A stretch of DNA of 64,000 bases. Origin: Actinomycetota bacterium (lineage in GTDB: Bacteria > Actinomycetota > CADDZG01 > WHSQ01). The notes beneath the pieces are model-generated. The model worked only from the letters and a program-made list of their open reading frames with translations. It was not told the origin of the DNA and ran no database searches. The stretch is taken from the NCBI GenBank assembly GCA_030446465.1, contig JAUJNI010000004.1, positions 1 to 64,000 on the forward strand, given 5' to 3'. This document shows, one piece after another, positions 1-64,000 of this stretch. Position 1 is the stretch's first letter. Every line of letters starts with the position of its first letter. The position numbers and the translations under genes are program-made.

Positions 1-586
1 AGCCCGTCCGTTCCACCAACATCTTTCTGAGGAGGGCGGAACCGGAACGTCCCCTTCCCCCAAGGCGATTGAGGCGACGCCACATGAAGGACACCGACGT
101 GAGCCGCTGACTGAGTGCAGAGTCCAAGGCGATTTCCACAGCCTCCTGGCTCATGACCGCGGGTAAGTCGATCAGCGTTCTGTGGACTGTCGTCACAGGA
201 ATGCCCTCGCGGTTCGCCTCATCGGCCCCTATCCAGTCCTTTGACCGATGCACGATGACGGCCGGTGCGGTGACTTGCCGGGTGGTCGAGATCTCGACCA
301 CACGCCTCTTCACGCCGTCGAGCCCCCAGAGGGCACCGGCGGAGCGATGAGAGGCCACGGCTCGAGGGCCTGCCCAGAGGCACGCGGCGAAGACGCGTTG
401 ATGCCAGGACGGAGGCACCGCGCCCGAACGGTACACACCGGTATGCACGGGGATCAACAGGCGAGAGGTCACCGCCCGGTCGACTGACGTAGGCGGGACA
501 CCGGCAGAGCGTGCTTGGGCACGAGAGATGACGGCGTGTTGGTTTCGCATGACCGCGAGGCACGCTCGCTCGAGCTGGGATTCCAT
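1..586 (-). CDS. AbiEi/DUF559-family protein, 3' part outside window
   Basis: Open reading frame running off the left edge. The ATG at 586 is followed by about 195 codons with no stop. The N-terminus (MESQLERACLAVMRNQHAVI) and the following winged-helix-like segment (SRAQARSAGVPPTSVDRAV, then LIPVHTGVYRSGAVPPSW) match AbiEi-antitoxin-domain proteins of actinobacteria. These usually end in a DUF559/Vsr-like nuclease domain, which would lie outside the window. The motifs ASHRSAGALWGL and GIPVTTVHRTLIDLP are typical of the family. Known family role: possible DNA-binding antitoxin or regulator; the nuclease activity of DUF559 proteins is mostly inferred. No partner toxin gene is visible on the upstream side; tandem palindromes lie there instead. 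Confidence 0.8.
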   Translation of the reverse strand, partial: MESQLERACLAVMRNQHAVISRAQARSAGVPPTSVDRAVTSRLLIPVHTGVYRSGAVPPSWHQRVFAACLWAGPRAVASHRSAGALWGLDGVKRRVVEISTTRQVTAPAVIVHRSKDWIGADEANREGIPVTTVHRTLIDLPAVMSQEAVEIALDSALSQRLTSVSFMWRRLNRLGGRGRSGSALLRKMLVERTG

Positions 587-625
587 TCGCTCACCCAATC
601 ACGGGCCTGCGACACGACTTACTTT

Positions 626-749
626 CGGTCCGATGTTGATTGAGCGCCCGTGACGGGCGCCACATCAACAATGGACGGATAGGCGCCGGCTGGCTGTCGG
701 TCTGATGTTGATCGAGCCCCCGTGACGGGTGCCACATCAACAATGGACG
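626..749. repeat. Two tandem 52-bp palindromic repeats
   Basis: Near-identical 52-bp units occupy 626-677 and 698-749 with a 72-bp period, differing at about five positions. Each unit is an interrupted palindrome: the outer arms TGTTGAT/ATCAACA and inner arms around CCCGTGACGGG would form a long hairpin with a tiny loop. Copy 1 is better paired than copy 2. They lie between two minus-strand genes, downstream of the mini-protein ending at 768 and upstream of the AbiEi-like gene starting at 586. They could be a double terminator, a REP-like element or a binding site. No further copy was seen in the window. Confidence 0.75.
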
Positions 750-767
750 AACGGGGCCGCGCGTTCC

Positions 768-902
768 TTACTTGTCTGCTCTGGTGGACTGATCGGTCTC
801 GGTCGTCTCCGAGCCCGTGTCCTGCTCCCCGCCCGCTCCCTCGCCGGGGGCCTGGGTCACCTCTTGCGCCTTCTCCTCGTACTCTTGTGGCTCTTTGTCC
901 AT
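768..902 (-). CDS. Small acidic hydrophilic protein, 44 aa
   Basis: A 44-codon frame starting with ATG at 902, with an excellent ribosome-binding site (AGGAGGT four bases before the start). The product (starts MDKEPQEYEEKAQEVTQAPG) is rich in Glu, Gln, Asp, Thr and Gly with no hydrophobic core, so it is probably disordered. No family was recognised. It is divergent from the Rpf-like gene that starts at 971, leaving about 70 bp of shared upstream sequence. The hairpin repeats at 626-749 lie just beyond its stop and may end its transcript. The call rests on the Shine-Dalgarno sequence and the composition. Confidence 0.6.
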   Translation of the reverse strand: MDKEPQEYEEKAQEVTQAPGEGAGGEQDTGSETTETDQSTRADK

Positions 903-970
903 GGGGACCTCCTGGATAGGTGGGGCCGGGTCTCCAAGGGGCAGGATAGGCGGAGACGAGAACGAACCTA

Positions 971-1735
971 ATGACGATGAGCGCAACTTCTCGGTGGCTT
1001 GCGGCGGCGCTGACCTCAGCGCTTTGCTGCACGGTGCTCGCGGGGCCTGCCTCTGCCGGAGCCATTGAAAAGCGAGAGGCCAAGCGGATCAAGAAGGCCC
1101 TTATAGCTATCGAGCGGGAGCTGGACAGGACGGCGGCCGACCTCGAGGGCTTGGAACGCCGATCGAGCGAGCTCGATGACCTGATCTCCTCGACCGAGAG
1201 GGCCCTGGCGCGACGACCTCGGCGCACCGAGGGAGCTTTCTCATCGGCCCTGGTCTTCGTGTCAGACCTCGTTCGCTTGAGCAGCGCCCGTTCCGAACAG
1301 GAGACGGTCGAGGCGGGAGTCACCAAGCTCATGCAGGAAACGCAGACCTTGACGACCCAGCGCGACGAGAAGATAGCGGAACTCCAGGTGCTGGTACGAA
1401 AGGCTCGTGAGGATGACGACATCACCGGCCAGACGGCTCCCGCGGGGAACCCAGGCCCCTCTCTCAGCGTGGGAGGATCGCTCATCACCTACAGCGCGGA
1501 CTGGGAAGCCACCGCCCAGTGCGAATCGAGCGGCGACTGGCACATCAACGCCTACCACGACGGAGGATTGCAGTTCCTTCCCTCGACCTGGATTGGCTTC
1601 GGCGGAGGCGTCTTTGCCCGCTACGCATACCAGGCGTCCAAGCGACAGCAGATCGCCATAGCTGAGAGGGTGCTCGCCATCCAAGGCCCGGGGGCGTGGC
1701 CGAACTGCTTCCGCCCCCTCCCCGTCGACTTCTAA
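971..1735 (+). CDS. Secreted Rpf-like muralytic transglycosylase with coiled coil
   Basis: A 254-residue exported protein. A signal peptide (WLAAALTSALCCTVLAGPASA) is followed by an Ala/Arg/Glu-rich coiled-coil region (about 30-145), a Pro/Gly linker and a C-terminal Rpf-type lysozyme-fold domain (about 170-250). Diagnostic motifs are WEATAQCESSGDWHIN (with the catalytic Glu), DGGLQFLPSTWIGFGG, ARYAYQASKRQQIAIAERVL and QGPGAWPNC. Known role of the family: cleaving peptidoglycan glycan strands and stimulating regrowth of dormant cells. The coiled coil replaces the LysM or DUF348 domains found in classical Rpfs and may anchor or regulate the enzyme. An alternative ATG lies two codons downstream. 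Confidence 0.88.
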   Translation: MTMSATSRWLAAALTSALCCTVLAGPASAGAIEKREAKRIKKALIAIERELDRTAADLEGLERRSSELDDLISSTERALARRPRRTEGAFSSALVFVSDLVRLSSARSEQETVEAGVTKLMQETQTLTTQRDEKIAELQVLVRKAREDDDITGQTAPAGNPGPSLSVGGSLITYSADWEATAQCESSGDWHINAYHDGGLQFLPSTWIGFGGGVFARYAYQASKRQQIAIAERVLAIQGPGAWPNCFRPLPVDF

Positions 1736-1788
1736 TCCCCGGCTACCTACCATCGCCACGCAGGTGGGAGGTGGCAGTGAGGCAGCCG

Positions 1789-2766
1789 CTAGGGGAAACG
1801 GCCCCTCCACAACACCGACAGGACCGCGCCGGCTGCCGCAAGGACAAGGCCCGCTGCAGCGAAGGCGAAGGTCACCTCCTGGCGGTCTTTGACGAAACCG
1901 AAACGGGAGCCGAGGGTGTCGTAGATGGTGCCGAGCTCGGCCCGGTTGGGGGCGCTGAAATAACGGCCTCCGGTCTCTTCAGCGATGTCGCGCAAGGTGT
2001 CGTAGTCCGGCGGGGGGACCGGCACGCCTGCCACCAGGTCGAGAGGCACGTCCGCGCCCTCGGGGGGACCGAGCGCGATGGTAAACACCGGCAGCCCGAG
2101 CGACTTTGCTCTCGTGGCGCCCTCCATTGGCTGGAAGCGTCCCGCCGTGTTGGAGCCGTCGGACAACAGGACGATGGCGGCGAGAGGACGCCCGGGGTCG
2201 CTCGCCTCGACTTCCTCGGTTGCGGGAGGCGATCGTGGGCTCAGCCTGAGGGATTTGACGATGGCGTCGCCGATTGCGGTGGGGCCTGAAGGGATAAGTG
2301 ACGCGATTCCCTGTCTGACCGCGGTTCGGTCGGTCGTGGGTTGGGATAGCACGTGGGCGCGATCGGAAAACGCCACTATCCCGACCTGGAACTTCGGCGG
2401 GAGCTGATCGACGAAGTTGGTGGCGGCTTCCCTGGCGGCGGACATGCGGTCGGGCTTCACGTCGGTGGCCTGCATGGACCCCGACGAATCGAAAGTGAGC
2501 ACGACGGTCGCCTCCTCGCGGGGCAGGAGCACCGTAGCCTGAGGCCGCGCCAGGCCGACGACAAGCGAGATGACGGCGAGCAGCAGCAGCACCGGTGGAA
2601 TGTGGCGGCGCCGGCCACGGACCCCCTGAGTGACTGCCGCGAGCAGCTCGAGGTTGGTGAAGGCGACCGCATATCGCATGCGTCTGCGCCGGGCCAGGAC
2701 GTAAGCGCCCACCGCAAGCGGCGCGACAAGAAGGCCCCATAAGAACATCGGTGCCGCGAAGGTCAA
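1789..2766 (-). CDS. BatA-like von Willebrand factor A membrane protein
   Basis: A 325-residue protein with an N-terminal Bat-type membrane segment (FLWGLLVAPLAVGAYVLARRRR), a second TM near residue 60, a VWA domain with an intact MIDAS motif (DSSGSM, then a Thr and DGSN) and a C-terminal TM segment. It is the last gene of the MoxR-DUF58-VWA operon and overlaps the DUF58 stop/start by 4 bp. Family knowledge: MoxR ATPases and VWA proteins act together as metal-dependent chaperones or assembly factors for envelope complexes. Substrate unknown. A close paralogue lies at 6084-7037 in opposite orientation. Confidence 0.88.
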   Translation of the reverse strand: MTFAAPMFLWGLLVAPLAVGAYVLARRRRMRYAVAFTNLELLAAVTQGVRGRRRHIPPVLLLLAVISLVVGLARPQATVLLPREEATVVLTFDSSGSMQATDVKPDRMSAAREAATNFVDQLPPKFQVGIVAFSDRAHVLSQPTTDRTAVRQGIASLIPSGPTAIGDAIVKSLRLSPRSPPATEEVEASDPGRPLAAIVLLSDGSNTAGRFQPMEGATRAKSLGLPVFTIALGPPEGADVPLDLVAGVPVPPPDYDTLRDIAEETGGRYFSAPNRAELGTIYDTLGSRFGFVKDRQEVTFAFAAAGLVLAAAGAVLSVLWRGRFP

Positions 2767-3695
2767 CGCCGGGCGCTCCTGTTGGACAAAAGGCTCGCGA
2801 GGGTCCGCAGCCAGTCACCCGAGGTCGAGAGCACGATGTGGTCGGCCCCCGCGGAGCGCAACGCGTGCCGGACCTCGGCTCGCTCCGCGGCAGCCGCCGT
2901 CGCGAACCTCGTCCGGATGACGGGGTTGCGCGTATCCACTCGCAACTGTCGCCCGGTCTCGGGATCGGCCATCCAGATCTCGCCGACGTCCGGAAGCTCC
3001 CGCTCCCGGGGATCGCCGATCTCGACGATCACGACCTCGTGCCGGCTCACCAATCGCATCAGGGCGCGCCGCCAGTTCATCGGGCCGATCAGATCGGTTA
3101 CCAGGAAGACCGCGGCCCGCGATCTGAAGATGCCGTGCGCCCGCTTCAGCGCCTCGTCGAGCGCAAGGGCACCCCGGCCCTCGTAGGCGGGCCCCCGTCG
3201 AAGCTGGCCGAGCATCCTCAGCATGCCCGCTCGTCCTTGGCTCGGGCGAACGATCGCGGGCGTCGCATCGCCAAAGGTCATCATTCCAAGGCGATTGCCC
3301 CGCCTGGTTGCCAGGTGCCCGACCGCCAGGGCGACACCCTCCGCTACATCCGCCTTGCGCCGGTCGGCAGTCCCAAAGGTCATCGACGCGGACGCGTCGA
3401 GCATCACCCAGGTCGTGAGGACGCGCTCGGCGACCTTTACCCGAACGTGAGGCTCGCCGGTGCGCGCGGTGACGTTCCATTCGATGTCGCGCACGTCGTC
3501 GCCCGGCGCGTAGGGACGTACCTGAGCGAGCTCAGTGCCCGGCCCCAAGAGTGAAGCCCTGAAATCACCCGCCAGGAGGCCGTCGATCCTGCGGGTGACC
3601 TCGAGCTCCAAAGCACGCAGAAGCCCGTCCGGCATGGGACCGGGCCCCGGGCGCGACGGGCTGCGCGCCACGCGGAGCCGGCCCTGTGAAGTCAC
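2763..3695 (-). CDS. DUF58 domain protein
   Basis: A 310-residue soluble protein with the DUF58 signature (RPYAPGDDVRDIEWNVTART) and a C-terminal VWA-like half (MLDASASM, VFLVTDL). DUF58 proteins are nearly always encoded between MoxR ATPases and VWA proteins, as here, and are assumed to bridge them. The GTG start at 3695 overlaps the MoxR stop by 4 bp, and the 3' end overlaps the VWA start by 4 bp, so translation is very probably coupled. Exact biochemical role unknown. Confidence 0.9.
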   Translation of the reverse strand: MTSQGRLRVARSPSRPGPGPMPDGLLRALELEVTRRIDGLLAGDFRASLLGPGTELAQVRPYAPGDDVRDIEWNVTARTGEPHVRVKVAERVLTTWVMLDASASMTFGTADRRKADVAEGVALAVGHLATRRGNRLGMMTFGDATPAIVRPSQGRAGMLRMLGQLRRGPAYEGRGALALDEALKRAHGIFRSRAAVFLVTDLIGPMNWRRALMRLVSRHEVVIVEIGDPRERELPDVGEIWMADPETGRQLRVDTRNPVIRTRFATAAAAERAEVRHALRSAGADHIVLSTSGDWLRTLASLLSNRSARR

Positions 3696-4711
3696 GCGCT
3701 CTTGGCGCCGGCGAGCTCGACCTCGGGGGTCGGGATCGTTGCAACGATCTGATCGACGATCGAGTCGGGCGTGACCTCTTCCGCCAGCGCCTCATAGGTC
3801 AGTGAGATCCGATGACGCAAGACGTCTTTGGCGACGTCCTTGACGTCCTGTGGCAGGACGTACCTGCGTCCTCTGATGAGTGCAAGCGCGCGACCCGCAT
3901 GCACGAGGTTGATCGAGCCCCGGGGACTTGCGCCGAATGAGATGTAGGGATCGAGTTGGCCAAGCTGGAAGCGAGCGGGCGTGCGGGTGGCAACCGTAAG
4001 GCCGACCGCATACTCCCTGACGAGGCGGTCAACGTAGACGTCGGCCACGGCGCGCTGATAGGACAACAGGTCGGCCGGGCTGAGAACCTGCTTGACCTGG
4101 GCCGCCTGTCCGAGCGAGCGGTCGACCACCGTGGTCTCGTCGCCGAAGTCGGGGTAGTCGACGACGACCTTCATCATGAATCGATCCACCTGAGCCTCCG
4201 GCAGGGGATAGGTACCCTCGGACTCGATCGGGTTCTGGGTCGCCATCACCAGGAAGGGCGGCTCCACCTGAAACGTCTGCATGCCGATCGTGACCTGCTT
4301 TTCCTGCATGACCTCGAGCAGCGCGGACTGCACTTTTGCCGGCGCGCGGTTGATCTCATCCGCCAACAAGAAGTTGCAGAAGACGGGCCCGAGCTCCGTT
4401 TCGAAGGTTCCGGTCTTCGGCCGGTACACCCGTGTCCCGACGAGGTCGGCGGGGACGAGGTCGGGGGTGAACTGGATGCGCTTGAAGAGCCCGCCGAGGA
4501 CGTCGGCAAGCGTCTTCACGGTCAACGTCTTGGCGAGGCCGGGGACTCCCTCGATCAAGAGATGCCCGCCCGACAACAAGGCGATCAGGACGCGCTCCAA
4601 CATCGCCTCTTGTCCGACGATCACGCGCTTCATCTCGAACAGCGCGGCCTCTAGGCGGGTGCGGGTGTCGTCGTCGGTTACCGCGCTCAGCTTCGGGGGC
4701 TCGTTGGTCAC
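3692..4711 (-). CDS. MoxR family AAA+ ATPase
   Basis: MoxR-type AAA+ ATPase of about 339 residues. Walker A is GVPGLAKT (Gly-Lys-Thr replaced by the MoxR-typical Ala-Lys-Thr), Walker B is LLADEINRAP, sensor 1 is MATQNPIESEGTYPLPEAQVDRF. The GTG at 4711 was chosen because GGAGAGG lies about 7 bases upstream. An in-frame ATG at 4762 would overlap the upstream protease gene. First gene of the ATPase-DUF58-VWA operon; likely an ATP-driven chaperone working with its neighbours. Only 40 bp separate it from the HtrA-type gene on the same strand, so co-transcription is plausible. Confidence 0.92.
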   Translation of the reverse strand: MTNEPPKLSAVTDDDTRTRLEAALFEMKRVIVGQEAMLERVLIALLSGGHLLIEGVPGLAKTLTVKTLADVLGGLFKRIQFTPDLVPADLVGTRVYRPKTGTFETELGPVFCNFLLADEINRAPAKVQSALLEVMQEKQVTIGMQTFQVEPPFLVMATQNPIESEGTYPLPEAQVDRFMMKVVVDYPDFGDETTVVDRSLGQAAQVKQVLSPADLLSYQRAVADVYVDRLVREYAVGLTVATRTPARFQLGQLDPYISFGASPRGSINLVHAGRALALIRGRRYVLPQDVKDVAKDVLRHRISLTYEALAEEVTPDSIVDQIVATIPTPEVELAGAKSA

Positions 4712-4751
4712 GTCGGTTCCTCTCCTTCGTTGGTCGTGTGGGTCGATTGGC

Positions 4752-5912
4752 TCAACGCCCACCTATTCGCACGTCCACCCGCAGTTTCTTTCCTTGTCTC
4801 GTGATGTCCAGCGTGACGGTGGTCCCCGGTTGCGTGACGCGGACGCGCCCTGCCAGTGCGCCCATGTCCTCGATAGGCCGGCCATCGAGCGCCGTTATCA
4901 GGTCCCCCCGGCGCAGCCCGGCAGCTTCCGCGGGTGTGTTCGACAACACCTCGGTGACGAGCGCACCGGCCGGGCCACTGCTTGGCTCGGTGCCGCTCAC
5001 GCCCAGAAATCCAATGCGAGGCTTGGCTCCCTTCACCAGTGAGTCCGCCACCGAAGCCGCGATGTCGATCGGTATTGCGAACCCAACGCCGGAGTTGACC
5101 CCTGAGCTCGTTCGGATGAGGTCGTTGATGCCGATCACTCTTCCGTCGCGATCGGCGAGCGCGCCGCCCGAGTTCCCGGGGTTGATGGAGGCGTCGGTCT
5201 GGATCATGCTGGCCGTCGCGGTGCCGTCGTTGATCGGAACCAACCGTTCGAGCGCGCTGACGACTCCGGAGGTGACGCTGCCCTCGAGACCAAAGGGGCT
5301 CCCGATGGCGATCGCGAGCTGACCCACCTGTGGGGGCCGGTCGAGCGCGAGCGTTGCAACGGGAAGGTCTTTGCGAGCCGCTCGGACGACGGCAACGTCG
5401 GTCGCCTGGTCCCTGCCGATCACCTTTCCGCCCACACGGCGTCCGTCGGCCAACCGCACGGTGACGTCTTCAACCCCCTCCACGACATGCGCCGCGGTGA
5501 GGATGAGGCCATCCTCGTCGTAGATCACGCCCGAGCCGAGACCGCCTTCGGTCTCGATCTGTACGACGGAAGGCGACAGAGCCCTGGCGACCTCCGACAC
5601 GGGTTCCGCGTCGGTCGCCGGCTCGCCTTCCGACGCCTCCGCTTGGGGACGTGACTGCGGGCCCGCCGGGTCTCCGTCCACGGCCTGACCTACGCCGTAG
5701 CCGGCCCCCGCAACCAGCAGCACCGCAAGCAGTGTGGCCGCCCGCCTCAGCCGGGTCGTCGATCCAGGGCGCTCCGACCCACCACTGCCCTGGGTTCGTG
5801 GCGAGCCATGCCCCTGCGGCGGGCGGAGCCCCTGGCGCATCCATTCGGGGGGATCCTCGCTGTTATAGAGGCTGTGGGTGGAGGTGTCTGTGTCTTGGTC
5901 GTGCGTCGACAT
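4752..5912 (-). CDS. HtrA/DegP-like serine protease with PDZ domain
   Basis: Membrane-anchored periplasm-side protease. It has a cytoplasmic acidic N-terminus, one TM segment (AATLLAVLLVAGAGYGVGQAV), a low-complexity linker, a trypsin-like domain with the full triad (His in LTAAHVVEG, Asp in ATDVAVVRA, Ser in NPGNSGGAL) and a C-terminal PDZ domain (RIGFLGVSG to the end, with AAGLRRGDLITALDG). Family role: degradation of misfolded exported proteins and stress signalling. Start ATG at 5912 follows AAAGGG; an ATG nine codons upstream is possible. It lies upstream of the MoxR operon and divergent from the second VWA gene. Confidence 0.92.
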   Translation of the reverse strand: MSTHDQDTDTSTHSLYNSEDPPEWMRQGLRPPQGHGSPRTQGSGGSERPGSTTRLRRAATLLAVLLVAGAGYGVGQAVDGDPAGPQSRPQAEASEGEPATDAEPVSEVARALSPSVVQIETEGGLGSGVIYDEDGLILTAAHVVEGVEDVTVRLADGRRVGGKVIGRDQATDVAVVRAARKDLPVATLALDRPPQVGQLAIAIGSPFGLEGSVTSGVVSALERLVPINDGTATASMIQTDASINPGNSGGALADRDGRVIGINDLIRTSSGVNSGVGFAIPIDIAASVADSLVKGAKPRIGFLGVSGTEPSSGPAGALVTEVLSNTPAEAAGLRRGDLITALDGRPIEDMGALAGRVRVTQPGTTVTLDITRQGKKLRVDVRIGGR

Positions 5913-6083
5913 GGAACCCTTTGTCACGGTGGGGATCAAACCCTAAGGGGAAAACGGGCCAACTAGTGCAGCCGCTGCGGTGTTTTGGTGGGAGCGTCTC
6001 GAGTCCGGCTCCCCCAACTCCGGGTTCGTAGGAAGATTGCCGTTCTGAGGTTTGTTGGCCTACGCCGGTGGGTGACGACAATC

Positions 6084-7037
6084 ATGGATTTCAAATGGCC
6101 GCTTGTGCTCTGGTTGCTGCTGTTGGTCCCGGTGACTGTGGCGGCCTACGCACTGTGGCAGCGTCGCAGGGCGGTCTACGCCGGTCGCTTTTCGAGCGCG
6201 CACATGATTCCAAACCTTGTGCCACGGCGGCCGGGGTGGCGCCGGCACCTCCCGGTTGCCCTCTACCTGGTAGCCATGGCCTCGCTTGTGATCGGAATGG
6301 CCAGGCCCCAAGCTTCCTTCGAGGTTCCACGAGAGCGCGCGACCGTCATGCTCATCATGGATACCTCCAATTCAATGACTGCCACAGACGTGGAGCCCAA
6401 TCGTCTGGAGGCCGCCCGGACGGCCGCCGACAGCTTCGCAGGCCAGGTGCCCGAGGAGTTCCAGGTCGGAGTGGTGGGTTTCTCCAATCGGGCCCGCGTC
6501 CTGGCGCCTCCCACGACGGATCGCGTCGCCGTGAGGAGGGCCCTCGAGTCGCTCGAAACCGACTTCGGAACGGCCATCGGAGACGGGGTCGTCAAGGCTC
6601 TGGAGCTGGGGAAGGATCGTAACCTCGCTGCCGCCGCCCGCCGCCCTCCCATGGTGATGTTGCTGTTGTCCGACGGAAACAACACGACCGGTGAGGTCGA
6701 TCCTGCGGCAGCCGCAGAACGCGCCGCTGAGTCGGGGGTAAAGGTCTACACGATCGCCCTGGGTCGAGCCGACGACCCCACCGCCTCCACCGGCGGTGAC
6801 CGTAAGGTGCGCCCGGTCAACTACGAGCAGCTCGAGGATCTCGCGACGACCACCGGAGGCGAGTTCTTTACGGCGCTGACGAGCGAGAGGCTGCAAGCGG
6901 TTTACACCGATCTCGGCTCGAGCATCGCGACGGTTCGGGAAGAGCGGGAGGTGACTGCGGCGTTCGTGGGGGCCGGCCTGGCCGCCCTCATTGCCGGCAG
7001 CGCTCTTGCGTCGCTCTGGTTCAATCGGATCGCCTGA
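6084..7037 (+). CDS. BatA-like VWA membrane protein, second copy
   Basis: A 317-residue paralogue of the VWA protein at 1789-2766. It has the same order: TM (WPLVLWLLLLVPVTVAAYALW), basic loop, TM, VWA domain with MIDAS motif (DTSNSMTATDVEPNRLEAAR, LLSDGNNTTGEV) and a final TM. Many motifs are shared with copy 1, including EFQVGVVGFSNRA, PTTDR, GTAIGDGVVK and YEQLEDLA. ATG 6084 was chosen because the TM segment begins right after it; longer frames upstream have no membrane logic. It is divergent from the HtrA-type gene, with no MoxR or DUF58 gene beside it, so it may share the ATPase of the neighbouring operon. Confidence 0.88.
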   Translation: MDFKWPLVLWLLLLVPVTVAAYALWQRRRAVYAGRFSSAHMIPNLVPRRPGWRRHLPVALYLVAMASLVIGMARPQASFEVPRERATVMLIMDTSNSMTATDVEPNRLEAARTAADSFAGQVPEEFQVGVVGFSNRARVLAPPTTDRVAVRRALESLETDFGTAIGDGVVKALELGKDRNLAAAARRPPMVMLLLSDGNNTTGEVDPAAAAERAAESGVKVYTIALGRADDPTASTGGDRKVRPVNYEQLEDLATTTGGEFFTALTSERLQAVYTDLGSSIATVREEREVTAAFVGAGLAALIAGSALASLWFNRIA

Positions 7038-7056
7038 TGGGGTGTTTTCGCTAGTT

Positions 7057-7074
7057 CACTAGTGAGTCGATAAT
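7057..7074 (+). promoter_or_regulatory. Palindrome and probable -10 of a leaderless lipoprotein promoter
   Basis: A perfect 8-bp palindrome CACTAGTG (7057-7064) is followed by GATAAT (7069-7074), seven bases before the ATG at 7081. No clear Shine-Dalgarno sequence precedes that ATG, so transcription starting at or next to the A of ATG is the simplest reading. The palindrome sits in the -10/-35 spacer, where a repressor would bind. Confidence 0.4.
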
Positions 7075-7080
7075 GAAGCG

Positions 7081-7749
7081 ATGACGTCGGCCTCGTCCCC
7101 CGTGCGGCGCTCGATTGGGTTGCTGTCCGCCGCGACCGGCGTGACGATTCTGACTTTGTTGAGCGCCTGCTCGGGCTCCGGCTTCAGCTACGTCGAGAAC
7201 GCAGAGACCAACACCTATTTCAAGGTCCCCGAGGAGTGGGAGGTCTTCGAGCAGAGCGAGGTCATGCAAAGCTTGTTTCCGAACCCGTCGCCGGGCACGA
7301 TAGGTGCTATCGAGCGAACCCTGTGGGCCGCTGGGTTCGACTCCGATGAAGACCCTTCGGCGAGTCACATCCTTCGGCCGACGTCCGACCATCCGGCGGG
7401 CTATGCCAGCGTTCGCGCTCTGTCCGAGGAGGAAAGGGAGAGCATCTCTCTCGGGGGGCTTCAGAATGCTGGGGCGATTCCACTCACCGCGCTACAGCAG
7501 CAGAGCAGCGACTCTGTTCGAGAAGTCGAAAAGGAGGACATCGTCCTCGAGGGTGGGACCCACGGGAGACGAGCCGTCTACGACGTCCGGCTGGGACCCG
7601 GCACGCTCACGTTCAGCCAAACCGCTCTCATCGACCCCCCCACCGAGAACGTCTACGTCTTTCTAATTGGTTGCTCCGCCTCTTGCTACAGGACGAACCA
7701 GGACATGATCGAGGAAGTCGTCAACTCGTGGACGATCAAGGAGTCGTGA
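7081..7749 (+). CDS. Secreted lipoprotein of unknown function
   Basis: A 222-residue protein with a signal peptide ending in the lipobox LSAC (Cys about residue 30), so it is probably lipid-anchored outside the membrane. The mature part has a PsbP/DUF1795-like feel (YFKVPEEWEVF at the start, VVNSWTIKE at the end), which is common in small exported lipoproteins, but no family is certain. Two cysteines near the C-terminus (GCSASCY) could form a disulfide. The stop is one base before the start of the AAA-protease gene, so the two form an operon and the lipoprotein may act with the protease at the membrane. Confidence 0.75.
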   Translation: MTSASSPVRRSIGLLSAATGVTILTLLSACSGSGFSYVENAETNTYFKVPEEWEVFEQSEVMQSLFPNPSPGTIGAIERTLWAAGFDSDEDPSASHILRPTSDHPAGYASVRALSEEERESISLGGLQNAGAIPLTALQQQSSDSVREVEKEDIVLEGGTHGRRAVYDVRLGPGTLTFSQTALIDPPTENVYVFLIGCSASCYRTNQDMIEEVVNSWTIKES

Positions 7750-7750
7750 G

Positions 7751-10171
7751 ATGAGCTCAAACGACACGTCGGGGGGCCTGGCAAGGGCCACCACTGATTT
7801 CGGGACCACGCCGCCTCCCGAGTACAAGGGGCGAGAGCGGGACGAGGATCGGAAGACCAGGAGGCCCCTTGCCTTCTGGGACCGCGTCAAGATCCTGCTG
7901 CTGCTGCTGGGGGCCTGGGGCGTTCTGCTGTGGGCGTCGATGGCGCGCAATCAGCTGATCCCCTTCCAAGACGCCCTGATCCTGAACGTGAGGAGCAACG
8001 GCTGGCTCCTCGTCCTCGCGGGGCTCGAGTTCCTACGTCAGGTTCACTACCTCATAAGCGAGCGCTCGGCGCGCTATCACCAGTTCTGGGTTCGTCGCTT
8101 CGAAGGCATAGAGCGACGGAAGTCGCGCATGAACGACTGGAATCGCTTCCGTCTTGCGCGGGCTCTCAAGCTCCTGTTCTTCTTGGTGATCCTCGATCTT
8201 GTGCTCGCGCAAGCTTTCGGTCTTTCGCCTGCCCTCGCGTTGTTCCAGCTTCCCGTCGTTCTCTTTAAGGCGGCGCCTTTCATCCTTCAGCTCGCCTTCG
8301 GCCTCCTCTTTGGAGTCATTCAGATCTTTGGGATCTTCTACTTCCTGTCGAGAGGCGGGACGGATGTCTACTTCCCCGACGACATCAAGACTCGCTTCAG
8401 CGACGTGTGGGGCCAGGACAAGGTGCTCGAGAGGATCCAGGAGAGCATGCTCTTTTTGGACGCCCCCGAGTCGATCGAGCAAAAGGGTGGCTACGTGCCC
8501 GGCGGCGTCCTGTTGTGGGGACCGCCGGGAACCGGCAAGACCCTGATGGCCGAGGCCGTCGCGGGCGAGACCGGCAAGCCGTTCGTGTTCGTGGATCCCG
8601 GCGCCTTCATCAACATGTTCTTGGGAGTCGGGATCCTGAAGGTGAAGGCCCTGTTTAGAAAGCTTCGAAAGCTCGCGGTTCGCTACGGCGGTGTGATCGT
8701 CTTCTTTGACGAGGCGGACGCACTCGGCAACAGGGGAGCGCTCGCCGGTGGCAACTGGGGTGGGCAACGCATGGCGGGAGGCCCCGACATGTGGTCACTG
8801 ACCTCCTCGTGCAACGGGATGTCCTACCTCTCGGAAGACACCGCGTCGATGCTGATGAGGACGCACCTGGAGCAGAGCCAACAAAGCGAGCGGCGGCCCC
8901 CCGTGCGCGACGGCATCATCATGGGCGGCATGGGCGGCGGCGGTATGGGCACCCTGCAGGCTCTGCTGGCGGAGCTGTCGGGCCTCAAGAAGCCGCGGGG
9001 GTTCGTCAACCGAGTGGTGCGGCGAATACTGGGCATGCGTCCGAAGCCACCGCCGAAGTACCGGATCTTCGTGATGATGGCGACGAACATGCCGCAGGCG
9101 CTCGACGAGGCGCTTCTTCGACCGGGCCGGCTGGACCGCATCTACAAGGTCGGCTATCCCTCCAAAGCCGGCCGCATCCGCACCTACCAGGGCTACCTCG
9201 ACAAGGTGCGCCATGAGCTAACGGACGAGGAGATCGACAAGCTGGCGACCATCACCCCCTACGCGACCGGCGCCACGATCAAGGATCTCGTCAACGAGGC
9301 GTTGATCAATGCGATCCGGGAGGGCCGTGAGGTCATCACGTGGAAAGACGTTATTCAGGCGAAGCAGCTAAAGGACCTAGGCCCCCCCGAAGACGTCGAG
9401 TACATCGAGCGCGAGCGGCACGCCGTGGCGGTCCACGAGGCCTGTCACGCCGTTGCGGCTTATCGCGTGCGTCAGCACTTGACGATCGACATAGCGACGA
9501 TCGAGAAGGGCGGGACCTATCTCGGCATGGTGTCCTCGATTCCGCCCGAGGACCAGTTCACGAGATGGCGCTCGGAGTACGAGGCGGACATAACCGTCTC
9601 TTTGGCCTCCCTGGCGGGGGAGAAGATCTTCTTTGACGACGACAACTCCTCGGGAGTTGTCGGCGACCTGGTAAGCGCGACCTCCATAGCGACGATGATG
9701 GAGGGCTACTGGGGGATGGGTTCGACCATTGCGTCCCACGGGGTCACTCACAGGGTCGGCATTGGCGGTGGCGGCAAGCCGGGCAAGGAGGACGAGGAGC
9801 CCGACTTGCTGAAGGGCGACCTCGGTGAACGCATAGAAGGAAAGCTGCAGGAGATCTTCGATCGGACTGAGCGCCTCGTGCGAGAGAACCGCTCCGAGGT
9901 GCTGGCCGTCGCCCATGCTCTCGAGTCACACAAGACGGTTACGGGAGAAGACGTCGAGGCGATCATCGAGGGGCGAGAAGGGCCGCTCATCGACGGCCGC
10001 GCCTATCGCAGCAAAGAGTTCATCAGGACGGCTGAGGACTATCACTCACAGGTAGTGGACGCCCACAAGGGCCACGCGGCAGTGAAGGTCCCGCTGCCAC
10101 AGCTCAATGGACGGCGTGACCTCGAACCCGCGGTGGCCTTCGAGGATGCCGACGCTGGCCCGCAGGACTGA
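7751..10171 (+). CDS. FtsH-like membrane AAA+ ATPase with M41 metalloprotease domain
   Basis: An 806-residue protein. About three to four hydrophobic segments (residues about 35-200) precede an AAA+ module with Walker A GPPGTGKT (about 257) and Walker B VIVFFDEADAL (about 316). Sensor/arginine-finger motifs MATNMPQALDEALLRPGRLDR lie near 440. The C-terminal M41 peptidase has the zinc motif HEACH (about 561) and the downstream Asp in GDLVSAT. Compared with FtsH (about 610-650 aa) it has a longer membrane part and an insert of roughly 100 residues between Walker B and sensor 1, containing a Gly/Met-rich tract. Role: probably ATP-dependent degradation of membrane proteins. Cotranscribed with the lipoprotein. 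Confidence 0.9.
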   Translation: MSSNDTSGGLARATTDFGTTPPPEYKGRERDEDRKTRRPLAFWDRVKILLLLLGAWGVLLWASMARNQLIPFQDALILNVRSNGWLLVLAGLEFLRQVHYLISERSARYHQFWVRRFEGIERRKSRMNDWNRFRLARALKLLFFLVILDLVLAQAFGLSPALALFQLPVVLFKAAPFILQLAFGLLFGVIQIFGIFYFLSRGGTDVYFPDDIKTRFSDVWGQDKVLERIQESMLFLDAPESIEQKGGYVPGGVLLWGPPGTGKTLMAEAVAGETGKPFVFVDPGAFINMFLGVGILKVKALFRKLRKLAVRYGGVIVFFDEADALGNRGALAGGNWGGQRMAGGPDMWSLTSSCNGMSYLSEDTASMLMRTHLEQSQQSERRPPVRDGIIMGGMGGGGMGTLQALLAELSGLKKPRGFVNRVVRRILGMRPKPPPKYRIFVMMATNMPQALDEALLRPGRLDRIYKVGYPSKAGRIRTYQGYLDKVRHELTDEEIDKLATITPYATGATIKDLVNEALINAIREGREVITWKDVIQAKQLKDLGPPEDVEYIERERHAVAVHEACHAVAAYRVRQHLTIDIATIEKGGTYLGMVSSIPPEDQFTRWRSEYEADITVSLASLAGEKIFFDDDNSSGVVGDLVSATSIATMMEGYWGMGSTIASHGVTHRVGIGGGGKPGKEDEEPDLLKGDLGERIEGKLQEIFDRTERLVRENRSEVLAVAHALESHKTVTGEDVEAIIEGREGPLIDGRAYRSKEFIRTAEDYHSQVVDAHKGHAAVKVPLPQLNGRRDLEPAVAFEDADAGPQD

Positions 10172-10185
10172 CCAAGGAGCCGGCG

Positions 10186-10566
10186 ATGCCGACCAAGAAA
10201 GAGGACCTTCCAGACACCATCAAGAGATCGCCGAAGAAAGCTCAGCGCACTTTCGCCAAGACGCTTGACTCAGCCGAGGACCAGTACGGCGAAGGGGAGC
10301 GGGCGTCAAGGACTGCCTATGCCTCCCTCAAGCACTCCTTCGAGAAGGTCGGCGACCACTGGGAACCAAAAGACGAGAAGGGGCCCTCGGATCCGCGTGC
10401 AAAGAATCCACAGGCCAGGGCCGGCAAGGGCAAGACCTTCGGGGGCGTCGACTACTACGGAAACACCAAGAAGGAGCTCTACGAGCGTGCCAAGAAGCTG
10501 GGGATTGCCGGCCGTGGACGAATGTCAAAGGGACAGCTCGCCGAGGCAATTGCAAAGAAACAGTAG
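10186..10566 (+). CDS. chaB: ChaB domain protein with Rho-N-like C-terminus
   Basis: A 126-residue basic protein. The N-terminal ChaB domain (DLPDTIKRSPKKAQRTFAKTLDSA through AYASLKHSFEK) is joined by a charged linker to a C-terminal Rho termination factor N-terminal-like helical motif (TKKELYERAKKLGIAGRGRMSKGQLAEAI). ChaB was named as a regulator of cation transport in E. coli, but its molecular role is uncertain; the Rho-N motif suggests nucleic-acid binding. Fourteen bases after the AAA-protease stop with a GGAG ribosome-binding site, so probably in the same transcript. Confidence 0.88.
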   Translation: MPTKKEDLPDTIKRSPKKAQRTFAKTLDSAEDQYGEGERASRTAYASLKHSFEKVGDHWEPKDEKGPSDPRAKNPQARAGKGKTFGGVDYYGNTKKELYERAKKLGIAGRGRMSKGQLAEAIAKKQ

Positions 10567-10582
10567 GCGGGATCGGGCTTCT

Positions 10583-11265
10583 TTATCCCTGGTCAGTTAT
10601 GAACCAGTCGACTGCTCCTCGGACCCGCTCGGGTGTGACGGCATGGCCGCCGTCGAACTCCTCGTAGCGCACGTCGTAACCGCTGCGCTGCATCGCAGGC
10701 ACTATCTTGCGGCTCGTCGCTCGGATCGGCAGCACGCGGTCGTCGACGCCATGCGAGACGAACAATTTGGGAGCGCCGTGCAGCTTCCCGGGCACTGCGA
10801 AGCCGGGAGAATGCAATCACGTGCGTAAAGAGGTCACCGTTGGTGAGCCCTACAGAAAGGGCGAAAGAGGCGCCGTCGGAGAACCCCTCCACCGCGACGT
10901 GGGTCGAGTCGACCGTGCAGTTGCCAAACACCTCTGCCAATGCCCGGTCCATGATCTCGACGTCAGGCCCATAGTCCCCGGCAGGTCCCAGGTCCTCCCC
11001 CGAGAAGAGGTAGAGAGCAGGATCAGCCCGAACTCGTCTGCGACCTCGAGCAGGAATTGCATACCCCCCTCTGCGTTGCCTCCTGCACCGTGCAAGGTGA
11101 CCACGAGCGGAGCTGGCTCGTCCCCGCCATATCCCCGTGGTACGTACAGAAGGGCGGCTCTGGGGCTGCCCAACTGCAAGTCATGAAGGCCGGGCGCTAT
11201 GGTGCCGGCAGCAGCCGGTGACAGCCGGGCGCTCAGCCGCCCCGACCCGGCGCCTCGGGCTCCGA
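10583..11265 (-). pseudogene. PHB-depolymerase-like alpha/beta hydrolase with two frameshifts
   Basis: Three consecutive frame segments make one esterase. They begin with ALLYVPRGYGG..LVVTLHGAGGNAEGG, continue with the nucleophile elbow GFSDGASFALSVGL, and end with GVDDRVLPI and the His motif GGHAV. The first break is near 10976 at a GGGG run in the coding sense; one extra G would restore TWDLPGDYGPDVEIMD. The second break is near 10815 at a CCC run and returns to the original frame. All catalytic elements survive, so either sequence errors or recent decay is possible. The N-terminus has no clear start codon and abuts the CutA stop. Family: LpqC/feruloyl-esterase-like hydrolases. Confidence 0.75.
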
Positions 11266-11616
11266 TTATCGCGACGCTCCCTTTCCATGGCCGTCGCCCA
11301 GGGTCTCCTCGTCGATCCAGGCGAGATAGGAAGCGCTCCCCCCGACAATGGGGGTCACCGTCACCTCGGGGTTCTCGTAGGGGTGTTGCTCCCTCACCGC
11401 CTTCAACAGGGGATCGATCAAGTGGCCCGAGGTCTTGATTAGGCACATCCACTCCTCAGCGTGCTCCAGATTGCCCTTCCACCAGTAGGTGCTGGCTATG
11501 GGTCCGCCCACCTGGACACACGCGGCGAGCCGCGCCTCCACCAAGCTCTGGGCAAGGGCAGCCGCCTGCTCCTTGGTCTGGGTTGTGGTCGTGATCTGGA
11601 CGTGCGAAAGGTCCAT
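11266..11616 (-). CDS. cutA: CutA1 divalent-cation tolerance protein
   Basis: A 116-residue CutA1 protein. It begins with VQITTTTQTKEQAAALAQSLVEARLAACVQV and contains STYWWKGNLEHAEEWMCLIKTS and REQHPYENPEVTVTPI, all hallmark CutA motifs. ATG 11616 was chosen because GAGGAG lies six bases upstream and the family starts here; longer frames upstream lack support. CutA1 forms a very stable trimer related in fold to PII proteins; the link to copper tolerance in E. coli is now doubtful. Directly upstream of the broken hydrolase on the same strand. Confidence 0.93.
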   Translation of the reverse strand: MDLSHVQITTTTQTKEQAAALAQSLVEARLAACVQVGGPIASTYWWKGNLEHAEEWMCLIKTSGHLIDPLLKAVREQHPYENPEVTVTPIVGGSASYLAWIDEETLGDGHGKGASR

Positions 11617-11677
11617 CGGCTCTCCTCTGGGTCTCCTACTGCCTCGGCCCCCTCGTCCGACCGCCTTCCACATACCA

Positions 11678-12604
11678 TCACGCACGCCCGGCATCCTGCA
11701 TCGCCTTGACGACAGCGGGCAGGCCCCTCCGCGCGCTCGGGTGAGTGGGAGCCCATCCAGTGGCTTCTTTAAAGCGGCGGTTCGAGGCGCGCTGGGATCT
11801 CAGGTACATCTTCGTGATCCCGCTCAGCTTCATCCCGCCGTAGGGGAGGTTCCTGAGCTTGTCCTTACCGACGGCTTGGGCGAGCACCTCGGCCAGCTCC
11901 CGGCGTCGTAGCGGTTCGTCGTCGGTCACGTTGTAGGTCCCGGCCGGTGCTCGCAAGGCCGACACCACCGCCGTCGCGATGTCGTCGGCATGCAAGAGTG
12001 GGAGGTAGCCATTAGGGGGGCCGAGGAACGGCGAGATGCCGCGCTTTGCCATCTTCACCATCGTCATGGTGTGGGGCGCATCTTCAACGTAGAACTGGCC
12101 GAAACGCAGGACAATCCCGCGGCCGCCGCCATCGGCGAACCGGTGCGCCTGTCGCTCTGCCTCGAGCGCCGAGTCGCCGTGCGGAGCCGGGTCGAGAGGC
12201 ACGTCTTCGTCGATCCACTCCTCCGCCCGGTCTTCGTACATGAAGGCTATCGACTCCTGGACGAAAGTCTCGGCACCCGCGGCGAGCGCCGTGTCGGCGA
12301 GGTTGCGCGCCACCTCCCGACGGATTCGATCGTTGTCCCTCCATGCGCTACGCATCCCCATCCGCGCCGGCGAGGTCGGTATCTTCGTCGCGAGGTTCAC
12401 GATCGCGTCGTGGCCCTCAACCGCTTGCCGGACCGCGCTGCGGTTGAAGAGATCGACTTCCACCGGGCAGGCGCCTAGGCTCTGGAGAAGGGCACCTTTG
12501 GAAACCGAGCGCGCTACCCCGGTTACGTCATGACCGGCAGCAACCAGGCGCCCCGCCGTTCCTCGTCCAGCGATGCCGGTAGCGCCTGCGACGAAAACCC
12601 GCAA
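11678..12604 (-). CDS. NAD(P)-dependent epimerase/reductase (extended SDR)
   Basis: A 308-residue Rossmann protein starting MRVFVAGATGIAGRGTAGRL, the GxxGxxG dinucleotide-binding motif of atypical or extended SDRs. It contains DAIVNLATKIP, a probable active-site region near FVQESIAFMYED, and GTYNVTDDEPLRRRELAEVL, as in NmrA/epimerase-like proteins. The classical YxxxK is not obvious, so substrate and even catalysis are unclear. Stands alone between CutA and the GGGDF-repeat gene on the same strand. Confidence 0.85.
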   Translation of the reverse strand: MRVFVAGATGIAGRGTAGRLVAAGHDVTGVARSVSKGALLQSLGACPVEVDLFNRSAVRQAVEGHDAIVNLATKIPTSPARMGMRSAWRDNDRIRREVARNLADTALAAGAETFVQESIAFMYEDRAEEWIDEDVPLDPAPHGDSALEAERQAHRFADGGGRGIVLRFGQFYVEDAPHTMTMVKMAKRGISPFLGPPNGYLPLLHADDIATAVVSALRAPAGTYNVTDDEPLRRRELAEVLAQAVGKDKLRNLPYGGMKLSGITKMYLRSQRASNRRFKEATGWAPTHPSARRGLPAVVKAMQDAGRA

Positions 12605-12694
12605 TCGAAACCTGTCCTGGCTAGTGCCGTGGCCAAATGGTCCTCAACGGACTGGCCCCTCGCCCCCACGTTGCTTTGAGAGCTGAAGCGACTC

Positions 12695-12815
12695 CTAGAA
12701 GTCGCCCCCGCCGAAGTCTCCACCGCCGAAGTCTCCACCGCCGAAGTCTCCACCGCCGAAATCTCCGCCCCCGAAGTCGCCACCTCCGAAATCTCCGCCC
12801 CCGAAGTCGCCACCC
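12695..12815. repeat. 15-bp coding tandem repeat (GGGDF x8)
   Basis: About eight copies of a 15-bp unit (variants of GAAGTCTCCACCGCC on the plus strand) encode the GGGDF tail of the minus-strand gene. Units are in frame, so copy-number change would alter only tail length. Synonymous drift between units (GAAATCTCC, GAAGTCGCC) shows the array is not brand-new. Confidence 0.9.
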
Positions 12816-14059
12816 CCGTCGCCGTAGCCGCCGTCACCCCAACCACCGCCGTAGCCCCACCCACCGAACCCAAAGCCACCGCCCAGCATCGATCCCAGGA
12901 ACATCCCTTGCAGCAGGCCCCCGCCGAAGCTTCCGAAGTAACCGCCTGCCCACGGGCCGTAGTAGTAGGGAGCGTCCCAGTAGGGCACCATCTGACCCTG
13001 CACCGTGATCTGACGAGCGAGAGGCTCCATCCCCCGCTCGACCCGCCGGCTGTCCTCGGCACAGGCCGGCACCGGCCGCGGAGCCCCATCGGGGGGCGCC
13101 CACTCGACATCGCGGACCGACGGTCCGTGGCGGGGATCAAAGAAGCACGGGGGCCGGCGTTCCGGTGGCTCCCGGCCGTCGAGCCTCGCCTTGGCGCAGG
13201 CCATGGCGTAGCGACCCTCTTCCAGAGCGGTGGTAACGGGCGCCAGCTCCTGGGGGCGCCGGGCCTTGTCGATGTCCGTGGTCGCGCGTTCGTAGCACTC
13301 GAGCGCCGTGACGTAGTCGCGCTTCGCCTGGGGATCGGCGTTCGGCATCTCCACGTCGAGGTCGAGGGCCCGGAGATCGTCACCGAGCGCCACCAGATCC
13401 TCCATCGCGACCTCCCGGACCTCTTCCAGCTGCTCTTTCTCGCGCTCGGCCTGGATCCGGCTCTCCCGGCGCCGCCGCACCGACGAGAAGACCGCAAAGA
13501 TCAAGAAACCGATCAAGAGGACGGGGAGCAGACTGAACCCCGGCTCGCCCTCCGTGTCACCCGAGCCTTCCTGAGCGATCTCCTCGAGTCCGGTGACGAA
13601 GTCCGAGAGCACAGCGGAGGGGTCAGCCCCCTGGTTCTCGCTTACCACCTCATCTGCGAGCGTCGGGACAACGCCCGGTGCGTAGGGGGCGCCTGGGCTG
13701 GCGCCGGCAAAAAAGTCCCTGCCCGCTAACACCGCGTAGACTCCGGTTCGTTCCAGCGTGCCGGCAAGCTCCTTAGCGACTGCGGCCGTGCTTCCGCCGG
13801 CTTCGTCCAACACGTCTTCCGGCAATACCGCGACGTAGACAGCTCCTGCGTCCCCCTGCTCGATCCGGTCCCGGAGCTCGTCGGCCTCCGCGTCGCTGAG
13901 CAGCTCCTCGGCGTTCGGGTCGACGTACACGGGGTCGCTGGCGAGCGCTGTGGCAGCGTCCTCGATGATGGAGTCAGTCTGAGCAGACGCGGGGATGACT
14001 ACTAGGGCGCTTGCCGCCAGAACTGAGCTGATCAAGATGAAAGGGCGTCCGAGACGCAT
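12695..14059 (-). CDS. Exported membrane protein with TPM-like domain and GGGDF tail
   Basis: A 454-residue protein. Signal peptide (FILISSVLAASALVVIPASAQ), an extracytoplasmic alpha/beta domain reminiscent of TPM/YgcG proteins (about 25-160), one TM segment (FSLLPVLLIGFLIFAVF), a cytoplasmic coiled-coil/helical domain, an aromatic Gly-rich region (YWDAPYYYGPWAGGYFG), and a tail of eight GGGDF repeats to the stop. ATG 14059 was chosen because the signal peptide begins there. It is divergent from pspA. Neighbouring pspA and the TPM-like fold suggest an envelope-stress role, as inference only. Confidence 0.75.
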   Translation of the reverse strand: MRLGRPFILISSVLAASALVVIPASAQTDSIIEDAATALASDPVYVDPNAEELLSDAEADELRDRIEQGDAGAVYVAVLPEDVLDEAGGSTAAVAKELAGTLERTGVYAVLAGRDFFAGASPGAPYAPGVVPTLADEVVSENQGADPSAVLSDFVTGLEEIAQEGSGDTEGEPGFSLLPVLLIGFLIFAVFSSVRRRRESRIQAEREKEQLEEVREVAMEDLVALGDDLRALDLDVEMPNADPQAKRDYVTALECYERATTDIDKARRPQELAPVTTALEEGRYAMACAKARLDGREPPERRPPCFFDPRHGPSVRDVEWAPPDGAPRPVPACAEDSRRVERGMEPLARQITVQGQMVPYWDAPYYYGPWAGGYFGSFGGGLLQGMFLGSMLGGGFGFGGWGYGGGWGDGGYGDGGGDFGGGDFGGGDFGGGDFGGGDFGGGDFGGGDFGGGDF

Positions 14060-14173
14060 TTTTGAATCTCCAGACCGTGCTACCGCACGAATGTATTCAA
14101 GCCGTTCAAGGAAGGTGTTCCCCTCCAGGGGGCAGGGTAACCTTCCCCAAGGCCATTCCAAGGAGCGTGATCG

Positions 14174-14917
14174 ATGAGCTTGATGCGACGATTTTCGATG
14201 ATCTTCAAGTCCAAGGCCAGTCGGGCCCTCGATTCGGCGGAAGACCCGAGGGAGACGCTCGACTATTCGTACGAACGGCAACTGGACTTACTCCAGCAGA
14301 TGCGAAGAGGTTTGAGCGACGTGGCCACCTCTCGCAAGCGAATCGAGCTTCAGGGCCAGCAGCTACAGCAGTCGGGCGACAAGCTCCAGAGCCAGGCTCG
14401 CCAGGCGCTGGAGCAAGGTCGAGAGGACCTTGCTCGTGAGGCGCTTGCCCGTCGCAGCGCGATTCAGAGCCAGCTCGACGATCTACAGGTGCAGGAGGAC
14501 CAGCTTCGGGCCGAGGAGAACAAGCTGGCCGAGGCCTCCCGCAGGCTGGAAGCCAAGGTCGGTGCCTTCAGGACCCGCAAGGAGACGATCAAGGCGAGCT
14601 ATACCGCGGCGGAGGCCCAGACGAAGGTGGGCGAGGCGGTCTCGGGCATCTCCGAAGAGATGGGAGACGTGGGGCTTGCCATGCACAGGGCGGAAGACAA
14701 GGTCGCCCAGATGCAGGCTCGCAGCGGCGCCCTCGACGAGCTCATGGCTTCCGGTGCGCTCAACGACTTCACGGCGAGCAGCGACCCGCTTCAAGCGGAG
14801 CTCGACAGAACCGCGATCGGCAGCGGAGTCGACGCCGAGCTGGAGCGGATGAAAAAGGAGCTCGGCACGGGGGACGCCAAAGAGCTCGAAGCGCCTGCCT
14901 CGGAGGAACGGTCGTGA
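14174..14917 (+). CDS. pspA: PspA/IM30 family membrane-stress protein
   Basis: A 247-residue, almost wholly helical coiled-coil protein with the PspA/IM30/Vipp1 N-terminus (FSMIFKSKASRALDSAEDPRETLDYSYERQ), an amphipathic helix followed by long Gln/Glu/Arg-rich helices and an Ala-rich hairpin loop (TAAEAQTKVGEAVSGI). Role: oligomeric scaffold that binds stressed membrane and limits proton leak. The stop overlaps the next gene by 4 bp. GGAG lies upstream of the start. Confidence 0.92.
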   Translation: MSLMRRFSMIFKSKASRALDSAEDPRETLDYSYERQLDLLQQMRRGLSDVATSRKRIELQGQQLQQSGDKLQSQARQALEQGREDLAREALARRSAIQSQLDDLQVQEDQLRAEENKLAEASRRLEAKVGAFRTRKETIKASYTAAEAQTKVGEAVSGISEEMGDVGLAMHRAEDKVAQMQARSGALDELMASGALNDFTASSDPLQAELDRTAIGSGVDAELERMKKELGTGDAKELEAPASEERS

Positions 14918-15192
14918 TCGTCCGGCTCTTGGGCCAGGGTCAGTTCGACGTACCGGAGGACCGCCTCGATGATCTAAACGAGCTCGACGATGCGCTGATT
15001 GCAGCGATCGACGCTGGTGACGAGGAATCCTTCAGGGACTCGTTGGGCCGGCTGCTCGATGCCGTCAAAGCAAATGCTCAAGCCGTGCCGGACGACTACC
15101 TCGGCCCCTCAGACTTCATCCTGCCGGGGGATGACACGTCGCTCGAGGAGGTAAGGGAGCTTCTGAGCGACGAAGGCTTGATCCCGGGCTGA
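14914..15192 (+). CDS. PspA-associated protein PspAA
   Basis: A 92-residue acidic protein starting MIVRLLGQGQFDVPEDRLDDLNELDDAL, the PspAA domain signature, ending in EEVRELLSDEGLIPG. PspAA proteins are encoded directly after PspA in actinobacteria and many other phyla and are thought to modulate PspA assembly or activity. The GTG start overlaps the pspA stop by 4 bp (GTGA), implying translational coupling. Confidence 0.9.
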   Translation: MIVRLLGQGQFDVPEDRLDDLNELDDALIAAIDAGDEESFRDSLGRLLDAVKANAQAVPDDYLGPSDFILPGDDTSLEEVRELLSDEGLIPG

Positions 15193-15207
15193 GCTCCCGG
15201 ACCGGCT

Positions 15208-16122
15208 CTAGAGCTTTGCCTGTAGGAGCGGAGAAGGCACCGAGGGATCGTCCGCGTCGGTAACCATCAGCAGGCTTATGTGATCGCCCTCTAGTCGCGC
15301 CGCGAGGCCCTCCAGCTTTACGTCGACGTCGATGGGCTCGACCATCACAACCGCGCCGTCCCGGTCCATGATGCCGACCGCAGAACCGACCGTCTTGCCG
15401 TCGCCGTAAGAGGAGCCGGAGTCCTCGGCCGAGGCCGCGAACATCATGCGACCATCGGCCAGGGCCGATGCATCCGAGAAGCAAAGTTTGACCCCATGCA
15501 GCTGCCCGAGATCGCACTCGACTACCTCCTGGACCGCCGATGGGGGTAGTTCCCCGCCGGACGCGAGCGCCGTCAGGACCCCCTCCAGGTCGAGATCGAT
15601 GCGGGCGTTGCGTCCCTCGTCGTTGTTGCCCCGCTGCAGCAGCCGCAACACCCGGCCGACGACCGCAGCTCCCTCGATATTGAGCTCGGGAAGTTGCTCC
15701 TTGAGGCTTTCGTAGAGAGGCAGAAGATCGACGAGGCCGTGTTCTCCGGTTGGCAACCCATCCTTCTGCAAGGGGATCAGCACGCCGCGGTTTCGCTTGT
15801 CGGACGAGCCGGAACCAAGCGCCAGCAACGCCCCGTGATCGTGGCGACCGAACGGTGGCAACAGCACCACGGCCTCCAGGTCCGGCTTCTCTTGCTTGCG
15901 CGTGTCCTCGTCACTGGGCAGAGGTCCTTCGAGGATCTCGACCGGGCGGCCATGCTCCGACGTCTCGAGCGGAAACACTCCAAGGTCCATCTCGTCGTCC
16001 GCTACGACAAAGAGATGTTGCTTGTGCCGTTCGAGGCTGCTCGCGGCCGAGATGTGGGGCGAGCGCTTGGCGCCCTCCGGGACATTCAGCGTGAGGTCGC
16101 GGAGCTTGCTAACGGGAATCAT
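15208..16122 (-). CDS. Conserved protein, DUF6929-like
   Basis: A 304-residue protein with no TM or signal peptide. Repeated short beta-like units (HLFVVADDEMDLGVFPL, AVVLLPPFGRHDHGALLALGSG, GVLIPLQ, VEPIDVDVKLEGLAARLEGDHISLLMVTD) suggest a beta-propeller, resembling DUF6929/esterase-like proteins. No catalytic motif was recognised. Start ATG 16122 follows GGGTGGTGG; a longer frame to 16164 has no support. Convergent with pspAA, only 15 bp apart, and divergent from the next gene. Confidence 0.7.
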   Translation of the reverse strand: MIPVSKLRDLTLNVPEGAKRSPHISAASSLERHKQHLFVVADDEMDLGVFPLETSEHGRPVEILEGPLPSDEDTRKQEKPDLEAVVLLPPFGRHDHGALLALGSGSSDKRNRGVLIPLQKDGLPTGEHGLVDLLPLYESLKEQLPELNIEGAAVVGRVLRLLQRGNNDEGRNARIDLDLEGVLTALASGGELPPSAVQEVVECDLGQLHGVKLCFSDASALADGRMMFAASAEDSGSSYGDGKTVGSAVGIMDRDGAVVMVEPIDVDVKLEGLAARLEGDHISLLMVTDADDPSVPSPLLQAKL

Positions 16123-16318
16123 GTCCACCACCCTACGGCTTCGGCTGACGGTCTGTGGGCCCACACACCGTCACGGTTCGGTAAGTCGAGTTGATCGCTC
16201 GCCGCCCACAGGTTGGTCACCGGCGCAGCCGTCTCACCTGGACTCGACTTCTATGATGCTCCAGGCCCCAACGTCTTGTCGGGATGGCACTGTTGTGCGC
16301 CTGCGCAGACAGGAGCCC

Positions 16319-16711
16319 ATGGAGGAAGCCGTGACATTCGAGGAGACTCTCCACAAACACCTTAGGGCGATCCACCAGAGGGATCTCGAGGCCCTCGTCG
16401 AAACGCTTGCGCCGGTCGAGCTGGTCCTCGTCGCGGCGACCGGAGAGGTGTCTTCAGAAACGAGCAGGTTCATCGAGCTGCACAGGGAGTGGTTCGGCAG
16501 CCCTACGTGGTCCCTGGGCACCGAGGTGGTGCACGTGCGTGAGGGGGCCGATCTCGCAACCTGCTTGATCAAGCTCGATTACAGGGACGAGGCCGAGGGC
16601 GGTGCAGCCATCGAGGAGCACAGCGTCCTGGGCCTCGTGTTCCAGCGGATCGAAGGAAGATGGTTGTTGGTCCAGGACCAGAACACGCCCATTACGACCG
16701 AGGCGCTCTAA
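16319..16711 (+). CDS. SnoaL/NTF2-like protein
   Basis: A 130-residue protein of the cone-shaped NTF2/SnoaL fold (TFEETLHKHLRAIHQRDLEALVETLAP at the N-terminus and EHSVLGLVFQRIEGRWLLVQDQNTPI at the C-terminus). Proteins of this size are stand-alone ketosteroid-isomerase-like or DUF4440 members, whose functions vary and cannot be predicted here. ATG 16319 is preceded by GGAG at correct spacing. A longer upstream frame is rejected because it crosses the divergent gene. Confidence 0.78.
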   Translation: MEEAVTFEETLHKHLRAIHQRDLEALVETLAPVELVLVAATGEVSSETSRFIELHREWFGSPTWSLGTEVVHVREGADLATCLIKLDYRDEAEGGAAIEEHSVLGLVFQRIEGRWLLVQDQNTPITTEAL

Positions 16712-16801
16712 GCTGAGGCCGCGCCGGGGCCCGAGCATGAGCCGTAGGGAGGGATCTTTGCAGCAGGATCGGTACAGACCTGGCGGGGGGCGGTTGGGGC
16801 G

Positions 16802-17530
16802 ATGGTGACCGTTGCGGAAGGCGTACACCGTTTCGGCTCGAGCCTCGTGAACTGGTATCTGATCGAGGAGTCCGGAAAGCTAACGATCGTCGACACGGGT
16901 ATGCCCGCGTACTACAAGCAGCTTCAGCCCGCGCTCGACGAGCTTGGCAAGACGCTTGGCGACGTCGAGGCCATCGTTCTCACCCACACGCATGTCGACC
17001 ATGTCGGCTTTTGCGACCGTGCTCGCTCGGCGACGGGGGCTTCGGTGCACGTGCACGAGCTCGAGGCCTCTCCGGGTCTCAAGAGAGTGCCGCCGCTTCG
17101 CCTCTACCTCCGGCCCCAGAGCTGGGCCCTGGGTGCCCACCTTCTGAAAACTGGGCTACTCAAGCTTCCCGACCTCGGGCCCTCCACTACTTTCGTCGAC
17201 GGACAGGTCCTCGATGTACCGGGGTCACTGCGTGTGATCCACACTCCGGGTCATACCTCCGGCAGCTGCTGCTTGCACGCGCCGCGGCACGATGCGTTGT
17301 TCACCGGCGACGCCCTCGTCACGTTGGATCCCTACACCAAGCTCAAAGGGCCCCGGCTCATGATCGACACGGTCAACGAGAGCACCTCGACCGCCGTCGC
17401 ATCACTCCAGAACGTATGTGGCGTGGACGCCTCCCATGTCCTGCCGGGGCACGGCGATCCGTGGCGAGGCGGAGTGGCAGGGGCAGTCGAGCGAGCGATG
17501 CGTTCGTTTCGCTCTGCCAAAGGTACCTAG
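16802..17530 (+). CDS. Metallo-beta-lactamase fold hydrolase
   Basis: A 242-residue MBL-fold enzyme with the di-metal motif HTHVDH (about residue 62), the His in IHTPGHTSGSC, the Asp in LFTGDALV and a late His in VLPGHGDPW. These cover the four hydrolase metal sites. The family includes glyoxalase II-like thiolesterases, lactonases and others; substrate unknown. The 3' end overlaps the DksA-like gene by 4 bp on the opposite strand. Confidence 0.9.
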   Translation: MVTVAEGVHRFGSSLVNWYLIEESGKLTIVDTGMPAYYKQLQPALDELGKTLGDVEAIVLTHTHVDHVGFCDRARSATGASVHVHELEASPGLKRVPPLRLYLRPQSWALGAHLLKTGLLKLPDLGPSTTFVDGQVLDVPGSLRVIHTPGHTSGSCCLHAPRHDALFTGDALVTLDPYTKLKGPRLMIDTVNESTSTAVASLQNVCGVDASHVLPGHGDPWRGGVAGAVERAMRSFRSAKGT

Positions 17531-17898
17531 AGCCGCTCGTCCGCGGTCTGGTCCTCAAGACAGAAGCGGGCCCACGGAATTGCCTCGAGCCGGTCGTCTC
17601 CGATCGGCTTACCGCAGCGCTCGCAGTTTCCATAGCTTCCCTCACCCACGCGAACGATCGCCGCATCGACTTCTGTGATCTGATCCTCGACCTGTTGAAC
17701 GATCGAGAGATCCTTCTCCCGCTCGAACACCTCGCTGCCCACATCCGCGGGGTGCTGGTCGAACGAGGAGAGCTCGCCGAGTTGGTCGGTCTCGCCCGAC
17801 CCTTCCCCATGGTCGGCCAGAATCTCTTGGCGCAGGGTTTCAAGTCGCGCCTTCTCCTCTTGCAATCGAGGCAGGGGATCACTGTTTGTGGTGGCCAT
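17527..17898 (-). CDS. DksA/TraR-like zinc-finger protein
   Basis: A 123-residue protein with an N-terminal coiled coil (RLQEEKARLETLRQEIL...) and the DksA/TraR finger (GSYGNCERCGKPIGDDRLEAIPWARFC). The usual fourth zinc Cys is absent: the sequence after the third Cys is LEDQ, so metal binding may be weak or three-Cys. Known role of the family: binding the RNA polymerase secondary channel. Actinobacterial members are often stand-alone regulators. Divergent from the M15 peptidase gene with 126 bp between starts. Confidence 0.85.
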   Translation of the reverse strand: MATTNSDPLPRLQEEKARLETLRQEILADHGEGSGETDQLGELSSFDQHPADVGSEVFEREKDLSIVQQVEDQITEVDAAIVRVGEGSYGNCERCGKPIGDDRLEAIPWARFCLEDQTADERL

Positions 17899-18024
17899 TG
17901 CATCTCCCTTGGGGGCTTGACGGCGGTGCGGCCGCCAACCCTAGCCGACTCCCGCGTCCCCAACATCTGGCACCCCCGCACGCTCTTGCTAAAGCTCGTG
18001 GAGGTTGCCGACGAAGAAAGGGTC

Positions 18025-18972
18025 ATGCACCTCAGCCCCGGCACTCGTCGTGCAACCGCAGCAGTCCTCCTGGCAGTTGTGATCCAAGTGATTGCCTCTC
18101 CGGTTGCATCCGCGTATGAGTTCAAGAGAACCCTTCGTGAGGGCTCGAGCGGCCGCGACGTAAGGGCCTTGCAAATCCGGATTGCGGGTTGGTTTCCTGC
18201 AGCCGACCAGAGTCTTTTCGATATCGATGGCTTGTTCGACGCCGACACCAAAGTGGCCCTCCAGCGATTCCAGGCCCATTACGGTCTGGCCGTGGACGGG
18301 ATCGCGGGCGATGCGACGTTCGCTGCGCTTAACGCTCTGCAGGAGAGAGATGGGACTACCGTCAACTTCGACTGGTCTGAGTTCTGGCAGAACAGCAACT
18401 CGTCGTGCTCCGCGACTGCGAACTCGTATGCGGGGACCTTCGAGGGAGGGCCAATCGAGGCGAGAAAGATCAAGAAGAACGTCCGCCGGCTCATGTGGCG
18501 GCTCGAGGCGTTGAGGGCCAAGCTGGGGGGCCAGGCGATAGGGATCAACTCTGGCTACAGGAGCATCGCGTACAACCAGTGCATAGGTGGAGCGAGCGCC
18601 TCACAGCACATGTACGGGACCGCGGTGGACATGAAGGTCGTGGGCACGACGAATCGCCTGACGCGCGATGTCGGCAAGGCTACTCAGCTCCACGGGATTG
18701 CTTGCTATTCGTCGAAGACCCACAACCACCTCGACCTGCGACTGCAGAACGAGGCGCTGCCCAGTGCGCAGTTCTGGTACTGGCCCGACCGCGACGCCTA
18801 TGGGCGCGATCTCGCGGACGACAACCAGCCTTGCTGGGGAGAGACCATCACCACTTCCCCCCGAACCTCCAAGAGCAGCGCGGGTGACTCCACAGAGCCC
18901 ACCTGGACGGAATCGGAAGTACAGGCCTGGGAGAAGGCGGGCGAGCCCGACGACATGGGCCGCGGAGACTAG
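18025..18972 (+). CDS. Secreted peptidoglycan-binding M15A D,D-carboxypeptidase
   Basis: A 315-residue exported protein. Signal peptide (AAVLLAVVIQVIASPVASA), peptidoglycan-binding domain type 1 (LREGSSGRDVRALQIRIAGW, DADTKVALQRFQAHYGL), then a peptidase M15A domain with zinc ligands His and Asp in SQHMYGTAVDMK and His in THNHLDLRL. Same architecture as the Streptomyces albus G D,D-peptidase. Cys pairs suggest disulfides. ATG 18025 follows AAAGGG and is exactly the signal-peptide start; a much longer open frame upstream has no coding character. C-terminal acidic tail of unknown role. Confidence 0.92.
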   Translation: MHLSPGTRRATAAVLLAVVIQVIASPVASAYEFKRTLREGSSGRDVRALQIRIAGWFPAADQSLFDIDGLFDADTKVALQRFQAHYGLAVDGIAGDATFAALNALQERDGTTVNFDWSEFWQNSNSSCSATANSYAGTFEGGPIEARKIKKNVRRLMWRLEALRAKLGGQAIGINSGYRSIAYNQCIGGASASQHMYGTAVDMKVVGTTNRLTRDVGKATQLHGIACYSSKTHNHLDLRLQNEALPSAQFWYWPDRDAYGRDLADDNQPCWGETITTSPRTSKSSAGDSTEPTWTESEVQAWEKAGEPDDMGRGD

Positions 18973-19069
18973 ACTCCCTCATCCTAGAGTCGTAGCGACA
19001 CCATGACAGTTTGGCCTGCTTCATCGGTGCTGGCCGCCACCCAGTCGTACGACGCCTGGACGAGCGATA

Positions 19070-19086
19070 AGTGAGATACACTCACT
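19070..19086 (+). promoter_or_regulatory. Inverted repeat upstream of the secreted-protein gene
   Basis: AGTGAG and CTCACT are perfect inverted arms around a 5-base spacer (ATACA), 22 bases before the TTG start at 19108. The spacer and right arm contain TACACT, which could serve as a -10 element, so this may be an operator. No regulator is adjacent. Confidence 0.35.
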
Positions 19087-19107
19087 AGGCGTCGCTAAGG
19101 AGACACA

Positions 19108-19710
19108 TTGCGAGTTCCTCTCTCGTTGTTCCAAGGGTGGTCACGTCTGTTCTCTATGGCGCTGCTCTCTTGTGTTGTAGTGGTAGGTGTTGGCGTCACT
19201 CCCCCTTTAAGGGCCTCGGCATCTCTAACTCTTAAGAAACAGTCGGCTGCAGAGGCACACTGGCTGAGGCCAACGCGCCAACCCAACAAGTACATCGAGT
19301 ATTCGGTTTTCGTTCTGCGGGAAAAAGACCTAGCGAGTGGCGTTAGAACAACAGGGGCCTCGATGTCCAGGTCAAGGTGTCTTAAGACTAAAAGTTCATT
19401 CTCCTGCGAAGGGCTAAGCCGAGTTCGCGTCGGCGGGATCGAGTTTCGAATTGACCGAGACTTGTCGACGGCCAGCGCCGAGATTAGAACCATCAATGGG
19501 CGCATACACCGAGTACGCTGGAAATCCGATGACGCGCCGCTCGATGGGCTGCAATACGGCTACACCATCTGTACAGGAGACGGTCGGGGTGTAAGCGGTG
19601 GTTTGGTCCGCAGTGCGGAAGCTCGAGGCCACGTATTTGGAGAGCGACTTCTACCACAGCCGCGTGATGAAGCCATTCTGGCCACAGGGATCAAGTTGAC
19701 GCAGTGTTAA
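19108..19710 (+). CDS. Putative secreted protein of unknown function, atypical composition
   Basis: A 200-codon frame starting with TTG, supported by AAGGAG seven bases upstream. The N-terminal hydrophobic stretch (FSMALLSCVVVVGVGVTPPLRASA) is a good signal peptide. The rest is Ser/Arg/Thr-rich with four Cys; no family recognised. The DNA is visibly richer in A+T than the flanking genes, suggesting acquired material. The last about 40 codons look poor as protein, while another frame (19598-19699) reads a more protein-like tail (VRKLEATYLESDFYHSRVMK), so a frameshift near 19600 is possible. Confidence 0.55.
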   Translation: MRVPLSLFQGWSRLFSMALLSCVVVVGVGVTPPLRASASLTLKKQSAAEAHWLRPTRQPNKYIEYSVFVLREKDLASGVRTTGASMSRSRCLKTKSSFSCEGLSRVRVGGIEFRIDRDLSTASAEIRTINGRIHRVRWKSDDAPLDGLQYGYTICTGDGRGVSGGLVRSAEARGHVFGERLLPQPRDEAILATGIKLTQC

Positions 19711-19789
19711 TGACCGCCCAACGGGCTGCCTCTTCGAAGGCGCGGCGGAGGAACTCGCTGCTTACTAAGGCGCTTCAGAGCCTGGCAGC

Positions 19790-20335
19790 TTAGTCATCGA
19801 TGAACTCGGCGGGGACCGACTCGGCAAGCCACACTATCTCGTTGCCCGGATAGAACCTCACGCCCGCATCGTGTGCTTCTCTCGCACGGATCCGAAGGAC
19901 GACGACCTCCGAAGATTTCCGTTTCCCGACCACTTGTGCGGTCGATACGTCGGCCGAAAGATGGACGAACTGTCGCTTCATCGGCCGCAAGCCGTGCGAC
20001 GTGATCGAGCTGGCGCTGTGCTGAGCGGTGCCGTGCCACAGGAACTCCGGCGGCCTGGCCTCGGCTTTGGTCACCCCCCGGGGGAAGGAGTGGCCGTACA
20101 GAGCGCGGATGCGGTCGCCGCGGATCTCGAAGCGAGCCTTGTCGGAACGCTCGATCATCGAAACGAGATCGCGGCGATCGATTCGGCTCCACTTTCTCGT
20201 GCGGCGGAGGGCTTGCACCAGAGCGTCGGCCGAGCCCCAGCCTTCGTCGTCCAACTCGAGCCCGGCAGACCAGGGCTCGTGCCGCAGCAACCGGGCGACG
20301 GTGCGGCTGAGCTTGGTCAAGTCGCTGCTACGCAC
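19790..20335 (-). CDS. kptA: RNA 2'-phosphotransferase, Tpt1/KptA family
   Basis: A 181-residue protein with the family's N-terminal motif (LSRTVARLLRHEPWSAGLELDDEGWGSADAL) and NAD-binding half (FLWHGTAQHSASSITSHGL, RQFVHLSADVSTA). It transfers an internal RNA 2'-phosphate to NAD+, forming ADP-ribose 1'',2''-cyclic phosphate. In eukaryotes it finishes tRNA splicing; the bacterial role is unsettled because such RNAs are rare, although NAD-dependent phosphate capping has been proposed. Sits 16 bp downstream of the ligase gene on the same strand. Confidence 0.92.
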   Translation of the reverse strand: MRSSDLTKLSRTVARLLRHEPWSAGLELDDEGWGSADALVQALRRTRKWSRIDRRDLVSMIERSDKARFEIRGDRIRALYGHSFPRGVTKAEARPPEFLWHGTAQHSASSITSHGLRPMKRQFVHLSADVSTAQVVGKRKSSEVVVLRIRAREAHDAGVRFYPGNEIVWLAESVPAEFIDD

Positions 20336-20350
20336 GGCGTCGAATTGAAC

Positions 20351-21460
20351 TCAGCCCGCGGCCGTCTCGGAGATGATCAGGTCGACAACGCCTTCCAGAG
20401 ATCCAGAGCGGGCCAGGGCCCTTCGCTGGCGTGCGGCCCCCGTTCCTCTGCCGAGTGTCTGCTTCACTAGGGATGACACCTCGTCCCACTCCCCGTCGCG
20501 CTCCAGGGCCGGCCGCACGAAAGCAAGGAGTCGCTCGATCGCTGCAGGGGCGGGTACGGGGGTTCGTGCCTCGAGGTCGATGAGCTTCCCTTCGAGACCG
20601 TACCGGCTGGCGCGCCATTTCGCCGCCACCAGCAGCTCGGGCCGAATCGTGGGCAGGGGCTTGTCGCTTTGCGCATGTTCGTAGCAGGTGCGCGCGAGGC
20701 CCCTAGTGAGGCCGGTGATCATGACCGCCTCATCCACAGTCATGCAGACATCGGTGACCCGGAACTCGAGGGTATCGAAGCGAGTTGAGGGCCGCATGTC
20801 CCAATAGATCTTGGTTGGCTCTTTGATCACATCTGCTTGAACCAGCGATTGCATGAGCTCGTCGTAGTCCGCCCGAGACTCGAACTGTGGGGGGATGCCC
20901 GCCATCGGCCAGCGCCGCCACATCTCCCTGCCGAAGCTGGCGTAGCCGGAGTCGGACCCGAGCCAGAAGGGTGAGTTGGCCGTCAGGGCGACCAACGGCC
21001 CAAGCCACATACCCGCCCGGTTCATGGTCTGGATCACGGCTTCTTTGTCGCTGATGCCGACATGCACGTGGCACCCGCAGATGATCTGCTCTCGTGCCAG
21101 CTGCTGGTAGTCCTCTGCCAGACCTCGATAACGGTCCTTTGGGGTGAGGCGCTGATCATCCCAGTGAGAGAACGGGTGAGTGCCGGCAGCGGCTACTCGG
21201 TGCCCCTCCTGGGCAGCGGCGTCGCCGACCTCCTTGCGCAAACGTCGGAGCTCTGCGCGGACCTCCCCGAGGCTCGTGCATACCGGCGTGTGTACCTCGA
21301 CCTGCGAGAGATACAGCTCCGGCTGCGCCCTCTGACCGACGACCTCCTGAGCCGCGGGCACGATCCGCTTCCCTGCCTGACGCAGGCCGCGCGTGGTGGC
21401 GTCGACTATCTGATACTCCTCCTCGACGCCCAGGGTGAACTCGTTAGCTTCCGGAGCCAT
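20351..21460 (-). CDS. ybdK: YbdK-type carboxylate-amine ligase (GCS2 family)
   Basis: A 369-residue GCS2-family enzyme: FTLGVEEEYQIVD at the N-terminus, then EVHTPVCTSLGEVRAEL, CGCHVHVGI, FWLGSDSGYASFG and IYWDMRPSTRFDTLEFRVTDVC, all signature blocks. E. coli YbdK shows weak glutamate-cysteine ligase activity; the real substrate in actinobacteria is often unknown. The ATG at 21460 fits the family start. Upstream it nearly abuts the SAM-hydrolase stop (21475), so the three genes SAM hydrolase, ligase and KptA probably form one operon. Confidence 0.9.
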   Translation of the reverse strand: MAPEANEFTLGVEEEYQIVDATTRGLRQAGKRIVPAAQEVVGQRAQPELYLSQVEVHTPVCTSLGEVRAELRRLRKEVGDAAAQEGHRVAAAGTHPFSHWDDQRLTPKDRYRGLAEDYQQLAREQIICGCHVHVGISDKEAVIQTMNRAGMWLGPLVALTANSPFWLGSDSGYASFGREMWRRWPMAGIPPQFESRADYDELMQSLVQADVIKEPTKIYWDMRPSTRFDTLEFRVTDVCMTVDEAVMITGLTRGLARTCYEHAQSDKPLPTIRPELLVAAKWRASRYGLEGKLIDLEARTPVPAPAAIERLLAFVRPALERDGEWDEVSSLVKQTLGRGTGAARQRRALARSGSLEGVVDLIISETAAG

Positions 21461-21474
21461 TCCAGATGGTCTGC

Positions 21475-22269
21475 CTAGGGAGTCGTTGAGATGTCTATGG
21501 AGGCGCCGATCGGCGGACGCCCGAAGCTGTCCCATGCATTGCCGCCGCGCAAGAACAGTTCCATCCACCGCACCTCGTCCCCCCTAGGGTTGGTCCAACC
21601 GCTGCTTCCCGGTGCAAATGCCATCTGTCCATGCTGGACCGAAAAGGTGCCGTCGCCGGTGATTACCTCTCGTGCGGTTCCGGCAATGTGGACCCACAGT
21701 GACGATCCGGGCATCGCCCGGACGCCGGCCGGCGCGATGGTGGTCTTGAGGTTGCCGTAGCCGTCGACGTAAGCGATCTGCTTGTCCGGCACATCGGGGA
21801 TGTCCTCGTGCTCCAGCTCGTCCCCGAGCGCATCGGGTCGGCCAACCGCGATCGCGCTCGCCGCTTGAGGAAAGAAGTCGCGGGAGCGGAATTGAGAGCC
21901 CTCGTCTGCGGCCGTGGCCCACCGCAGCTCCTCGGCCTCGTCTCTCACGAATGAGAAGGCGTATCCGGCGTTGACGCCGATGACGCGGACACCGGTTGGC
22001 AGCCTGGCAAAGGCAAGGCGTTCACCGGCGTTGTTGGGGCGCGCCTCTTCTTCATCGGCCCTCGGTGCGACGTTGTGGTAGACGATGGTGCCCGCGGGGG
22101 CCTCGTTCAGGCCGAGCTGAGCTACGCAGAATCCGGCCGCGAGAGTCGAGAAGGGTGGCACGGGCGTCAACACCGGTTCGGCATCCGGCAAGTGGGTCTT
22201 GATCCGTTGCACGACTTCGGCGAAGGCCAGGTCTCCCTGTCCGTAATCCGCAACGATGTGAACCAGCAA
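21475..22269 (-). CDS. SAM hydroxide adenosyltransferase (DUF62 family)
   Basis: A 264-residue member of the SAM-dependent halogenase/hydroxide adenosyltransferase family: N-terminal IVADYGQGDLAFAEVVQRIK, middle VYHNVAPRADEEEARPNN and RVIGVNAGYAFSFV, C-terminal IAYVDGYGNLKTTI and the trailing beta domain. Family enzymes split S-adenosylmethionine to adenosine and methionine using water. Physiological role is not settled, possibly SAM homeostasis. First gene of the SAM hydrolase-ligase-KptA group. Confidence 0.88.
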   Translation of the reverse strand: MLVHIVADYGQGDLAFAEVVQRIKTHLPDAEPVLTPVPPFSTLAAGFCVAQLGLNEAPAGTIVYHNVAPRADEEEARPNNAGERLAFARLPTGVRVIGVNAGYAFSFVRDEAEELRWATAADEGSQFRSRDFFPQAASAIAVGRPDALGDELEHEDIPDVPDKQIAYVDGYGNLKTTIAPAGVRAMPGSSLWVHIAGTAREVITGDGTFSVQHGQMAFAPGSSGWTNPRGDEVRWMELFLRGGNAWDSFGRPPIGASIDISTTP

Positions 22270-22396
22270 GCGACTCTCCCCGTCTGTGGCTGCAACTGCT
22301 TACCATTGTGGCGCTTCCTCTACCGCAGGTGATCTGTCGGTAGTCCGTGACGAGACCTACGACATTTGTAGTCGGCTCAAGTAGCATGGCATCCAC

Positions 22397-22957
22397 ATGC
22401 CAGATCCGGGCGAGTCAGAGCTCGTCGACAGGCTGCTCGCTCGCGACGAGACGGCCCTTCGTGAAGTGATCGCGAGCTGTGGCGCGGTCGTTTATGCGAT
22501 GGCCCGGCGAGTCGTGAGGGATCCGGCGTCGGCCGAAGAAGTTGCTCAGGACACCTTCGTGGCGCTGTGGAGACGGCCGGGCTCCTTCAACCCCGAGCGT
22601 GGCAGTTTGCGGGTTTTTCTGACCGGCGTTGCCCGCAACAAAGCGATCGACCTGGTACGCCGAGAGGAAAGACTCAGGCGGTCCAAGGATGCGCTTCTGG
22701 CCGAAATGCAATCCGCTCCCCTCGTCCTGGACGAATCCAACATAGAGAGCACACAAGACGTTCGAGCAGCCTTGACGAGTCTATCGACGGTCCAAAAAGA
22801 GGCCATCGTGCTCGCTTACTTCGGAGGCCGGACCTATCGAGAGGTAGCGCAGGAATTGGGGATCCCAGAGGGCACGGCGAAGACCAGGTTGCGGGACGGC
22901 CTCATCAAGCTTCGAGAGTTGATGAGCCCGTCGAAGGAGCGTGAGTCGTGGAGCTGA
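22397..22957 (+). CDS. ECF RNA polymerase sigma factor (SigK/SigL-like)
   Basis: A 186-residue sigma-70 family ECF factor. Region 2 spans about residues 20-90 (VYAMARRVVRDPASAEEVAQDTFVALWRRPG; ARNKAIDLVRREERLRR) and region 4 about 120-175 (VQKEAIVLAYFGGRTYREVAQELGIPEGTAKTRLRDGLIKLRELM), with a helix-turn-helix. Partnered with the overlapping RskA-type anti-sigma gene, so it is most likely held inactive at the membrane until a signal triggers anti-sigma cleavage. The upstream 127 bp contain no clear promoter to my eye. Confidence 0.94.
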   Translation: MPDPGESELVDRLLARDETALREVIASCGAVVYAMARRVVRDPASAEEVAQDTFVALWRRPGSFNPERGSLRVFLTGVARNKAIDLVRREERLRRSKDALLAEMQSAPLVLDESNIESTQDVRAALTSLSTVQKEAIVLAYFGGRTYREVAQELGIPEGTAKTRLRDGLIKLRELMSPSKERESWS

Positions 22958-23637
22958 CCCACACGGAGCTGAAGTCGCTCGTCGCTCCCTACGTGTTAGG
23001 CGCCTTGAGCCCCGAGGAGGCGTCTGCTGTCCGCAGGCACATGCCCTCCTGCGAGGAATGCATGACCGAGGCGGACGGCTACTCAAGCGAGGCTTTGTCG
23101 TTGCTCATGACCCTTGACCCGATGTCGCTTCCTGAAGGCTTCGAGGACCGGGTACTGAACCGCGTCGCGGATGAGAGGTCGGCGAGAGCCCCGGCTACTG
23201 CGGTAAAGCGCAAGTGGTCGTGGGCCCTGGGACTGTCCTTCCTCGCCCTGATCGTGGCGGCGGGTGCCCTTACCGTTGGGCTGGTCGATGCCCGTCGGGA
23301 CATCGCTCGCACCGAACGAGCCCTGAGCGTGCTGGCCTCAGATGAGGGAATCCAGCTCACGGGCCGGGGTGGCGCCACCGGGAGGCTCGTGCCGACAGAG
23401 CAGGGGTCCGCGCTGGTCGTGGCGGGCCTCGACGAAGTCCCCGAAGGACGCACCTACCAGCTGTGGCTCATGAAGGGCGACCGAGCCGTAAGCGTGTCGA
23501 CGTTTCAGCCTTCGCAGGAAGTGTCGGTCATCGAGACCCCCAAGTCGATCGAGGGCTTCGACCGTGCCGGCGTGACGATCGAGCCTGCCGGGGGGTCGAC
23601 TCGACCGACGACTCCACTCGTGATGAGGTCCGGCTGA
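22948..23637 (+). CDS. RskA-like transmembrane anti-sigma factor
   Basis: A 229-residue protein: N-terminal zinc-binding anti-sigma domain with the H-x3-C-x2-C motif (HMPSCEEC), one TM segment (WALGLSFLALIVAAGALTVGLV) and an exported RskA C-terminal domain (GLDEVPEGRTYQLWLMKGD). The GTG start overlaps the sigma gene by 10 bp. It binds the sigma factor region 2/4 and releases it after proteolysis. The extracytoplasmic domain is the likely sensor. Confidence 0.92.
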   Translation: MELTHTELKSLVAPYVLGALSPEEASAVRRHMPSCEECMTEADGYSSEALSLLMTLDPMSLPEGFEDRVLNRVADERSARAPATAVKRKWSWALGLSFLALIVAAGALTVGLVDARRDIARTERALSVLASDEGIQLTGRGGATGRLVPTEQGSALVVAGLDEVPEGRTYQLWLMKGDRAVSVSTFQPSQEVSVIETPKSIEGFDRAGVTIEPAGGSTRPTTPLVMRSG

Positions 23638-23642
23638 GCCTC

Positions 23643-23687
23643 TAACTAACTAACTAGATCTGCCTCTTCCCCACTACGGCGAGGCAG
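23643..23687 (+). terminator. All-frame stop tract plus terminator-like hairpin
   Basis: TAACTAACTAACTAG (23643-23657) puts stop codons in every forward frame just after the anti-sigma stop. It is followed by inverted arms CTGCCTC (23660-23666) and GAGGCAG (23681-23687) with a 14-base loop. There is no T run, so rho-independent termination is possible but unproven. The hairpin overlaps the end of the convergent amidase gene. Confidence 0.4.
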
Positions 23688-25215
23688 GCGCCACTACCGT
23701 GAGCTTCAGTACAGCACGTCGGGCGGTGGCTCCGGCCGAGTTGGCGCCGGTGATGATCACCCGGTAGTCGCCTGGCATAACCGGCGCGCCGAGCTCGTCG
23801 GTGCCATCCCAGGTGGTCGAGAGGCGGGTGCCGCTAGCGTCGAAGTGACGAACTACGGTTCCGAGGGCGTTGGTGACGTCGACGTCCCACCCGAGAGCTT
23901 GGTCCGCCCGCGCCCTGAACTGCACCTGGTCGACACCCGGCGTGATGGAGCTGTCTGACTGCGCCGGGCGAAGGATCTTGGGCGTGCCCAGCGCGGAGGT
24001 CGCGCGCCGGATCTCGGGCAGAAGGCCGTAGAGGTAGTCGCCGGGGCAATCGGTGTAGCCGGTTCGCCGGTGCCCGGAGATCACGCGGAGCGTCACCTCC
24101 TCGCCTTCCGGATATCTGTTGTTGGGACCTCCGGCCGAAGTCATCTTCGCCCACCCGGTAGCGGGCAGATGAGCGACGTCCAGTCGCCACGCCAGAACTC
24201 TTTGGATGGCCGTCACCGTGGCACTGGTGGGAGGGACGTCCATGAAGTTGCCCATGGCAGCGACCGCGGTGCTTCCGGTGTTGAAGCCCTGGGTTGCTGC
24301 GGGAATGGTGGGCTGCCTCACGCCTCCATCTCGCCCGACGAACACCGTCCCGTACCTGTCGACGAGGAAGTTGTAGGCGATGTCGCACCAGCCTTTGACC
24401 TGGGTGTGATACCAGTAGATCGACCTGACGATGTCATCGGACTGGTCGGGGCTGTAATCGTTGGAGCCGGCGGTGTGGTGGACGAACGCCATCTTCAACG
24501 CGGGCGCGTAGCCGGCGTCGCAGTTCTTGAGAGACTCGTCCGCCCCCCACTCCGCCCGAGTCACGAGCCCGGGACGGCGGGTCATCGCGTTGGCGGTCGA
24601 GACACCGAACAACCCGTCGAGGGGGCCGGCGGTCTTTGTCGAAGGCGCCGGTGCCTCGCCCTGAGCGGTGCCCGACGTATTGATGAAGACGGCCCTCAAA
24701 CCGGAGATCGCTGCCCTAGAGGGCAATTCCAACGACAGCTCGATGCAGTTGGCTTCCCCCGTCCACAACATCGCCGTGGCGCGGCTTGTGGGGTGATACT
24801 CCGGCGAGGAGACATCCGGCCCCTCGCCCCCGTCGCTCTCGACCTCCGTGGCGCGGCCAAGGTCTTCTTGACTCTTGCCGCTCTTTATGGCGGCGTGGAC
24901 GTCGCCGCCCGCTGCCTGGTTCCACGCGAGCCCGACCGCGGTGAACTGGATCGGCGCACACACGGTCGTGGGGGAGGTAGCTACCGAGCTCCGGGATCGA
25001 AGCACGCCCTGCGGCGACACGGACAGCGACTCATCGTTGCGCCCGTTTACCAGGGTTCGAAGCGACACGGGGACCTCACGGCTGACGGTCTCAGGGACAA
25101 GGCGGCCACGCGCCTGGGGAGCCCAACCGGTTAGCGAAATAGCAATCGCAAGCGTGACGACAAAGCTAGTTCGTCGCCACAGGGTCATGGATGGCATCGA
25201 GAGAGAGTGTCTCAT
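23674..25215 (-). CDS. Secreted PGRP-type N-acetylmuramoyl-L-alanine amidase
   Basis: A 513-residue exported protein. Signal peptide (SFVVTLAIAISLTGWAPQA), a long N-terminal region of unknown fold, then a PGRP/Amidase_2 domain (TRAEWGADESL, AFVHHTAGSNDY, GWCDIAYNFLVDRYGTVFVGRDGG, ISGHRRTGYTDCPGDYLYGLLPEIR) with zinc ligands His, His and Cys. A C-terminal FlgD-type Ig-like domain follows (HFDASGTRLSTTWDGTDELGAPVMPGDYRVIITG). Cleaves the MurNAc-L-Ala bond of peptidoglycan. The start is uncertain: ATG 25215 fits the signal peptide but has no good ribosome-binding site, and ATG 25260 is an alternative. Confidence 0.88.
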   Translation of the reverse strand: MRHSLSMPSMTLWRRTSFVVTLAIAISLTGWAPQARGRLVPETVSREVPVSLRTLVNGRNDESLSVSPQGVLRSRSSVATSPTTVCAPIQFTAVGLAWNQAAGGDVHAAIKSGKSQEDLGRATEVESDGGEGPDVSSPEYHPTSRATAMLWTGEANCIELSLELPSRAAISGLRAVFINTSGTAQGEAPAPSTKTAGPLDGLFGVSTANAMTRRPGLVTRAEWGADESLKNCDAGYAPALKMAFVHHTAGSNDYSPDQSDDIVRSIYWYHTQVKGWCDIAYNFLVDRYGTVFVGRDGGVRQPTIPAATQGFNTGSTAVAAMGNFMDVPPTSATVTAIQRVLAWRLDVAHLPATGWAKMTSAGGPNNRYPEGEEVTLRVISGHRRTGYTDCPGDYLYGLLPEIRRATSALGTPKILRPAQSDSSITPGVDQVQFRARADQALGWDVDVTNALGTVVRHFDASGTRLSTTWDGTDELGAPVMPGDYRVIITGANSAGATARRAVLKLTVVAPASP

Positions 25216-25289
25216 GTCAAGGTGCTTTCGGACTTTTCCGGCGACAGCTTGAGGGCTCATGCGCGTCCGTTTGCTCCATTGGCTGCACG

Positions 25290-26360
25290 CTACCGTGCAA
25301 TTGCCTCGCGCACGGCGCCGAAGAACGCCTCTGCGGTCTGCTCCCAGGTGGGAAGGCTCGAAGCTCGTCTGCGAGCGGCTTCCCCAAGGCGCAGACGCAA
25401 CGCTTCGTCGCGGGAGAGTCGCTCGAGCGCTGCGCTGAGCCCCTTGACATCCCCTGGAGGGACCAGCAGGCCTTCTCGTTCGTGGGTCGCCAGATAGGGA
25501 AGGTTGCCCGCTCGCCAGCCAACGACGGGCAGGCCGCCGGCCATGGCTTCCCCATAGACGGTTCCGTAGGGCTCCCTGAGGCTCGGTAGGACGAAGACGT
25601 CTGCGGCGGAATACAAGGCGGCGACGCTCTGCCTCGAGACACGGCCGTGCACGATGACCTTGCCGGCGAGGTCGGGCCGCGCCAGGCGAGCCGCTACCCT
25701 CGCCGCGTAGCGAGGTTGCACTGCCCGATCGCCGACCAGGTGCAGGCAACCTGCGCCTGGGGGTAGATGGGCGAACGCATCGAGGAGCTCGAGGAGCCCC
25801 TTGCGCTCCACCCAATTGCCGATGGACAAGAAAGCCGCGCGCGTTCCCCGCCGCAGGTCGTAGGGAACGGCTCCTGTGGTCGCAGCCGGGTCCCGGCCGG
25901 GAGGGACCACCACGATTGGACCCTCGAAGCCCTCCCGCCTCATGCCGGCGGCGAGGGAATCGCTGGCAACCAGAAGGCACCGAGCCTGGTTGTATGCGGC
26001 TCGGTCCAATGCGGCTTGCAGCCTGGTTCTCAGCGGTCCGTGATCGATCCCACCCGTAGGCTGATGCAACATCGCTATCACTGGGACCCCGGGCGTTCTC
26101 GAGAGCAGCCACGGGGCGAGGTAACCCGCGGCGATGCTGTCGATCACGAGGGCGTTGGGTGCAGCCCTAGCACTCCGTTCAAGGACGGCAGCTCCTCCAA
26201 GCGCCGGCAGGGGGAACGGTCGTTCGAGAAACGATATGAAGTCAATCCGCGCATCGTGGGCGGGAGCCAGCTCGGCAAGCCTTTGATGGTAGAGATAGCC
26301 GCCCGTAAGGGTGCTGGGATCGCCCAGCGTCACGAGGGAGATCGCAAGCATGCGAGTCAC
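25290..26360 (-). CDS. GT4-family glycosyltransferase A
   Basis: A 356-residue glycosyltransferase of the GT-B/GT4 class: C-terminal donor-binding block FLSIGNWVERKGLLELLDAF, then FVLPSLREPYGTVYGEAMAGGLPVVGW, carrying the EX7E motif. Likely cytoplasmic, transferring a sugar from a nucleotide donor; acceptor unknown. GTG 26360 was chosen because AGGAGAG lies six bases upstream. ATG 26366 and ATG 26351 are alternatives. The start region overlaps that of the divergent glycosyltransferase B, giving a tight head-to-head pair. Confidence 0.88.
   Translation of the reverse strand: MTRMLAISLVTLGDPSTLTGGYLYHQRLAELAPAHDARIDFISFLERPFPLPALGGAAVLERSARAAPNALVIDSIAAGYLAPWLLSRTPGVPVIAMLHQPTGGIDHGPLRTRLQAALDRAAYNQARCLLVASDSLAAGMRREGFEGPIVVVPPGRDPAATTGAVPYDLRRGTRAAFLSIGNWVERKGLLELLDAFAHLPPGAGCLHLVGDRAVQPRYAARVAARLARPDLAGKVIVHGRVSRQSVAALYSAADVFVLPSLREPYGTVYGEAMAGGLPVVGWRAGNLPYLATHEREGLLVPPGDVKGLSAALERLSRDEALRLRLGEAARRRASSLPTWEQTAEAFFGAVREAIAR
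26349..26354. other. GCATGC palindrome shared by divergent start codons
   Basis: On the plus strand the ATG at 26350-26352 starts glycosyltransferase B. Its complement contains an in-frame ATG of glycosyltransferase A (26351-26349). The plus ribosome-binding site (GGGAG, nine bases upstream) lies inside gene A, and the gene A ribosome-binding site (AGGAGAG) lies inside gene B. There is therefore no intergenic space for two promoters. Confidence 0.75.
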
Positions 26361-27444
26361 GCACATCTCTCCTACTGTCTTTGGGAGCGGAGGGCTCTTC
26401 GGCGGAGGGGAACGTTACCCGCTCGAGCTCAGCAGGGCACTGGCGCCGCATGTGGAGTGCGAGCTGGTCACCTTTGGCGACCAGGCGCGCGTGGTGCGGG
26501 AACCGGGTGGGCTACGGATCCGAGTCCTGCGCTCCTCTGCCCGTATGCGGGGGCATCCAGTCCATTCCATCTCGTTTGACTTGCCCGGCGCAGTAAAGAA
26601 CGCCGACCTGGTTCACGCTCACCACATGAGGAGCGCGCCGAGTCGCATCGTGGCCGTGACGGCCCGCGCACGTCGGCAGCGGCTGGCCGTGACCGACCAC
26701 GGTTTGGGTGGTGGGGGATGGGGAGGGCTTCTCCCTCGCCTCTTCGATCGCTTCTTACTGGTGTCGCGCTTCTCCGCCCTCACTCTCGGGGTTCCGGATG
26801 CCAGGACCCGGGTCATCTATGGGGGGGCCGATCCTGCACGCTTCCGGCCCGACCCAGACGTGGATCGCGTTGGCGTGCTGTACGTCGGCCGGCTCACGCC
26901 GCACAAGGGCATCGATCGGCTAATCAGGGCTCTTCCGAAAAGAGCCCGGTTGACCATCGCCGGGACCGGCGGACACGACCCCGAGCCACCCGAGAGGGAC
27001 TACCCGTTGCTGCTGGCCCAGCTCGCCGCCGACAAGGACGTCGAGTTCACCGGCGCGGTTGCCGAGGACGAGCTTCCCGGCCTGTACCGTCGCGCCGCAG
27101 TAGTGGTGCTGCCTTCGGTGCAGGAGACTTGCTACGGAAAACATGTCGAGATCTCGGAGCTCCTTGGCCTGTCCTTGCTCGAGGCGATGGCGAGCGGAAC
27201 GCCGGTCGTTTGCAGCCGCTTGGGAGGCCTGACCGAAGTAGTGAACGACGGCGAGACCGGCTTTCTCGTGCAGCCGGGCAGCGTGGAGGAGCTGCACGAC
27301 CGGATCTCGGTTGTCTTGTCCAACCCGGCGCTGGCAGCTCGAATGGGAGCCGCAGCACGGGAGCTCGTGCTCGAGCGGTTCACCTGGGACAGGTGCGCGC
27401 TGCGCTGCCTGAGCGCCTACGAAGAGCTGATGGGCCCGGGGTGA
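26350..27444 (+). CDS. GT4-family glycosyltransferase B
   Basis: A 364-residue GT-B glycosyltransferase: N-terminal acceptor domain begins MRVTHISPTVFGSGGLFGGG, donor domain has VGVLYVGRLTPHKGIDRLIRAL, LPSVQETCYGKHVEISELLG and LSLLEAMASGTPVVCSRLGG, the last holding the EX7E motif. ATG 26350 follows GGGAG at nine bases. Only 14 bp from the convergent PTPS-like gene. Its linkage to the PTPS-like, MDR and RibA-fusion genes suggests a glycosylated small-molecule product, but this is inference. Confidence 0.9.
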   Translation: MRVTHISPTVFGSGGLFGGGERYPLELSRALAPHVECELVTFGDQARVVREPGGLRIRVLRSSARMRGHPVHSISFDLPGAVKNADLVHAHHMRSAPSRIVAVTARARRQRLAVTDHGLGGGGWGGLLPRLFDRFLLVSRFSALTLGVPDARTRVIYGGADPARFRPDPDVDRVGVLYVGRLTPHKGIDRLIRALPKRARLTIAGTGGHDPEPPERDYPLLLAQLAADKDVEFTGAVAEDELPGLYRRAAVVVLPSVQETCYGKHVEISELLGLSLLEAMASGTPVVCSRLGGLTEVVNDGETGFLVQPGSVEELHDRISVVLSNPALAARMGAAARELVLERFTWDRCALRCLSAYEELMGPG

Positions 27445-27458
27445 TGGGGGCTCAAGCC

Positions 27459-27848
27459 CTAGCCGCCCGGGTCGACCGGGGCCTCGTAGCCGCCATAAGC
27501 GACCGGCGACTCCCACACCTTGACCGCCAGGGTCTCGCCCCCTCCGGTTCGCACCGCCTCGGCGAGTGCGTCGTGAACCCACCTGGCGAAGACCTCTACG
27601 GTTACTGCCTCGGCTTCCGGGGGCCTTATCACCTCATCCAGATTGGCATCGCGCACGGACGAGAGTGTGTCTGCTAGCGCGGCGCCCAGGACGTCCAGGT
27701 CGCACGCCATCCCCCGCTCGTCGAGGCCGCCGCGTCTCACCGAGACCTCGATCCTGTAATCGTGGTGGTGGAGCTGACCCTCAGGACCTTCCATGCCGGG
27801 CATGACGTGCAGCGCACGGAGCTCGGCTCCAGTCCCCACTTCGTACAT
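27459..27848 (-). CDS. 6-pyruvoyl-tetrahydropterin synthase family, PTPS-III-like
   Basis: A 129-residue T-fold protein. Zinc ligands include the His in ELRALHVMP and the HHH in GQLHHHDYRIEVSV. The catalytic Cys of the CxxxHGH motif of PTPS/QueD is replaced by Glu (EGQLHHH), the substitution known from PTPS-III enzymes that make 6-hydroxymethyl-dihydropterin from dihydroneopterin triphosphate. Further conserved parts: ACDLDVLGAALADTL and TVEVFARWVHDAL. Encoded 19 bp downstream of the MDR dehydrogenase on the same strand. Confidence 0.85.
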   Translation of the reverse strand: MYEVGTGAELRALHVMPGMEGPEGQLHHHDYRIEVSVRRGGLDERGMACDLDVLGAALADTLSSVRDANLDEVIRPPEAEAVTVEVFARWVHDALAEAVRTGGGETLAVKVWESPVAYGGYEAPVDPGG

Positions 27849-27867
27849 GAGCCACAGGGTAGCCGGA

Positions 27868-28875
27868 TCAGTCGTAGCGCAGGGCGGCGTGCATCAAGCC
27901 TTCCTCTGCCCGGTCGATCGCTGCGAATGCTCCGGCAGCGTCTGAGAACGCAAACTCGTGAGTCGCCACCGACGCCAGAGGAAGCTCGTGCATCAGCGAG
28001 GCGGCCGCTTCTTGGGCTGCCGCTTCCCTGCGTCGCTCGAGCGTCCAAGTTCCCGACAGGTGCTGTGGAATGGTCGACACTTGAGTGCTCTTGATCGACA
28101 ATCGCCTCCTGTGAAACTCACGTCCAAGAGGAAGCGACACATTCTTGGACCCGAACCACGAAGCGACCAGCACGACTCCCTCATGACCGAGCAGTTCCAG
28201 GCCCAGCTCCAGCACGTCCGGATTACCGCTGACATCGATCGCGAGACGAACGCCCTCTTTATTGGTGGCTGCTTCCACCGCGGCCCGAACCTCATCGGTT
28301 GCTACCGCGGTGAGGCCGAGCGACGCGGCGACGTCCCTGCGCCACTGTCTGGGCTCCGCACAGATCACCGTGGCGCCGGCTCGCTCGAGGAGCAGCGTCG
28401 TCAGCAATCCCACAACTCCCAGGCCGAACACCACGATCCGCTCGTTGCGCACCTTTGCTGCGTCCAGAGTTATCTGGAGCGCCGTCTCGACGAGCGGAAA
28501 GAGCGTTCCGCGGCGGGGATCGATGCCGGGAAGCAGAATCAGCTCCGACGTGTCAGCAACGAAAAGGTCCTGATGAGGATGGAACGCAAACACCAAAGAC
28601 CCCTCGGCCAGTTCGCTGTTGGAGCGCTCGACTCGAGCCATACAGCTGTAGCCATATCGAAAGGGGTAGGAGAAGGTTCCGCCCAGTGCGTCGAGGGTCA
28701 TGTCCAGCGCAACGTCGTCGTCTATCTCTCCTCGATAAGCGAGCATCTCAGTTCCGGCGCTGATGCCGGAATAGCGCGTGCGCAGGAGGACCTGGTTGTC
28801 CTGCAGCGCCGGCAGCTCGACGGTACGCAGCTCAACTCGGCGCGGGGCAACGAAGTGGACGGCCGTGGCCTTCAC
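27868..28875 (-). CDS. MDR-superfamily dehydrogenase, zinc-less type
   Basis: A 335-residue medium-chain dehydrogenase/reductase: N-terminal GroES-like half (VLLRTRYSGISAGTEMLAYRG) and Rossmann half (RIVVFGLGVVGLLTTLLLERAGATVICAE, then IDVSGNPDVLELGLELLG). The catalytic-zinc Cys and the four-Cys structural lobe of alcohol dehydrogenases are absent; ISAGTE replaces the usual GxCxTD. This matches the bacteriochlorophyllide-dehydrogenase/threonine-like subgroup often found beside PTPS genes. It probably oxidises or reduces an alcohol on a pterin- or sugar-like compound. Divergent from the RibA fusion gene with 70 bp between starts. Confidence 0.85.
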   Translation of the reverse strand: MKATAVHFVAPRRVELRTVELPALQDNQVLLRTRYSGISAGTEMLAYRGEIDDDVALDMTLDALGGTFSYPFRYGYSCMARVERSNSELAEGSLVFAFHPHQDLFVADTSELILLPGIDPRRGTLFPLVETALQITLDAAKVRNERIVVFGLGVVGLLTTLLLERAGATVICAEPRQWRRDVAASLGLTAVATDEVRAAVEAATNKEGVRLAIDVSGNPDVLELGLELLGHEGVVLVASWFGSKNVSLPLGREFHRRRLSIKSTQVSTIPQHLSGTWTLERRREAAAQEAAASLMHELPLASVATHEFAFSDAAGAFAAIDRAEEGLMHAALRYD

Positions 28876-28945
28876 GATCCCTTTCTGTCTCGAGGCAAAG
28901 CTCAGGATACGGTTTGTATTTCGTCAGCTAGAGCCGGTGGGGGCA

Positions 28946-30319
28946 ATGCATAGCGAAGAGTCAGAGATCTTCTCCAATCGACAGAACGTCATACCCGCCG
29001 TCCGGGAGGTCGCCAGCCTCCGGCTCCCGACCACCGCCGGCGAGTTTGCCGCGCATGCATTTGAGTGTGCGTCCGGTTTCGTATGCATTGCTTTAGTGAA
29101 GGGGGACATCAAGGGTGCACAGTCCGTGCTCGCGCGAGTTCATTCGGAATGCTTGACCGGAGATGCTCTCGGCTCACTGCGGTGCGACTGCGGTGTCCAG
29201 CTGAAGACCGCAATGAGAGCGATCGCGGCGGAGGGCCGGGGGGTCCTCGTCTATGCAACCGGTCACGAGGGCCGGGGTATTGGCTTGATCGACAAGCTTC
29301 GGGCATACGTCGAGCAGGACCAAGGCGCCGACACCGTCGACGCGAACCTGCACCTGGGTCTGCCGCTCGATAGCCGCGACTACCGCGAGGCCGCGGCGGT
29401 TATCAGGGCTCTCGGCGTGGCTTCTGTGCGGTTGATGACGAACAATCCCGGCAAAGTAGCCGGTCTTCGCCAGGCCGGAGTGGAAGTCGAGTCGGTCAAG
29501 GGCGTTCCAACCGCGGGCCACACCCGCAACCTTCGTTACCTGACGACCAAGCAAGTGCGGCTTGGGCATCTCAGCCCGCTCGGCGACGAGATCGTCGCGA
29601 GCGAAGCCGTTCCCACCGACGTCAGCGCGTTGCTCGGAGAGGTCAAACCACACGGCTCCCGGCCCTACGTGGTGCTCAAGTACGCGCAGACTCTCGACGG
29701 CCGCATCGCAACTTCGACCGGCGACTCGAAATGGATCAGCGGGACTGCGGAAAGAACCATCTCTCATGCTTTGCGCGCGCGCTGTGACGCCGTCATGGTC
29801 GGCATCGGAACGGTGCTGAAGGACGATCCTCAACTGACGGTGCGTCTGATTGCAGGTGCGTCGCCTCTACGAGTGATCGTGGATTCGACGCTCGCCGTCC
29901 CCCTGACCGCTCTAGTACTCAGCGAAGAGGTCGGAACGTTGGTCCTTACCACTCACAGGGCCGATGCTGATAAGCGGCGCGCTCTGCAAGAGATGAACGT
30001 GGGGGTCAGGGAGGTGGACGAAGGAGCCGACGGAGTCGACCTCACCTCGGCCCTCAGAGCTCTCCGAGAGATGGGCGTCGAGTCCTTGTTGGTCGAGGGA
30101 GGGGCGCGTCTCATCACCTCACTGCTCGCCGCCTCATTGGTCGACCGCATCATCGTGGCCATTGCGCCCATGGTCATCGGCAAGGGCACCGAAGGGGTGG
30201 GGGAGCTCGGGGTGGCGCGCATCTCTCAGGGGTTGGCGCTTAGCAACCGTTCGATGTATGTGGTCGACCGGGACGTGGTGATGGCCTGGGATGTTGGAGA
30301 CACTCGCTCTTCCGCCTGA
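28946..30319 (+). CDS. ribA: GTP cyclohydrolase II fused to RibD reductase domain
   Basis: A 457-residue two-domain protein. GTP cyclohydrolase II spans about 25-210 with the zinc Cys set (HSECLTGDALGSLRCDCG), the YATGHEGRGIGL block and KLRAYVEQDQGADTVDAN; the Tyr equivalent to E. coli Tyr105 is kept, which favours normal GCH II chemistry. The C-terminal 240 residues are a RibD reductase domain (YVVLKYAQTLDGRIATSTG, WISG, DAVMVGIGTVLKDDPQL, LLVEGGARL). There is no RibD deaminase domain and no RibB. The fusion would supply and reduce pyrimidine intermediates, either for riboflavin or for a dedicated product. ATG 28946 follows GTGGGGG. Confidence 0.9.
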   Translation: MHSEESEIFSNRQNVIPAVREVASLRLPTTAGEFAAHAFECASGFVCIALVKGDIKGAQSVLARVHSECLTGDALGSLRCDCGVQLKTAMRAIAAEGRGVLVYATGHEGRGIGLIDKLRAYVEQDQGADTVDANLHLGLPLDSRDYREAAAVIRALGVASVRLMTNNPGKVAGLRQAGVEVESVKGVPTAGHTRNLRYLTTKQVRLGHLSPLGDEIVASEAVPTDVSALLGEVKPHGSRPYVVLKYAQTLDGRIATSTGDSKWISGTAERTISHALRARCDAVMVGIGTVLKDDPQLTVRLIAGASPLRVIVDSTLAVPLTALVLSEEVGTLVLTTHRADADKRRALQEMNVGVREVDEGADGVDLTSALRALREMGVESLLVEGGARLITSLLAASLVDRIIVAIAPMVIGKGTEGVGELGVARISQGLALSNRSMYVVDRDVVMAWDVGDTRSSA

Positions 30320-30465
30320 GCCGCCTTACGCCTCAGAAGTTGCTGCGGTAGGGGCCTGCGCACGCCACCTGCGTAATGCCGCCGGACCCAAGGCGTTTCA
30401 TCTCTAGAGGGACCTATCCGTGCCTGGATGGCGACGGGGGCGAAGGTTGAGCCAAGGGAGGCACA

Positions 30466-31134
30466 GTGTCACAAACGAGCGGAGATGGTGGACGAGTTCG
30501 TACAGAATCGTCGGGGGCCGGGTCGGGTGCGACGGGGGCGAGCCGTCACGGGGAATACGACGCGCAGCGCGCCGAGCCGGCTCGACGGCGGGGGCTGGAC
30601 ATCCCGGCCACGCTTGCAGGCATGCTGGCAGCACTTGGCTCGCTCATCTTGCTCGCCGGCCTTCTGGGCGCGGCCCTTGGGGCGATCGGATATCAGGCCG
30701 GCCTTGGAGGGAATCGAGAAGAGCTGTCGATCGGGGCCTTGGTCGCCGGCATCGTGGCTCTCTTCCTGGCCTTCTTGGTAGGAGGCTGGACCGCGGCGCG
30801 CATAGCCGGCCACGACGGTCCTCGTCACGGGCTTCTGACAGTGCTTTGGTTCGTGCTGCTGGCAGCGATCCTGGCAGGGCTGGGCGCGCTTCTTGGAAGC
30901 GAGTACAACCTCTTCCAGAGTCTGAGCCTGCCTCAGTGGTTCTCTTCAGACGCTCTGACCATCGGCGCGATCGTGAGCGGGATCGTCGCTCTCGCAGCGA
31001 TGCTTCTCGGCGGCTGGTTGGGTGGAAAGCTCGGCGACCGCGACGCTGCAGATGCGGTGCTGATCCGCAAGGGTGAGCGCGTCACGGTTCGGGAGGGCGG
31101 GGTCCTGCGGGGCCGCCGCACGGATGCCCGATGA
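30466..31134 (+). CDS. Four-TM integral membrane protein
   Basis: A 222-residue protein with a disordered Gly/Ser/Arg-rich N-terminus of about 45 residues, then four hydrophobic helices (LAGMLAALGSLILLAGLLGAAL; IGALVAGIVALFLAFLVGGW; LLTVLWFVLLAAILAGLGALL; IVSGIVALAAMLLGGWLGG). Two halves have the same GG-W pattern, hinting at internal duplication. A C-terminal cytoplasmic tail is basic. Start GTG 30466 follows AGGGAGG. Overlaps the DUF2382 gene by 4 bp, so the two are probably stress-linked partners. Confidence 0.8.
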   Translation: MSQTSGDGGRVRTESSGAGSGATGASRHGEYDAQRAEPARRRGLDIPATLAGMLAALGSLILLAGLLGAALGAIGYQAGLGGNREELSIGALVAGIVALFLAFLVGGWTAARIAGHDGPRHGLLTVLWFVLLAAILAGLGALLGSEYNLFQSLSLPQWFSSDALTIGAIVSGIVALAAMLLGGWLGGKLGDRDAADAVLIRKGERVTVREGGVLRGRRTDAR

Positions 31135-31625
31135 GTGAGCGCCATCCTTCCCCAGTGGGCTCGACCTCCCGGGGCTTCGAGAGAGGTGAGCCCGAGGCCT
31201 CAGCCGTTCGCCACGAGGAGGAGCTCGAGGTTGGAACCACTACGCATGAAGCGGGTTCCGTTCGTGCTCGTAAACACGTGGACACTCAGCACGTCGAGAG
31301 GGTCGTTCCTCGGGACATCGAATACAGCGACGGCGTGGAGCACCTGTCTCCTAATGCCGAGGACTCGGGAGAAGTCGAGACGCTCCCCGACGGGTCGGTG
31401 TCCATTCCGATCTTCGAGGAAGAGATAGTCATCACGAAGCGCCTGGTCGTCCGGGAGCGCGTCGTCCTTCGCAAGCGAACGGTCACCGAGGAGCATCTCG
31501 TCGAAGCCGATGTGAGGCAAGAGCGCATCGAGATCGAGGCCGACGAGGGCATCGACGTGGCCGAGGGTCCAGCTTCCTCAGGCATCTCCGGTCACTCGAC
31601 AGAAGACGAGTCGCGCGGCGTCTGA
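31131..31625 (+). CDS. DUF2382 (YsnF/AvaK) domain protein
   Basis: A 164-residue acidic protein. An early EELEVGTTTHEAGSVRARKHVDT motif and a second SVSIPIFEEEIVITKRLVVRERVVLRKR motif are the two DUF2382 repeats typical of YsnF and AvaK stress proteins. No enzyme motif. In many bacteria the domain is fused to PRC barrels and is induced by general stress. The ATG overlaps the membrane-protein stop by 4 bp, giving coupled translation. Confidence 0.88.
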   Translation: MSERHPSPVGSTSRGFERGEPEASAVRHEEELEVGTTTHEAGSVRARKHVDTQHVERVVPRDIEYSDGVEHLSPNAEDSGEVETLPDGSVSIPIFEEEIVITKRLVVRERVVLRKRTVTEEHLVEADVRQERIEIEADEGIDVAEGPASSGISGHSTEDESRGV

Positions 31626-31691
31626 CGGCACAATCGCGGTCTCGCACCAGTAGGGTTCCTCCGGACCAGGAGTTTAGCGGGGGAGGGGCTC

Positions 31692-32777
31692 ATGCCGCAC
31701 AAAGTCAAGGGAGTCGTGTCGCGCGCCAAGGGTGCGCCCGTCGAGCTAACAGACATCGTGGTCCCCGATCCCGGACCCGGCGAAGTTGTGGTCGGAGTCC
31801 AAGCGTGCGGGGTGTGCCACACCGACCTGCATTACCGCGAGGGGGCGGTCAACGACGAGTTCCCCTTCCTGCTCGGGCACGAGGCCGCGGGAACGGTGGA
31901 GTCGGTGGGAGAGGGCGTGGTGGACCTGGCCCCCGGCGACTTCGTCGTGCTCGCATGGCGGGCCCCCTGCGGCACCTGCCGGTCCTGCCGTCGAGGGCGA
32001 CCGTGGTACTGCTTCGGGAGTCTCAACGCGGCCCAGGTGATGACGCTCGAGGATGGGACGCCTCTCAGCCCCGCGCTCGGCATAGGCGCGTTTGCAGAAA
32101 AGACGGTCGTGGCGGCCGGGCAGGCCGTGCCGGTGGATCCGGCCGCAGCACCCGAGCCCGCCGGCCTGATCGGGTGCGGCATCATGGCCGGCTTTGGAGC
32201 GGCGGTGAACACCGGCAACGTCCAGCGCGGCGACACCGTGGCGGTGTTCGGATGCGGGGGAGTGGGCGACGCTGCGATTGCCGGGGCCGCCCTTGCCGGC
32301 GCGGGCAAGGTGATTGCGGTGGACCTCGACCCACGAAAGCTCGAGTGGGCCGGGGACTTCGGGGCCACCGATGTCGTGAACGCAAGCGAGCAGGACCCGG
32401 TGGAGGCCGTCAAGGAGCTTACCGGCGGCTTGGGCGTGGACGTGGCGATCGAGGCCGTCGGCCACCCCAAGGTGCTCGAGCAAGCGTTCTACTCACGCGA
32501 TCTTGCCGGCACCCTGGTTCAGGTAGGGGTGCCGGACCCCACGATGCGGATCGACCTGCCGATGCTCGAGTTCTTCGGAAGGGGAGGGGCTTTGAAGCCG
32601 TCGTGGTACGGCGACTGCCTGCCGACACGCGACTTCCCCATCCTCATCGATCTCTACCGCAGCGGGCGCCTCGACCTCGATCGTTTCGTGTCCGAGACGA
32701 TCTCGTTGGAAGAGGTCGAGGAGGCCTTCGGCAAGATGCAAAAAGGAGAGGTGCTTCGCTCCGTGGTGGTGATCTGA
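31692..32777 (+). CDS. mscR: S-(hydroxymethyl)mycothiol dehydrogenase
   Basis: A 361-residue zinc alcohol dehydrogenase: catalytic-zinc ligands in [13 protein letters not shown] and [15 protein letters not shown], structural zinc lobe [15 protein letters not shown], Rossmann motif [18 protein letters not shown]. The segments [14 protein letters not shown] and [20 protein letters not shown] are diagnostic of the mycothiol-dependent formaldehyde dehydrogenase/S-nitrosomycothiol reductase. The enzyme oxidises the formaldehyde-mycothiol adduct. Its presence is the strongest sequence argument for an actinobacterium. Confidence 0.95.
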
Positions 32778-32780
32778 GGG

Positions 32781-32945
32781 TTACATCTTGGTCACGAGAA
32801 GGTAGATGATCACCCCGAGGGCTACGAGGACCAGAAGGATCACTATGGGGGAGATGCCTGGGCGGCCCCCGCCTCCACGTCCGCCTCCACGTCCGCCTCC
32901 ACGATGCACGACCACTTTTCGTCTCGGGCCTCTACCTCTTCGCAT
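32781..32945 (-). CDS. Small single-TM membrane protein, 54 aa
   Basis: A frame with an ATG at 32945 preceded by AAAGGGG at seven bases. The product has a basic N-terminus (MRRGRGPRRKVVVHR), a Gly/Arg tract of GGGR repeats and one TM helix (ISPIVILLVLVALGVIIYLL). The Gly/Arg tract is encoded by a 12-bp tandem repeat (CGCCTCCACGTC on the plus strand). Positive-inside rule places the N-terminus in the cytoplasm. No family recognised; such mini-proteins often assist larger membrane complexes. Converges with the mycothiol dehydrogenase gene, with stops 3 bp apart. Confidence 0.7.
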   Translation of the reverse strand: MRRGRGPRRKVVVHRGGGRGGGRGGGGRPGISPIVILLVLVALGVIIYLLVTKM

Positions 32946-33058
32946 CTGTGTCCCCTTTCGTTTCTTACAAAGCCGTATGCCGGAGGTGAACCATTACCCA
33001 GCCCGCTGGAAACTACGCTGCCCGGGCACCCGCCGCAAGGGCCGGGTGCGGTCGGCGG

Positions 33059-34303
33059 CTACGCGGCCTGCTTGACCAGGGTCCCCGCTTTCCACACCAT
33101 CGTCACATTCTGTGGGTCCGCAAGCGCACCGATGTCGTCGAGGGGATTGGCCGCGACGGTAATGACGTCTGCGACATAACCCTCCTTCAGCTGGCCCGAC
33201 TTGGGGCCCTGACGCCCCAGGGTGAGCGGGCCGTTGGCGGTGCCTGCCTCGATGGCCTGAAGGGGTGTCATGCCTGCGTCCACCATGTGGCGTAGCTCGT
33301 GGCCATTCATGCCCCATGGCGCGCCGCTGTTCGCGCCAGAAGTGGCGATGTCGGTCCCGAGGGCTATGCGAACTCCCTTTTCGACTGCGAGACGCAGCGC
33401 CTTCTTGTGGATGTCTGCAACAACCATGGCCTTGCGGAACGCGTAGTCCGGCAGGCCGTGATCTCTTCCAAACTCGATGAGCCTCTCGATGATGAAGCGT
33501 GTGGGAACGAGGAGGGCATCCTTTTCGATCATGAGATCGGCGGTCTCCTCGTCGAGATAGGTGCCGTGCTCGATCGTCTTGCAACCTGCCCTGAGCGCCG
33601 CGAGGATGCCGGGCTTGCCGTGGCAGTGCGCCATCACGATCCGGTCGAAGCGCTCGGCCTCCCCGACGATCGCCTCGAGCTCCTCGTCGGTGAATTGCTG
33701 GTGGATGGGATCGTCGAGCTGGCTGAGCACGCCGCCCGAGGCGCACACCTTGATGGCGGTCGCCCCCTGTCGTAGCTGGATCCGGACCGCCTTTAGGCAC
33801 TCGGGCACCCCGTCGCAGAGATGAAGGAAGCCGCCGGCCTCGGCCAGGTCGTGCATCCAGGACAACGGGTACTCGTGAAGGTCACCGTGTCCGCCGGTCT
33901 GGCTCAGGATCGCGCCCGGCCCGTAGATGTGGGGGCCGGTGAGCAACCCTTCGTTGATCCCTCGGGCGAGGTAGACGCCGAGCCCTCCTGCTTCTCTCAC
34001 GGAGGTGAAGCCGGCCATCAGCGCCGTCCTGGCGTCCTGGGTCGCCCGAGCAGCCGCGACGGGGAGTGGCGTCTTCATGACCTCGCCCAGATCCAGTCTT
34101 CTGACGCCGAGGAAGTGCCCGTGGCAGTCCCACAAGCCCGGCATTGCGACGGGCGCCTCGAAGCTGCCCGTCACTGTGGCGGAGCCGGGGGCCTTGGCGG
34201 CCGGACCCGCGTAGACGATGGTTCCCTCGTCGATGAGGATGGCGCCGTTTTCGACCGGTTCGCCCGCGCCCGGGATCAGCAGATCTGCATCGATGCGGTG
34301 CAT
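33059..34303 (-). CDS. Amidohydrolase (imidazolonepropionase-like)
   Basis: A 414-residue metal-dependent amidohydrolase: MPGLWDCHGHFLG (here H-G-H instead of the usual HxH in DxHxH), HIYGPGAILSQTGGHGD, AIKVCASGGV, IVMAHCHGK, GCKTIEHGTYLDEE and GTDIATSGANSGAPWGMNGHELRHMVDAGM, with the essential Asp and Lys. The family acts on peptide-like amides such as Xaa-Arg dipeptides and Xaa-Pro; substrate not inferable. Convergent or isolated: 35 bp upstream of the sulfotransferase, divergent. Confidence 0.9.
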   Translation of the reverse strand: MHRIDADLLIPGAGEPVENGAILIDEGTIVYAGPAAKAPGSATVTGSFEAPVAMPGLWDCHGHFLGVRRLDLGEVMKTPLPVAAARATQDARTALMAGFTSVREAGGLGVYLARGINEGLLTGPHIYGPGAILSQTGGHGDLHEYPLSWMHDLAEAGGFLHLCDGVPECLKAVRIQLRQGATAIKVCASGGVLSQLDDPIHQQFTDEELEAIVGEAERFDRIVMAHCHGKPGILAALRAGCKTIEHGTYLDEETADLMIEKDALLVPTRFIIERLIEFGRDHGLPDYAFRKAMVVADIHKKALRLAVEKGVRIALGTDIATSGANSGAPWGMNGHELRHMVDAGMTPLQAIEAGTANGPLTLGRQGPKSGQLKEGYVADVITVAANPLDDIGALADPQNVTMVWKAGTLVKQAA

Positions 34304-34338
34304 AGGGGAAGTGTCGCGCTGCGATTAGTTTTCCGCAG

Positions 34339-35121
34339 ATGAGCCAGCTTCGGGATGGCTTCGGTGCGCTGCCCAACCTGGTGGTGATCGGGGCCATGAA
34401 GTGCGGGACCAGCGCACTCCATCGGTATCTGGACCGGCACCCGCAGATCGAAATGTCCGAGCCCAAGGAGCTCAACTTCTTCTTCGGCCCGTCGACCAGC
34501 GCGCAGGACGAGAGCCACCCGGCCCAGGAGCGGGGCCGCGAGTGGTCGTCGGGAAACTGGCACCGCGGCTCTCAGTGGTACTCACGACACTTTCGAGGGG
34601 AAGCGATTGCACGGGGGGAGTCCTCCCCCGGCTACACCTCACCGTCGCATGAGGGTGTCGCACAGCGGATGGCCCGGATGATCCCGGCTGCTCGGCTTAT
34701 CTACCTGGTGCGGGACCCGGTTGATCGGGCGGTCTCCCAGTACCGGCATCACCGCAGTGAGGGGACCGAGAGTAGGCCGATGGAAAAGGCGCTGCTTGAC
34801 CCGGACAGTCAATACCTGTCGCGGGGCCGCTATTACGAGAGATTGGTGCCATTCCTGGAGCGCTTCGCCAGACACCAGATCGCCATCGTGTCTGCAGAGG
34901 AGCTCCTCACGCGCCGGAGAGCGACCTTGTTGTTGTTATTCCGCTTCGTGGGCGTCGACGAGGGCTTCTGGTCGAGCGACCTGCAGCGGCTTCACCATTG
35001 CAACGGGGAGACAGCTCAACTAGACAGCCGGCTTCGCCGGCGGCTGAGCGAGGCGTTTGCGCATGATGCGGATCGCTTGCGCGAGCTTGCGGGCCGTGAC
35101 TTCCCCGCATGGTCTGTGTGA
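34339..35121 (+). CDS. PAPS-dependent sulfotransferase
   Basis: A 260-residue sulfotransferase fold: the 5'-phosphosulfate-binding loop LPNLVVIGAMKCGTSALHRYL, SEPKELNFFF, and the 3'-phosphate block LIYLVRDPVDRAVSQYRHH. Usually such proteins sulfate carbohydrates or lipids at the membrane. No neighbour shows the acceptor. Follows the divergent amidohydrolase by 35 bp. Starts ATG 34339. Confidence 0.88.
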   Translation: MSQLRDGFGALPNLVVIGAMKCGTSALHRYLDRHPQIEMSEPKELNFFFGPSTSAQDESHPAQERGREWSSGNWHRGSQWYSRHFRGEAIARGESSPGYTSPSHEGVAQRMARMIPAARLIYLVRDPVDRAVSQYRHHRSEGTESRPMEKALLDPDSQYLSRGRYYERLVPFLERFARHQIAIVSAEELLTRRRATLLLLFRFVGVDEGFWSSDLQRLHHCNGETAQLDSRLRRRLSEAFAHDADRLRELAGRDFPAWSV

Positions 35122-35196
35122 CCGGTTCTTGCCCCCAAAGGGCGGTTGCGCTTCGCACTATGCGCAACGGCTCCGACGAAGCCCTACTCTTGCGGA

Positions 35197-36972
35197 ATGC
35201 TCCAGGACCTGACGTGGGACATCGAGCCGCTGGTGGACGGCCTCGGCGCGCCGGGGGCCGACGCTCTTCTCGATCAGGCCCGGGCACGCGCCGAGCGGCT
35301 GGCCCTCCAGAAGGGGAAGGTCGCCGGCTTCACGGCGGCGGACCTGGAGCAGTTCATGGTCGAGTACGGAGAGGTGCGTGAGCTGATCGGCAGGGCGAGC
35401 TCCTACGCCAACCTCGTGTTCTCTGCCGACACGAGCGATCCGAGACACGGCGCGCTGCTTCAGAAGGTGCAGGAACGGGGGACGGAGATCGGGACGCTCC
35501 TGCTTTTCTTCGAGCTCGAGTGGACGGCACTGCCCGACGACCGGGCAGATGCGCTGCTCGAGGATCCCGGTCTCGAGTCCGCGCGCCACTACCTCAAAGT
35601 CCTGCGCCGGCTCCGTGACCATCTGCTCACCGAACCGGAAGAGCGAATCATGGCGGAGAAGTCGGTGACGTCCCGTGCGGCTTGGACGCGGCTCTTCGAC
35701 GACCTCACGGCCGCCATCGAGGCCGATCTCGACGGCGAGAGGATCACGCTCGAAGAGGGGCTGTCCCGCCTGACGTCGCCCGACCGCGACGAACGCCGGA
35801 CTGTCGCGACCGCCATCACCGCCGGGCTGCAGGACGGTCTCAAGACCCGGGGGCTGATCTACAACATGCTGCTGCAGGACAAGGCGACCGACGACCGGCT
35901 GCGCAACTACGAGAGCTGGTTGCAGAGCTTCAACCTGTCTCAGGAGGCGTCGGACGAGTCGGTCGCTGCGCTGATCGGCGCGGTGCGCGGACGTTACGAG
36001 CTGGCACAGCGCTGGTACGCGCTCAAGGCGAAGATCCTCGGCGTCGACAAGCTCGCCTATTACGACCGCGTGGCCCCGGTGACCGATGACGACACCGAGA
36101 TCGAATGGGCCCAAGCCAAGGACATCGTGCTCGATTGCTACACCGCCTTCTCTCGTGACGCCGGCGACGTGGTCGGGCGCTTCTTCACCGAGCGCTGGAT
36201 CGACGTCGAGGCTAGGCCCGGCAAGGTGCCCGGCGCCTTCTGCTCGCCAACCGTCGCGTCGCATCATCCCTACGTGCTTTTGAATTACACAGGCAGGCGC
36301 CAGGATGTCCTGACGCTCGCTCACGAGCTGGGGCATGGCCTGCATCAGGCCCTCGGCGGCAGGCAAGGGCCGTTCCATCACACAACGCCGCTCACGGTTG
36401 CGGAGACGGCATCGGTGTTCGGGGAGACGATCGCCTTCAATCGGCTGCTCGAGCTGGCCGATTCGCCGCGGTCGCGCTTCACGCTGCTCGCACAGAAGGT
36501 TGAAGGGGCGATCGCTACCGTCTTCAGGCAGGTCGCTATGAACGGCTTCGAAGATAGGGTTCACACCACCCGCCGCAGCGAGGGAGAGCTCTCGTTGGAG
36601 CGATTCGGGGACCTGTGGATCGAGACGCAGACCGAGATGCTGGGCGACGCGGTCGAGCTCCACGATGAGTACCGATCGTGGTGGTCATATATCCCCCACT
36701 TCATCCATGTTCCTGGGTACGTCTACGCCTATGCGTTCGGGTTCCTTCTGGCGACGTCGGTGTATGCCGCCTACGAGCAACGGGGGCCGGAGTTCGTTCC
36801 GAGCTACCTCGAGATGCTCTCGGCCGGTGGGTCGAAGTCGCCTGAGGAGCTCGCGCTCATCGTCGAGTGCGACCTCACCGACGAATCGTTCTGGGACCAG
36901 GGCCTCGACATGATCGAGCGCGACATCACAGCGACCGAGGAAGCCGCCCGCGCGGCGGGACTCCTCACCTAG
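35197..36972 (+). CDS. M3-family oligoendopeptidase
   Basis: A 591-residue peptidase. It carries the zinc motif HELGHGLHQ (about residue 378) and a downstream Glu in VAETASVFGETIAFN, with the substrate His/Tyr motif HIFVP-like HFIHVPGYVYAYAFG. Family: PepF/oligoendopeptidase F-like M3B, degrading cytoplasmic oligopeptides. ATG 35197 was chosen since the upstream frame lacks homology; a longer frame to 35146 would overlap the sulfotransferase region without support. A long antisense frame over the same region is a shadow. Confidence 0.93.
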   Translation: MLQDLTWDIEPLVDGLGAPGADALLDQARARAERLALQKGKVAGFTAADLEQFMVEYGEVRELIGRASSYANLVFSADTSDPRHGALLQKVQERGTEIGTLLLFFELEWTALPDDRADALLEDPGLESARHYLKVLRRLRDHLLTEPEERIMAEKSVTSRAAWTRLFDDLTAAIEADLDGERITLEEGLSRLTSPDRDERRTVATAITAGLQDGLKTRGLIYNMLLQDKATDDRLRNYESWLQSFNLSQEASDESVAALIGAVRGRYELAQRWYALKAKILGVDKLAYYDRVAPVTDDDTEIEWAQAKDIVLDCYTAFSRDAGDVVGRFFTERWIDVEARPGKVPGAFCSPTVASHHPYVLLNYTGRRQDVLTLAHELGHGLHQALGGRQGPFHHTTPLTVAETASVFGETIAFNRLLELADSPRSRFTLLAQKVEGAIATVFRQVAMNGFEDRVHTTRRSEGELSLERFGDLWIETQTEMLGDAVELHDEYRSWWSYIPHFIHVPGYVYAYAFGFLLATSVYAAYEQRGPEFVPSYLEMLSAGGSKSPEELALIVECDLTDESFWDQGLDMIERDITATEEAARAAGLLT

Positions 36973-37014
36973 CACAGACGCTAATTCCACATCTGTTCAT
37001 TACAGTTGTGAGCG

Positions 37015-37677
37015 ATGCCCACATCGGAAGGAATCGTTTGGCAGGCGTCCTTATTTGCAGCGGGTGAGACGCCCGAAATCGATCGCGCCTTTACAAGCCT
37101 GCAGCACATTCATCTCGATCAGCAGTCTTGGCTCGATTACGTTCCTGGATGGGTGTCCGGCGCGGACCGCTTGTTCGAGGAGATCTTCGACGGCCGGTTG
37201 TGGGCCCAGAGGTCCCGGAAGATGTACGACCGCAGGGTCCGTGAGCCCCGACTCACCGCACCGTGGAACGCTCGCTCCGGCGATCCTTTGGAGCCCCCGG
37301 TCCTCGAAGAGATACGCATCGTGCTGTCCGAGCGCTATGAGCGAAGCTTTGATTCCGTGGGCTTCAACCTCTACCGGGACGGTAACGACAGCGTTGCCTG
37401 GCATGGTGATCGCATCAAGAAGGACATCGCCGATCCGATTGTCGCCCTCGTCTCTGTCGGGGAACCCCGCAAATTCCTCATGCGGCCAAAGGGCGGCGGA
37501 AGGTCGCGCGCCTTCTCATTGGGACGCGGAGATCTCTTGGTGACCGGGGGCAGGTCGCAGCGGACATGGGAGCACAGCGTGCCGAAGGTCGCTCGGGCCG
37601 GGCCGCGCATCAGCCTCGCCTATCGGCACGATCTGGAGGTCGCGGCCTACGAGCACAAAAGGCTGGAGGAGCCATGA
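37015..37677 (+). CDS. AlkB-like Fe(II)/2-oxoglutarate dioxygenase
   Basis: A 220-residue dioxygenase with the iron triad His-x-Asp in SVAWHGDRI and distal His in WEHSVPKV, and the 2OG-binding Arg pair in GPRISLAYRH. The nucleotide-flipping lid includes SVGFNLYRDGND. Likely repairs alkylated DNA or RNA by oxidative dealkylation. Overlaps the methyltransferase start by 4 bp. Confidence 0.9.
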   Translation: MPTSEGIVWQASLFAAGETPEIDRAFTSLQHIHLDQQSWLDYVPGWVSGADRLFEEIFDGRLWAQRSRKMYDRRVREPRLTAPWNARSGDPLEPPVLEEIRIVLSERYERSFDSVGFNLYRDGNDSVAWHGDRIKKDIADPIVALVSVGEPRKFLMRPKGGGRSRAFSLGRGDLLVTGGRSQRTWEHSVPKVARAGPRISLAYRHDLEVAAYEHKRLEEP

Positions 37678-38438
37678 GTACGCCTGACTATGTCGCGCGC
37701 AACCAAGCAGCTTGGTCGGGTTGGGCGCCCGACTACGAGGCCCGTGGCCGCCTTAGATGGCAAGAGGAGCCGTCGTGGGGCATCTGGGGGCTCCCGGAAC
37801 AAGACCTCCATCTCTTGCCCGACGTCACAGGGCTCGACACCCTCGAGCTTGGCTGCGGAACGGGGTACGTGTCGTCTTGGTTGAAGCGAAGGGGGGCCCA
37901 CCCCGTGGGCCTCGACCCCACCCGGGAGCAGCTGTGGTCGGCACGCACCTTCCAGCGCGAGTTCGGTGTGGACTTCCCTCTTTTACGTGCGCCCGCGGAG
38001 GCGCTCCCCTTCGGCGACGAGACGTTCGATCTGGTTATCTCCGAATACGGGGCATGTATCTGGAGCGATCCCTATCTGTGGATTCCGGAGGCGTCGCGCG
38101 TCCTTCGCGACGGAGGCCAACTGATATTCCTTGTCAACGGAACGCTTCTCACGTTGTGCATGCCCGACGAGGACGGCGTGCCGGCCGATCGTTACTTGCG
38201 GCGGAGCTACTTCGACATGCATCGCTTCGAGTGGCCCGATGATGGCGCGGTCGAGTTCCACTTGGGTTACGGGGACTGGATTCGGCTTCTCCGTCGTTAT
38301 GGGCTCGAGATAGAAGATCTCATTGAGCTGCGGCCGCCGGAGGGCGCCAGCACCGATTACGTGTATGCACCGGTGGAGTGGGCGCGTCGCTGGCCCTCCG
38401 AGCAGGTCTGGAAGGCTCGCAGAGTAGCCAGACCGTAG
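37674..38438 (+). CDS. Class I SAM-dependent methyltransferase
   Basis: A 254-residue methyltransferase: motif I LELGCGTGYVSSWL, acidic end of strand 2 in PVGLDPT, motif post-I LPFGDETFDLVISEYG. The N-terminus (YVARNQAAWSGWAPDYEARGRLRW) resembles small-molecule methyltransferases. Start ATG 37674 has GGAGGA upstream and overlaps the AlkB-like stop. The coupling to a demethylating dioxygenase is intriguing but substrate is unknown. Confidence 0.88.
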   Translation: MSTPDYVARNQAAWSGWAPDYEARGRLRWQEEPSWGIWGLPEQDLHLLPDVTGLDTLELGCGTGYVSSWLKRRGAHPVGLDPTREQLWSARTFQREFGVDFPLLRAPAEALPFGDETFDLVISEYGACIWSDPYLWIPEASRVLRDGGQLIFLVNGTLLTLCMPDEDGVPADRYLRRSYFDMHRFEWPDDGAVEFHLGYGDWIRLLRRYGLEIEDLIELRPPEGASTDYVYAPVEWARRWPSEQVWKARRVARP

Positions 38439-38481
38439 GGCTATCGTTGGTGCAACCTGCCGTTCATAAAGGGAGCTTCGT

Positions 38482-40311
38482 GTGGCCACTCGTAACGACC
38501 TACGCAACGTAGCGATCGTTGCCCACGTCGACCATGGCAAGACCACTTTGGTCGACGCGATGTTGTGGCAGTCGGGGGCCTTTCGCTCCAACCAAGACGT
38601 TGCGGAAAGAGTCATGGACTCCATGGATCTCGAGCGCGAGAAGGGCATCACGATCCTGGCCAAGAACACGGCGGTCCGCTACGGGGACGTGAAGATCAAC
38701 ATCATCGACACGCCGGGACACGCCGACTTCGGCGGTGAGGTCGAGCGCGGGTTGACAATGGTCGACGGCGTCCTGCTGCTCGTCGATGCAAGCGAGGGCC
38801 CGCTGCCTCAGACGCGTTTCGTCCTTCGTAAGGCGCTCGAGGGGAACCTGCCGGTGATCCTCGTCGTCAACAAGGTCGACCGTCCCGACGCGCGCGTGGA
38901 GGAGGTCGTCAACGAGGTGTACGAGCTGTTCCTCGACCTCGATGCGGATGAGCGCCAGATCGAGTTCCCAATCGTGTACTGCAACGCCAGGGCAGGTTGG
39001 GCATCGACCGACGCCGCCATCGCAGGAAGCGACCTGAAACCGCTCATGGAGCTCTTGCTGGAGCACATTCCGGCCCCTCGACACGACGAGGGCCACCCGC
39101 TGCAGGCGCTGGTCACCAACCTCGATGCGTCACCGTACGTGGGCCGCCTCGCTCTGTGCCGCATGTTTCACGGAACCATCAGGCGCGGGGAGCCCGTCGC
39201 GTGGTGCCGCGCCGACGAGACGATCGAGACCGTAAAGGTCACCGAGCTGTACGTGTCGGAGGCGCTCGATCGAGTCGACGCGCCAGAGGCGGGACCTGGC
39301 GAGATCATTGCCATCGCCGGCCTTCCCGAGGTCACCATAGGAGAGACGTTGTCGGATCCTGATGATCCGCGTCCCTTGCCCGTTAGTCACTTCGATGACC
39401 CAAGCCTGTCGATGACGGTCGGCATCAATACCTCCCCCCTCTCTGGTCAGGAAGGCAAGAAGCTGACCGCACGGCTCGTCAAGAACAGACTTGACGCGGA
39501 GCTCGTGGGGAACGTCTCCATCCGGGTCTTTGACACCGATCGTCCTGATGCGTGGGAGGTTCAGGGGCGGGGTGAGCTGCAGCTGGCCGTACTGGTGGAG
39601 ATGATGCGGCGCGAGGGATTCGAGCTCACCGTCGGTAAACCCCGGGTCGTCACTAAAGAAATCGATGGAAAGGTGTACGAGCCGGTGGAGCGCTTGACGA
39701 TCGACGTCCCCGAGGACTTCATGGGGGTGGTCACTCAGCTGATCGCTCTCCGGAAGGGCCGCCTCGAGAACATGGTCAATCATGGGACCGGCTGGACCCG
39801 CATGGAGTATCTCGTGCCGGCGCGGGGCCTCATCGGCTTCCGCACGGAATTCCTCACCGAGACGCGCGGCACCGGGCTCTTGCACCACGTGTTCGATCGG
39901 TACGAGCCGTGGCATGGCGACCTGCGAACGCGCCCCACGGGGAGCTTGGTGTCGGACCGAAGAGGCCTTACTACCTCCTACGCGCTTCTCGCGCTTCAGG
40001 ACCGCGGGACGATGTTCGTCCCACCGGGCATTGAGGTCTATGAGGGCATGATCGTCGGGGAGAACGCTCGGGCGGAAGACATCGACGTGAACCCGACCAA
40101 AGAGAAGAAGCTAACGAACATGCGGTCCGCCAGTGCGGAAGAGTTGGTGCGCCTCATCCCGCACAAGCAGATGTCGCTCGAGCAAGCTCTGGAGTTCGTT
40201 CGTGAGGACGAGTGCGCCGAGGTGACGCCTCGCTCGGTGCGGCTGCGCAAGGTGGCACTGGACGCGAAAGCCCGTGTACGCACCGCGAGGCGAGGGGCAA
40301 AGGCCCAATAG
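38482..40311 (+). CDS. typA: Ribosome-associated GTPase TypA/BipA
   Basis: A 609-residue translational GTPase. G1 [10 protein letters not shown]2 EREKGITI, G3 DTPGHADF, G4 NKVDRPDA, followed by EF-Tu-like domain 2, two EF-G-like domains and the BipA C-terminal domain ([40 protein letters not shown]). Binds the 70S ribosome, aiding 50S assembly and stress adaptation. GTG start at 38482. Basic C-terminal tail. Likely followed on the same transcript by the small lysine-rich peptide. Confidence 0.97.
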
Positions 40312-40379
40312 CTCGACAGGAGGCTACGAGGCTGCCGAACGCACATAATGGGGGCATCGACCGACCTTTAGGAGGGGCT

Positions 40380-40478
40380 GTGGCGAGCAAAGACAAGGGC
40401 GGGAAAGCGGACAAGAAGCAACCTAAGAAGAACCTGAAGGAAAAGCGCGCCGCCAAGAAACAGAAAAAGACGAAGTAA
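40380..40478 (+). CDS. Small lysine-rich protein, 32 aa
   Basis: GTG start at 40380 with AGGAGG six bases upstream. The product (begins VASKDKGGKADKKQPKK) has about 14 Lys in 32 residues and no hydrophobics, so it should bind nucleic acid or be ribosome-associated. Similar tiny Lys-rich proteins occur in actinobacteria without assigned function. Downstream of typA by 68 bp on the same strand. Confidence 0.65.
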   Translation: MASKDKGGKADKKQPKKNLKEKRAAKKQKKTK

Positions 40479-40521
40479 CCCGCTGCTTGATCGCGGCGGC
40501 CGGCCGGCTCATCAGGCTTAC

Positions 40522-40953
40522 TCAGTGTGAGTCAAGTGGATTCTCCCATCGCACTTCGCGGAAACGCGCAAAGTCGGTGTCGGCAGAGCACACCATCAGG
40601 CCGTGTTCGATCGCGAGGGCGGCGAGTTGTGCGTCCGAGATCAGGTTGCCGCGAAGATCGTAGGACCTGACCAGCGAGCCAAGCACGTCCGCGTGGCGTT
40701 CTGTCGGGCTCGGGATCCACGCGGGATCGGCCGCCAGCCAATCCTCGACCTGTGCCCACGCCTGATCGGGTGTCAGCGGATTATCCGCCGCTCTGGGGTG
40801 AGTGCTGATCCGTAGGAATGCGCCAAGGCTCTGCCACGGGAGTCCCAATCGCCCCGGACCGTTGAGCTTCTTGGTAAGCCAGTCCGCCGCCACGGCGTGG
40901 AACCTGCTTGTCTCATCGACCGCGAAGAGGAGAAGGTTGGCATCAACGAGCAT
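40522..40953 (-). CDS. vapC: VapC-like PIN-domain toxin
   Basis: A 143-residue PIN-domain ribonuclease. The acidic residues of the active site are visible in MLVDANLLLF, in the middle (Glu/Asp region), in NLISDAQLAALAI and in CSADTDFARF. The toxin cleaves RNA, usually tRNA. The ATG overlaps the antitoxin stop by 1 bp (TGATG), so expression is coupled. Confidence 0.9.
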   Translation of the reverse strand: MLVDANLLLFAVDETSRFHAVAADWLTKKLNGPGRLGLPWQSLGAFLRISTHPRAADNPLTPDQAWAQVEDWLAADPAWIPSPTERHADVLGSLVRSYDLRGNLISDAQLAALAIEHGLMVCSADTDFARFREVRWENPLDSH

Positions 40954-41183
40954 CAGCGACTGCTGAAGCCGTCGAGCGTCTCGAGCGTCTCTGCGATGTT
41001 CGACACGTCCAAACGGAGCCCAACCGAATGGGTGCGCTGTCGAAACCTACGTCGCTCGCTCTTCACACGAAGCCCCGCTCGTATCAGCTCGTTTGCTGCT
41101 TCGCTGAGGCCGAGTGAACGTTCGCGGCGGAGGCGCTCGAGAGCTTGCGCCACGTCATCATCGAACACTACTGTCGTCCTCAT
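40953..41183 (-). CDS. vapB: VapB-like ribbon-helix-helix antitoxin
   Basis: A 76-residue protein: RHH DNA-binding N-terminus (TTVVFDDDVAQALERLRRERSLGLSEAANELIRAGL) and a flexible basic C-terminus that would wrap the toxin. The start is ATG 41183. Binds its own operator (inverted repeat at 41195-41208) with VapC and autoregulates. Confidence 0.9.
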   Translation of the reverse strand: MRTTVVFDDDVAQALERLRRERSLGLSEAANELIRAGLRVKSERRRFRQRTHSVGLRLDVSNIAETLETLDGFSSR

Positions 41184-41194
41184 GCTCTGACTGT

Positions 41195-41208
41195 ATCATT
41201 TCGATGAT
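41195..41208 (-). promoter_or_regulatory. Operator-like palindrome of the first VapBC pair
   Basis: Perfect inverted arms ATCAT and ATGAT separated by TTCG, 12 bases before the vapB start. On the coding strand it overlaps a TGATACAGT -10-like stretch. Repressor binding there would block transcription. No Shine-Dalgarno is obvious, so the mRNA may be nearly leaderless. Confidence 0.5.
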
Positions 41209-41220
41209 CGTCAGGAAGCA

Positions 41221-41502
41221 TCAAGATGGTCGTGGCCGCCGAAGCTTCTCGAGGACGAAGATGGCGCCAAGAGGGCCGGTCAGAATGGCAAGCGCCGCAA
41301 AGGCCCACGACCACCCGAAGTGCTCCCGGTCCACCAGCACGAGGACCGCGTAGCCGAGAAACAGCAAACCGTGTATCGCTCCCGCGATCGAGACGCCTGC
41401 CTCGTTGTTCGAGATCATCATCGCGAGCAGCACGATGAAAGAGAGCGTCTCGAGGATGGATATCGCGCGCAGACGCCGAGTCGCTGCATCGGAAGCCTGC
41501 AA
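41221..41502 (-). CDS. DUF3817 membrane protein
   Basis: A 93-residue protein with three hydrophobic segments (LETLSFIVLLAMMI; GVSIAGAIHGLLFLGYAVLVL; WSWAFAALAILTGPLGAIFVLE), typical of DUF3817. Function unknown. The final FVLEKLRR is family-conserved. Only 37 bp from the divergent or upstream vapB promoter on the same strand. Confidence 0.88.
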   Translation of the reverse strand: MQASDAATRRLRAISILETLSFIVLLAMMISNNEAGVSIAGAIHGLLFLGYAVLVLVDREHFGWSWAFAALAILTGPLGAIFVLEKLRRPRPS

Positions 41503-41508
41503 GTGTCT

Positions 41509-41655
41509 TCAGCGCTTCTTGGTTATGCGTCCGCGCAGAGATTGAAGCTTGCGTTGGTTCTCGGGGTCCTGTGCTGCCTTCTTTCCCTTGGCGATCAGCT
41601 CGCGCCCCCTAGGGCTGCGTGCGAAGTCGCTGAGCTTCTTCAGTAGCGGTGCCAA
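41509..41655 (-). CDS. Small basic protein, 48 aa, TTG start
   Basis: TTG at 41655 preceded by GGAGGTGG at correct spacing. The product (MAPLLKKLSDFARSPRGREL and onward, ending RGRITKKR) is rich in Lys, Arg and Leu and probably helical. Short uncharacterised proteins with this kind of N-terminus (KKL-x-DFARSP-x-GR) occur in actinobacteria. Six bases upstream of DUF3817, so probably cotranscribed. Easily missed because it is short and lacks ATG. Confidence 0.7.
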   Translation of the reverse strand: MAPLLKKLSDFARSPRGRELIAKGKKAAQDPENQRKLQSLRGRITKKR

Positions 41656-41742
41656 CGATCCACCTCCAAGTACATTCGTTTGGCCGAGTCTCTACGATAC
41701 TCAGCCTGAGCAGGGCCCCGGACCGCGGGTCGGGTGACGCGA

Positions 41743-42570
41743 TCAGAGGCCGTTGGGCTTCAGCAGGATGTTTCCATAGGAGTGGGTTCGGTTGGGCGCA
41801 TGAGGTTGTGTTCCCTTCGGACTCATGTCGTACGCCTCGTAATCCATCGACTCGGCAAGCTCGATGAGCGATTCACCGGATTCGGATACTGCTGGGCCCC
41901 CAATCTCTACGACGATGATCGGTTTGTGGTCGCGCATCGTGTTGCGCGCACCCCGCAGCACTTCTTGTTCGGCGCCCTCCGCGTCGATCTTCACGAGATC
42001 GGGCATCTCACCTGAAGCCTGCACGTAGCGATCGATCGTCGTGACCGGCGTCGCAGTCGTCGTGAGTGGCGATCCGAATGACTCCTTGCGGAGGTGAAAG
42101 AAAGTGTTGACGGACGACAGGGCCGGTCCGTAATCCTTCAACGAAAGAGTCGTTTCGGAGCTCCACATCCCACGCTCAACCACAGTCGCTCGCTCGGCGA
42201 GATTCTTCTTCAGAAGAGCAAGTGTCGAAGTGGCCGGTTCGAAGGCATGCACGCGCGCTCCGAGGTACGTGCCAAGCAACGAGTAGTAGCCGAAGTGCGC
42301 ACCCACGTCGTAGACCACCATCCCGGTGGAAACGACGTCCAGAAACAGGCGCGTGACGTCAGGTTCGATGAGGCCGTAGGCGTAGATCTCGCACGATGCA
42401 ATCTCGGGCAGCTCCACCGCCATCTGGTCACCCCAAAAGGTTTCGGCGGTAGTGACGACGCTTCCCTCCAAGTGGCTGGAGCAAAGGGTCTGTAACGGCG
42501 TGCCGACCAGTCCGGTGGTTTGGCGGGCAAGCACCTTGTTAAAGGCCTCGTCTAGATGTGACGGACGCAT
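41743..42570 (-). CDS. FkbM-family methyltransferase
   Basis: A 275-residue FkbM methyltransferase: SAM-binding VVYDVGAHFGYYSLLGTYLG, VHAFEPATSTLALLKKNL, and the FkbM-typical DLVKIDAEGAEQEVLRGA and IIVVEIGG. Family members O-methylate sugars or polyketides. No sugar-biosynthesis genes are adjacent, so the acceptor is unknown. The 3' end lies about 90 bp from the 48-aa gene. Confidence 0.88.
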   Translation of the reverse strand: MRPSHLDEAFNKVLARQTTGLVGTPLQTLCSSHLEGSVVTTAETFWGDQMAVELPEIASCEIYAYGLIEPDVTRLFLDVVSTGMVVYDVGAHFGYYSLLGTYLGARVHAFEPATSTLALLKKNLAERATVVERGMWSSETTLSLKDYGPALSSVNTFFHLRKESFGSPLTTTATPVTTIDRYVQASGEMPDLVKIDAEGAEQEVLRGARNTMRDHKPIIVVEIGGPAVSESGESLIELAESMDYEAYDMSPKGTQPHAPNRTHSYGNILLKPNGL

Positions 42571-42606
42571 CCGCGGAACACCTAAGCGTCTGGTGTCAAT
42601 GGTCGC

Positions 42607-43332
42607 TCATGAAGTTGCTGAAGGGAGATCCCCCATCCGTCGGAGGAACTCGGTGGTCACGGACCAAGCGCTTTGCGCGGCCCGTGGGTTGTGAAAAAGC
42701 GCGGATTCGTGGTTATCGAAGGCGTGACCCGCTTCTTCTTCGATGTTGATCCTGATGTCGCTTCTGGCGGCCACCGCCGCCTCCACTCTGGCAACGTCGT
42801 CCCGAGCTATGTATGGGTCACTGCCTCCGAAGTGCAGGAGCAGGGGACAGTTGATGTCATTCAGCAGGTCGAGTGATTCGGGTACACCGGACCCGTAGTA
42901 GGAGACGGCGAAGTCGGGATCGAAGGCTGCGGCCGTTTGGAAGGCCAGCGTGCCGCCAAAGCAGAATCCCATCACGCCCGTCTTCTCGGTCACTTCGGGC
43001 AGGGACCGCAGATGCTCTAGAGCCGCACCACAATCTTCGACGCCGAGTTCCCAGTCGAAGCGGTTGGCGTACGACATCCCCTTCTCTATGTCGGCCTGGT
43101 CGGTGCCGGCCAGAGCGACGCCTGGTTCGATGCGCCAATAAAGGTCGGGAGCAAGGACCACGAAACCCATGTCTGCGGTTCGCTCCGCGACGTCTCTGAT
43201 GTAACGCGCTACGCCGAAGATCTCATGGAGCAGCAGGATGGCAGATCCGTTCGACTCGGAAGGGATCCAGACGTGTCCGTCAAAGGTGTCTCCGCCGCGG
43301 GCGGCGATGCGCTCGATTCTGGTGGGTGGCAT
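42607..43332 (-). CDS. Dienelactone hydrolase family protein
   Basis: A 241-residue alpha/beta hydrolase: nucleophile Cys in GVMGFCFGGTLAF, Asp in HFGGSDPYI and His in EEEAGHAFDN, the DLH triad. Oxyanion motif HEIFGV. Family substrates are dienelactones or similar; true substrate unknown. Start ATG 43332 is about 100 bp from the divergent small gene. Confidence 0.92.
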   Translation of the reverse strand: MPPTRIERIAARGGDTFDGHVWIPSESNGSAILLLHEIFGVARYIRDVAERTADMGFVVLAPDLYWRIEPGVALAGTDQADIEKGMSYANRFDWELGVEDCGAALEHLRSLPEVTEKTGVMGFCFGGTLAFQTAAAFDPDFAVSYYGSGVPESLDLLNDINCPLLLHFGGSDPYIARDDVARVEAAVAARSDIRINIEEEAGHAFDNHESALFHNPRAAQSAWSVTTEFLRRMGDLPSATS

Positions 43333-43433
43333 GGACGAAGCATAAACAGATCAGGGAGCCGGCCCACGCTCGTCGTCTAGTGTCTTGGGGCTTACGTGGA
43401 TCTCACAACGACTTACAGGGAGAAGACGCCGCG

Positions 43434-43772
43434 ATGAAAAGATTGTCGCCGAAGCAGCACGGCTTTATCGATTACGCGTCGGTGGCGGCGAATCTCGCCA
43501 TGGTCCGCCTCGCCGCAACGCCCGCGGGCAAACGCCTGGTGACCGCCGCAGCCGCGGGCATAGCAGGCCTCAGTCTCTTCACCGACTATGAGCTCGGACT
43601 CTTCCGCACCGTGCCGATGAAGACGCATCTGACGGTCGACACCGTCACCGGCCCGCTGCTGCTGGCCTCGCCTCTTTTCCTCAAGGGGGAGAGCCCTCGG
43701 ATGAAGCAGATGTTGGTGGCCACGGGGATCGTGGGGACGGCCGCGACCTTGGCCACTCGTTCGAACGGCTGA
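43434..43772 (+). CDS. Small membrane-associated protein of unknown function
   Basis: A 112-residue protein with three amphipathic or hydrophobic stretches (ANLAMVRLAATPAGKRL, VTAAAAGIAGLSLFTDY, QMLVATGIVGTAATLATR) and a conserved-looking start MKRLSPKQHGFIDYASV. The same layout occurs in uncharacterised SPW-like proteins. ATG 43434 has AGGGAGA at a slightly long spacing. Confidence 0.65.
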   Translation: MKRLSPKQHGFIDYASVAANLAMVRLAATPAGKRLVTAAAAGIAGLSLFTDYELGLFRTVPMKTHLTVDTVTGPLLLASPLFLKGESPRMKQMLVATGIVGTAATLATRSNG

Positions 43773-43806
43773 CCATTGCAGGAGCCGGCTTATGAAGTGC
43801 CGAGGA

Positions 43807-44019
43807 TCAGGAGGCGCGAGCCGTCGGGTGGAGGGAGTCCAACAGAGCCCGAGAGACTGCGGATATTTCTGCGACCGCGGCGGTGAACGCCGCCTCGTTG
43901 GCTTTGGAGGGCCGGCGATAGCCGCTGATCTTGCGCACGAACTGCAGCGCCGCAGCCTCTATCTCTTCGTCGGTCGGGGGATGCTCAGGGTTGCGAAGGA
44001 CTTTGATGCTCCGGCACAT
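43807..44019 (-). CDS. DUF2277 family protein
   Basis: A 70-residue protein matching DUF2277 along its length: MCRSIKVLRNPEHPPTDEEI, then AALQFVRKISGYRRPSKANE and FTAAVAEISAVSRALLD. Function unknown; widespread in actinobacteria and often near DNA-repair genes. An ATG one codon earlier is possible. Here it lies next to an AlkA-like glycosylase on the same strand. Confidence 0.88.
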   Translation of the reverse strand: MCRSIKVLRNPEHPPTDEEIEAAALQFVRKISGYRRPSKANEAAFTAAVAEISAVSRALLDSLHPTARAS

Positions 44020-44098
44020 CACTTGCTCCTTCCCGGTCGCTCACACTCGAACCATGAACCTTCGATGCTAAGGCTCACGTCAAAACCGGAGTCATCGT

Positions 44099-45064
44099 TC
44101 AAAACGACGCGAAGTCCCGCAGGGCAGTCCTCGGCCCCCGGCGCGGCGGGCGCTTACCACCGATCTCGATGAGGCGGGCCACCCGCCCCCGCTGGCCCCG
44201 GTAAGGCTCGAGAAGCTCCAGCATTCGCTCGTCCGAGCCCCTGGGTTCGCCGGCGAGAACCCACGACACGACGTGGGGAAGATGGTAATCACCGACGCGC
44301 ACCGCGTCGGGGTCGCCCAGTGCCTTTCGCGCTACCTCCGCGGCGGTCCATGGTCCTATGCCGATAATGGAGGTCAGCCTGCGCCGGGCCTCGCTCCAAG
44401 GAAGCATCGTTGCCTCCTCCAAACGGTGGGCCAGTAGGCAGACCCGCCGGATGAGCTCCGCTCGTCTTCTTTCGATACCGAACGGATGAAACATGTAAGA
44501 GGGGAGAGCAGCGAGCTGTTGCGGATCGGCAGGCAGCACGAGTCCACCGGGCCCGGGCGCCGGCTCGCCGACTTCTTGGAGAAGCTTGCGGTAGGACTTG
44601 CGCGCCTCGTCGCGGACGACCCTTTGCTCCAAGATCGTCGGTATAAGCACCTCCATGACCGTCTTCGAAGCACCCATCCGCAGGCCTGCGAACCTTTGAC
44701 GAAGAGCTTGCAGGGCCTGGTGCGAGGTTTTCAGTCGCTCGGGGCGGTCGTGATAACCGACGAGGTTGGTGACGTTGTCGAGAGCCCATGCGGCTCCCGG
44801 CCCCCACGCACTTGCCTCGATGACCGAGCTGTGCGCGCACAGATGCAGGGTCGCCGGACCCTGTGGTGTGCGCGTCGCCTTCCAGACCCCTGCGTCCTCG
44901 AAGCGGATGGTTGGATCACCCCAACCATGGCGCAGCGGGGCAAGGGTGAGCTTCAGGTCAATCGGGGCGGTTGGACGCAGGGTCCTCTGCTTCACAGGAA
45001 GGCAGAGTAGTCGCGCGGGATCAACCCGTTGGACGGGCGTGGTTCTCCTCGGCAGCTGCGACAA
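44099..45064 (-). CDS. AlkA-like DNA-3-methyladenine glycosylase
   Basis: A 321-residue HhH-GPD glycosylase. The helix-hairpin-helix motif is LTSIIGIGPWTAAEVARKALGDPD, with the catalytic Asp in VRVGDYHLPH. N-terminal half resembles the AlkA beta domain but is divergent. Removes alkylated bases, with the AlkB-like dioxygenase of this window forming a second alkylation-repair route. Start ATG 45064. Confidence 0.9.
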   Translation of the reverse strand: MSQLPRRTTPVQRVDPARLLCLPVKQRTLRPTAPIDLKLTLAPLRHGWGDPTIRFEDAGVWKATRTPQGPATLHLCAHSSVIEASAWGPGAAWALDNVTNLVGYHDRPERLKTSHQALQALRQRFAGLRMGASKTVMEVLIPTILEQRVVRDEARKSYRKLLQEVGEPAPGPGGLVLPADPQQLAALPSYMFHPFGIERRRAELIRRVCLLAHRLEEATMLPWSEARRRLTSIIGIGPWTAAEVARKALGDPDAVRVGDYHLPHVVSWVLAGEPRGSDERMLELLEPYRGQRGRVARLIEIGGKRPPRRGPRTALRDFASF

Positions 45065-45278
45065 GACGATTCCGGGCCCCCCTTATGGGCGCCGCCGTGC
45101 GACTTGTTGACGCGGCATGCGAAAATCCCACCTCCCCCGCCGGCCTCGTACCAGCTTCGTGACGGTCAGATCCACCGGGGATGAGCGGCCCGGCCCTCCA
45201 TAGCTCGATGCCACCAGCCAAGGACGGAGACGTGCTCAAGGCCTACGATCGCTGTATATGAATCGGCCGGAGAGACGC

Positions 45279-48200
45279 ATGGCTCAGCTTCCGAGGGGCA
45301 CCGTCACCTTCCTCTTTACAGACATCGAGGGCTCGACGCGCCTGCTCCACGAGATGGGCGACGCCTACGAGGCAGCGCTCAAGGTGCATCGCGACCTTCT
45401 CAGGCAGGTTGTCGCGGCCTGCAATGGGGCCGAGGTCGACACTCAAGGAGACGCCTTCTTCTTCGCTTTTGACAAGACCGAAGAGGCAGTCGAGGCAGCG
45501 GTTCTGGGACAGCGTGCGGTGAGCGACTACCAGTGGCCGGGGCGCAACCCCCTGCGCGTCCGGATGGGGATTCACACGGGGGAGCCCACCGTCACGGACG
45601 AGGGCTACGTCGGAGAAGACGTGCACCGGGCGGCCCGCATCTGCTCCGCGGCTCACGGCGGTCAGGTGCTTGTATCCGAGGTGAGCGCCAAACTCTTATC
45701 CCGATCCATTCGGGCGGCGGGCCTTGTGGATGTCGGGCACCACGGCCTCAAGGACCTCACCACGCCGCAGCGTCTTTACCAGCTGACGATCCAGGGACTG
45801 ACAAACGACTTCCCCCCGATCAGAACGCTCGAGAGCCGACCCAACAACCTGCCGCGTCATCTGACGTCCTTGGTGGGCAGGCAGGAAGAGATCGATCAGG
45901 TGACCGAGTTGCTCGCACGTGAGGACGTCATCCTCGTGACGTTGACGGGCCCCGGAGGAGCGGGCAAGACACGGCTCGCTGTGGCGGTGGGAGCGGAGGT
46001 GCTCGGCCGGGTTTTCGACGCCGTTTTCTTCGTCGATCTATCGACGCTTCGCGATTCCGCTTTCGTCATCCCCGCGATCGCACAGACCCTGTCGCTCAGG
46101 GAGCCGGCGGGACAGACCATCGGGGAGACGGTCGCCGACTATCTGGCGGGCAGGAGGTTCCTGCTCATTCTCGACAACTTCGAGCAGGTGGTCGATGCGG
46201 CGTCGGACGTCTCGAAGCTGCTTTCTTCAGCGGCGTCCCTCAAGGTCTTGGCCACGAGCCGGCAAACGCTCAAGCTACAGGTGGAGAGGGAGTTCGAGGT
46301 TCCGCCACTGGCCTCCCCATCGGTGGAGGTAAGTGACGTGTCGGAGTTGCTGCGCTGGCCTGGGGTGTCCCTCTTTGTCGAGCGGGCTCGGGCCGTGAAC
46401 TCGAGCTTCGAGCTAACGCAAGAAAATGCCCCGGCTGTCGTGGAGATCTGTAATCGTCTCGATGGCCTCCCTCTGGCAATCGAACTAGCCGCGGCGCGCG
46501 TGCGGATGCTGTCGCCCGCGGCCTTGCTGAATCGACTGGGGAGCCGGCTGGGCCTGTTGACCGGAGGTCCGCGAGACCTCCCCAGTCGCCAGCAAGGATT
46601 GCGAAGGACGATCGAGTGGAGCCACGAGTTGCTCACCGAAGAGGAGCGCGAGCTGATGGCCCGGATGGCCGTCTTCTCGGGACCGACGGATGTCGATGCG
46701 GTCGAGAAGGTCTGCTCGCAGGATGGAGCCGACATCCTGACCCATCTCGAGTCTCTGGCAGACAAGAGCCTGGTGAAAGCAGTCGAGGTCCCCGGGGGCG
46801 AGCCTCTTTTCGCGATGCTCGAGACCATCAAGGAGTTCGCGCTCGAGCGCTTGGAGGAACGAGACGGAGCGGAGGAGGCCAGGGAGCGACACGCCGACCA
46901 CTACCTGGTCGTAGCCGAGCGCGCTCACGCGGAGATCGCCGGCCCTCGCCAAGTCGAGTGGCTCGAGCGGCTCGAGAGGGATCAGGACAACATCTACGCA
47001 GCCATCGGTTGGTCCCTGGAGCAGGACAACATCGACCGGGCGCTCAGGTTCGGTACGGCACTGCATTGGTTTTGGTGGATTCGAGGTCAGCTCAGCACCG
47101 GCACGCAGTGGCTGAAGGCAGCCCTCGCAGAGACCGGGACGGATCCGGTCCTGTACGGCCGAGCCCTCGTCGCCTATGCGCGCCTAGCGTCCGACCACGG
47201 TGACTTCGACGAATCTCAAGGGTGCCTCGTGGAGGCTCGCACGCTTGCTGAAGCAAGCGACGACGAGGACCTTCTCGCCAACGCTCTAGCGGAGCTCGGA
47301 TACGTAGCCCTCCGCACGGGTGCAGAAGACGCCGAAAAACTCACACGCCAGGCCCTCGAGATCTTCCAAAAGAGGAGCGACACGCGAGGCGAGGCGATTG
47401 TTCAGATGCGTCTCGGAACGCTCGCGACCAGGCGAGGTGATCTGGAAAAGGCACGAGGCATGTATCTGCGGGCGCTGGAGCTACGCAGGCGCACCGGGGA
47501 CCCATGGGGCATCGCGAGCTCACTGAACAACATCGGTTACGACCTTGCGTTGCAGGGCAGGTTCGAAGAGGCGCAGCCTTACCTCGAGGAGTGCCTCGAT
47601 CTTTTCGAGAAAGTGGGGTTCAAGGAAGGGATAGCTAACGTCATCGACACACTGGCACTCATAGCCGTCGGACGCGGCGACATCGGGGGAGCCATCGAGC
47701 TGTACGAGAAGGCGCTTGCCATGTTCCGTGAGATGAACTACCGAACCGGGATTGGGTTCGAGTTATGTGGTCTGGGGCGGGCACGGATTGAGTTTGGTGA
47801 CTGGCGTTCGGGGGTCTCTGATCTGGTGGAGGCCCTGGAGCTCGGAAAGGAGATCGATGACGAGGAGATACTGGCATACGCCTACGAGGGAATAGCGTCC
47901 GCGCTTGCCTGTAGCGGACGACCCCAGCGTGCCGCTGAGCTCTTTGCAGCCTCGCACCGCTTTCGGCAGGAAGTAAACATTCCGCTTCCACCTGTGGATG
48001 AATCCCGCGTCGGGCGCTTCATCGCCACACTCGAACGAGAGCTCGACCCCGCGGCCTTCAAGACGACGTGGAGCAACGGGGTGGGTATGAGCGGTTCGGA
48101 GCTGCACGAAGCGGCAATTCTGGAAGGGCGGGCTCTACGCTCCACCGCGAGCCGCGATGAAAGAATGGGACAAGTGGGGCATCGGACGGAAAGGGTGTGA
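45279..48200 (+). CDS. STAND protein: class III cyclase homology + NB-ARC + TPR
   Basis: A 973-residue multidomain regulator. N-terminal class III nucleotide cyclase homology (FLFTDIEGSTRLLHEM, EVDTQGDAFFFAF, YVGEDVHRAARICSAAHGG); metal Asp residues are kept but the base-specifying Lys (Asp here) and transition-state Asn (His here) are changed, so catalysis is doubtful. Then an NB-ARC/STAND ATPase (Walker A TGPGGAGKTRLA, Walker B FLLILDNFEQV, GLPLAIELAAAR) and about eight C-terminal TPR-like repeats (GEAIVQMRLGTLATRRGDLEKARGMYLRALELRRRTG). There is no LuxR HTH. ATG 45279 chosen for GGAGAG. Overlaps the aquaporin gene by 1 bp. Confidence 0.9.
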   Translation: MAQLPRGTVTFLFTDIEGSTRLLHEMGDAYEAALKVHRDLLRQVVAACNGAEVDTQGDAFFFAFDKTEEAVEAAVLGQRAVSDYQWPGRNPLRVRMGIHTGEPTVTDEGYVGEDVHRAARICSAAHGGQVLVSEVSAKLLSRSIRAAGLVDVGHHGLKDLTTPQRLYQLTIQGLTNDFPPIRTLESRPNNLPRHLTSLVGRQEEIDQVTELLAREDVILVTLTGPGGAGKTRLAVAVGAEVLGRVFDAVFFVDLSTLRDSAFVIPAIAQTLSLREPAGQTIGETVADYLAGRRFLLILDNFEQVVDAASDVSKLLSSAASLKVLATSRQTLKLQVEREFEVPPLASPSVEVSDVSELLRWPGVSLFVERARAVNSSFELTQENAPAVVEICNRLDGLPLAIELAAARVRMLSPAALLNRLGSRLGLLTGGPRDLPSRQQGLRRTIEWSHELLTEEERELMARMAVFSGPTDVDAVEKVCSQDGADILTHLESLADKSLVKAVEVPGGEPLFAMLETIKEFALERLEERDGAEEARERHADHYLVVAERAHAEIAGPRQVEWLERLERDQDNIYAAIGWSLEQDNIDRALRFGTALHWFWWIRGQLSTGTQWLKAALAETGTDPVLYGRALVAYARLASDHGDFDESQGCLVEARTLAEASDDEDLLANALAELGYVALRTGAEDAEKLTRQALEIFQKRSDTRGEAIVQMRLGTLATRRGDLEKARGMYLRALELRRRTGDPWGIASSLNNIGYDLALQGRFEEAQPYLEECLDLFEKVGFKEGIANVIDTLALIAVGRGDIGGAIELYEKALAMFREMNYRTGIGFELCGLGRARIEFGDWRSGVSDLVEALELGKEIDDEEILAYAYEGIASALACSGRPQRAAELFAASHRFRQEVNIPLPPVDESRVGRFIATLERELDPAAFKTTWSNGVGMSGSELHEAAILEGRALRSTASRDERMGQVGHRTERV

Positions 48201-48919
48201 TGGAGTCTTTCGCCCGGCGACTGCTTGCTGAGCTGCTCGGTACATTCGGTTTCTTCTTTTTGGGGTTCATGGGCATCGCGGCGGCCATCGATAGTCCAGG
48301 GAGTATCGGAAGCGGTGGCATCGCCGCCGGCTTCGGCCTCGGGCTCGCCATGATGATCTTCGCCTTCGGTCACATTTCCGGGGGTCATTTCAATCCCGCC
48401 GTGACCTTAGGGCTCACCTGTAGTGGGCGATTTCCCCCCCGCGAGCTGCCCGCCTATTGGGGGGTACAGCTGGTCGGCGGGTTGTTGGCTGCGGGGCTCC
48501 TCAGGGTCCTGTTTGGCGATGCGGTCGGAGAGGCCCTGGCGACCAGCCCCGCGAACGGCATTTCGGATGGCAAGGCGCTGGTGTTGGAGGCGGTGGCTAC
48601 GTTTTTGTTTCTGCTGGTCGTCAGCGCCGTGGCGACCGATGAGCGCGCTGCATGGCATGGAGTGTTTGCCCCACTTGCCATCGGGGGCTTTGTCTTCACC
48701 GCGGCGACCGTGGTCGGACCGTTTACCGGGGGATCGTTCAATCCGGCCCGCTCGATCGCGCCGGCTGTCATCGCAGGTTCGTTCGGCAGCCTGTGGGTCT
48801 ACATCGTCGGGCCGTCTCTTGGAGCGGCGCTCTCTGGATTCGCGTACCGGTATCTGCGCCGGTCGGGTACGGCCGTCGAAGTAGAGCAGGAGCCTCTGGT
48901 AGATCGAACGAACAGATAA
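48200..48919 (+). CDS. MIP-family aquaporin/glycerol channel
   Basis: A 239-residue channel with six TM segments and both pore motifs: GGHFNPAVTLGL and GGSFNPARSIAPA. The NPA pair with Arg after the second motif fits an aquaporin. The charged C-terminus (VEVEQEPLVDRTNR) is cytoplasmic. ATG 48200 shares its A with the STAND stop (TGATG), so a regulator and a channel are expressed as a coupled pair; GTG 48197 would be alternative. Confidence 0.93.
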   Translation: MESFARRLLAELLGTFGFFFLGFMGIAAAIDSPGSIGSGGIAAGFGLGLAMMIFAFGHISGGHFNPAVTLGLTCSGRFPPRELPAYWGVQLVGGLLAAGLLRVLFGDAVGEALATSPANGISDGKALVLEAVATFLFLLVVSAVATDERAAWHGVFAPLAIGGFVFTAATVVGPFTGGSFNPARSIAPAVIAGSFGSLWVYIVGPSLGAALSGFAYRYLRRSGTAVEVEQEPLVDRTNR

Positions 48920-48947
48920 GCCGATCCATCGCGGCGATCCAGGGCCC

Positions 48948-49877
48948 TTAGCCTGTCTCTTTCTGGTCGTTGCCTCGAGCCTGCTTCGCCGCCTCCACGC
49001 TCGCTCTGAGGGCCTCGAGCAGATCGACCACCGGCGTGGTTGGGGTCACCTCTTCGGGTTCGGGGACTTCGAGTGCCTCATCGACCTTTTTGTGCAAGAG
49101 CTCGAGGAGCCGCTCGCGGTACTCGTCGCGATGGCGAGCAGGCTGCCACTCTGCGGCGAGCGCCTCCAGGAACACATGCGCCATGCGTAGCTCTTCCTCG
49201 GGTGGTTCGTCGACCCACCTTCCCCATAGGGTCTTCGGCTCGCGTATCTCGTCGGCATAGAAGAGCGTGTGGAGCATCAGTGCCTGCTCTGTCGGTCGCA
49301 CGACGGCAAGGTGTTCCTTCGTGCGCATTACGAACCGGCCAACGGCGGCCTTCCCGCCAGCCTCCATGGCCCGATACAAGAGCCAGTATGGGCGCTCGGC
49401 CCCCACGCCTGGTTGTGGAATGACGTAGTAGCTCTTGTCGAAGTGGACGGGGTCGATGGCACGTAGATCGACGAATTGTTCCACCTCGAGCTCTCTTGAC
49501 CTTTCCGGGGCAATTGACTCGAGCTCCTCGGGGTCGACGGTGACGACCCGGCCCGGCTCCAGCTCGAACCCTTTGACGATCTGCTCCCACGGGACTTCGA
49601 TGTCGTTGCTCGGGTCACCCAGCGCCTCGCTGACCTGAGGTTCGCTCGCGGGCTCCACGGACGCCTCGCGCTGCAAGGGCTCCGGTAGGGTCTCGTCGGC
49701 AGGTGAGGAAATGTGATCTGGGCTTCCTTCGGCGATGCGGCGGTAGCGGATGCGTCGGCCGGACCCCGCTTCGTACTGGTGAAAGCGCACGCTTCTTGGA
49801 GACGTCGCCCCGTAGAGCTTGACCGGTATGTTCACCAGACCAAAGCTGAGGTGGCCGATCCACACCGCCTGAGGCAT
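48948..49877 (-). CDS. ku: DNA end-binding protein Ku
   Basis: A 309-residue Ku homologue: starts MPQAVWIGHLSFGLVNIPVK, contains VRFHQYEAGSGRRIRYRR and VEQFVDLRAIDPVHFDKSYYVIPQ, the bacterial Ku signature. A Pro/Glu/Ser-rich insert of about 35-40 residues after RRIAEG is not in typical Ku. C-terminal coiled tail (VPEPEEVTPTTPVVDLLEALRASVE). Acts in non-homologous end joining with LigD, which is not in the window. ATG 49877; a longer start at 49886 is possible. Confidence 0.95.
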   Translation of the reverse strand: MPQAVWIGHLSFGLVNIPVKLYGATSPRSVRFHQYEAGSGRRIRYRRIAEGSPDHISSPADETLPEPLQREASVEPASEPQVSEALGDPSNDIEVPWEQIVKGFELEPGRVVTVDPEELESIAPERSRELEVEQFVDLRAIDPVHFDKSYYVIPQPGVGAERPYWLLYRAMEAGGKAAVGRFVMRTKEHLAVVRPTEQALMLHTLFYADEIREPKTLWGRWVDEPPEEELRMAHVFLEALAAEWQPARHRDEYRERLLELLHKKVDEALEVPEPEEVTPTTPVVDLLEALRASVEAAKQARGNDQKETG

Positions 49878-49925
49878 GAACAACAACCTACAGCCCCCTC
49901 CTGGCTTGACCGCTAAGATGTGCTC

Positions 49926-50660
49926 ATGGCGAACAGGAACCCGGCTCTAAGACAGAAGTTCTTCGATCAACCCCAGCCGTTGGCGGTGGGTGTCGAGCGG
50001 ATGAGCATCGAGGGGGTCGCCCGCAAGGCGCTGATCCTGCTCGTGGTGGTGTTCGCGACGGCAACTTATCCGTGGGGCAAGGTGCTCGAGGGAGAAGATG
50101 TCACCGGCCTGTTTTGGATCGGCGTCATCGGGGGCCTGGTCCTGGCTCTCGCCACCATCTTCAGACCCGCCTGGGCCGGTTTCACGGCTCCTTTGTATGC
50201 CGCGGCTGAGGGCTTGGCGCTCGGCGCCGTGTCCGGCTGGTTCGAGGCGGCGTACCCCGGCATCGCAATCCAGGCGGTATTGGGGACGCTGGGTGTCTTC
50301 GTCGTGATGCTTGGTCTCTACATGAGTCGAACGCTGCGGGCAACGCCAAAGTTTCGCAGGGGAGTCATTGGCGCCACTCTCGCGGTGCTGCTCATCTACT
50401 TGATGTCGTTCCTCCTTGGCGCCTTTGGCGTACAGATGCCGTTTCTCCACGACACGGGTCCCATCGGAATCGTCATCACTCTCGTGATCATTGCCGTTGC
50501 GGCACTGAACCTCATACTCGACTTTGACTTCATAGAGCGGGGAGCGGGGGCCGGTGCGCCGAAGCAGCTTGAGTGGTACGGCGCGTTCGGGCTGCTCGTC
50601 ACGCTGGTGTGGCTCTACCTTCAGATTCTTCGCCTGCTGGCCCTTCTTAACCGGCGTTAG
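49926..50660 (+). CDS. Bax inhibitor-1/YccA-like membrane protein
   Basis: A 244-residue polytopic membrane protein of about seven TM helices, with the family's N-terminal block NPALRQKFFDQPQP and middle ATIFRPAWAGFTAPLYAAAEGLALGAVSG, plus the final FIERGAGAGAPKQLEWYGAFGLLVTLVWLYLQILRLL. Known as YccA/TMBIM-like; may be a pH-gated ion leak channel. ATG 49926. Divergent from ku with about 50 bp between starts. Confidence 0.92.
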   Translation: MANRNPALRQKFFDQPQPLAVGVERMSIEGVARKALILLVVVFATATYPWGKVLEGEDVTGLFWIGVIGGLVLALATIFRPAWAGFTAPLYAAAEGLALGAVSGWFEAAYPGIAIQAVLGTLGVFVVMLGLYMSRTLRATPKFRRGVIGATLAVLLIYLMSFLLGAFGVQMPFLHDTGPIGIVITLVIIAVAALNLILDFDFIERGAGAGAPKQLEWYGAFGLLVTLVWLYLQILRLLALLNRR

Positions 50661-50709
50661 CGGCATCAGCCGATCTGGTACACATCCTCTCCTCAGGTCC
50701 GCTCCCTGT

Positions 50710-50728
50710 ATAACTAAACTGTTATAAT
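50710..50728 (+). promoter_or_regulatory. Operator and -10 of the XRE/nucleotidyltransferase operon
   Basis: Arms ATAAC (50710-50714) and GTTAT (50721-50725) form an inverted repeat and a perfect TATAAT -10 lies at 50723-50728, nine bases before the ATG at 50738. A GAGGGG lies between, too close for comfort, so the transcript is leaderless or very short-leadered. The XRE protein is the likely repressor. Confidence 0.6.
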
Positions 50729-50737
50729 CGAGGGGTT

Positions 50738-51061
50738 ATGACCGGTGGCAGACTCATAAAGGAAGCCCGCCGACGGGCTCATCTCTCTCAGGCGGAACTC
50801 GCACGCCGGCTCGGTACTAGACAACCCGCTGTTGCTCGTTGGGAAACGGGGGCCGCGGCCCCCAGTTTCGATACCGTTATGCGTGCATTAAGGGCATGCG
50901 GGTTGGAGGCGCATGTTCAGTTGTCTCGCATATCCAGTTCCGAAGCTCGCTCGATCCAGTCGTCTCTCAGCCTGACTCCAGGGCAGCGCCTTGCCCGTAA
51001 CCGTCAGATGTTGGAGACGGAGCGGTGGGCGAGCCGGGCCCGACCTGTGAAGCCGCAATGA
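50738..51061 (+). CDS. XRE-family HTH protein, antitoxin-like
   Basis: A 107-residue protein: HTH_3 domain (LIKEARRRAHLSQAELARRLGTRQPAVARWETGAAAPSFDTVMRAL) and a C-terminal charged segment with LTPGQRLARNRQM. Overlaps the nucleotidyltransferase start by 4 bp (ATGA). The arrangement of an XRE regulator with a small nucleotidyltransferase resembles MNT-type and AbiEii-type toxin-antitoxin modules. Confidence 0.88.
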   Translation: MTGGRLIKEARRRAHLSQAELARRLGTRQPAVARWETGAAAPSFDTVMRALRACGLEAHVQLSRISSSEARSIQSSLSLTPGQRLARNRQMLETERWASRARPVKPQ

Positions 51062-51564
51062 ACCTGGAGCCGCCGCTTCTTGCCGCGAAGGTGATCCTGG
51101 AGACCCTGGCTCGTCACCGCGTCCGGTACGTCGTAATCGGGGCGTTGGGTGCGGCATTGCACGGGTCCCCGTTGCGCACGTCTGATGTGGACATCTGCCC
51201 GGACCCGCGCCCCGACAACCTGACGAACCTATCCCGCGCGCTGGAGGAGCTTGGCGCAAAGGAATGGGATCCCCACAAGGGAGAAGCAGTAGCGCGTGAA
51301 TGGGACGCCGGCATGCTTCGGCGCGACGACATGTGGATTCTCGTGACCAACCACGGCGATCTCGACTTGGTCTTCGAACCGGCGGGAACGAAGGGTTACC
51401 GGGATCTCGCCAAAGAGGCGGTGGAGTTGGACATCGATGGCTTGCGAGTAGATGTCGCATCTTTGGACGACATCATTCGATCCAAAGAGGCAACTGGGCG
51501 ACCTCGCGACAGGGAGCAGCTGCCGACCCTGAGACGTCTACAAGAGACTCTCCGAGAAGAGTGA
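51058..51564 (+). CDS. Small nucleotidyltransferase, toxin- or antitoxin-like
   Basis: A 168-residue protein with the Pol-beta-type motif GALGAALHGSPLRTSDVDI (helix-turn-GS-x-DxD-like), a second strand with DLDLVFEPAG, and a C-terminal RSKEATGRPRDREQLPTL as in AbiEii/MNT-like transferases. ATG 51058 overlaps the XRE stop. May add nucleotides to tRNA acceptor ends like MenT/AbiEii toxins, or AMPylate a partner; unresolved. No HEPN gene is adjacent. Confidence 0.85.
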   Translation: MNLEPPLLAAKVILETLARHRVRYVVIGALGAALHGSPLRTSDVDICPDPRPDNLTNLSRALEELGAKEWDPHKGEAVAREWDAGMLRRDDMWILVTNHGDLDLVFEPAGTKGYRDLAKEAVELDIDGLRVDVASLDDIIRSKEATGRPRDREQLPTLRRLQETLREE

Positions 51565-51587
51565 AGGAGCCTCGCTCATTGCAGGGG

Positions 51588-51782
51588 CTAGTTGTTGGTG
51601 GCGCCCGGGGCTATCAACAAGTCGTCGAAGCTGCACGTCAATGCGAGTTCGCCGTCGACGAAGACAAGGACATGGCGCAACTCGGGGTTAATGGCAACAT
51701 CTGCGTTCTGCCCGGGTTTCAGGTTGGCGCGCAGGAAGTTGGCGAGATTGGTGGCGAAGGCTTCCGAATCGTCTTCCACCAT
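51588..51782 (-). CDS. Possible small protein, 64 aa
   Basis: An ATG at 51782 opens a frame of 64 codons with protein-like composition (MVEDDSEAFATNLANFLRAN, LRHVLVFVDGELALTCSFDD). No ribosome-binding site is clear and no family known. The 51565-51935 gap otherwise holds nothing I recognise, so this is the only candidate there, and it would read opposite to both neighbours. Confidence 0.35.
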   Translation of the reverse strand: MVEDDSEAFATNLANFLRANLKPGQNADVAINPELRHVLVFVDGELALTCSFDDLLIAPGATNN

Positions 51783-51935
51783 AAGGACGCTAGAGAGACG
51801 CCGCCTACGGCTCTGTGGCGGGCGCAACAGATGGGTAGTCTCCGTCCATGACTTTGACTTGGCGTACCTCTTGCTCCTCGTGTCCCTGGTCGGCCTGCTC
51901 GCCGCATAGCGCGTCCTCCACCTGACCTGGGCGAC

Positions 51936-52457
51936 ATGGACACCTGGAAGGCGATCGACTCGATCCGCGTCGTGCGTGAGTTCGCCGATCGCCCAATAGC
52001 CGAGGACGCGCTGAATCGAATTTTGAATGCCGGCCGACGCGCCGGCAGCTCCAAGAACCTCCAGCGCTGGCGTTTCATCGTAGTGAGGGATCGAGAGCGT
52101 TTGAAGAAGCTGGCGCACGCAGGTCCCTTTGCCGCCCACATCGAGGGAGCGGCTCTGGGCATCGCACTGGTGATGCCCGATCCCTGTGCCGAAGGAGCGC
52201 CATTGTCGGTTGTCTGGGATCTGGGCCGGGCGGCGCAGAACATGGTCCTCGCAGCATGGGAGCTGGGGATCGGCAGCTGCCCGGCGACCGTTTACGACCA
52301 TGCTTACGTTCACGAGCTGTTGCGCATCCCGGACGACCAGCACTGTGAGTATGTGTTGTCGTTGGGCTATCCCGCGGACCCTTCCGTCTTGCAGGCGCCG
52401 AAGCGTCCGGGGGGCCGAGCCTCATTAAGCGAGGTGCTCCACGAGGAGACCTGGTGA
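51936..52457 (+). CDS. Nitroreductase family oxidoreductase
   Basis: A 173-residue FMN-dependent nitroreductase-like protein: IDSIRVVREFADRPIAEDALNRIL (phosphate/FMN-binding Arg), AGSSKNLQRWRFIVVRD, DLGRAAQNMVLAAWELGIGSC and VLSLGYPADP. Cofactor-binding is typical; substrates vary. The first Arg-Ser pattern is present but short. A probable homodimer. ATG 51936. Confidence 0.9.
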   Translation: MDTWKAIDSIRVVREFADRPIAEDALNRILNAGRRAGSSKNLQRWRFIVVRDRERLKKLAHAGPFAAHIEGAALGIALVMPDPCAEGAPLSVVWDLGRAAQNMVLAAWELGIGSCPATVYDHAYVHELLRIPDDQHCEYVLSLGYPADPSVLQAPKRPGGRASLSEVLHEETW

Positions 52458-52491
52458 ACGCCGGTCGTGGCGGAGTAGCGCCGACTGCTGC

Positions 52492-52513
52492 TGATGTATA
52501 GTGACATACATCA
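52492..52513 (+). promoter_or_regulatory. Perfect operator palindrome of the second VapBC pair
   Basis: TGATGTAT (52492-52499) and ATACATCA (52506-52513) are perfect 8-bp arms with a 6-bp spacer. TATAGT (52497-52502) inside it can act as -10. The last base of the right arm is the A of the ATG at 52513. Autorepression would thus cover promoter and start codon, and the mRNA is likely leaderless. Confidence 0.65.
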
Positions 52514-52740
52514 TGAAGCGAACTCAAATCTACCTCGATGACGAGCAGGACCGGCGCCTTCAGAAGCGGGCACGAGCGACAGGGCGAACTAAGTCTGCGC
52601 TGATCCGAGACGCGATCGACGGGCTGTTGAGCCGAGAGAGGAGTCCCTCCGAGCTCGAGAGCGCTCTAGAGGAAACCGCGGGAGCCCTCCCGGACATAAC
52701 GCTGCCGGAGCGCGCCGAATGGGATCGAGGCTATGGCTAG
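52513..52740 (+). CDS. vapB: RHH antitoxin, CopG/VapB type
   Basis: A 75-residue ribbon-helix-helix protein: MKRTQIYLDDEQDRRLQKRA, then TGRTKSALIRDAIDGLLSRE, and an acidic C-terminus (LPDITLPERAEWDRGYG). ATG 52513 overlaps its own operator and no Shine-Dalgarno is present; a GTG at 52501 is a weaker choice. Overlaps VapC by 8 bp. Confidence 0.9.
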   Translation: MKRTQIYLDDEQDRRLQKRARATGRTKSALIRDAIDGLLSRERSPSELESALEETAGALPDITLPERAEWDRGYG

Positions 52741-53080
52741 GGTTTTGTTCGATAGCGACATTTTGATCGATCACCTAAGCGGTTCAGCAGCCATCCCGTC
52801 CGCCTTTGCCGGCTCCTCTTATTCGTCCATCAGCAGAGCGGAACTTTACAGTTGGGAGCACGCCGACGAACGTGTCGTTGATCGCCTTCTGGATCAGTTC
52901 GAAGAGGTCTCAGTCGACCGCGAGATCGCTGAAGAGGCTGGAAGAATCCGACGAGAGACGAGCATCAGGCTCCCGGATGCACTCATTGCGGCCTCGGCCA
53001 TCATGTCGAAACGCCCACTATTAACGCGGAACGTTCGCCACTTCAAGAAGATCAAGCGGCTTCAACTAAGCAGCGAGTAG
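52733..53080 (+). CDS. vapC: VapC PIN-domain toxin, second copy
   Basis: A 115-residue PIN protein with acidic residues in VLFDSDILIDHLSG, ISRAELYSWE, RLPDALIAASAIM and LLTRNVRHFKKI (here Asn replaces the usual last Asp). Cleaves RNA when free from VapB. Short compared with the first VapC (143 aa), and only distantly related to it, so the two modules were acquired separately. Confidence 0.9.
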   Translation: MARVLFDSDILIDHLSGSAAIPSAFAGSSYSSISRAELYSWEHADERVVDRLLDQFEEVSVDREIAEEAGRIRRETSIRLPDALIAASAIMSKRPLLTRNVRHFKKIKRLQLSSE

Positions 53081-53090
53081 CAGCACAGCG

Positions 53091-53504
53091 ATGCGAAAGC
53101 TACTTGCCGAATTCAAGGCGTTTGCTATGGGCGGCAACGTTCTGGAGCTCGCCGTCGCCGTCATACTGGGCCTTGCCTTTAATGCCGTCGTACAGTCGCT
53201 TGTTAATGACGTGCTGATGAACTTCATCGCCGCGGTGTTCGGACGCCCCAGCTTCGATGATCTGGTTTTCAAGGTCGGGGAGGGCACTATTCGCTACGGC
53301 TCTTTCATCAATGCTGTCATCAACTTCTTGCTCGTTGCCCTAGCGCTCTTCGTGGTCGTAAAGGCGTTCAACCGAGCAAGAGAGCTTAGGGGTCAAAAGG
53401 TGCAGCCCCCCACCACTCGCGAATGTCCCTATTGCGTCACCAGCATCCCCGTCAGGGCTCAACGATGCCCGAACTGCACGAGCGAGGTTAAGGGCCCACG
53501 ATAG
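53091..53504 (+). CDS. mscL: Large-conductance mechanosensitive channel with zinc ribbon
   Basis: A 137-residue MscL: TM1 (GNVLELAVAVILGLAFNAVVQSLVNDVLM), the family's GSFINAVINFLLVALALFVVVK TM2 region and a basic linker. The usual C-terminal helix bundle is replaced by a zinc ribbon with CPYC and CPNC pairs (about residues 112-130). Opens under membrane tension to release solutes. ATG 53091 lies 10 bp after VapC; the toxin and channel could share a transcript. Confidence 0.94.
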   Translation: MRKLLAEFKAFAMGGNVLELAVAVILGLAFNAVVQSLVNDVLMNFIAAVFGRPSFDDLVFKVGEGTIRYGSFINAVINFLLVALALFVVVKAFNRARELRGQKVQPPTTRECPYCVTSIPVRAQRCPNCTSEVKGPR

Positions 53505-53514
53505 AACGTACTGC

Positions 53515-54342
53515 CTAGCTTGGCGGGCCGCTCCTTCGCATCCGCTCCGCCAGCTTGACAACTGCGGCGATTAAGTGGGATCCGTCGAGGAGGGCCGGGT
53601 CGTTGTGGTCCGCCTCGATCGCGACGACCGCGGCGTCACCCGGGGCGGCTTCCGCAACCGCCCGGCTTTGCTCCGGAGGCACGATCGAGTCCCCCGTGCC
53701 GTAGACCACGGTCAGCGGGACGTCGACACGGCGTACGTGCTCAATCACTGGATAGTGCTCGCGCAGTAGCGCACTGACGGGCAGAAACGGGTAATGCACG
53801 CTTCCGACGTCGGCGAGATTCGTGAACGGCGACCTGAGCAGGAGGCCCCCGGGAGGGTGCTCGGTCGCCAGCTTCGACACCACTGCGGCGCCGAGACTCT
53901 CGCCGAAGTAGATGAGCTGCTCGGGCTCGACGAGTTCATCCTGGACGAGGAAGCGATACGCGGCACGGACGTCGCGGGCGAGGCCCTCCTCACTTGGATC
54001 ACCGGGGTTGCCGCCATAGCCACGGTAGTCGAACAAAAGCACGGCGAACCCTTCTTCTGCGAGGGCTTCCGCAAGTGGTGCCCGCAGCGACCGGTCGCCT
54101 GCGTTGCCGTTCGCAACAAGAATCGAGAGGCCGTTCGCTCGGCCGCGCGGCGGGACCAACCACGCTCCTAGACTGAGCCCGTCACTCGTCTCGAGCGTCA
54201 CGTCCCGTGCTCCGTTGATCACGTGGTGGGCCCGCGGCACGGGCGCCGCCGAGGGGAAATAGATCAGACGTCGTTGAAAAGCCCAGATCACAGCGATCAA
54301 CACTCCCACCACCACGATCACTACGAGGGCGGCTTGCTTCAC
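53515..54342 (-). CDS. Membrane-anchored alpha/beta hydrolase (BEM46-like)
   Basis: A 275-residue protein: N-terminal TM (ALVVIVVVGVLIAVIWAF), then hydrolase domain with LFDYRGYGGNPGDPSEEGLARD, nucleophile GESLGAAVVSKL, Asp in GTGDSIVPPEQ and His in EADHNDPAL. Matches the Bem46/YfhR-type serine hydrolases. GTG 54342 is preceded by GGGAGGAC; an upstream frame to 54570 lacks support. Convergent with mscL, 10 bp apart. Confidence 0.9.
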   Translation of the reverse strand: MKQAALVVIVVVGVLIAVIWAFQRRLIYFPSAAPVPRAHHVINGARDVTLETSDGLSLGAWLVPPRGRANGLSILVANGNAGDRSLRAPLAEALAEEGFAVLLFDYRGYGGNPGDPSEEGLARDVRAAYRFLVQDELVEPEQLIYFGESLGAAVVSKLATEHPPGGLLLRSPFTNLADVGSVHYPFLPVSALLREHYPVIEHVRRVDVPLTVVYGTGDSIVPPEQSRAVAEAAPGDAAVVAIEADHNDPALLDGSHLIAAVVKLAERMRRSGPPS

Positions 54343-54379
54343 GTGCGTAGTGTCCTCCCGCCGCCGGTGGTCCGGAGGC

Positions 54380-56380
54380 TCAGTCGATGCAATGGCCCGT
54401 CCTGACGACGGCTGCCGATGGCGCCGAGGTCGCATTCGTTTTTTGGTGCGTGTAGCCGGCGAAGACTGACTCTGCGCGCTGGGACGAAACGATGACTCTG
54501 TCCACGCCGTACTTGTCGATGATGGCGCGCAACTCATCTGCGGTGGTGCCCTCGGCCACGAGGACTTCATTTGCAGCGACGCGTTCGGACGGAGGAGGAA
54601 TCCGTTCGTAGATGTCCCCCCAACGCGGGCGGGCCGGAGCGGACAGCGGGAAGTTCAAAGACAGAAAGCGATAACCGGTGTAGGCGAACGCCAGGAGGCC
54701 TCCGTCCTCGGGTCCCGCGACGACACACCGCTCGCCGACGGAAGGCGCCAGTAGGTTGAGTGGCGACCTCTCATCTCCGAGTAGCGACGCGGTCAGAGTT
54801 GGGTCGGGGGGCACCTTCGCCGGGAGAGCGACGCTAGCCAGCAGCGGTGAGGGAACGGCAAGCGCGACCGCGGCCGCAACGACGATGCGGGCCCAGCCCC
54901 GGCTGTTGCGAGCGACGCGGTCGAATACGTACGAGGCACCCAGGGCCGCGAAAAGCACGACGCCCAGATGGACCAGCGGCCAATAGCGATGTTGACGCCC
55001 CAGCGTCGTGAAGCCGGCCCCCAGCAAGCCCGGCAGCGAGCTGGCCAACAACACTCCAACCAGGGGGACGATAACGACGAGCGGCAATATCCGCATCGCC
55101 GCCTCGTGCCTGTGCTCCATCCATGGACCTAAACCTATGAGGGCCAAAGGCGTCACGATCCCCCAGGCACCCAGAACGGCAAGGGGGGTCAGAGTGACCG
55201 GCTCGGCTGCGGTGTTCACGAACCCTCCCAGCCGCACGTAGTTCACCGCGACGGGAACGAGCCACAGCCCCCAGACGGCAAGCGCAGGGATCAGCGTGGC
55301 AAGCGCAGTGCGGATCCTTCCCACATCGATGGAGACGACGCTAGCGGCGATAGTGATCCCGACGCCCACGATGAAGGTCTCTCCTCCCGTGAGCCCGATC
55401 ATTCCGAGGACTGCGCCGGCCCCGAGGAAGTCGGCCGAGCTCTTGCGCCTGAAACCCCGTACCAACATCACCAAGAAGGCGACGGTCAGCGCGAACGCGA
55501 CATCTCGAGGAAACGTTGGAGCGAGGTTGTGAAAAGACACGTTGTAGGACCGCCGAGACAACAGATCGCCCGCGTAGCGCAGTGCTTCCTCGCCACCGTT
55601 CTCGCGAGGATCGAAGACGAAGTCAGGCCGGCTAAGGAGGAGAAATCCGATTCCGCCCGAGAGCGCGCCGAATACGGCAGCGAATGCTCCGGTCGTCACC
55701 CGGCCGCCGAGTTCCCGGCCCAGTGCGTAGAGCGCGAGAACTGCGCCGGTCACCTGCACGACGAGCAAAGGTCCTTGGGCGTGAAAGGCTCTGCCACCGG
55801 CGGTCAGTGAAGCTATGAATGCGACGAGCGCATGGAACAGCCACGGGTAATAGTTCGGGATCGCGCCGCTGAGCGGTCCCGAAGGCGTCGTCTCGCCGTT
55901 CATCAACTCGGCTGCCCACCCCATGTGAACCGTTTGGTCGCCACTGTGGCCGAGGGGGATCATGCGCACGATAGGTGAGCCCCACAGCGCGACGGCCAGC
56001 GCAACGAGTCCCGCGACCAACAAAGCGTCGCGCCGTCCAAAGCGTTGGTGTGACTGTGGTTCGTCCGCCGAGCGTCGCTTGGAGCGTCGCCGAGCGATGA
56101 AGATCTTGCGGACGATCAGCGCACTGCCGAGCGCGGCCGTGCCGGCTCTGATCGCAGAGGGGCTCCCAAAGACGAGACCGCCCGACCCGATGTGAATCAG
56201 GGCGAGAATCAGGACATAGGCCATCAGGCCCGGGAAAGCGAGCCCCAGACGGATGGGGACGCCCGCGCGGTCGCCGAGCAGCGCATCAACCACGAGGTAT
56301 CCCACGGCGAGCAGCACAGCCGCGACGAGGATGCTCTCCAGCCCGGTGGCCAGGGCCGTGTCTAAGGGGAGCTCTGCCAT
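54380..56380 (-). CDS. Polytopic membrane protein, GT-C-like
   Basis: A 666-residue protein with about 12-14 TM helices and a large extracytoplasmic C-terminal domain ending in HQKTNATSAPSAAVVRTGHCID. The loop after TM4 (PLGHSGDQTVHMGWAAELMNGETTPSGPLSGAIPNYYP) resembles GT-C glycosyltransferases of the arabinofuranosyl or DUF6541-like class, but without a clear catalytic Asp pair. It likely handles lipid-linked sugars. Thirty-seven bp upstream of the hydrolase on the same strand. Confidence 0.7.
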   Translation of the reverse strand: MAELPLDTALATGLESILVAAVLLAVGYLVVDALLGDRAGVPIRLGLAFPGLMAYVLILALIHIGSGGLVFGSPSAIRAGTAALGSALIVRKIFIARRRSKRRSADEPQSHQRFGRRDALLVAGLVALAVALWGSPIVRMIPLGHSGDQTVHMGWAAELMNGETTPSGPLSGAIPNYYPWLFHALVAFIASLTAGGRAFHAQGPLLVVQVTGAVLALYALGRELGGRVTTGAFAAVFGALSGGIGFLLLSRPDFVFDPRENGGEEALRYAGDLLSRRSYNVSFHNLAPTFPRDVAFALTVAFLVMLVRGFRRKSSADFLGAGAVLGMIGLTGGETFIVGVGITIAASVVSIDVGRIRTALATLIPALAVWGLWLVPVAVNYVRLGGFVNTAAEPVTLTPLAVLGAWGIVTPLALIGLGPWMEHRHEAAMRILPLVVIVPLVGVLLASSLPGLLGAGFTTLGRQHRYWPLVHLGVVLFAALGASYVFDRVARNSRGWARIVVAAAVALAVPSPLLASVALPAKVPPDPTLTASLLGDERSPLNLLAPSVGERCVVAGPEDGGLLAFAYTGYRFLSLNFPLSAPARPRWGDIYERIPPPSERVAANEVLVAEGTTADELRAIIDKYGVDRVIVSSQRAESVFAGYTHQKTNATSAPSAAVVRTGHCID

Positions 56381-56443
56381 CCCCGCCGGCTTAGCGCAGG
56401 AAATCGAATATTGCTTGGTTCACCATGGCGCGCTACTGGAAGG

Positions 56444-56812
56444 TCACGGTGCGCAGTATGCCCAAGGAGACCAACCCGCGTCCCGGAAGTACGCATGCGC
56501 GGCTCGGGTTTGCTGCCTGCGAGTCCAGCCCCAGTCGTAGGTGCTGCGAGCTCCGGATCCCATCTGGAAGAGACCCCAATACTCTCCATTGCTGCTCTTT
56601 ACCCTGACCCTGAAGCTCGACTCGCAGCTCACGACCTTCTGCGCCTCGTGAGCCTTGTTGCGTCTGTTGAAGACGTCATGAATCACTCTGGCCGTGTGCC
56701 TCGCGCTCTTCCTGCTGACGTCCCGCTTCAGACCGTCCAGCAGATGTGCGTTGGCGGAGGGCGCTGTAACGGCAACCATGGTCAACGCAGCAACAAGAAT
56801 CCTTGTTTTCAT
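56444..56812 (-). CDS. Small secreted lysozyme-like transglycosylase
   Basis: A 122-residue exported protein: signal peptide (RILVAALTMVAVTAPSANA), a short helical spacer, then a minimal goose/SLT-type motif (VVSCESSFRVRVKSSNGEYWGLFQMGSGARSTYDWG, with the catalytic Glu after Cys) and AHAYFRDAGWSPWAYC. Two Cys may pair. ATG 56812 has AGGGG nine bases upstream. The domain is unusually small for a lysozyme. Confidence 0.8.
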   Translation of the reverse strand: MKTRILVAALTMVAVTAPSANAHLLDGLKRDVSRKSARHTARVIHDVFNRRNKAHEAQKVVSCESSFRVRVKSSNGEYWGLFQMGSGARSTYDWGWTRRQQTRAAHAYFRDAGWSPWAYCAP

Positions 56813-56963
56813 AAGAAGTGTCCCCTTAGCTTGGCAGCCGTCGCATGGTAGGCCGCGGGCGCCGCTTACGCAAACGCGCACATGAAACGAAGCAGGTCCG
56901 TTCAGGGGAGCCGGGAAGTATTCTTCAAAATGGAACACGCAGGGTCTCGGCGAGAGGAGTGCA

Positions 56964-57218
56964 ATGTCTCAAGGTTCGCGCGACGTAGAGAGGGTTTACT
57001 CGACTAACGAGGTGGTGGAAAAGCTCCGGCGTCTTGCAGACGCTCTTGAATCGGGTTCACCGTTTCGGATACAGGTAGCCGGTGAGCGCATCTACGTCCC
57101 GGTCCGAGCCGAATTCAGCATCGAGCATGAGCGTGGCAGCGACGAGGAAGAGGTCGAGTTTCAGCTCAAGTGGAACCTGGATGACGAGGAGGCCGGCGAC
57201 ACCGAGACCACTGTGTGA
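56964..57218 (+). CDS. Amphi-Trp domain protein
   Basis: An 84-residue protein: VYSTNEVVEKLRRLADALESG and the beta strand block RIYVPVRAEFSIEHERGS, EVEFQLKWNLDDE, which match the amphi-Trp domain. Function unknown, in bacteria and archaea often beside stress or restriction genes. ATG 56964 follows GAGAGGAG. Confidence 0.85.
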   Translation: MSQGSRDVERVYSTNEVVEKLRRLADALESGSPFRIQVAGERIYVPVRAEFSIEHERGSDEEEVEFQLKWNLDDEEAGDTETTV

Positions 57219-57291
57219 GGTCGTGACACTGATCGAGGGGTGGTCGATCTAAAGCGCCGACCGCGGACTCTGGGACGGAGGAGAGCCGGTT

Positions 57292-57351
57292 ATGTCGTAC
57301 CTGGGTGAGAACGGTGAGGTCAGCGCTGTGTCCGACCAGTGCATGGTTTAA
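57292..57351 (+). other. Possible gene remnant or mini-ORF, 19 codons
   Basis: ATG 57292 has a strong GGAGGAG nine bases upstream but the frame ends after 19 codons (MSYLGENGEVSAVSDQCMV). The opening recalls N-termini of some cupin proteins, so it may be the decayed start of a longer gene. Nothing else is recognised in the 190-bp gap between the amphi-Trp and propeller genes. Confidence 0.3.
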
Positions 57352-57408
57352 CTCCAACAATGTGCAATCCACTCACTTATGGCGGGCGGGTGACTTAGGT
57401 TGCGGCGG

Positions 57409-59029
57409 ATGATTCCGGCAAAGCCATCTTCTCCTGTGAATGCGGCGCGCCCCGGCCGGCCCTGGCTCGCCTACGGCGGTCTCCTTGTTGGTCTGGTAAT
57501 ACTGGCGATTACGCCCGCTGATGTCGAGCCGGGGTTTCGGGCTGAGGCCAGCATCGTGGAGCCGACCGGCGACGACACCCCGGGCGGAGATAGTGGTGGC
57601 CACGGGTCCTCCGGTGCCGAACCTCCCCGGCCCGAACCTCCCCGGCCCGAACCCCCCGGCCCGAACCCCCCGGCCCGAACCCCAGCCCATCAACAGATCA
57701 TTTGAGGGTCTGACCACTTTTCGAGGCAATGCCACCCGCACCTATTACGGCGAGGGGCCGTTGCCAGAGAAGCCGAAGGTGCTGTGGCGTTACCCGGAGA
57801 CCGGAGGGCTGTGCTCCGAGTCCTCTGATGAAGGGGGCACGAAGGTGTGGTGCGGTACCGGCTGGACCGGGCAACCCAACGTGATTGAAAGAAAGAGCGG
57901 GCCGGTGGAGGTCCGCTTCGGGGCCTACGACCGGGGCGTGCACATCCTCAACGGTCGCACCGGGGAGGAGCTCAAGAGCACCTTTTTCACCGGAGATCTC
58001 ATCAAGGGCACGGTGAGCAGTGATCCGGACCGCTATCCGCTCCTCTACACGGGGTCGCGGGACAACTACCTTCGCGTCCTGGCGCTGGATCGGGGACCAA
58101 AGCCGGTGGAGCTGTGGAGCCTTCATGCCGACTCAGCGCCCAACCCTGTCTGGAATGACGACTGGGATGGCAGCCCGTTGATCATCGATGACTACCTGCT
58201 CGAGGGCGGTGAGAACTCCTGGTTCTACGTAGTGAAGTTGAACCGCGGCTACGACGCCGAGGGAAAGGTCACTGTTGCCCCCGAGATCAGGATGCTGGTT
58301 CCGGGATACGACGAGTCCTTGTTTTCTGCAATCGGGGACGACACCGTCTCCATCGAGAATTCCGTGGCCTACAGGAATGGTGTGGTCTACTTCGCAAACT
58401 CCGGGGGCCTGGTGCAGGGGTGGAACATCTCCGATGTGCTCGATGGAGGGGACCGTTATCGACAAGTGTTTCGGTTTTGGACCGGAGACGATACGGACGC
58501 TTCCTTGGTGATCGATGACGAGGGTTACCTCTACGCCGCTTCCGAGTACGAGCGCCTCAACGCGCGCAGCGCCAAGCTCGGGCAGCTTATGAAGCTCGAT
58601 CCGCGTCGACCTAACAAACCTTTGGTGTGGTCTCTCCCGGTCGTGGACGAGGGCATCGTGGGCGGTATTTGGGCGACCCCGGCGCTCTACGGGGATGCTC
58701 TGTTCGTCACTACGAACTCTGGGCGGCTGCTGGCCGTAAACCGAGACAGCGGAAAGATTGCATGGCAGATGGAGTTGGCGGGTCCGACTTGGTCTTCTCC
58801 GGTTGCACTCGACGGAGTATTGGTCGTCGGCGATTGCGACGGTGTGCTCCGCGCCTATGACATCACCCAACCCCTGAAGGGACGGCCGAAGGAGTTGTGG
58901 CAAGTGCAGCTGGACGGCTGCATCGAGTCAACGCCCGCAGTGTGGAAGGGAATGATCTACGTCGGCTCGCGCGGCGGGGGCATCTACGGGATCGGCGACC
59001 CTCTCCGGCGCTCTGCTATTCGAGGATGA
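57409..59029 (+). pseudogene. PQQ-propeller exported protein, frame broken in a repeat
   Basis: The N-terminal TM anchor (WLAYGGLLVGLVILAITPA) and EPPRP-type repeats are in one frame (57409 to about 57655). A PQQ/quinoprotein-like beta-propeller (LTTFRGNATRTYYGEGPLP, VLWRYPETGGLCSESSDEGG, GTKVWCGTGWTGQP, TNSGRLLAVNRDSGKIAWQM) is in another frame to 59029. Two repeat units at about 57649-57675 have C6 runs and are 14 bp where the others are 15 bp. One extra C in each joins both halves into one reading frame as EPPRP repeats followed by EPQPINRSFEG. Sequence error or phase-variable slippage are both possible. Function unknown. Confidence 0.85.
57619..57680 (+). repeat. C-rich 14/15-bp tandem repeat at the frameshift
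   Basis: Units of GAACCTCCCCGGCCC (15 bp, twice) followed by GAACCCCCCGGCCC (14 bp, twice) and a partial unit. The last two differ by loss of one base in the C run, accounting exactly for the frame change between halves of the propeller gene. Confidence 0.9.
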
Positions 59030-59229
59030 GAGGCCCGATCCACCGAGAGGATCGCCTCAACGAAGCTGCGCCGAGTGGGTTTACGTCTGGCATCCGCCAG
59101 TTCGACGCCGACCATAAGTTCGGCCGCTGTGACGGCCGCGATGACCACGTCGTCATCGTCGCTGGCGACCTCTTCTAGGTGAGATCGGCTCCGCTCTGCG
59201 GCGACGAGGACCGTTGTATCGAAGATCAG
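58984..59229 (-). pseudogene. Truncated PIN-domain (VapC) fragment
   Basis: A frame with the first half of a PIN domain (LIFDTTVLVAAERSRSHLEEV, then IAAVTAAELMVGVELADARR) but not the second half with the later acidic residues. It ends inside the 3' end of the convergent propeller gene. No ATG, GTG or TTG occurs at the start. A 28-codon frame upstream at 59232-59318 could be an antitoxin remnant. Best seen as a dead VapC, perhaps cut by rearrangement with the propeller gene. Confidence 0.65.
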
Positions 59230-59394
59230 TCTTACCAGCGGGATTCCTCGAGCGCCAGAGAGTCCCTGATTTGAACAAGCTCGGCGGACCACGATCTGTC
59301 CACGGGGTGCGCCCTCATTGATGTCTTTGATCACTTTTCCCGTAGCACCCGATGCGGAGGCTATCCGCTTCCACCGGATGGCCGAGGGAGCCCA

Positions 59395-60581
59395 TCAGGA
59401 CTTCAACCATAATCGTACGTGACTCGGCTCCATCGTCTCATTGACGACGTCAATCAGGTGCGTTGTCAGGGAATCGATATCGACGTCCTCGCGTACTGTG
59501 GCGCCGAAGACCTCGATCATCTTTCGCGCGTTGTACTTCCGGCGGTTGAACCGGCGGTCGACGGCTTCCTGGATGTACTTTCGAACCGGGCTAAACAGGG
59601 CTGCCACGGTAAGCGTCGCGCCGGCAACGACAACCTCACTGGCTGCAAGGCGATCGCTAACGACCTGCTGCGCTGCAATCACGATTCCGTAGTACGCCAG
59701 CCCCAGAACCCCTGTGACGATTCCGTACACGAGGGTCCGGTTGATAATGACATCGATGTCGTAGAGGCGGTATCGGAGAATGGCGATTCCCACAGCAACA
59801 GGGATGCCACCGAACGCAAGCAGGACGATGACGTTTGTCCACTGGATGAGATACGAGGGCACGATCCCCAGCTGCGGGATGACAACACTGACCACCAGTA
59901 CAGTCACAGCGTAGACGAACCACTTGAGTTGCTGTCGTTCCTCGCCGCTCGACCGCTTTAGCCGCAAAGGACGGCGATCCCGGCGGCGAGGGCGGTCAGA
60001 AGCGCTAAGAGGAATGAGGCTCCGAGCACGACTGCGAGCCATCCGTCACCGAAGCCCTCCGGCCCATTGAAGCTGTGGAGGTCCTCCACTCCTGGGGGAG
60101 CCGTGAGCCAGGCTGCTGCCACAGCGAGCGCCAAACTGTTCAGAGCCGTGACCCACGCAACGGGCCTCCACCTCCGCGAGGGCAGTCTCCCGGTGGGAAA
60201 GATGAGCATGACGAATGTCGTGATGCCTCCTGCGGCAGGAAGCCAGGAGCCCAGCCACGCCATTACCTCTCCTGCAGGGAGCGTGCCTGGGGCCGACACC
60301 AACGCTCGGATTGCGTAGTCCTGGGTGAAGATCGACAGAACCAGACCGAACCCGACGGCGCAGAACAGCCACCCCACGCAGTTATCGGGTACTCGGGAGG
60401 TCACAAGCGCGCCGACCGTCGCAGCCACCACCCCGAGCACGGCCATCTGACCTGGCAACCCTATGGAATCCGCACTTGTAACGGCGCGGTTCAGAAACGC
60501 CAGTACGAGATCCGCGACCGCCAGAATCACACTCGAGGCCCACAGGGCCCAAACGGCTCGCGATGAGGTCGGGAGGCCCAT
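59395..60581 (-). pseudogene. Integral membrane sensor-like protein, single-base frameshift
   Basis: Two frames make one protein. The first (start 60581) holds six to seven TM helices (VWALWASSVILAVADLVLAF, AVLGVVAATVGALV, and so on). The second (ending 59395) continues at RLKRSSGEERQQLKWFVYAVT with three more TM helices, RLYDIDVIINRTLVYGIV and VDRRFNRRKYNARKMIEVFG. The break is at 59966-59968, an AAA run (TTT in the coding sense); one more T restores a continuous frame. The architecture is that of a histidine-kinase N-terminal sensor without kinase, common in actinobacteria. No kinase gene follows. Confidence 0.8.
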
Positions 60582-61019
60582 CGCTTATCTCTCGACTCTC
60601 CCTTCCTGTACAGAGTTCGGGGCACGCACTCCAAGTCTCACCCGCGACCCTACGGGAGACCGCTCCGCTGGTCCGCTCCTCTCGCCTAAATCTCTCGGGA
60701 TTTCGAATCTGTGGGCGATCGGACGGGTGGTCGGTCGGCCTCCTGACACAAAAGCTCAGGGGAAGAGCCGCTGCTCAGTTGGGAGGTGGGGCGCCCACTC
60801 GCGGAGTTGCAGTCATCTCACCACCCTCGGCAGCGCCTCCTGCGTGACCTCGGCCTGCTCGGAATCCGCGTGTCCGTTGCGTTGATCGTGAGCGAAAGGT
60901 AACCACGGCGGCGAAGCTCCGTTCGGGAGCAGCAGCGGTGGATCCGTTCGGCGCCCTCGATGATGAGCTCCGTCGGTGGTGCCTCGGCACGTCCGCCGAT
61001 GCAATACCTCTCATCCTGC
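60582..61019. other. Intergenic stretch without a convincing gene
   Basis: The 438 bp between the sensor and the methyltransferase tail contain only short overlapping frames with no ribosome-binding site or recognised family. One plus-strand frame ending near 61050 reads ALDDELRRWCLGTSADAIPL but has no start codon. It could be a decayed gene. No tRNA or hairpin stood out. Confidence 0.5.
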
Positions 61020-61874
61020 TTAGCCGGCTGGCGGCTTCCGCGCGCTGATCATCCATGCGGCCGAGCCGAACATGACTCCATCAGCAGTCTCATGCTCTGC
61101 CAGACTCACTTTCTACGACGAGAGCGCCGCGGCCCGGCGTGATCCGTCCAGATCCTGCAACAGTCCCCGGACCATTCCCGTGCTGCACAGAAAGCGATAG
61201 GCGTCTTCAGCATCGGCGCCCTCACAGACCAACTCCTCCACACCGGAGATCTCGACCCGCTCAAAGCCCGCCGACACCAAGTCCCGTTCGACGCCGTCGC
61301 GATCTGCGAGCCCGAACGGGCCAGGCGAGCCGAGCGCCGGCGACGGTAGATCCCTGCCCGCAGACAATGCCGCGCGCATCCCCTGCAACCACTCGTTGCG
61401 CCTCAACTCCTGCCATCCGAGCATCACGAGACGCCCCCCGGCCCGGCTTGCGCGCCACATGTTGCGGAAGGCGGCGCGCCGGTCCAAGAAGAACATCGCG
61501 CCGAAGCGGCTGATCACCACGTCGTAGGCGCCGGCGTTGAACGGGTGGACCTGGGCGTCGGTTCGCTCGAAAGAGACGTTGAGGAGTCCTTCGGCCCCCG
61601 CGAGCTCGCGTGCGCTCTCGATCATCGCCGTCGACAGATCCACTCCCAAAGCCGCCCCTCGGGGCGCCGCTCGACCCGCGGCCCTCGTCGATTCGCCCGT
61701 GCCGCAGCCGATGTCCAGCACGTACTCGGACGGCGCGATGGCCGCTGCGGCGAATAGGCGGTCGTGGTACCTGCGAATCGACCGGTCGTAGCGCTCCCAC
61801 TCGCGCGCCCATCCCTCGCCCTCCTCGCCGTCCCACGCGGCCGCCATCTCGACGTTCGCGATCGGCGTCGCCAT
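61020..61874 (-). pseudogene. Class I methyltransferase with in-frame TAG
   Basis: An open frame from ATG 61874 to a TAG at 61113-61115, then in the same frame 30 more codons (KVSLAEHETADGV, FGSAAWMISAR) to a TAA at 61020. The family C-terminus normally ends in this kind of motif, so the TAG interrupts the gene. Motifs: VLDIGCGTGESTRAAGRA, GVDLSTAMIESARELA, YDVVISRFGAMFF. The domain itself is complete without the tail, so it might still be active. The TAG could be a TTG-to-TAG mutation, an error or readthrough. Confidence 0.75.
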
Positions 61875-61921
61875 GACGTCGGTTTCTGGTCGCTGACCTT
61901 TCGACACCGAGGACACCGATG

Positions 61922-62398
61922 TCACTCGAGGACCTCGCATCCGGAGGCGATGATGACGTCCATCATGGCCTCGAGGTCAGGTGGTTCCTGTGAGGGGGGA
62001 GGGAGGGTTCGTGTAGCGGCGGGCTCGCTCGTTGCCCGAAGGACCTCCTCAAAGCCTCCCGGGGTGAAGATGAACAGCATCCGGCACCCGGCGTCTCCGA
62101 CCGTGTACTTGTGCGGGATGTCGCGGGGGCCGAAGACGAAGTCTCCGGGGCCCGCTTCGATCTGCTTTCCTCCGACCTCGAAGGTGGCGTTGCCCTCGAG
62201 GATCCAAAAGCCTTCATCCTCCCGATGGTGTACGTGCAACGGTCCCGTGCCCGGACCCTCCGTGATCTCCAGAATCGTGACCAGCCCGCCGGTCTGAGCC
62301 GCCGTGACCTTTATCTCGGCAAGCCCGCCCATCCACCAGCGAGCCTCTCCCTCGCCCGTGGGCACTGCCACCGGATCGAGCGTCTTGGTCTGCGCCAT
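61922..62398 (-). CDS. Cupin-domain protein
   Basis: A 158-residue cupin: motif 1 GTGPLHVHHREDEGFWILEG (His-x-His, Glu) and motif 2 PGDFVFGPRDIPHKYTVGD. Metal-binding His residues are present. The C-terminus is helical and acidic (PPDLEAMMDVIIASGCEVLE). Function unknown. ATG 62398 follows GAGGAGG. Only 47 bp from the methyltransferase start on the same strand; divergent from the large ATPase gene by 131 bp. Confidence 0.88.
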   Translation of the reverse strand: MAQTKTLDPVAVPTGEGEARWWMGGLAEIKVTAAQTGGLVTILEITEGPGTGPLHVHHREDEGFWILEGNATFEVGGKQIEAGPGDFVFGPRDIPHKYTVGDAGCRMLFIFTPGGFEEVLRATSEPAATRTLPPPSQEPPDLEAMMDVIIASGCEVLE

Positions 62399-62529
62399 CT
62401 CTGCCTCCTCGTCCCGAAATGGGCTGCCGTGTGGCAGTCCGTCACGGGCATCGTCCCGCCGCACCGGGAGCGAAGACATCAGGGAGGTCACGTATTTCGA
62501 ATCCCGGAGCAGACGCGAAGATCGTCCGC

Positions 62530-64000
62530 GTGGCACTTCTGGGTCGCGACGCGGAGCTGGCCGCCTTGCGACGAGCGATCAAGGCTTCAGCGCAAGGCCG
62601 TCGGGCCGTCGTCGTCGTCGAGGGCGAGGCGGGGATAGGAAAGAGCGCCGTCATCAGCGAGGCGCTGACCGAGGTGGCACCATCGGCCTGTCGCCTTCAC
62701 GGGGTTGCCGACCGACTTGGCCGGGGCCTTCCTTTCGGCCTCCTGGCAAACGCGTTGCAGATCAAGCCCGGGAGCGAGGACGGCCCCTTCGCGGAGGTCG
62801 CGCGCATCTTGTTCGACAGCGACGGTGAGACTGGAACGCTCAGGTTCCGGGCGATCGAGACGACCCTGAACATCCTCGAGGAACTGGCGGAGGACCGATC
62901 CGTCTTGCTGATCCTCGAGGATCTGGAGTGGGCCGACGACGCAACGCTGACATTGATCGAGCGGTACCTCGGTCGCTCCGAGTTCGTCCGGATCTGTCTG
63001 ATCGTCTCGGCGCGACCAGAGCCGCGTTCGCCCGAGGTCGCAGCCGTGATGGACGCGCTGGAGCGCGCCCGCGCCGTGATGCTGAGGCCCCAGCCCCTGC
63101 CCGCGGATGCCGCGCGCGAGTTCGCGCGTCAACTGCTACGAGGAAAACAGCCGGGTCCGAACCTGACCAGACAGCTCGAGCGCGCCGGCGGCAACCCGCT
63201 CTTCATAGTCGAGTTGGTCACCGCCCTCGAGGAGTTCGATCTCGTGACCGATCGCGGCGACGAAGCGGAAAGCGATGCCACTACGCTGCCGCCCTCGCTT
63301 CGCCTGACCATCCTTCGCCGCTTGGCTGCCCTCGGTGACCCCGTGGTCTCGTTGCTCAAGAACGCGGCCGTGCTCGGCCGTCGGTTCGACATCATGGACC
63401 TCGCCGCGCTCAGCCATCTCACGCTGCCCGAAGTTCTCGAGCGTCTGGAGGCGGCGCGGCGCGCGGCGTTGATCCAAGACGAGGCGGGTGGTCTTGCCTT
63501 TCGTCACGACGTCATCCGCGACGCTCTCTACGACGACATCCCGGAATCCGCGCGCCGGGCGCTGCACACCCATGTGAGTGACGTCCTCGCAGCTCGTGAA
63601 GCAGATCCGGTAGAGATTGCCGAGCACGTCGTACGCGGGATCGAGCGCGGCGATGTCGAAACAGCCCAGCGACTGCGAATCGCCGCGGCGCGGCTCCGCA
63701 CGACCGCGCCACGCGACGCGATACGGCTGCTCGACCTCGCGCTCGACGCAGCTCGAGATCATCCGGAGCGGGGAACCATCGAGGCCGAGTTGGCAGATGT
63801 GTGCATGTGGGTGGGTCAGCCCCAGCGAGCGGAGGAGCTCGCCCGGCGGGCTCTGGACCGCGGGCACGTGACGCTGACGACGTCGGTTGCGTTGATGCGC
63901 GCGGTGGTGCAGCAGAACGAACCCGAGCACACGGTCGCCACGATCGACCTGCTCCTAGAGCGAAACGCCGGCCGCGCCGCGGAGGCTCGGATCCAGGCCG
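62530..64000 (+). CDS. STAND ATPase, MalT/LuxR-like, 3' part outside window
   Basis: An open frame of about 490 codons that runs off the right edge. GTG 62530 starts VALLGRDAELAALRRAIKAS; Walker A is GEAGIGKSAVI, Walker B LLILEDLEWADD, followed by GNPLFIVELVTAL and LRLTILRRLAALGDPVVSLLKNAAVLG, AFRHDVIRDALYDDI and TPR-like helices (AIRLLDLALDAARDHPERGTIEAELADVC). Matches large LuxR-family regulators whose DNA-binding domain would be at the missing C-terminus. Signal unknown. The weak upstream GAAG leaves the start uncertain. Confidence 0.88.
   Translation, partial: MALLGRDAELAALRRAIKASAQGRRAVVVVEGEAGIGKSAVISEALTEVAPSACRLHGVADRLGRGLPFGLLANALQIKPGSEDGPFAEVARILFDSDGETGTLRFRAIETTLNILEELAEDRSVLLILEDLEWADDATLTLIERYLGRSEFVRICLIVSARPEPRSPEVAAVMDALERARAVMLRPQPLPADAAREFARQLLRGKQPGPNLTRQLERAGGNPLFIVELVTALEEFDLVTDRGDEAESDATTLPPSLRLTILRRLAALGDPVVSLLKNAAVLGRRFDIMDLAALSHLTLPEVLERLEAARRAALIQDEAGGLAFRHDVIRDALYDDIPESARRALHTHVSDVLAAREADPVEIAEHVVRGIERGDVETAQRLRIAAARLRTTAPRDAIRLLDLALDAARDHPERGTIEAELADVCMWVGQPQRAEELARRALDRGHVTLTTSVALMRAVVQQNEPEHTVATIDLLLERNAGRAAEARIQA

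Follow-up and report, generated by a model that had tools for sequence, protein, structure and literature searches.

Five genes packed into positions 25290-30319 of a 64,000-nucleotide stretch of Actinomycetota DNA (the window) raise the question of why a GTP cyclohydrolase II (GCHII) fused to a RibD-type reductase should lie among two glycosyltransferases, a PTPS-like protein and a dehydrogenase. An earlier note on this DNA judged that this was not an ordinary riboflavin operon and proposed a dedicated route from GTP. The analysis described here strongly supports that judgement, on the basis of conserved neighbourhoods and of the complete riboflavin operon that the genome carries elsewhere. 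The cassette seems to draw GTP off, by way of the opening reaction of vitamin B2 synthesis, towards a probably sugar-decorated pterin-like molecule.

Gene content and active sites of the cassette

Profile matches confirm all five genes at the positions originally assigned to them (Table 1). Three other genera of the family carry all five genes arranged and oriented identically, with 49-63% protein identity, and this sequence comparison excludes a chance arrangement. The MDR gene ends 19 bases upstream of the PTPS-like gene on the same strand, and the fusion gene is divergent from it. The fusion probably starts at about 28946 rather than at the GTG at 28778, since the latter would overlap the divergent MDR gene; the start of GTb is probably 26350, where its homologues begin, although its open reading frame opens at 26311. 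None of the five genes had a PADLOC match, and a role in anti-phage defence was dropped.

Table 1. Features of the cassette, with positions in the window
Feature	Position	Strand	Evidence
GTa, GT4 glycosyltransferase	25290..26366	-	PF00534 E 2.2e-27; orthologues in L013, L014, L015
GTb, second GT4 glycosyltransferase	26350..27444	+	PF00534 E 1.3e-35
PTPS-like T-fold protein	27459..27848	-	PF01242 E 1.3e-18; alignment; AlphaFold model
Zinc-less MDR-family dehydrogenase	27868..28875	-	PF00107 E 8.3e-16; MDR fold
GTP cyclohydrolase II-RibD_C fusion	28946..30319	+	PF00925 E 2.5e-58; PF01872 E 5.6e-52
GCHII domain of fusion	29009..29491	+	Zinc cysteines and switch Tyr kept
RibD_C reductase domain of fusion	29663..30280	+	Alignment

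The fusion matches the GTP_cyclohydro2 and RibD_C profile families and nothing else. Its GCHII domain is identical to the E. coli enzyme at all eight zinc-cysteine and GTP-site positions compared (C54, C65, C67, E92, R94, Y105, D126 and R128), which include the switch tyrosine, Tyr105; it scores 212.7 bits against NF001591 (cut-off 148) and 203.6 against TIGR00505, slightly below the cut-off of 205.85. That the fusion has no RibD deaminase was borne out: the deaminase motif was not found in the alignment, no deaminase domain was matched, and the N-terminal deaminase domain of bifunctional RibD is absent. The RibD_C domain likewise lacks a deaminase in 11 of the 11 cluster members inspected. 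Any preference of this domain for the diamino substrate is a matter of small score differences, the archaeal diaminopyrimidine reductase model giving 156.7 bits, slightly above the 141.6 of bacterial RibD.

The MDR protein matches the cofactor domain PF00107 alone, and a profile search found no GroES-like ADH_N match in it. Set against the zinc MDR whose gene lies at 31692-32777, GVCH has become GISA, GHE has become GYS and the structural-zinc lobe is missing. Catalytic and structural zinc ligands are thus both absent, in the aligned cluster homologues as well, and the description of this dehydrogenase as zinc-less stands.

Alignment of the PTPS-like protein with QueD and cluster homologues shows that the zinc histidines H14, H27 and H29 and the pterin anchor E113 are kept, and that Glu23 occupies the position of E. 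coli QueD Cys27. The catalytic Asp-His dyad is lost, with Arg and Asp at the positions of E. coli D70 and H71; relatives carry Glu, Ala, Asp or Arg together with Gly or Asp there. The anchor Glu is present in all true PTPS-like cluster members, and the zinc site is also missing in some lineages. These losses leave room for a non-enzymatic role, in binding or as a scaffold. A QueD assignment was dropped, given the absence of Cys27 and Asp70-His71 and a TIGR03367 score of 35.9 bits where the cut-off is 89.25. The genome has only one QueC-family match, a marginal one. The best match of the protein, both by sequence and by structural comparison of its AlphaFold model, is the orphan SCO6650 (PDB 3d7j).

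The two glycosyltransferases differ in their distribution. GTa is a conserved GT4 enzyme whose gene immediately follows that of PTPS in most relatives, with orthologues at 50-55% identity in L013, L014 and L015 and others in most of the remaining clusters. GTb is restricted to the cassette's own subset and absent from many relatives, which carry MDR-PTPS-GTa as a single operon (L031 and L037, for example); this pattern suggests that GTb was probably inserted between PTPS and GTa.

Recurrence of the core and the type of cyclohydrolase

A neighbourhood search showed that the core, comprising a GTP-opening enzyme or RibD_C, MDR, PTPS-like protein and GT4, recurs in dozens of loci in Actinomycetota, Alpha- and Gammaproteobacteria and haloarchaea. 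Close relatives were found at 24 actinobacterial loci, nearly all of which have MDR adjoining PTPS and the fusion not far away; PTPS and close MDR homologues co-occur in the same four of 24 genomes of the class. The earlier note had placed the association of GCHII, PTPS-like and glycosyltransferase genes in some actinobacteria. The association is real, but that range is too narrow, since the core is also present in rhizobia, Methylosinus, Thiodictyon and haloarchaea, as well as in Streptomyces-like genomes. At one locus (L032) RibA-RibD_C lies too near PTPS for an MDR gene to fit, perhaps through a deletion or an assembly fault, and another (L130) has MDR only.

The GTP-side enzyme varies by cluster among GCHII, RibD_C and archaeal GTP cyclohydrolase IIa, the last replacing GCHII in the haloarchaeal clusters. 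Since some clusters have RibD_C without a nearby GCHII, or the reverse, an enzyme encoded away from the cluster may provide either step. Adjacency of MDR, PTPS and GT4 with a GTP-opening enzyme or RibD_C nearby, the features that define the orphan cluster of SCO6650/SCO6655 type, is found here, and the cassette is a compact variant of that known but orphan cluster. CDP-alcohol transferase and class I methyltransferase genes are frequent but variable cluster members and were not counted as defining; none was found in 25290-30319 or in the neighbouring 15000-42000 scanned.

The clusters follow a further regularity. Where the cluster GCHII is without the switch Tyr, a creatininase-family (FAPy-deformylase-type) gene is present in 14 of 14 cases, against 0 of 40 with a Tyr-type GCHII, the present cassette among the 40; short contigs could conceal genes in these counts. 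No creatininase was found in the genome carrying the cassette. On the MDR tree, in which the very long L170 row is probably mis-framed, one change suffices for the split, so the cases are not claimed as independent replicates. From this split, all cluster versions seem to converge on 2,5-diamino-6-ribosylamino-4(3H)-pyrimidinone 5'-phosphate, which would be reduced without deamination. The regularity supports a dedicated pathway.

A proposed pathway and its rivals

Queried family by family in single-family searches, the genome yielded a complete, separate ribD-ribE-ribBA-ribH operon at C6, and this rules out the fusion as the sole riboflavin enzyme. RibB, RibE and RibH are missing from the cassette, as first reported, and their genes are absent from every cluster inspected. 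A dedicated pathway had been thought unlikely should the neighbourhoods prove unconserved or the genome lack another ribA/ribD; neither is the case, because the core recurs and the genome has its own rib operon (and its own folE-folB).

On balance we favour the reading that the cassette is a dedicated offshoot of riboflavin synthesis, apart from the cell's own B2 operon, and that it most likely yields a 2-amino (ribityl)pterin-like small molecule or cofactor that carries sugar. Judging from its residues and the cluster comparison, the GCHII domain would open GTP to 2,5-diamino-6-ribosylamino-4(3H)-pyrimidinone 5'-phosphate. The fused RibD_C domain would then reduce the ribosyl to a ribityl chain, in the fungal and archaeal step order that its domain content suggests, and the 2-amino group would stay because there is no deaminase. 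The PTPS-like protein could hold the 2-amino-4-oxo ring through the conserved Glu113, while its zinc and Glu23 would carry out a ring-closing or side-chain reaction unlike those of PTPS, QueD and PTPS-III. The zinc-less MDR would transfer hydride on the product, and GTa, plus GTb in this subset, would add sugar. We infer both the reduced, sugar-bearing pyrimidine or pterin product and the PTPS, MDR and GT steps.

More tentatively, bacteria and haloarchaea may share an uncharacterised pathway whose product, a ribityl-pterin or flavin-like molecule, is glycosylated and made without a deaminase, and could serve as a membrane-linked redox cofactor. Its starts would be interchangeable (either Tyr-type GCHII or a cyclohydrolase with a formylated product, paired with a creatininase-family deformylase), and a PTPS fold would have been repurposed for a new reaction.

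In a rival reading the pathway yields a redox cofactor that is membrane-linked or exported: a ribityl-pterin would be coupled to a lipid or phosphoalcohol, given sugar and then flipped, and the cassette would be a reduced form of that system. CDP-alcohol phosphatidyltransferase, LPG-synthase-TM (flippase-like) and sulfatase-superfamily genes recur in other clusters, and cytochrome b561 in those of rhizobia and Thiodictyon. We regard it as unlikely here, however: none of these marker genes occurs in the cassette or its nearest relatives, and the four CDP-alcohol phosphotransferases encoded elsewhere in the genome, which would fit, may be ordinary phospholipid enzymes.

It is a little harder still to credit that the fusion is an accessory enzyme boosting the flux to riboflavin (or an F420 precursor) in certain conditions, with the PTPS-like, MDR and GT genes as unrelated neighbours. 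With intact GCHII residues and a RibD_C domain that aligns well with the same cell's own RibD, it could feed the common pool; but it lacks the deaminase needed before reduction in the bacterial order, a full rib operon lies elsewhere in the genome, and the neighbouring genes keep their order across bacteria and archaea.

Least credible by far is a PTPS-III folate bypass, in which the Glu-for-Cys protein replaces dihydroneopterin aldolase and the other genes tailor GTP cyclohydrolase I-derived pterins: the malarial PTPS does have Glu at the active-site Cys position (PMC2229834), and two GTP cyclohydrolase I homologues in the genome could provide dihydroneopterin triphosphate, but the Asp-His dyad is lost, FolB (C4:136166) sits beside FolE (C4:134736), no cluster contains folate genes, and the partners conserved around the PTPS-like gene are RibD_C and either GCHII or GTP cyclohydrolase IIa rather than GTP cyclohydrolase I. 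Of the label PTPS-III-like, therefore, the Glu substitution stands and the PTPS-III identity does not.

If the dedicated branch is real, widespread database genes named "zinc-binding alcohol dehydrogenase", "6-carboxytetrahydropterin synthase" and "RibD family protein" form one pathway in Bacteria and Archaea, and the Tyr/creatininase rule is a simple sequence test for each cluster's cyclohydrolase product. The compact cassette, in which a single polypeptide covers the first two steps, would be a handy form for reconstituting the pathway and finding its product.

Comparison with known systems

As far as could be checked, the literature holds no description of this cluster or its product, and no paper was found naming pairs of the cluster's annotation names. 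The closest system is the Streptomyces orphan cluster of SCO6650 (PTPS homologue) and SCO6655 (GTP cyclohydrolase II homologue), which shares MDR, PTPS-like, GT4 and GCHII; the MDR-PTPS-GT4 order is common to Streptomyces-like genomes and clusters of the cassette's type. SCO6655 reportedly makes a formylated pyrimidine (FAPy), and SCO6650 is said to have no PTPS activity. The cassette differs on several counts. Its GCHII is of the Tyr type and is fused to RibD_C, its PTPS-like protein keeps the whole zinc triad and has Glu in place of Cys, a second glycosyltransferase is present, and creatininase, methyltransferase and CDP-alcohol transferase are absent.

In archaea, ArfA, ArfB and ArfC start the riboflavin and F420 pathway by opening GTP, deformylating the product and reducing it before deamination, which gives a 2-amino ribityl pyrimidine phosphate. 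ArfA and an arfB candidate are named in PMC8305020. As proposed, the cassette resembles this route in placing reduction before any deamination, and cyclohydrolase IIa takes the place of GCHII in haloarchaeal clusters; it differs in using a bacterial GCHII-RibD_C fusion for the first two steps and in not being the cell's riboflavin route.

With PTPS-III of Plasmodium and the bacterial folate bypass, the cassette protein shares the Glu and the zinc histidines but not the Asp-His dyad, and it coexists with FolB away from folate genes. In toxoflavin-type biosynthesis a specialised product likewise draws on GCHII and RibD homologues of its own, and a RibD-like protein and a methyltransferase act on an azapteridine. 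To our knowledge toxoflavin synthesis involves no PTPS-like, MDR or GT4 core.

The five-gene cassette and its conservation

The cassette combines two GT4 glycosyltransferase genes (GTa and GTb) with genes for a PTPS-like protein, an MDR-family dehydrogenase and a GTP cyclohydrolase II (GCHII)-RibD_C fusion. The MDR and PTPS genes lie on the same strand separated by 19 bases, the fusion and MDR genes diverge across about 70 bases given a fusion start at 28946, and the two GT4 genes are arranged head to head at their starts.

Features of the cassette and of its surroundings in the window
Feature	Position	Strand	Evidence
Five-gene cassette	25290-30319	mixed	domain/profile matches
GTa, GT4	25290-26366	-
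GTb, GT4	26350-27444	+
PTPS-like gene		-
MDR-family dehydrogenase gene		-
GCHII-RibD_C fusion gene	28946-30319	+
KptA/Tpt1-family RNA 2'-phosphotransferase	19790-20335	-	PF01885, E 5.1e-35
Mycothiol-dependent formaldehyde dehydrogenase	31692-32777	+	TIGR03451, 649 bits
Sulfotransferase	34339-35121	+	PF13469, E 1.7e-18

The order and orientations of all five genes are identical in the window and three relatives, and so the conserved neighborhood without which the earlier note would have thought a dedicated pathway unlikely is indeed present. A search within the class found PTPS in four of 24 genomes and strong MDR homologs (E below 1e-100) in the identical four; the cassette therefore looks accessory, gained or lost as one unit. 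Scanning GTDB genomes with a PTPS alignment revealed 24 close actinobacterial loci (three on the same contigs as the five-gene relatives), among them Geodermatophilus, Blastococcus, Virgisporangium, Desertimonas, Trebonia and Acidimicrobiia MAGs. MDR adjoins PTPS in every one except L032 and the fusion is close by in nearly all; locus L021 has a separate RibA-like gene only, and in L039 the RibD_C part alone was seen. Since MDR-PTPS-GTa forms a single operon in loci lacking GTb, we infer that GTb may be a later insertion. Genes for an FkbM-type methyltransferase, a histidine phosphatase and a CDP-alcohol phosphatidyltransferase recur near some of these loci.

As to the surrounding genes, conservation of the sulfotransferase (about 4 kb away) with the cassette was not found in the relatives, and the formaldehyde dehydrogenase suggests that the host uses mycothiol.

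Separate riboflavin and folate genes in the host genome

The host genome (2.76 Mb, 95.7% complete; the window is a piece of its contig C2) carries an additional GCHII (C6:894758) and a full RibD (C6:896484) within a contiguous ribD-ribE-ribBA-ribH operon, and FolE and FolB genes together on C4. Because of these separate genes neither riboflavin nor folate synthesis depends on the cassette, and the fusion is not the sole riboflavin enzyme, the other circumstance that would have told against a dedicated pathway. The genome also encodes two short RibD_C-family reductases, and a whole-genome search found the cassette PTPS to be its sole PTPS gene; no creatininase-family gene was found in it. A second GTP cyclohydrolase I homolog (G000:C6:2405-2944, in a 321-codon frame) lies apart from the folE-folB pair.

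Residues and predicted roles of the cassette enzymes

Spoonamore and co-workers are said to have reported in 2006 that Streptomyces coelicolor SCO6655, a GCHII homolog, yields a formylated pyrimidine because Met replaces Tyr. We aligned the cluster GCHIIs, scored the position of E. coli Tyr105 and removed duplicate loci before counting. Tyr is present in 40 loci, including the window, with a creatininase gene in none of the stretches read (0/40), though short contigs may conceal one; the 14 loci with Met, His, Leu or Gln all have a creatininase gene (14/14). The nominal Fisher value of 3e-13 ignores the relatedness of the loci, and since a single change on the MDR tree accounts for the split, the association is a consistent pattern and not many independent tests. 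The archaeal formamide hydrolase ArfB belongs to the creatininase-family proteins. On the simplest reading of these sequences, every cluster would make the same deformylated diaminopyrimidine, via one step or two; the cassette's reactions, their order and its product we infer.

Aligned with E. coli QueD, the window PTPS-like protein retains the zinc histidines (H14, H27 and H29) and the pterin-binding Glu113, has Glu23 in place of Cys27, and has lost Asp70-His71. Its AlphaFold model (pLDDT 90.5) best matches the S. coelicolor PTPS homolog SCO6650 (TM 0.82) and then QueD. Given the kept anchor, the changed catalytic residues and these structural matches, the protein probably still binds a 2-amino-4-oxo ring without performing the classic reaction, which would fit a substrate never exposed to a deaminase. 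Cluster PTPS-like proteins are of three kinds, all keeping the anchor Glu: zinc site with Glu (window and haloarchaeal), zinc site with Ala (one actinobacterial family), and third histidine lost with Ala present (Streptomyces and proteobacterial). In Natrarchaeobaculum the protein at the PTPS position appears non-homologous.

MDR has neither a catalytic nor a structural zinc site left, and its structure model is folded like the sorbitol and threonine dehydrogenases of the MDR family. The top NCBIfam model is BchC (72 bits vs a cut-off of 291). MDR is probably a zinc-independent hydride transferase.

Wider distribution and known forms

An MDR-alignment search of the phylum gave matches in 48 of 397 genomes. 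Regions from these genomes include RibD_C-MDR-PTPS-GTa operons in one actinobacterial family; large Streptomyces-like genomes have CDP-alcohol transferase, MDR, PTPS, GT4, methyltransferase, creatininase and GCHII genes together. The core also occurs in plasmid records of bacteria (Streptomyces fungicidicus, Microbacterium, Agrobacterium, Rhizobium, Peteryoungia, Palleronia, Methylosinus and Thiodictyon) and archaea (Haloarcula, Natronorubrum, Halobellus, Haladaptatus and Halomicrococcus), a few of which lack a GT4 adjoining PTPS. The neighbor of MDR in Haloarcula sp. GH36 and Natrarchaeobaculum is an archaeal GTP cyclohydrolase IIa, a relative of Haloferax volcanii ArfA, which is required for riboflavin (PMC8305020). 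Several clusters also carry LPG-synthase-TM (flippase-like) genes and genes of the sulfatase superfamily. A cytochrome b561 gene adjoins the RibD family gene in rhizobial and Thiodictyon clusters (L141, L142, L148 and L150), a hint that the cluster product may have a redox role.

A literature search brought up no description of the cluster as a whole, of its proteobacterial and archaeal reach or of its product. The kind of cluster is already known, since the Streptomyces form has reportedly been studied in part, through the structure of SCO6650 and the product of SCO6655. The switch residue of SCO6655 is said to be Met, whereas one actinobacterial family (L163, L166, L168, L173, L174 and L176) has Met but also Leu, His or Gln, with a creatininase-family gene accompanying all six GCHIIs.
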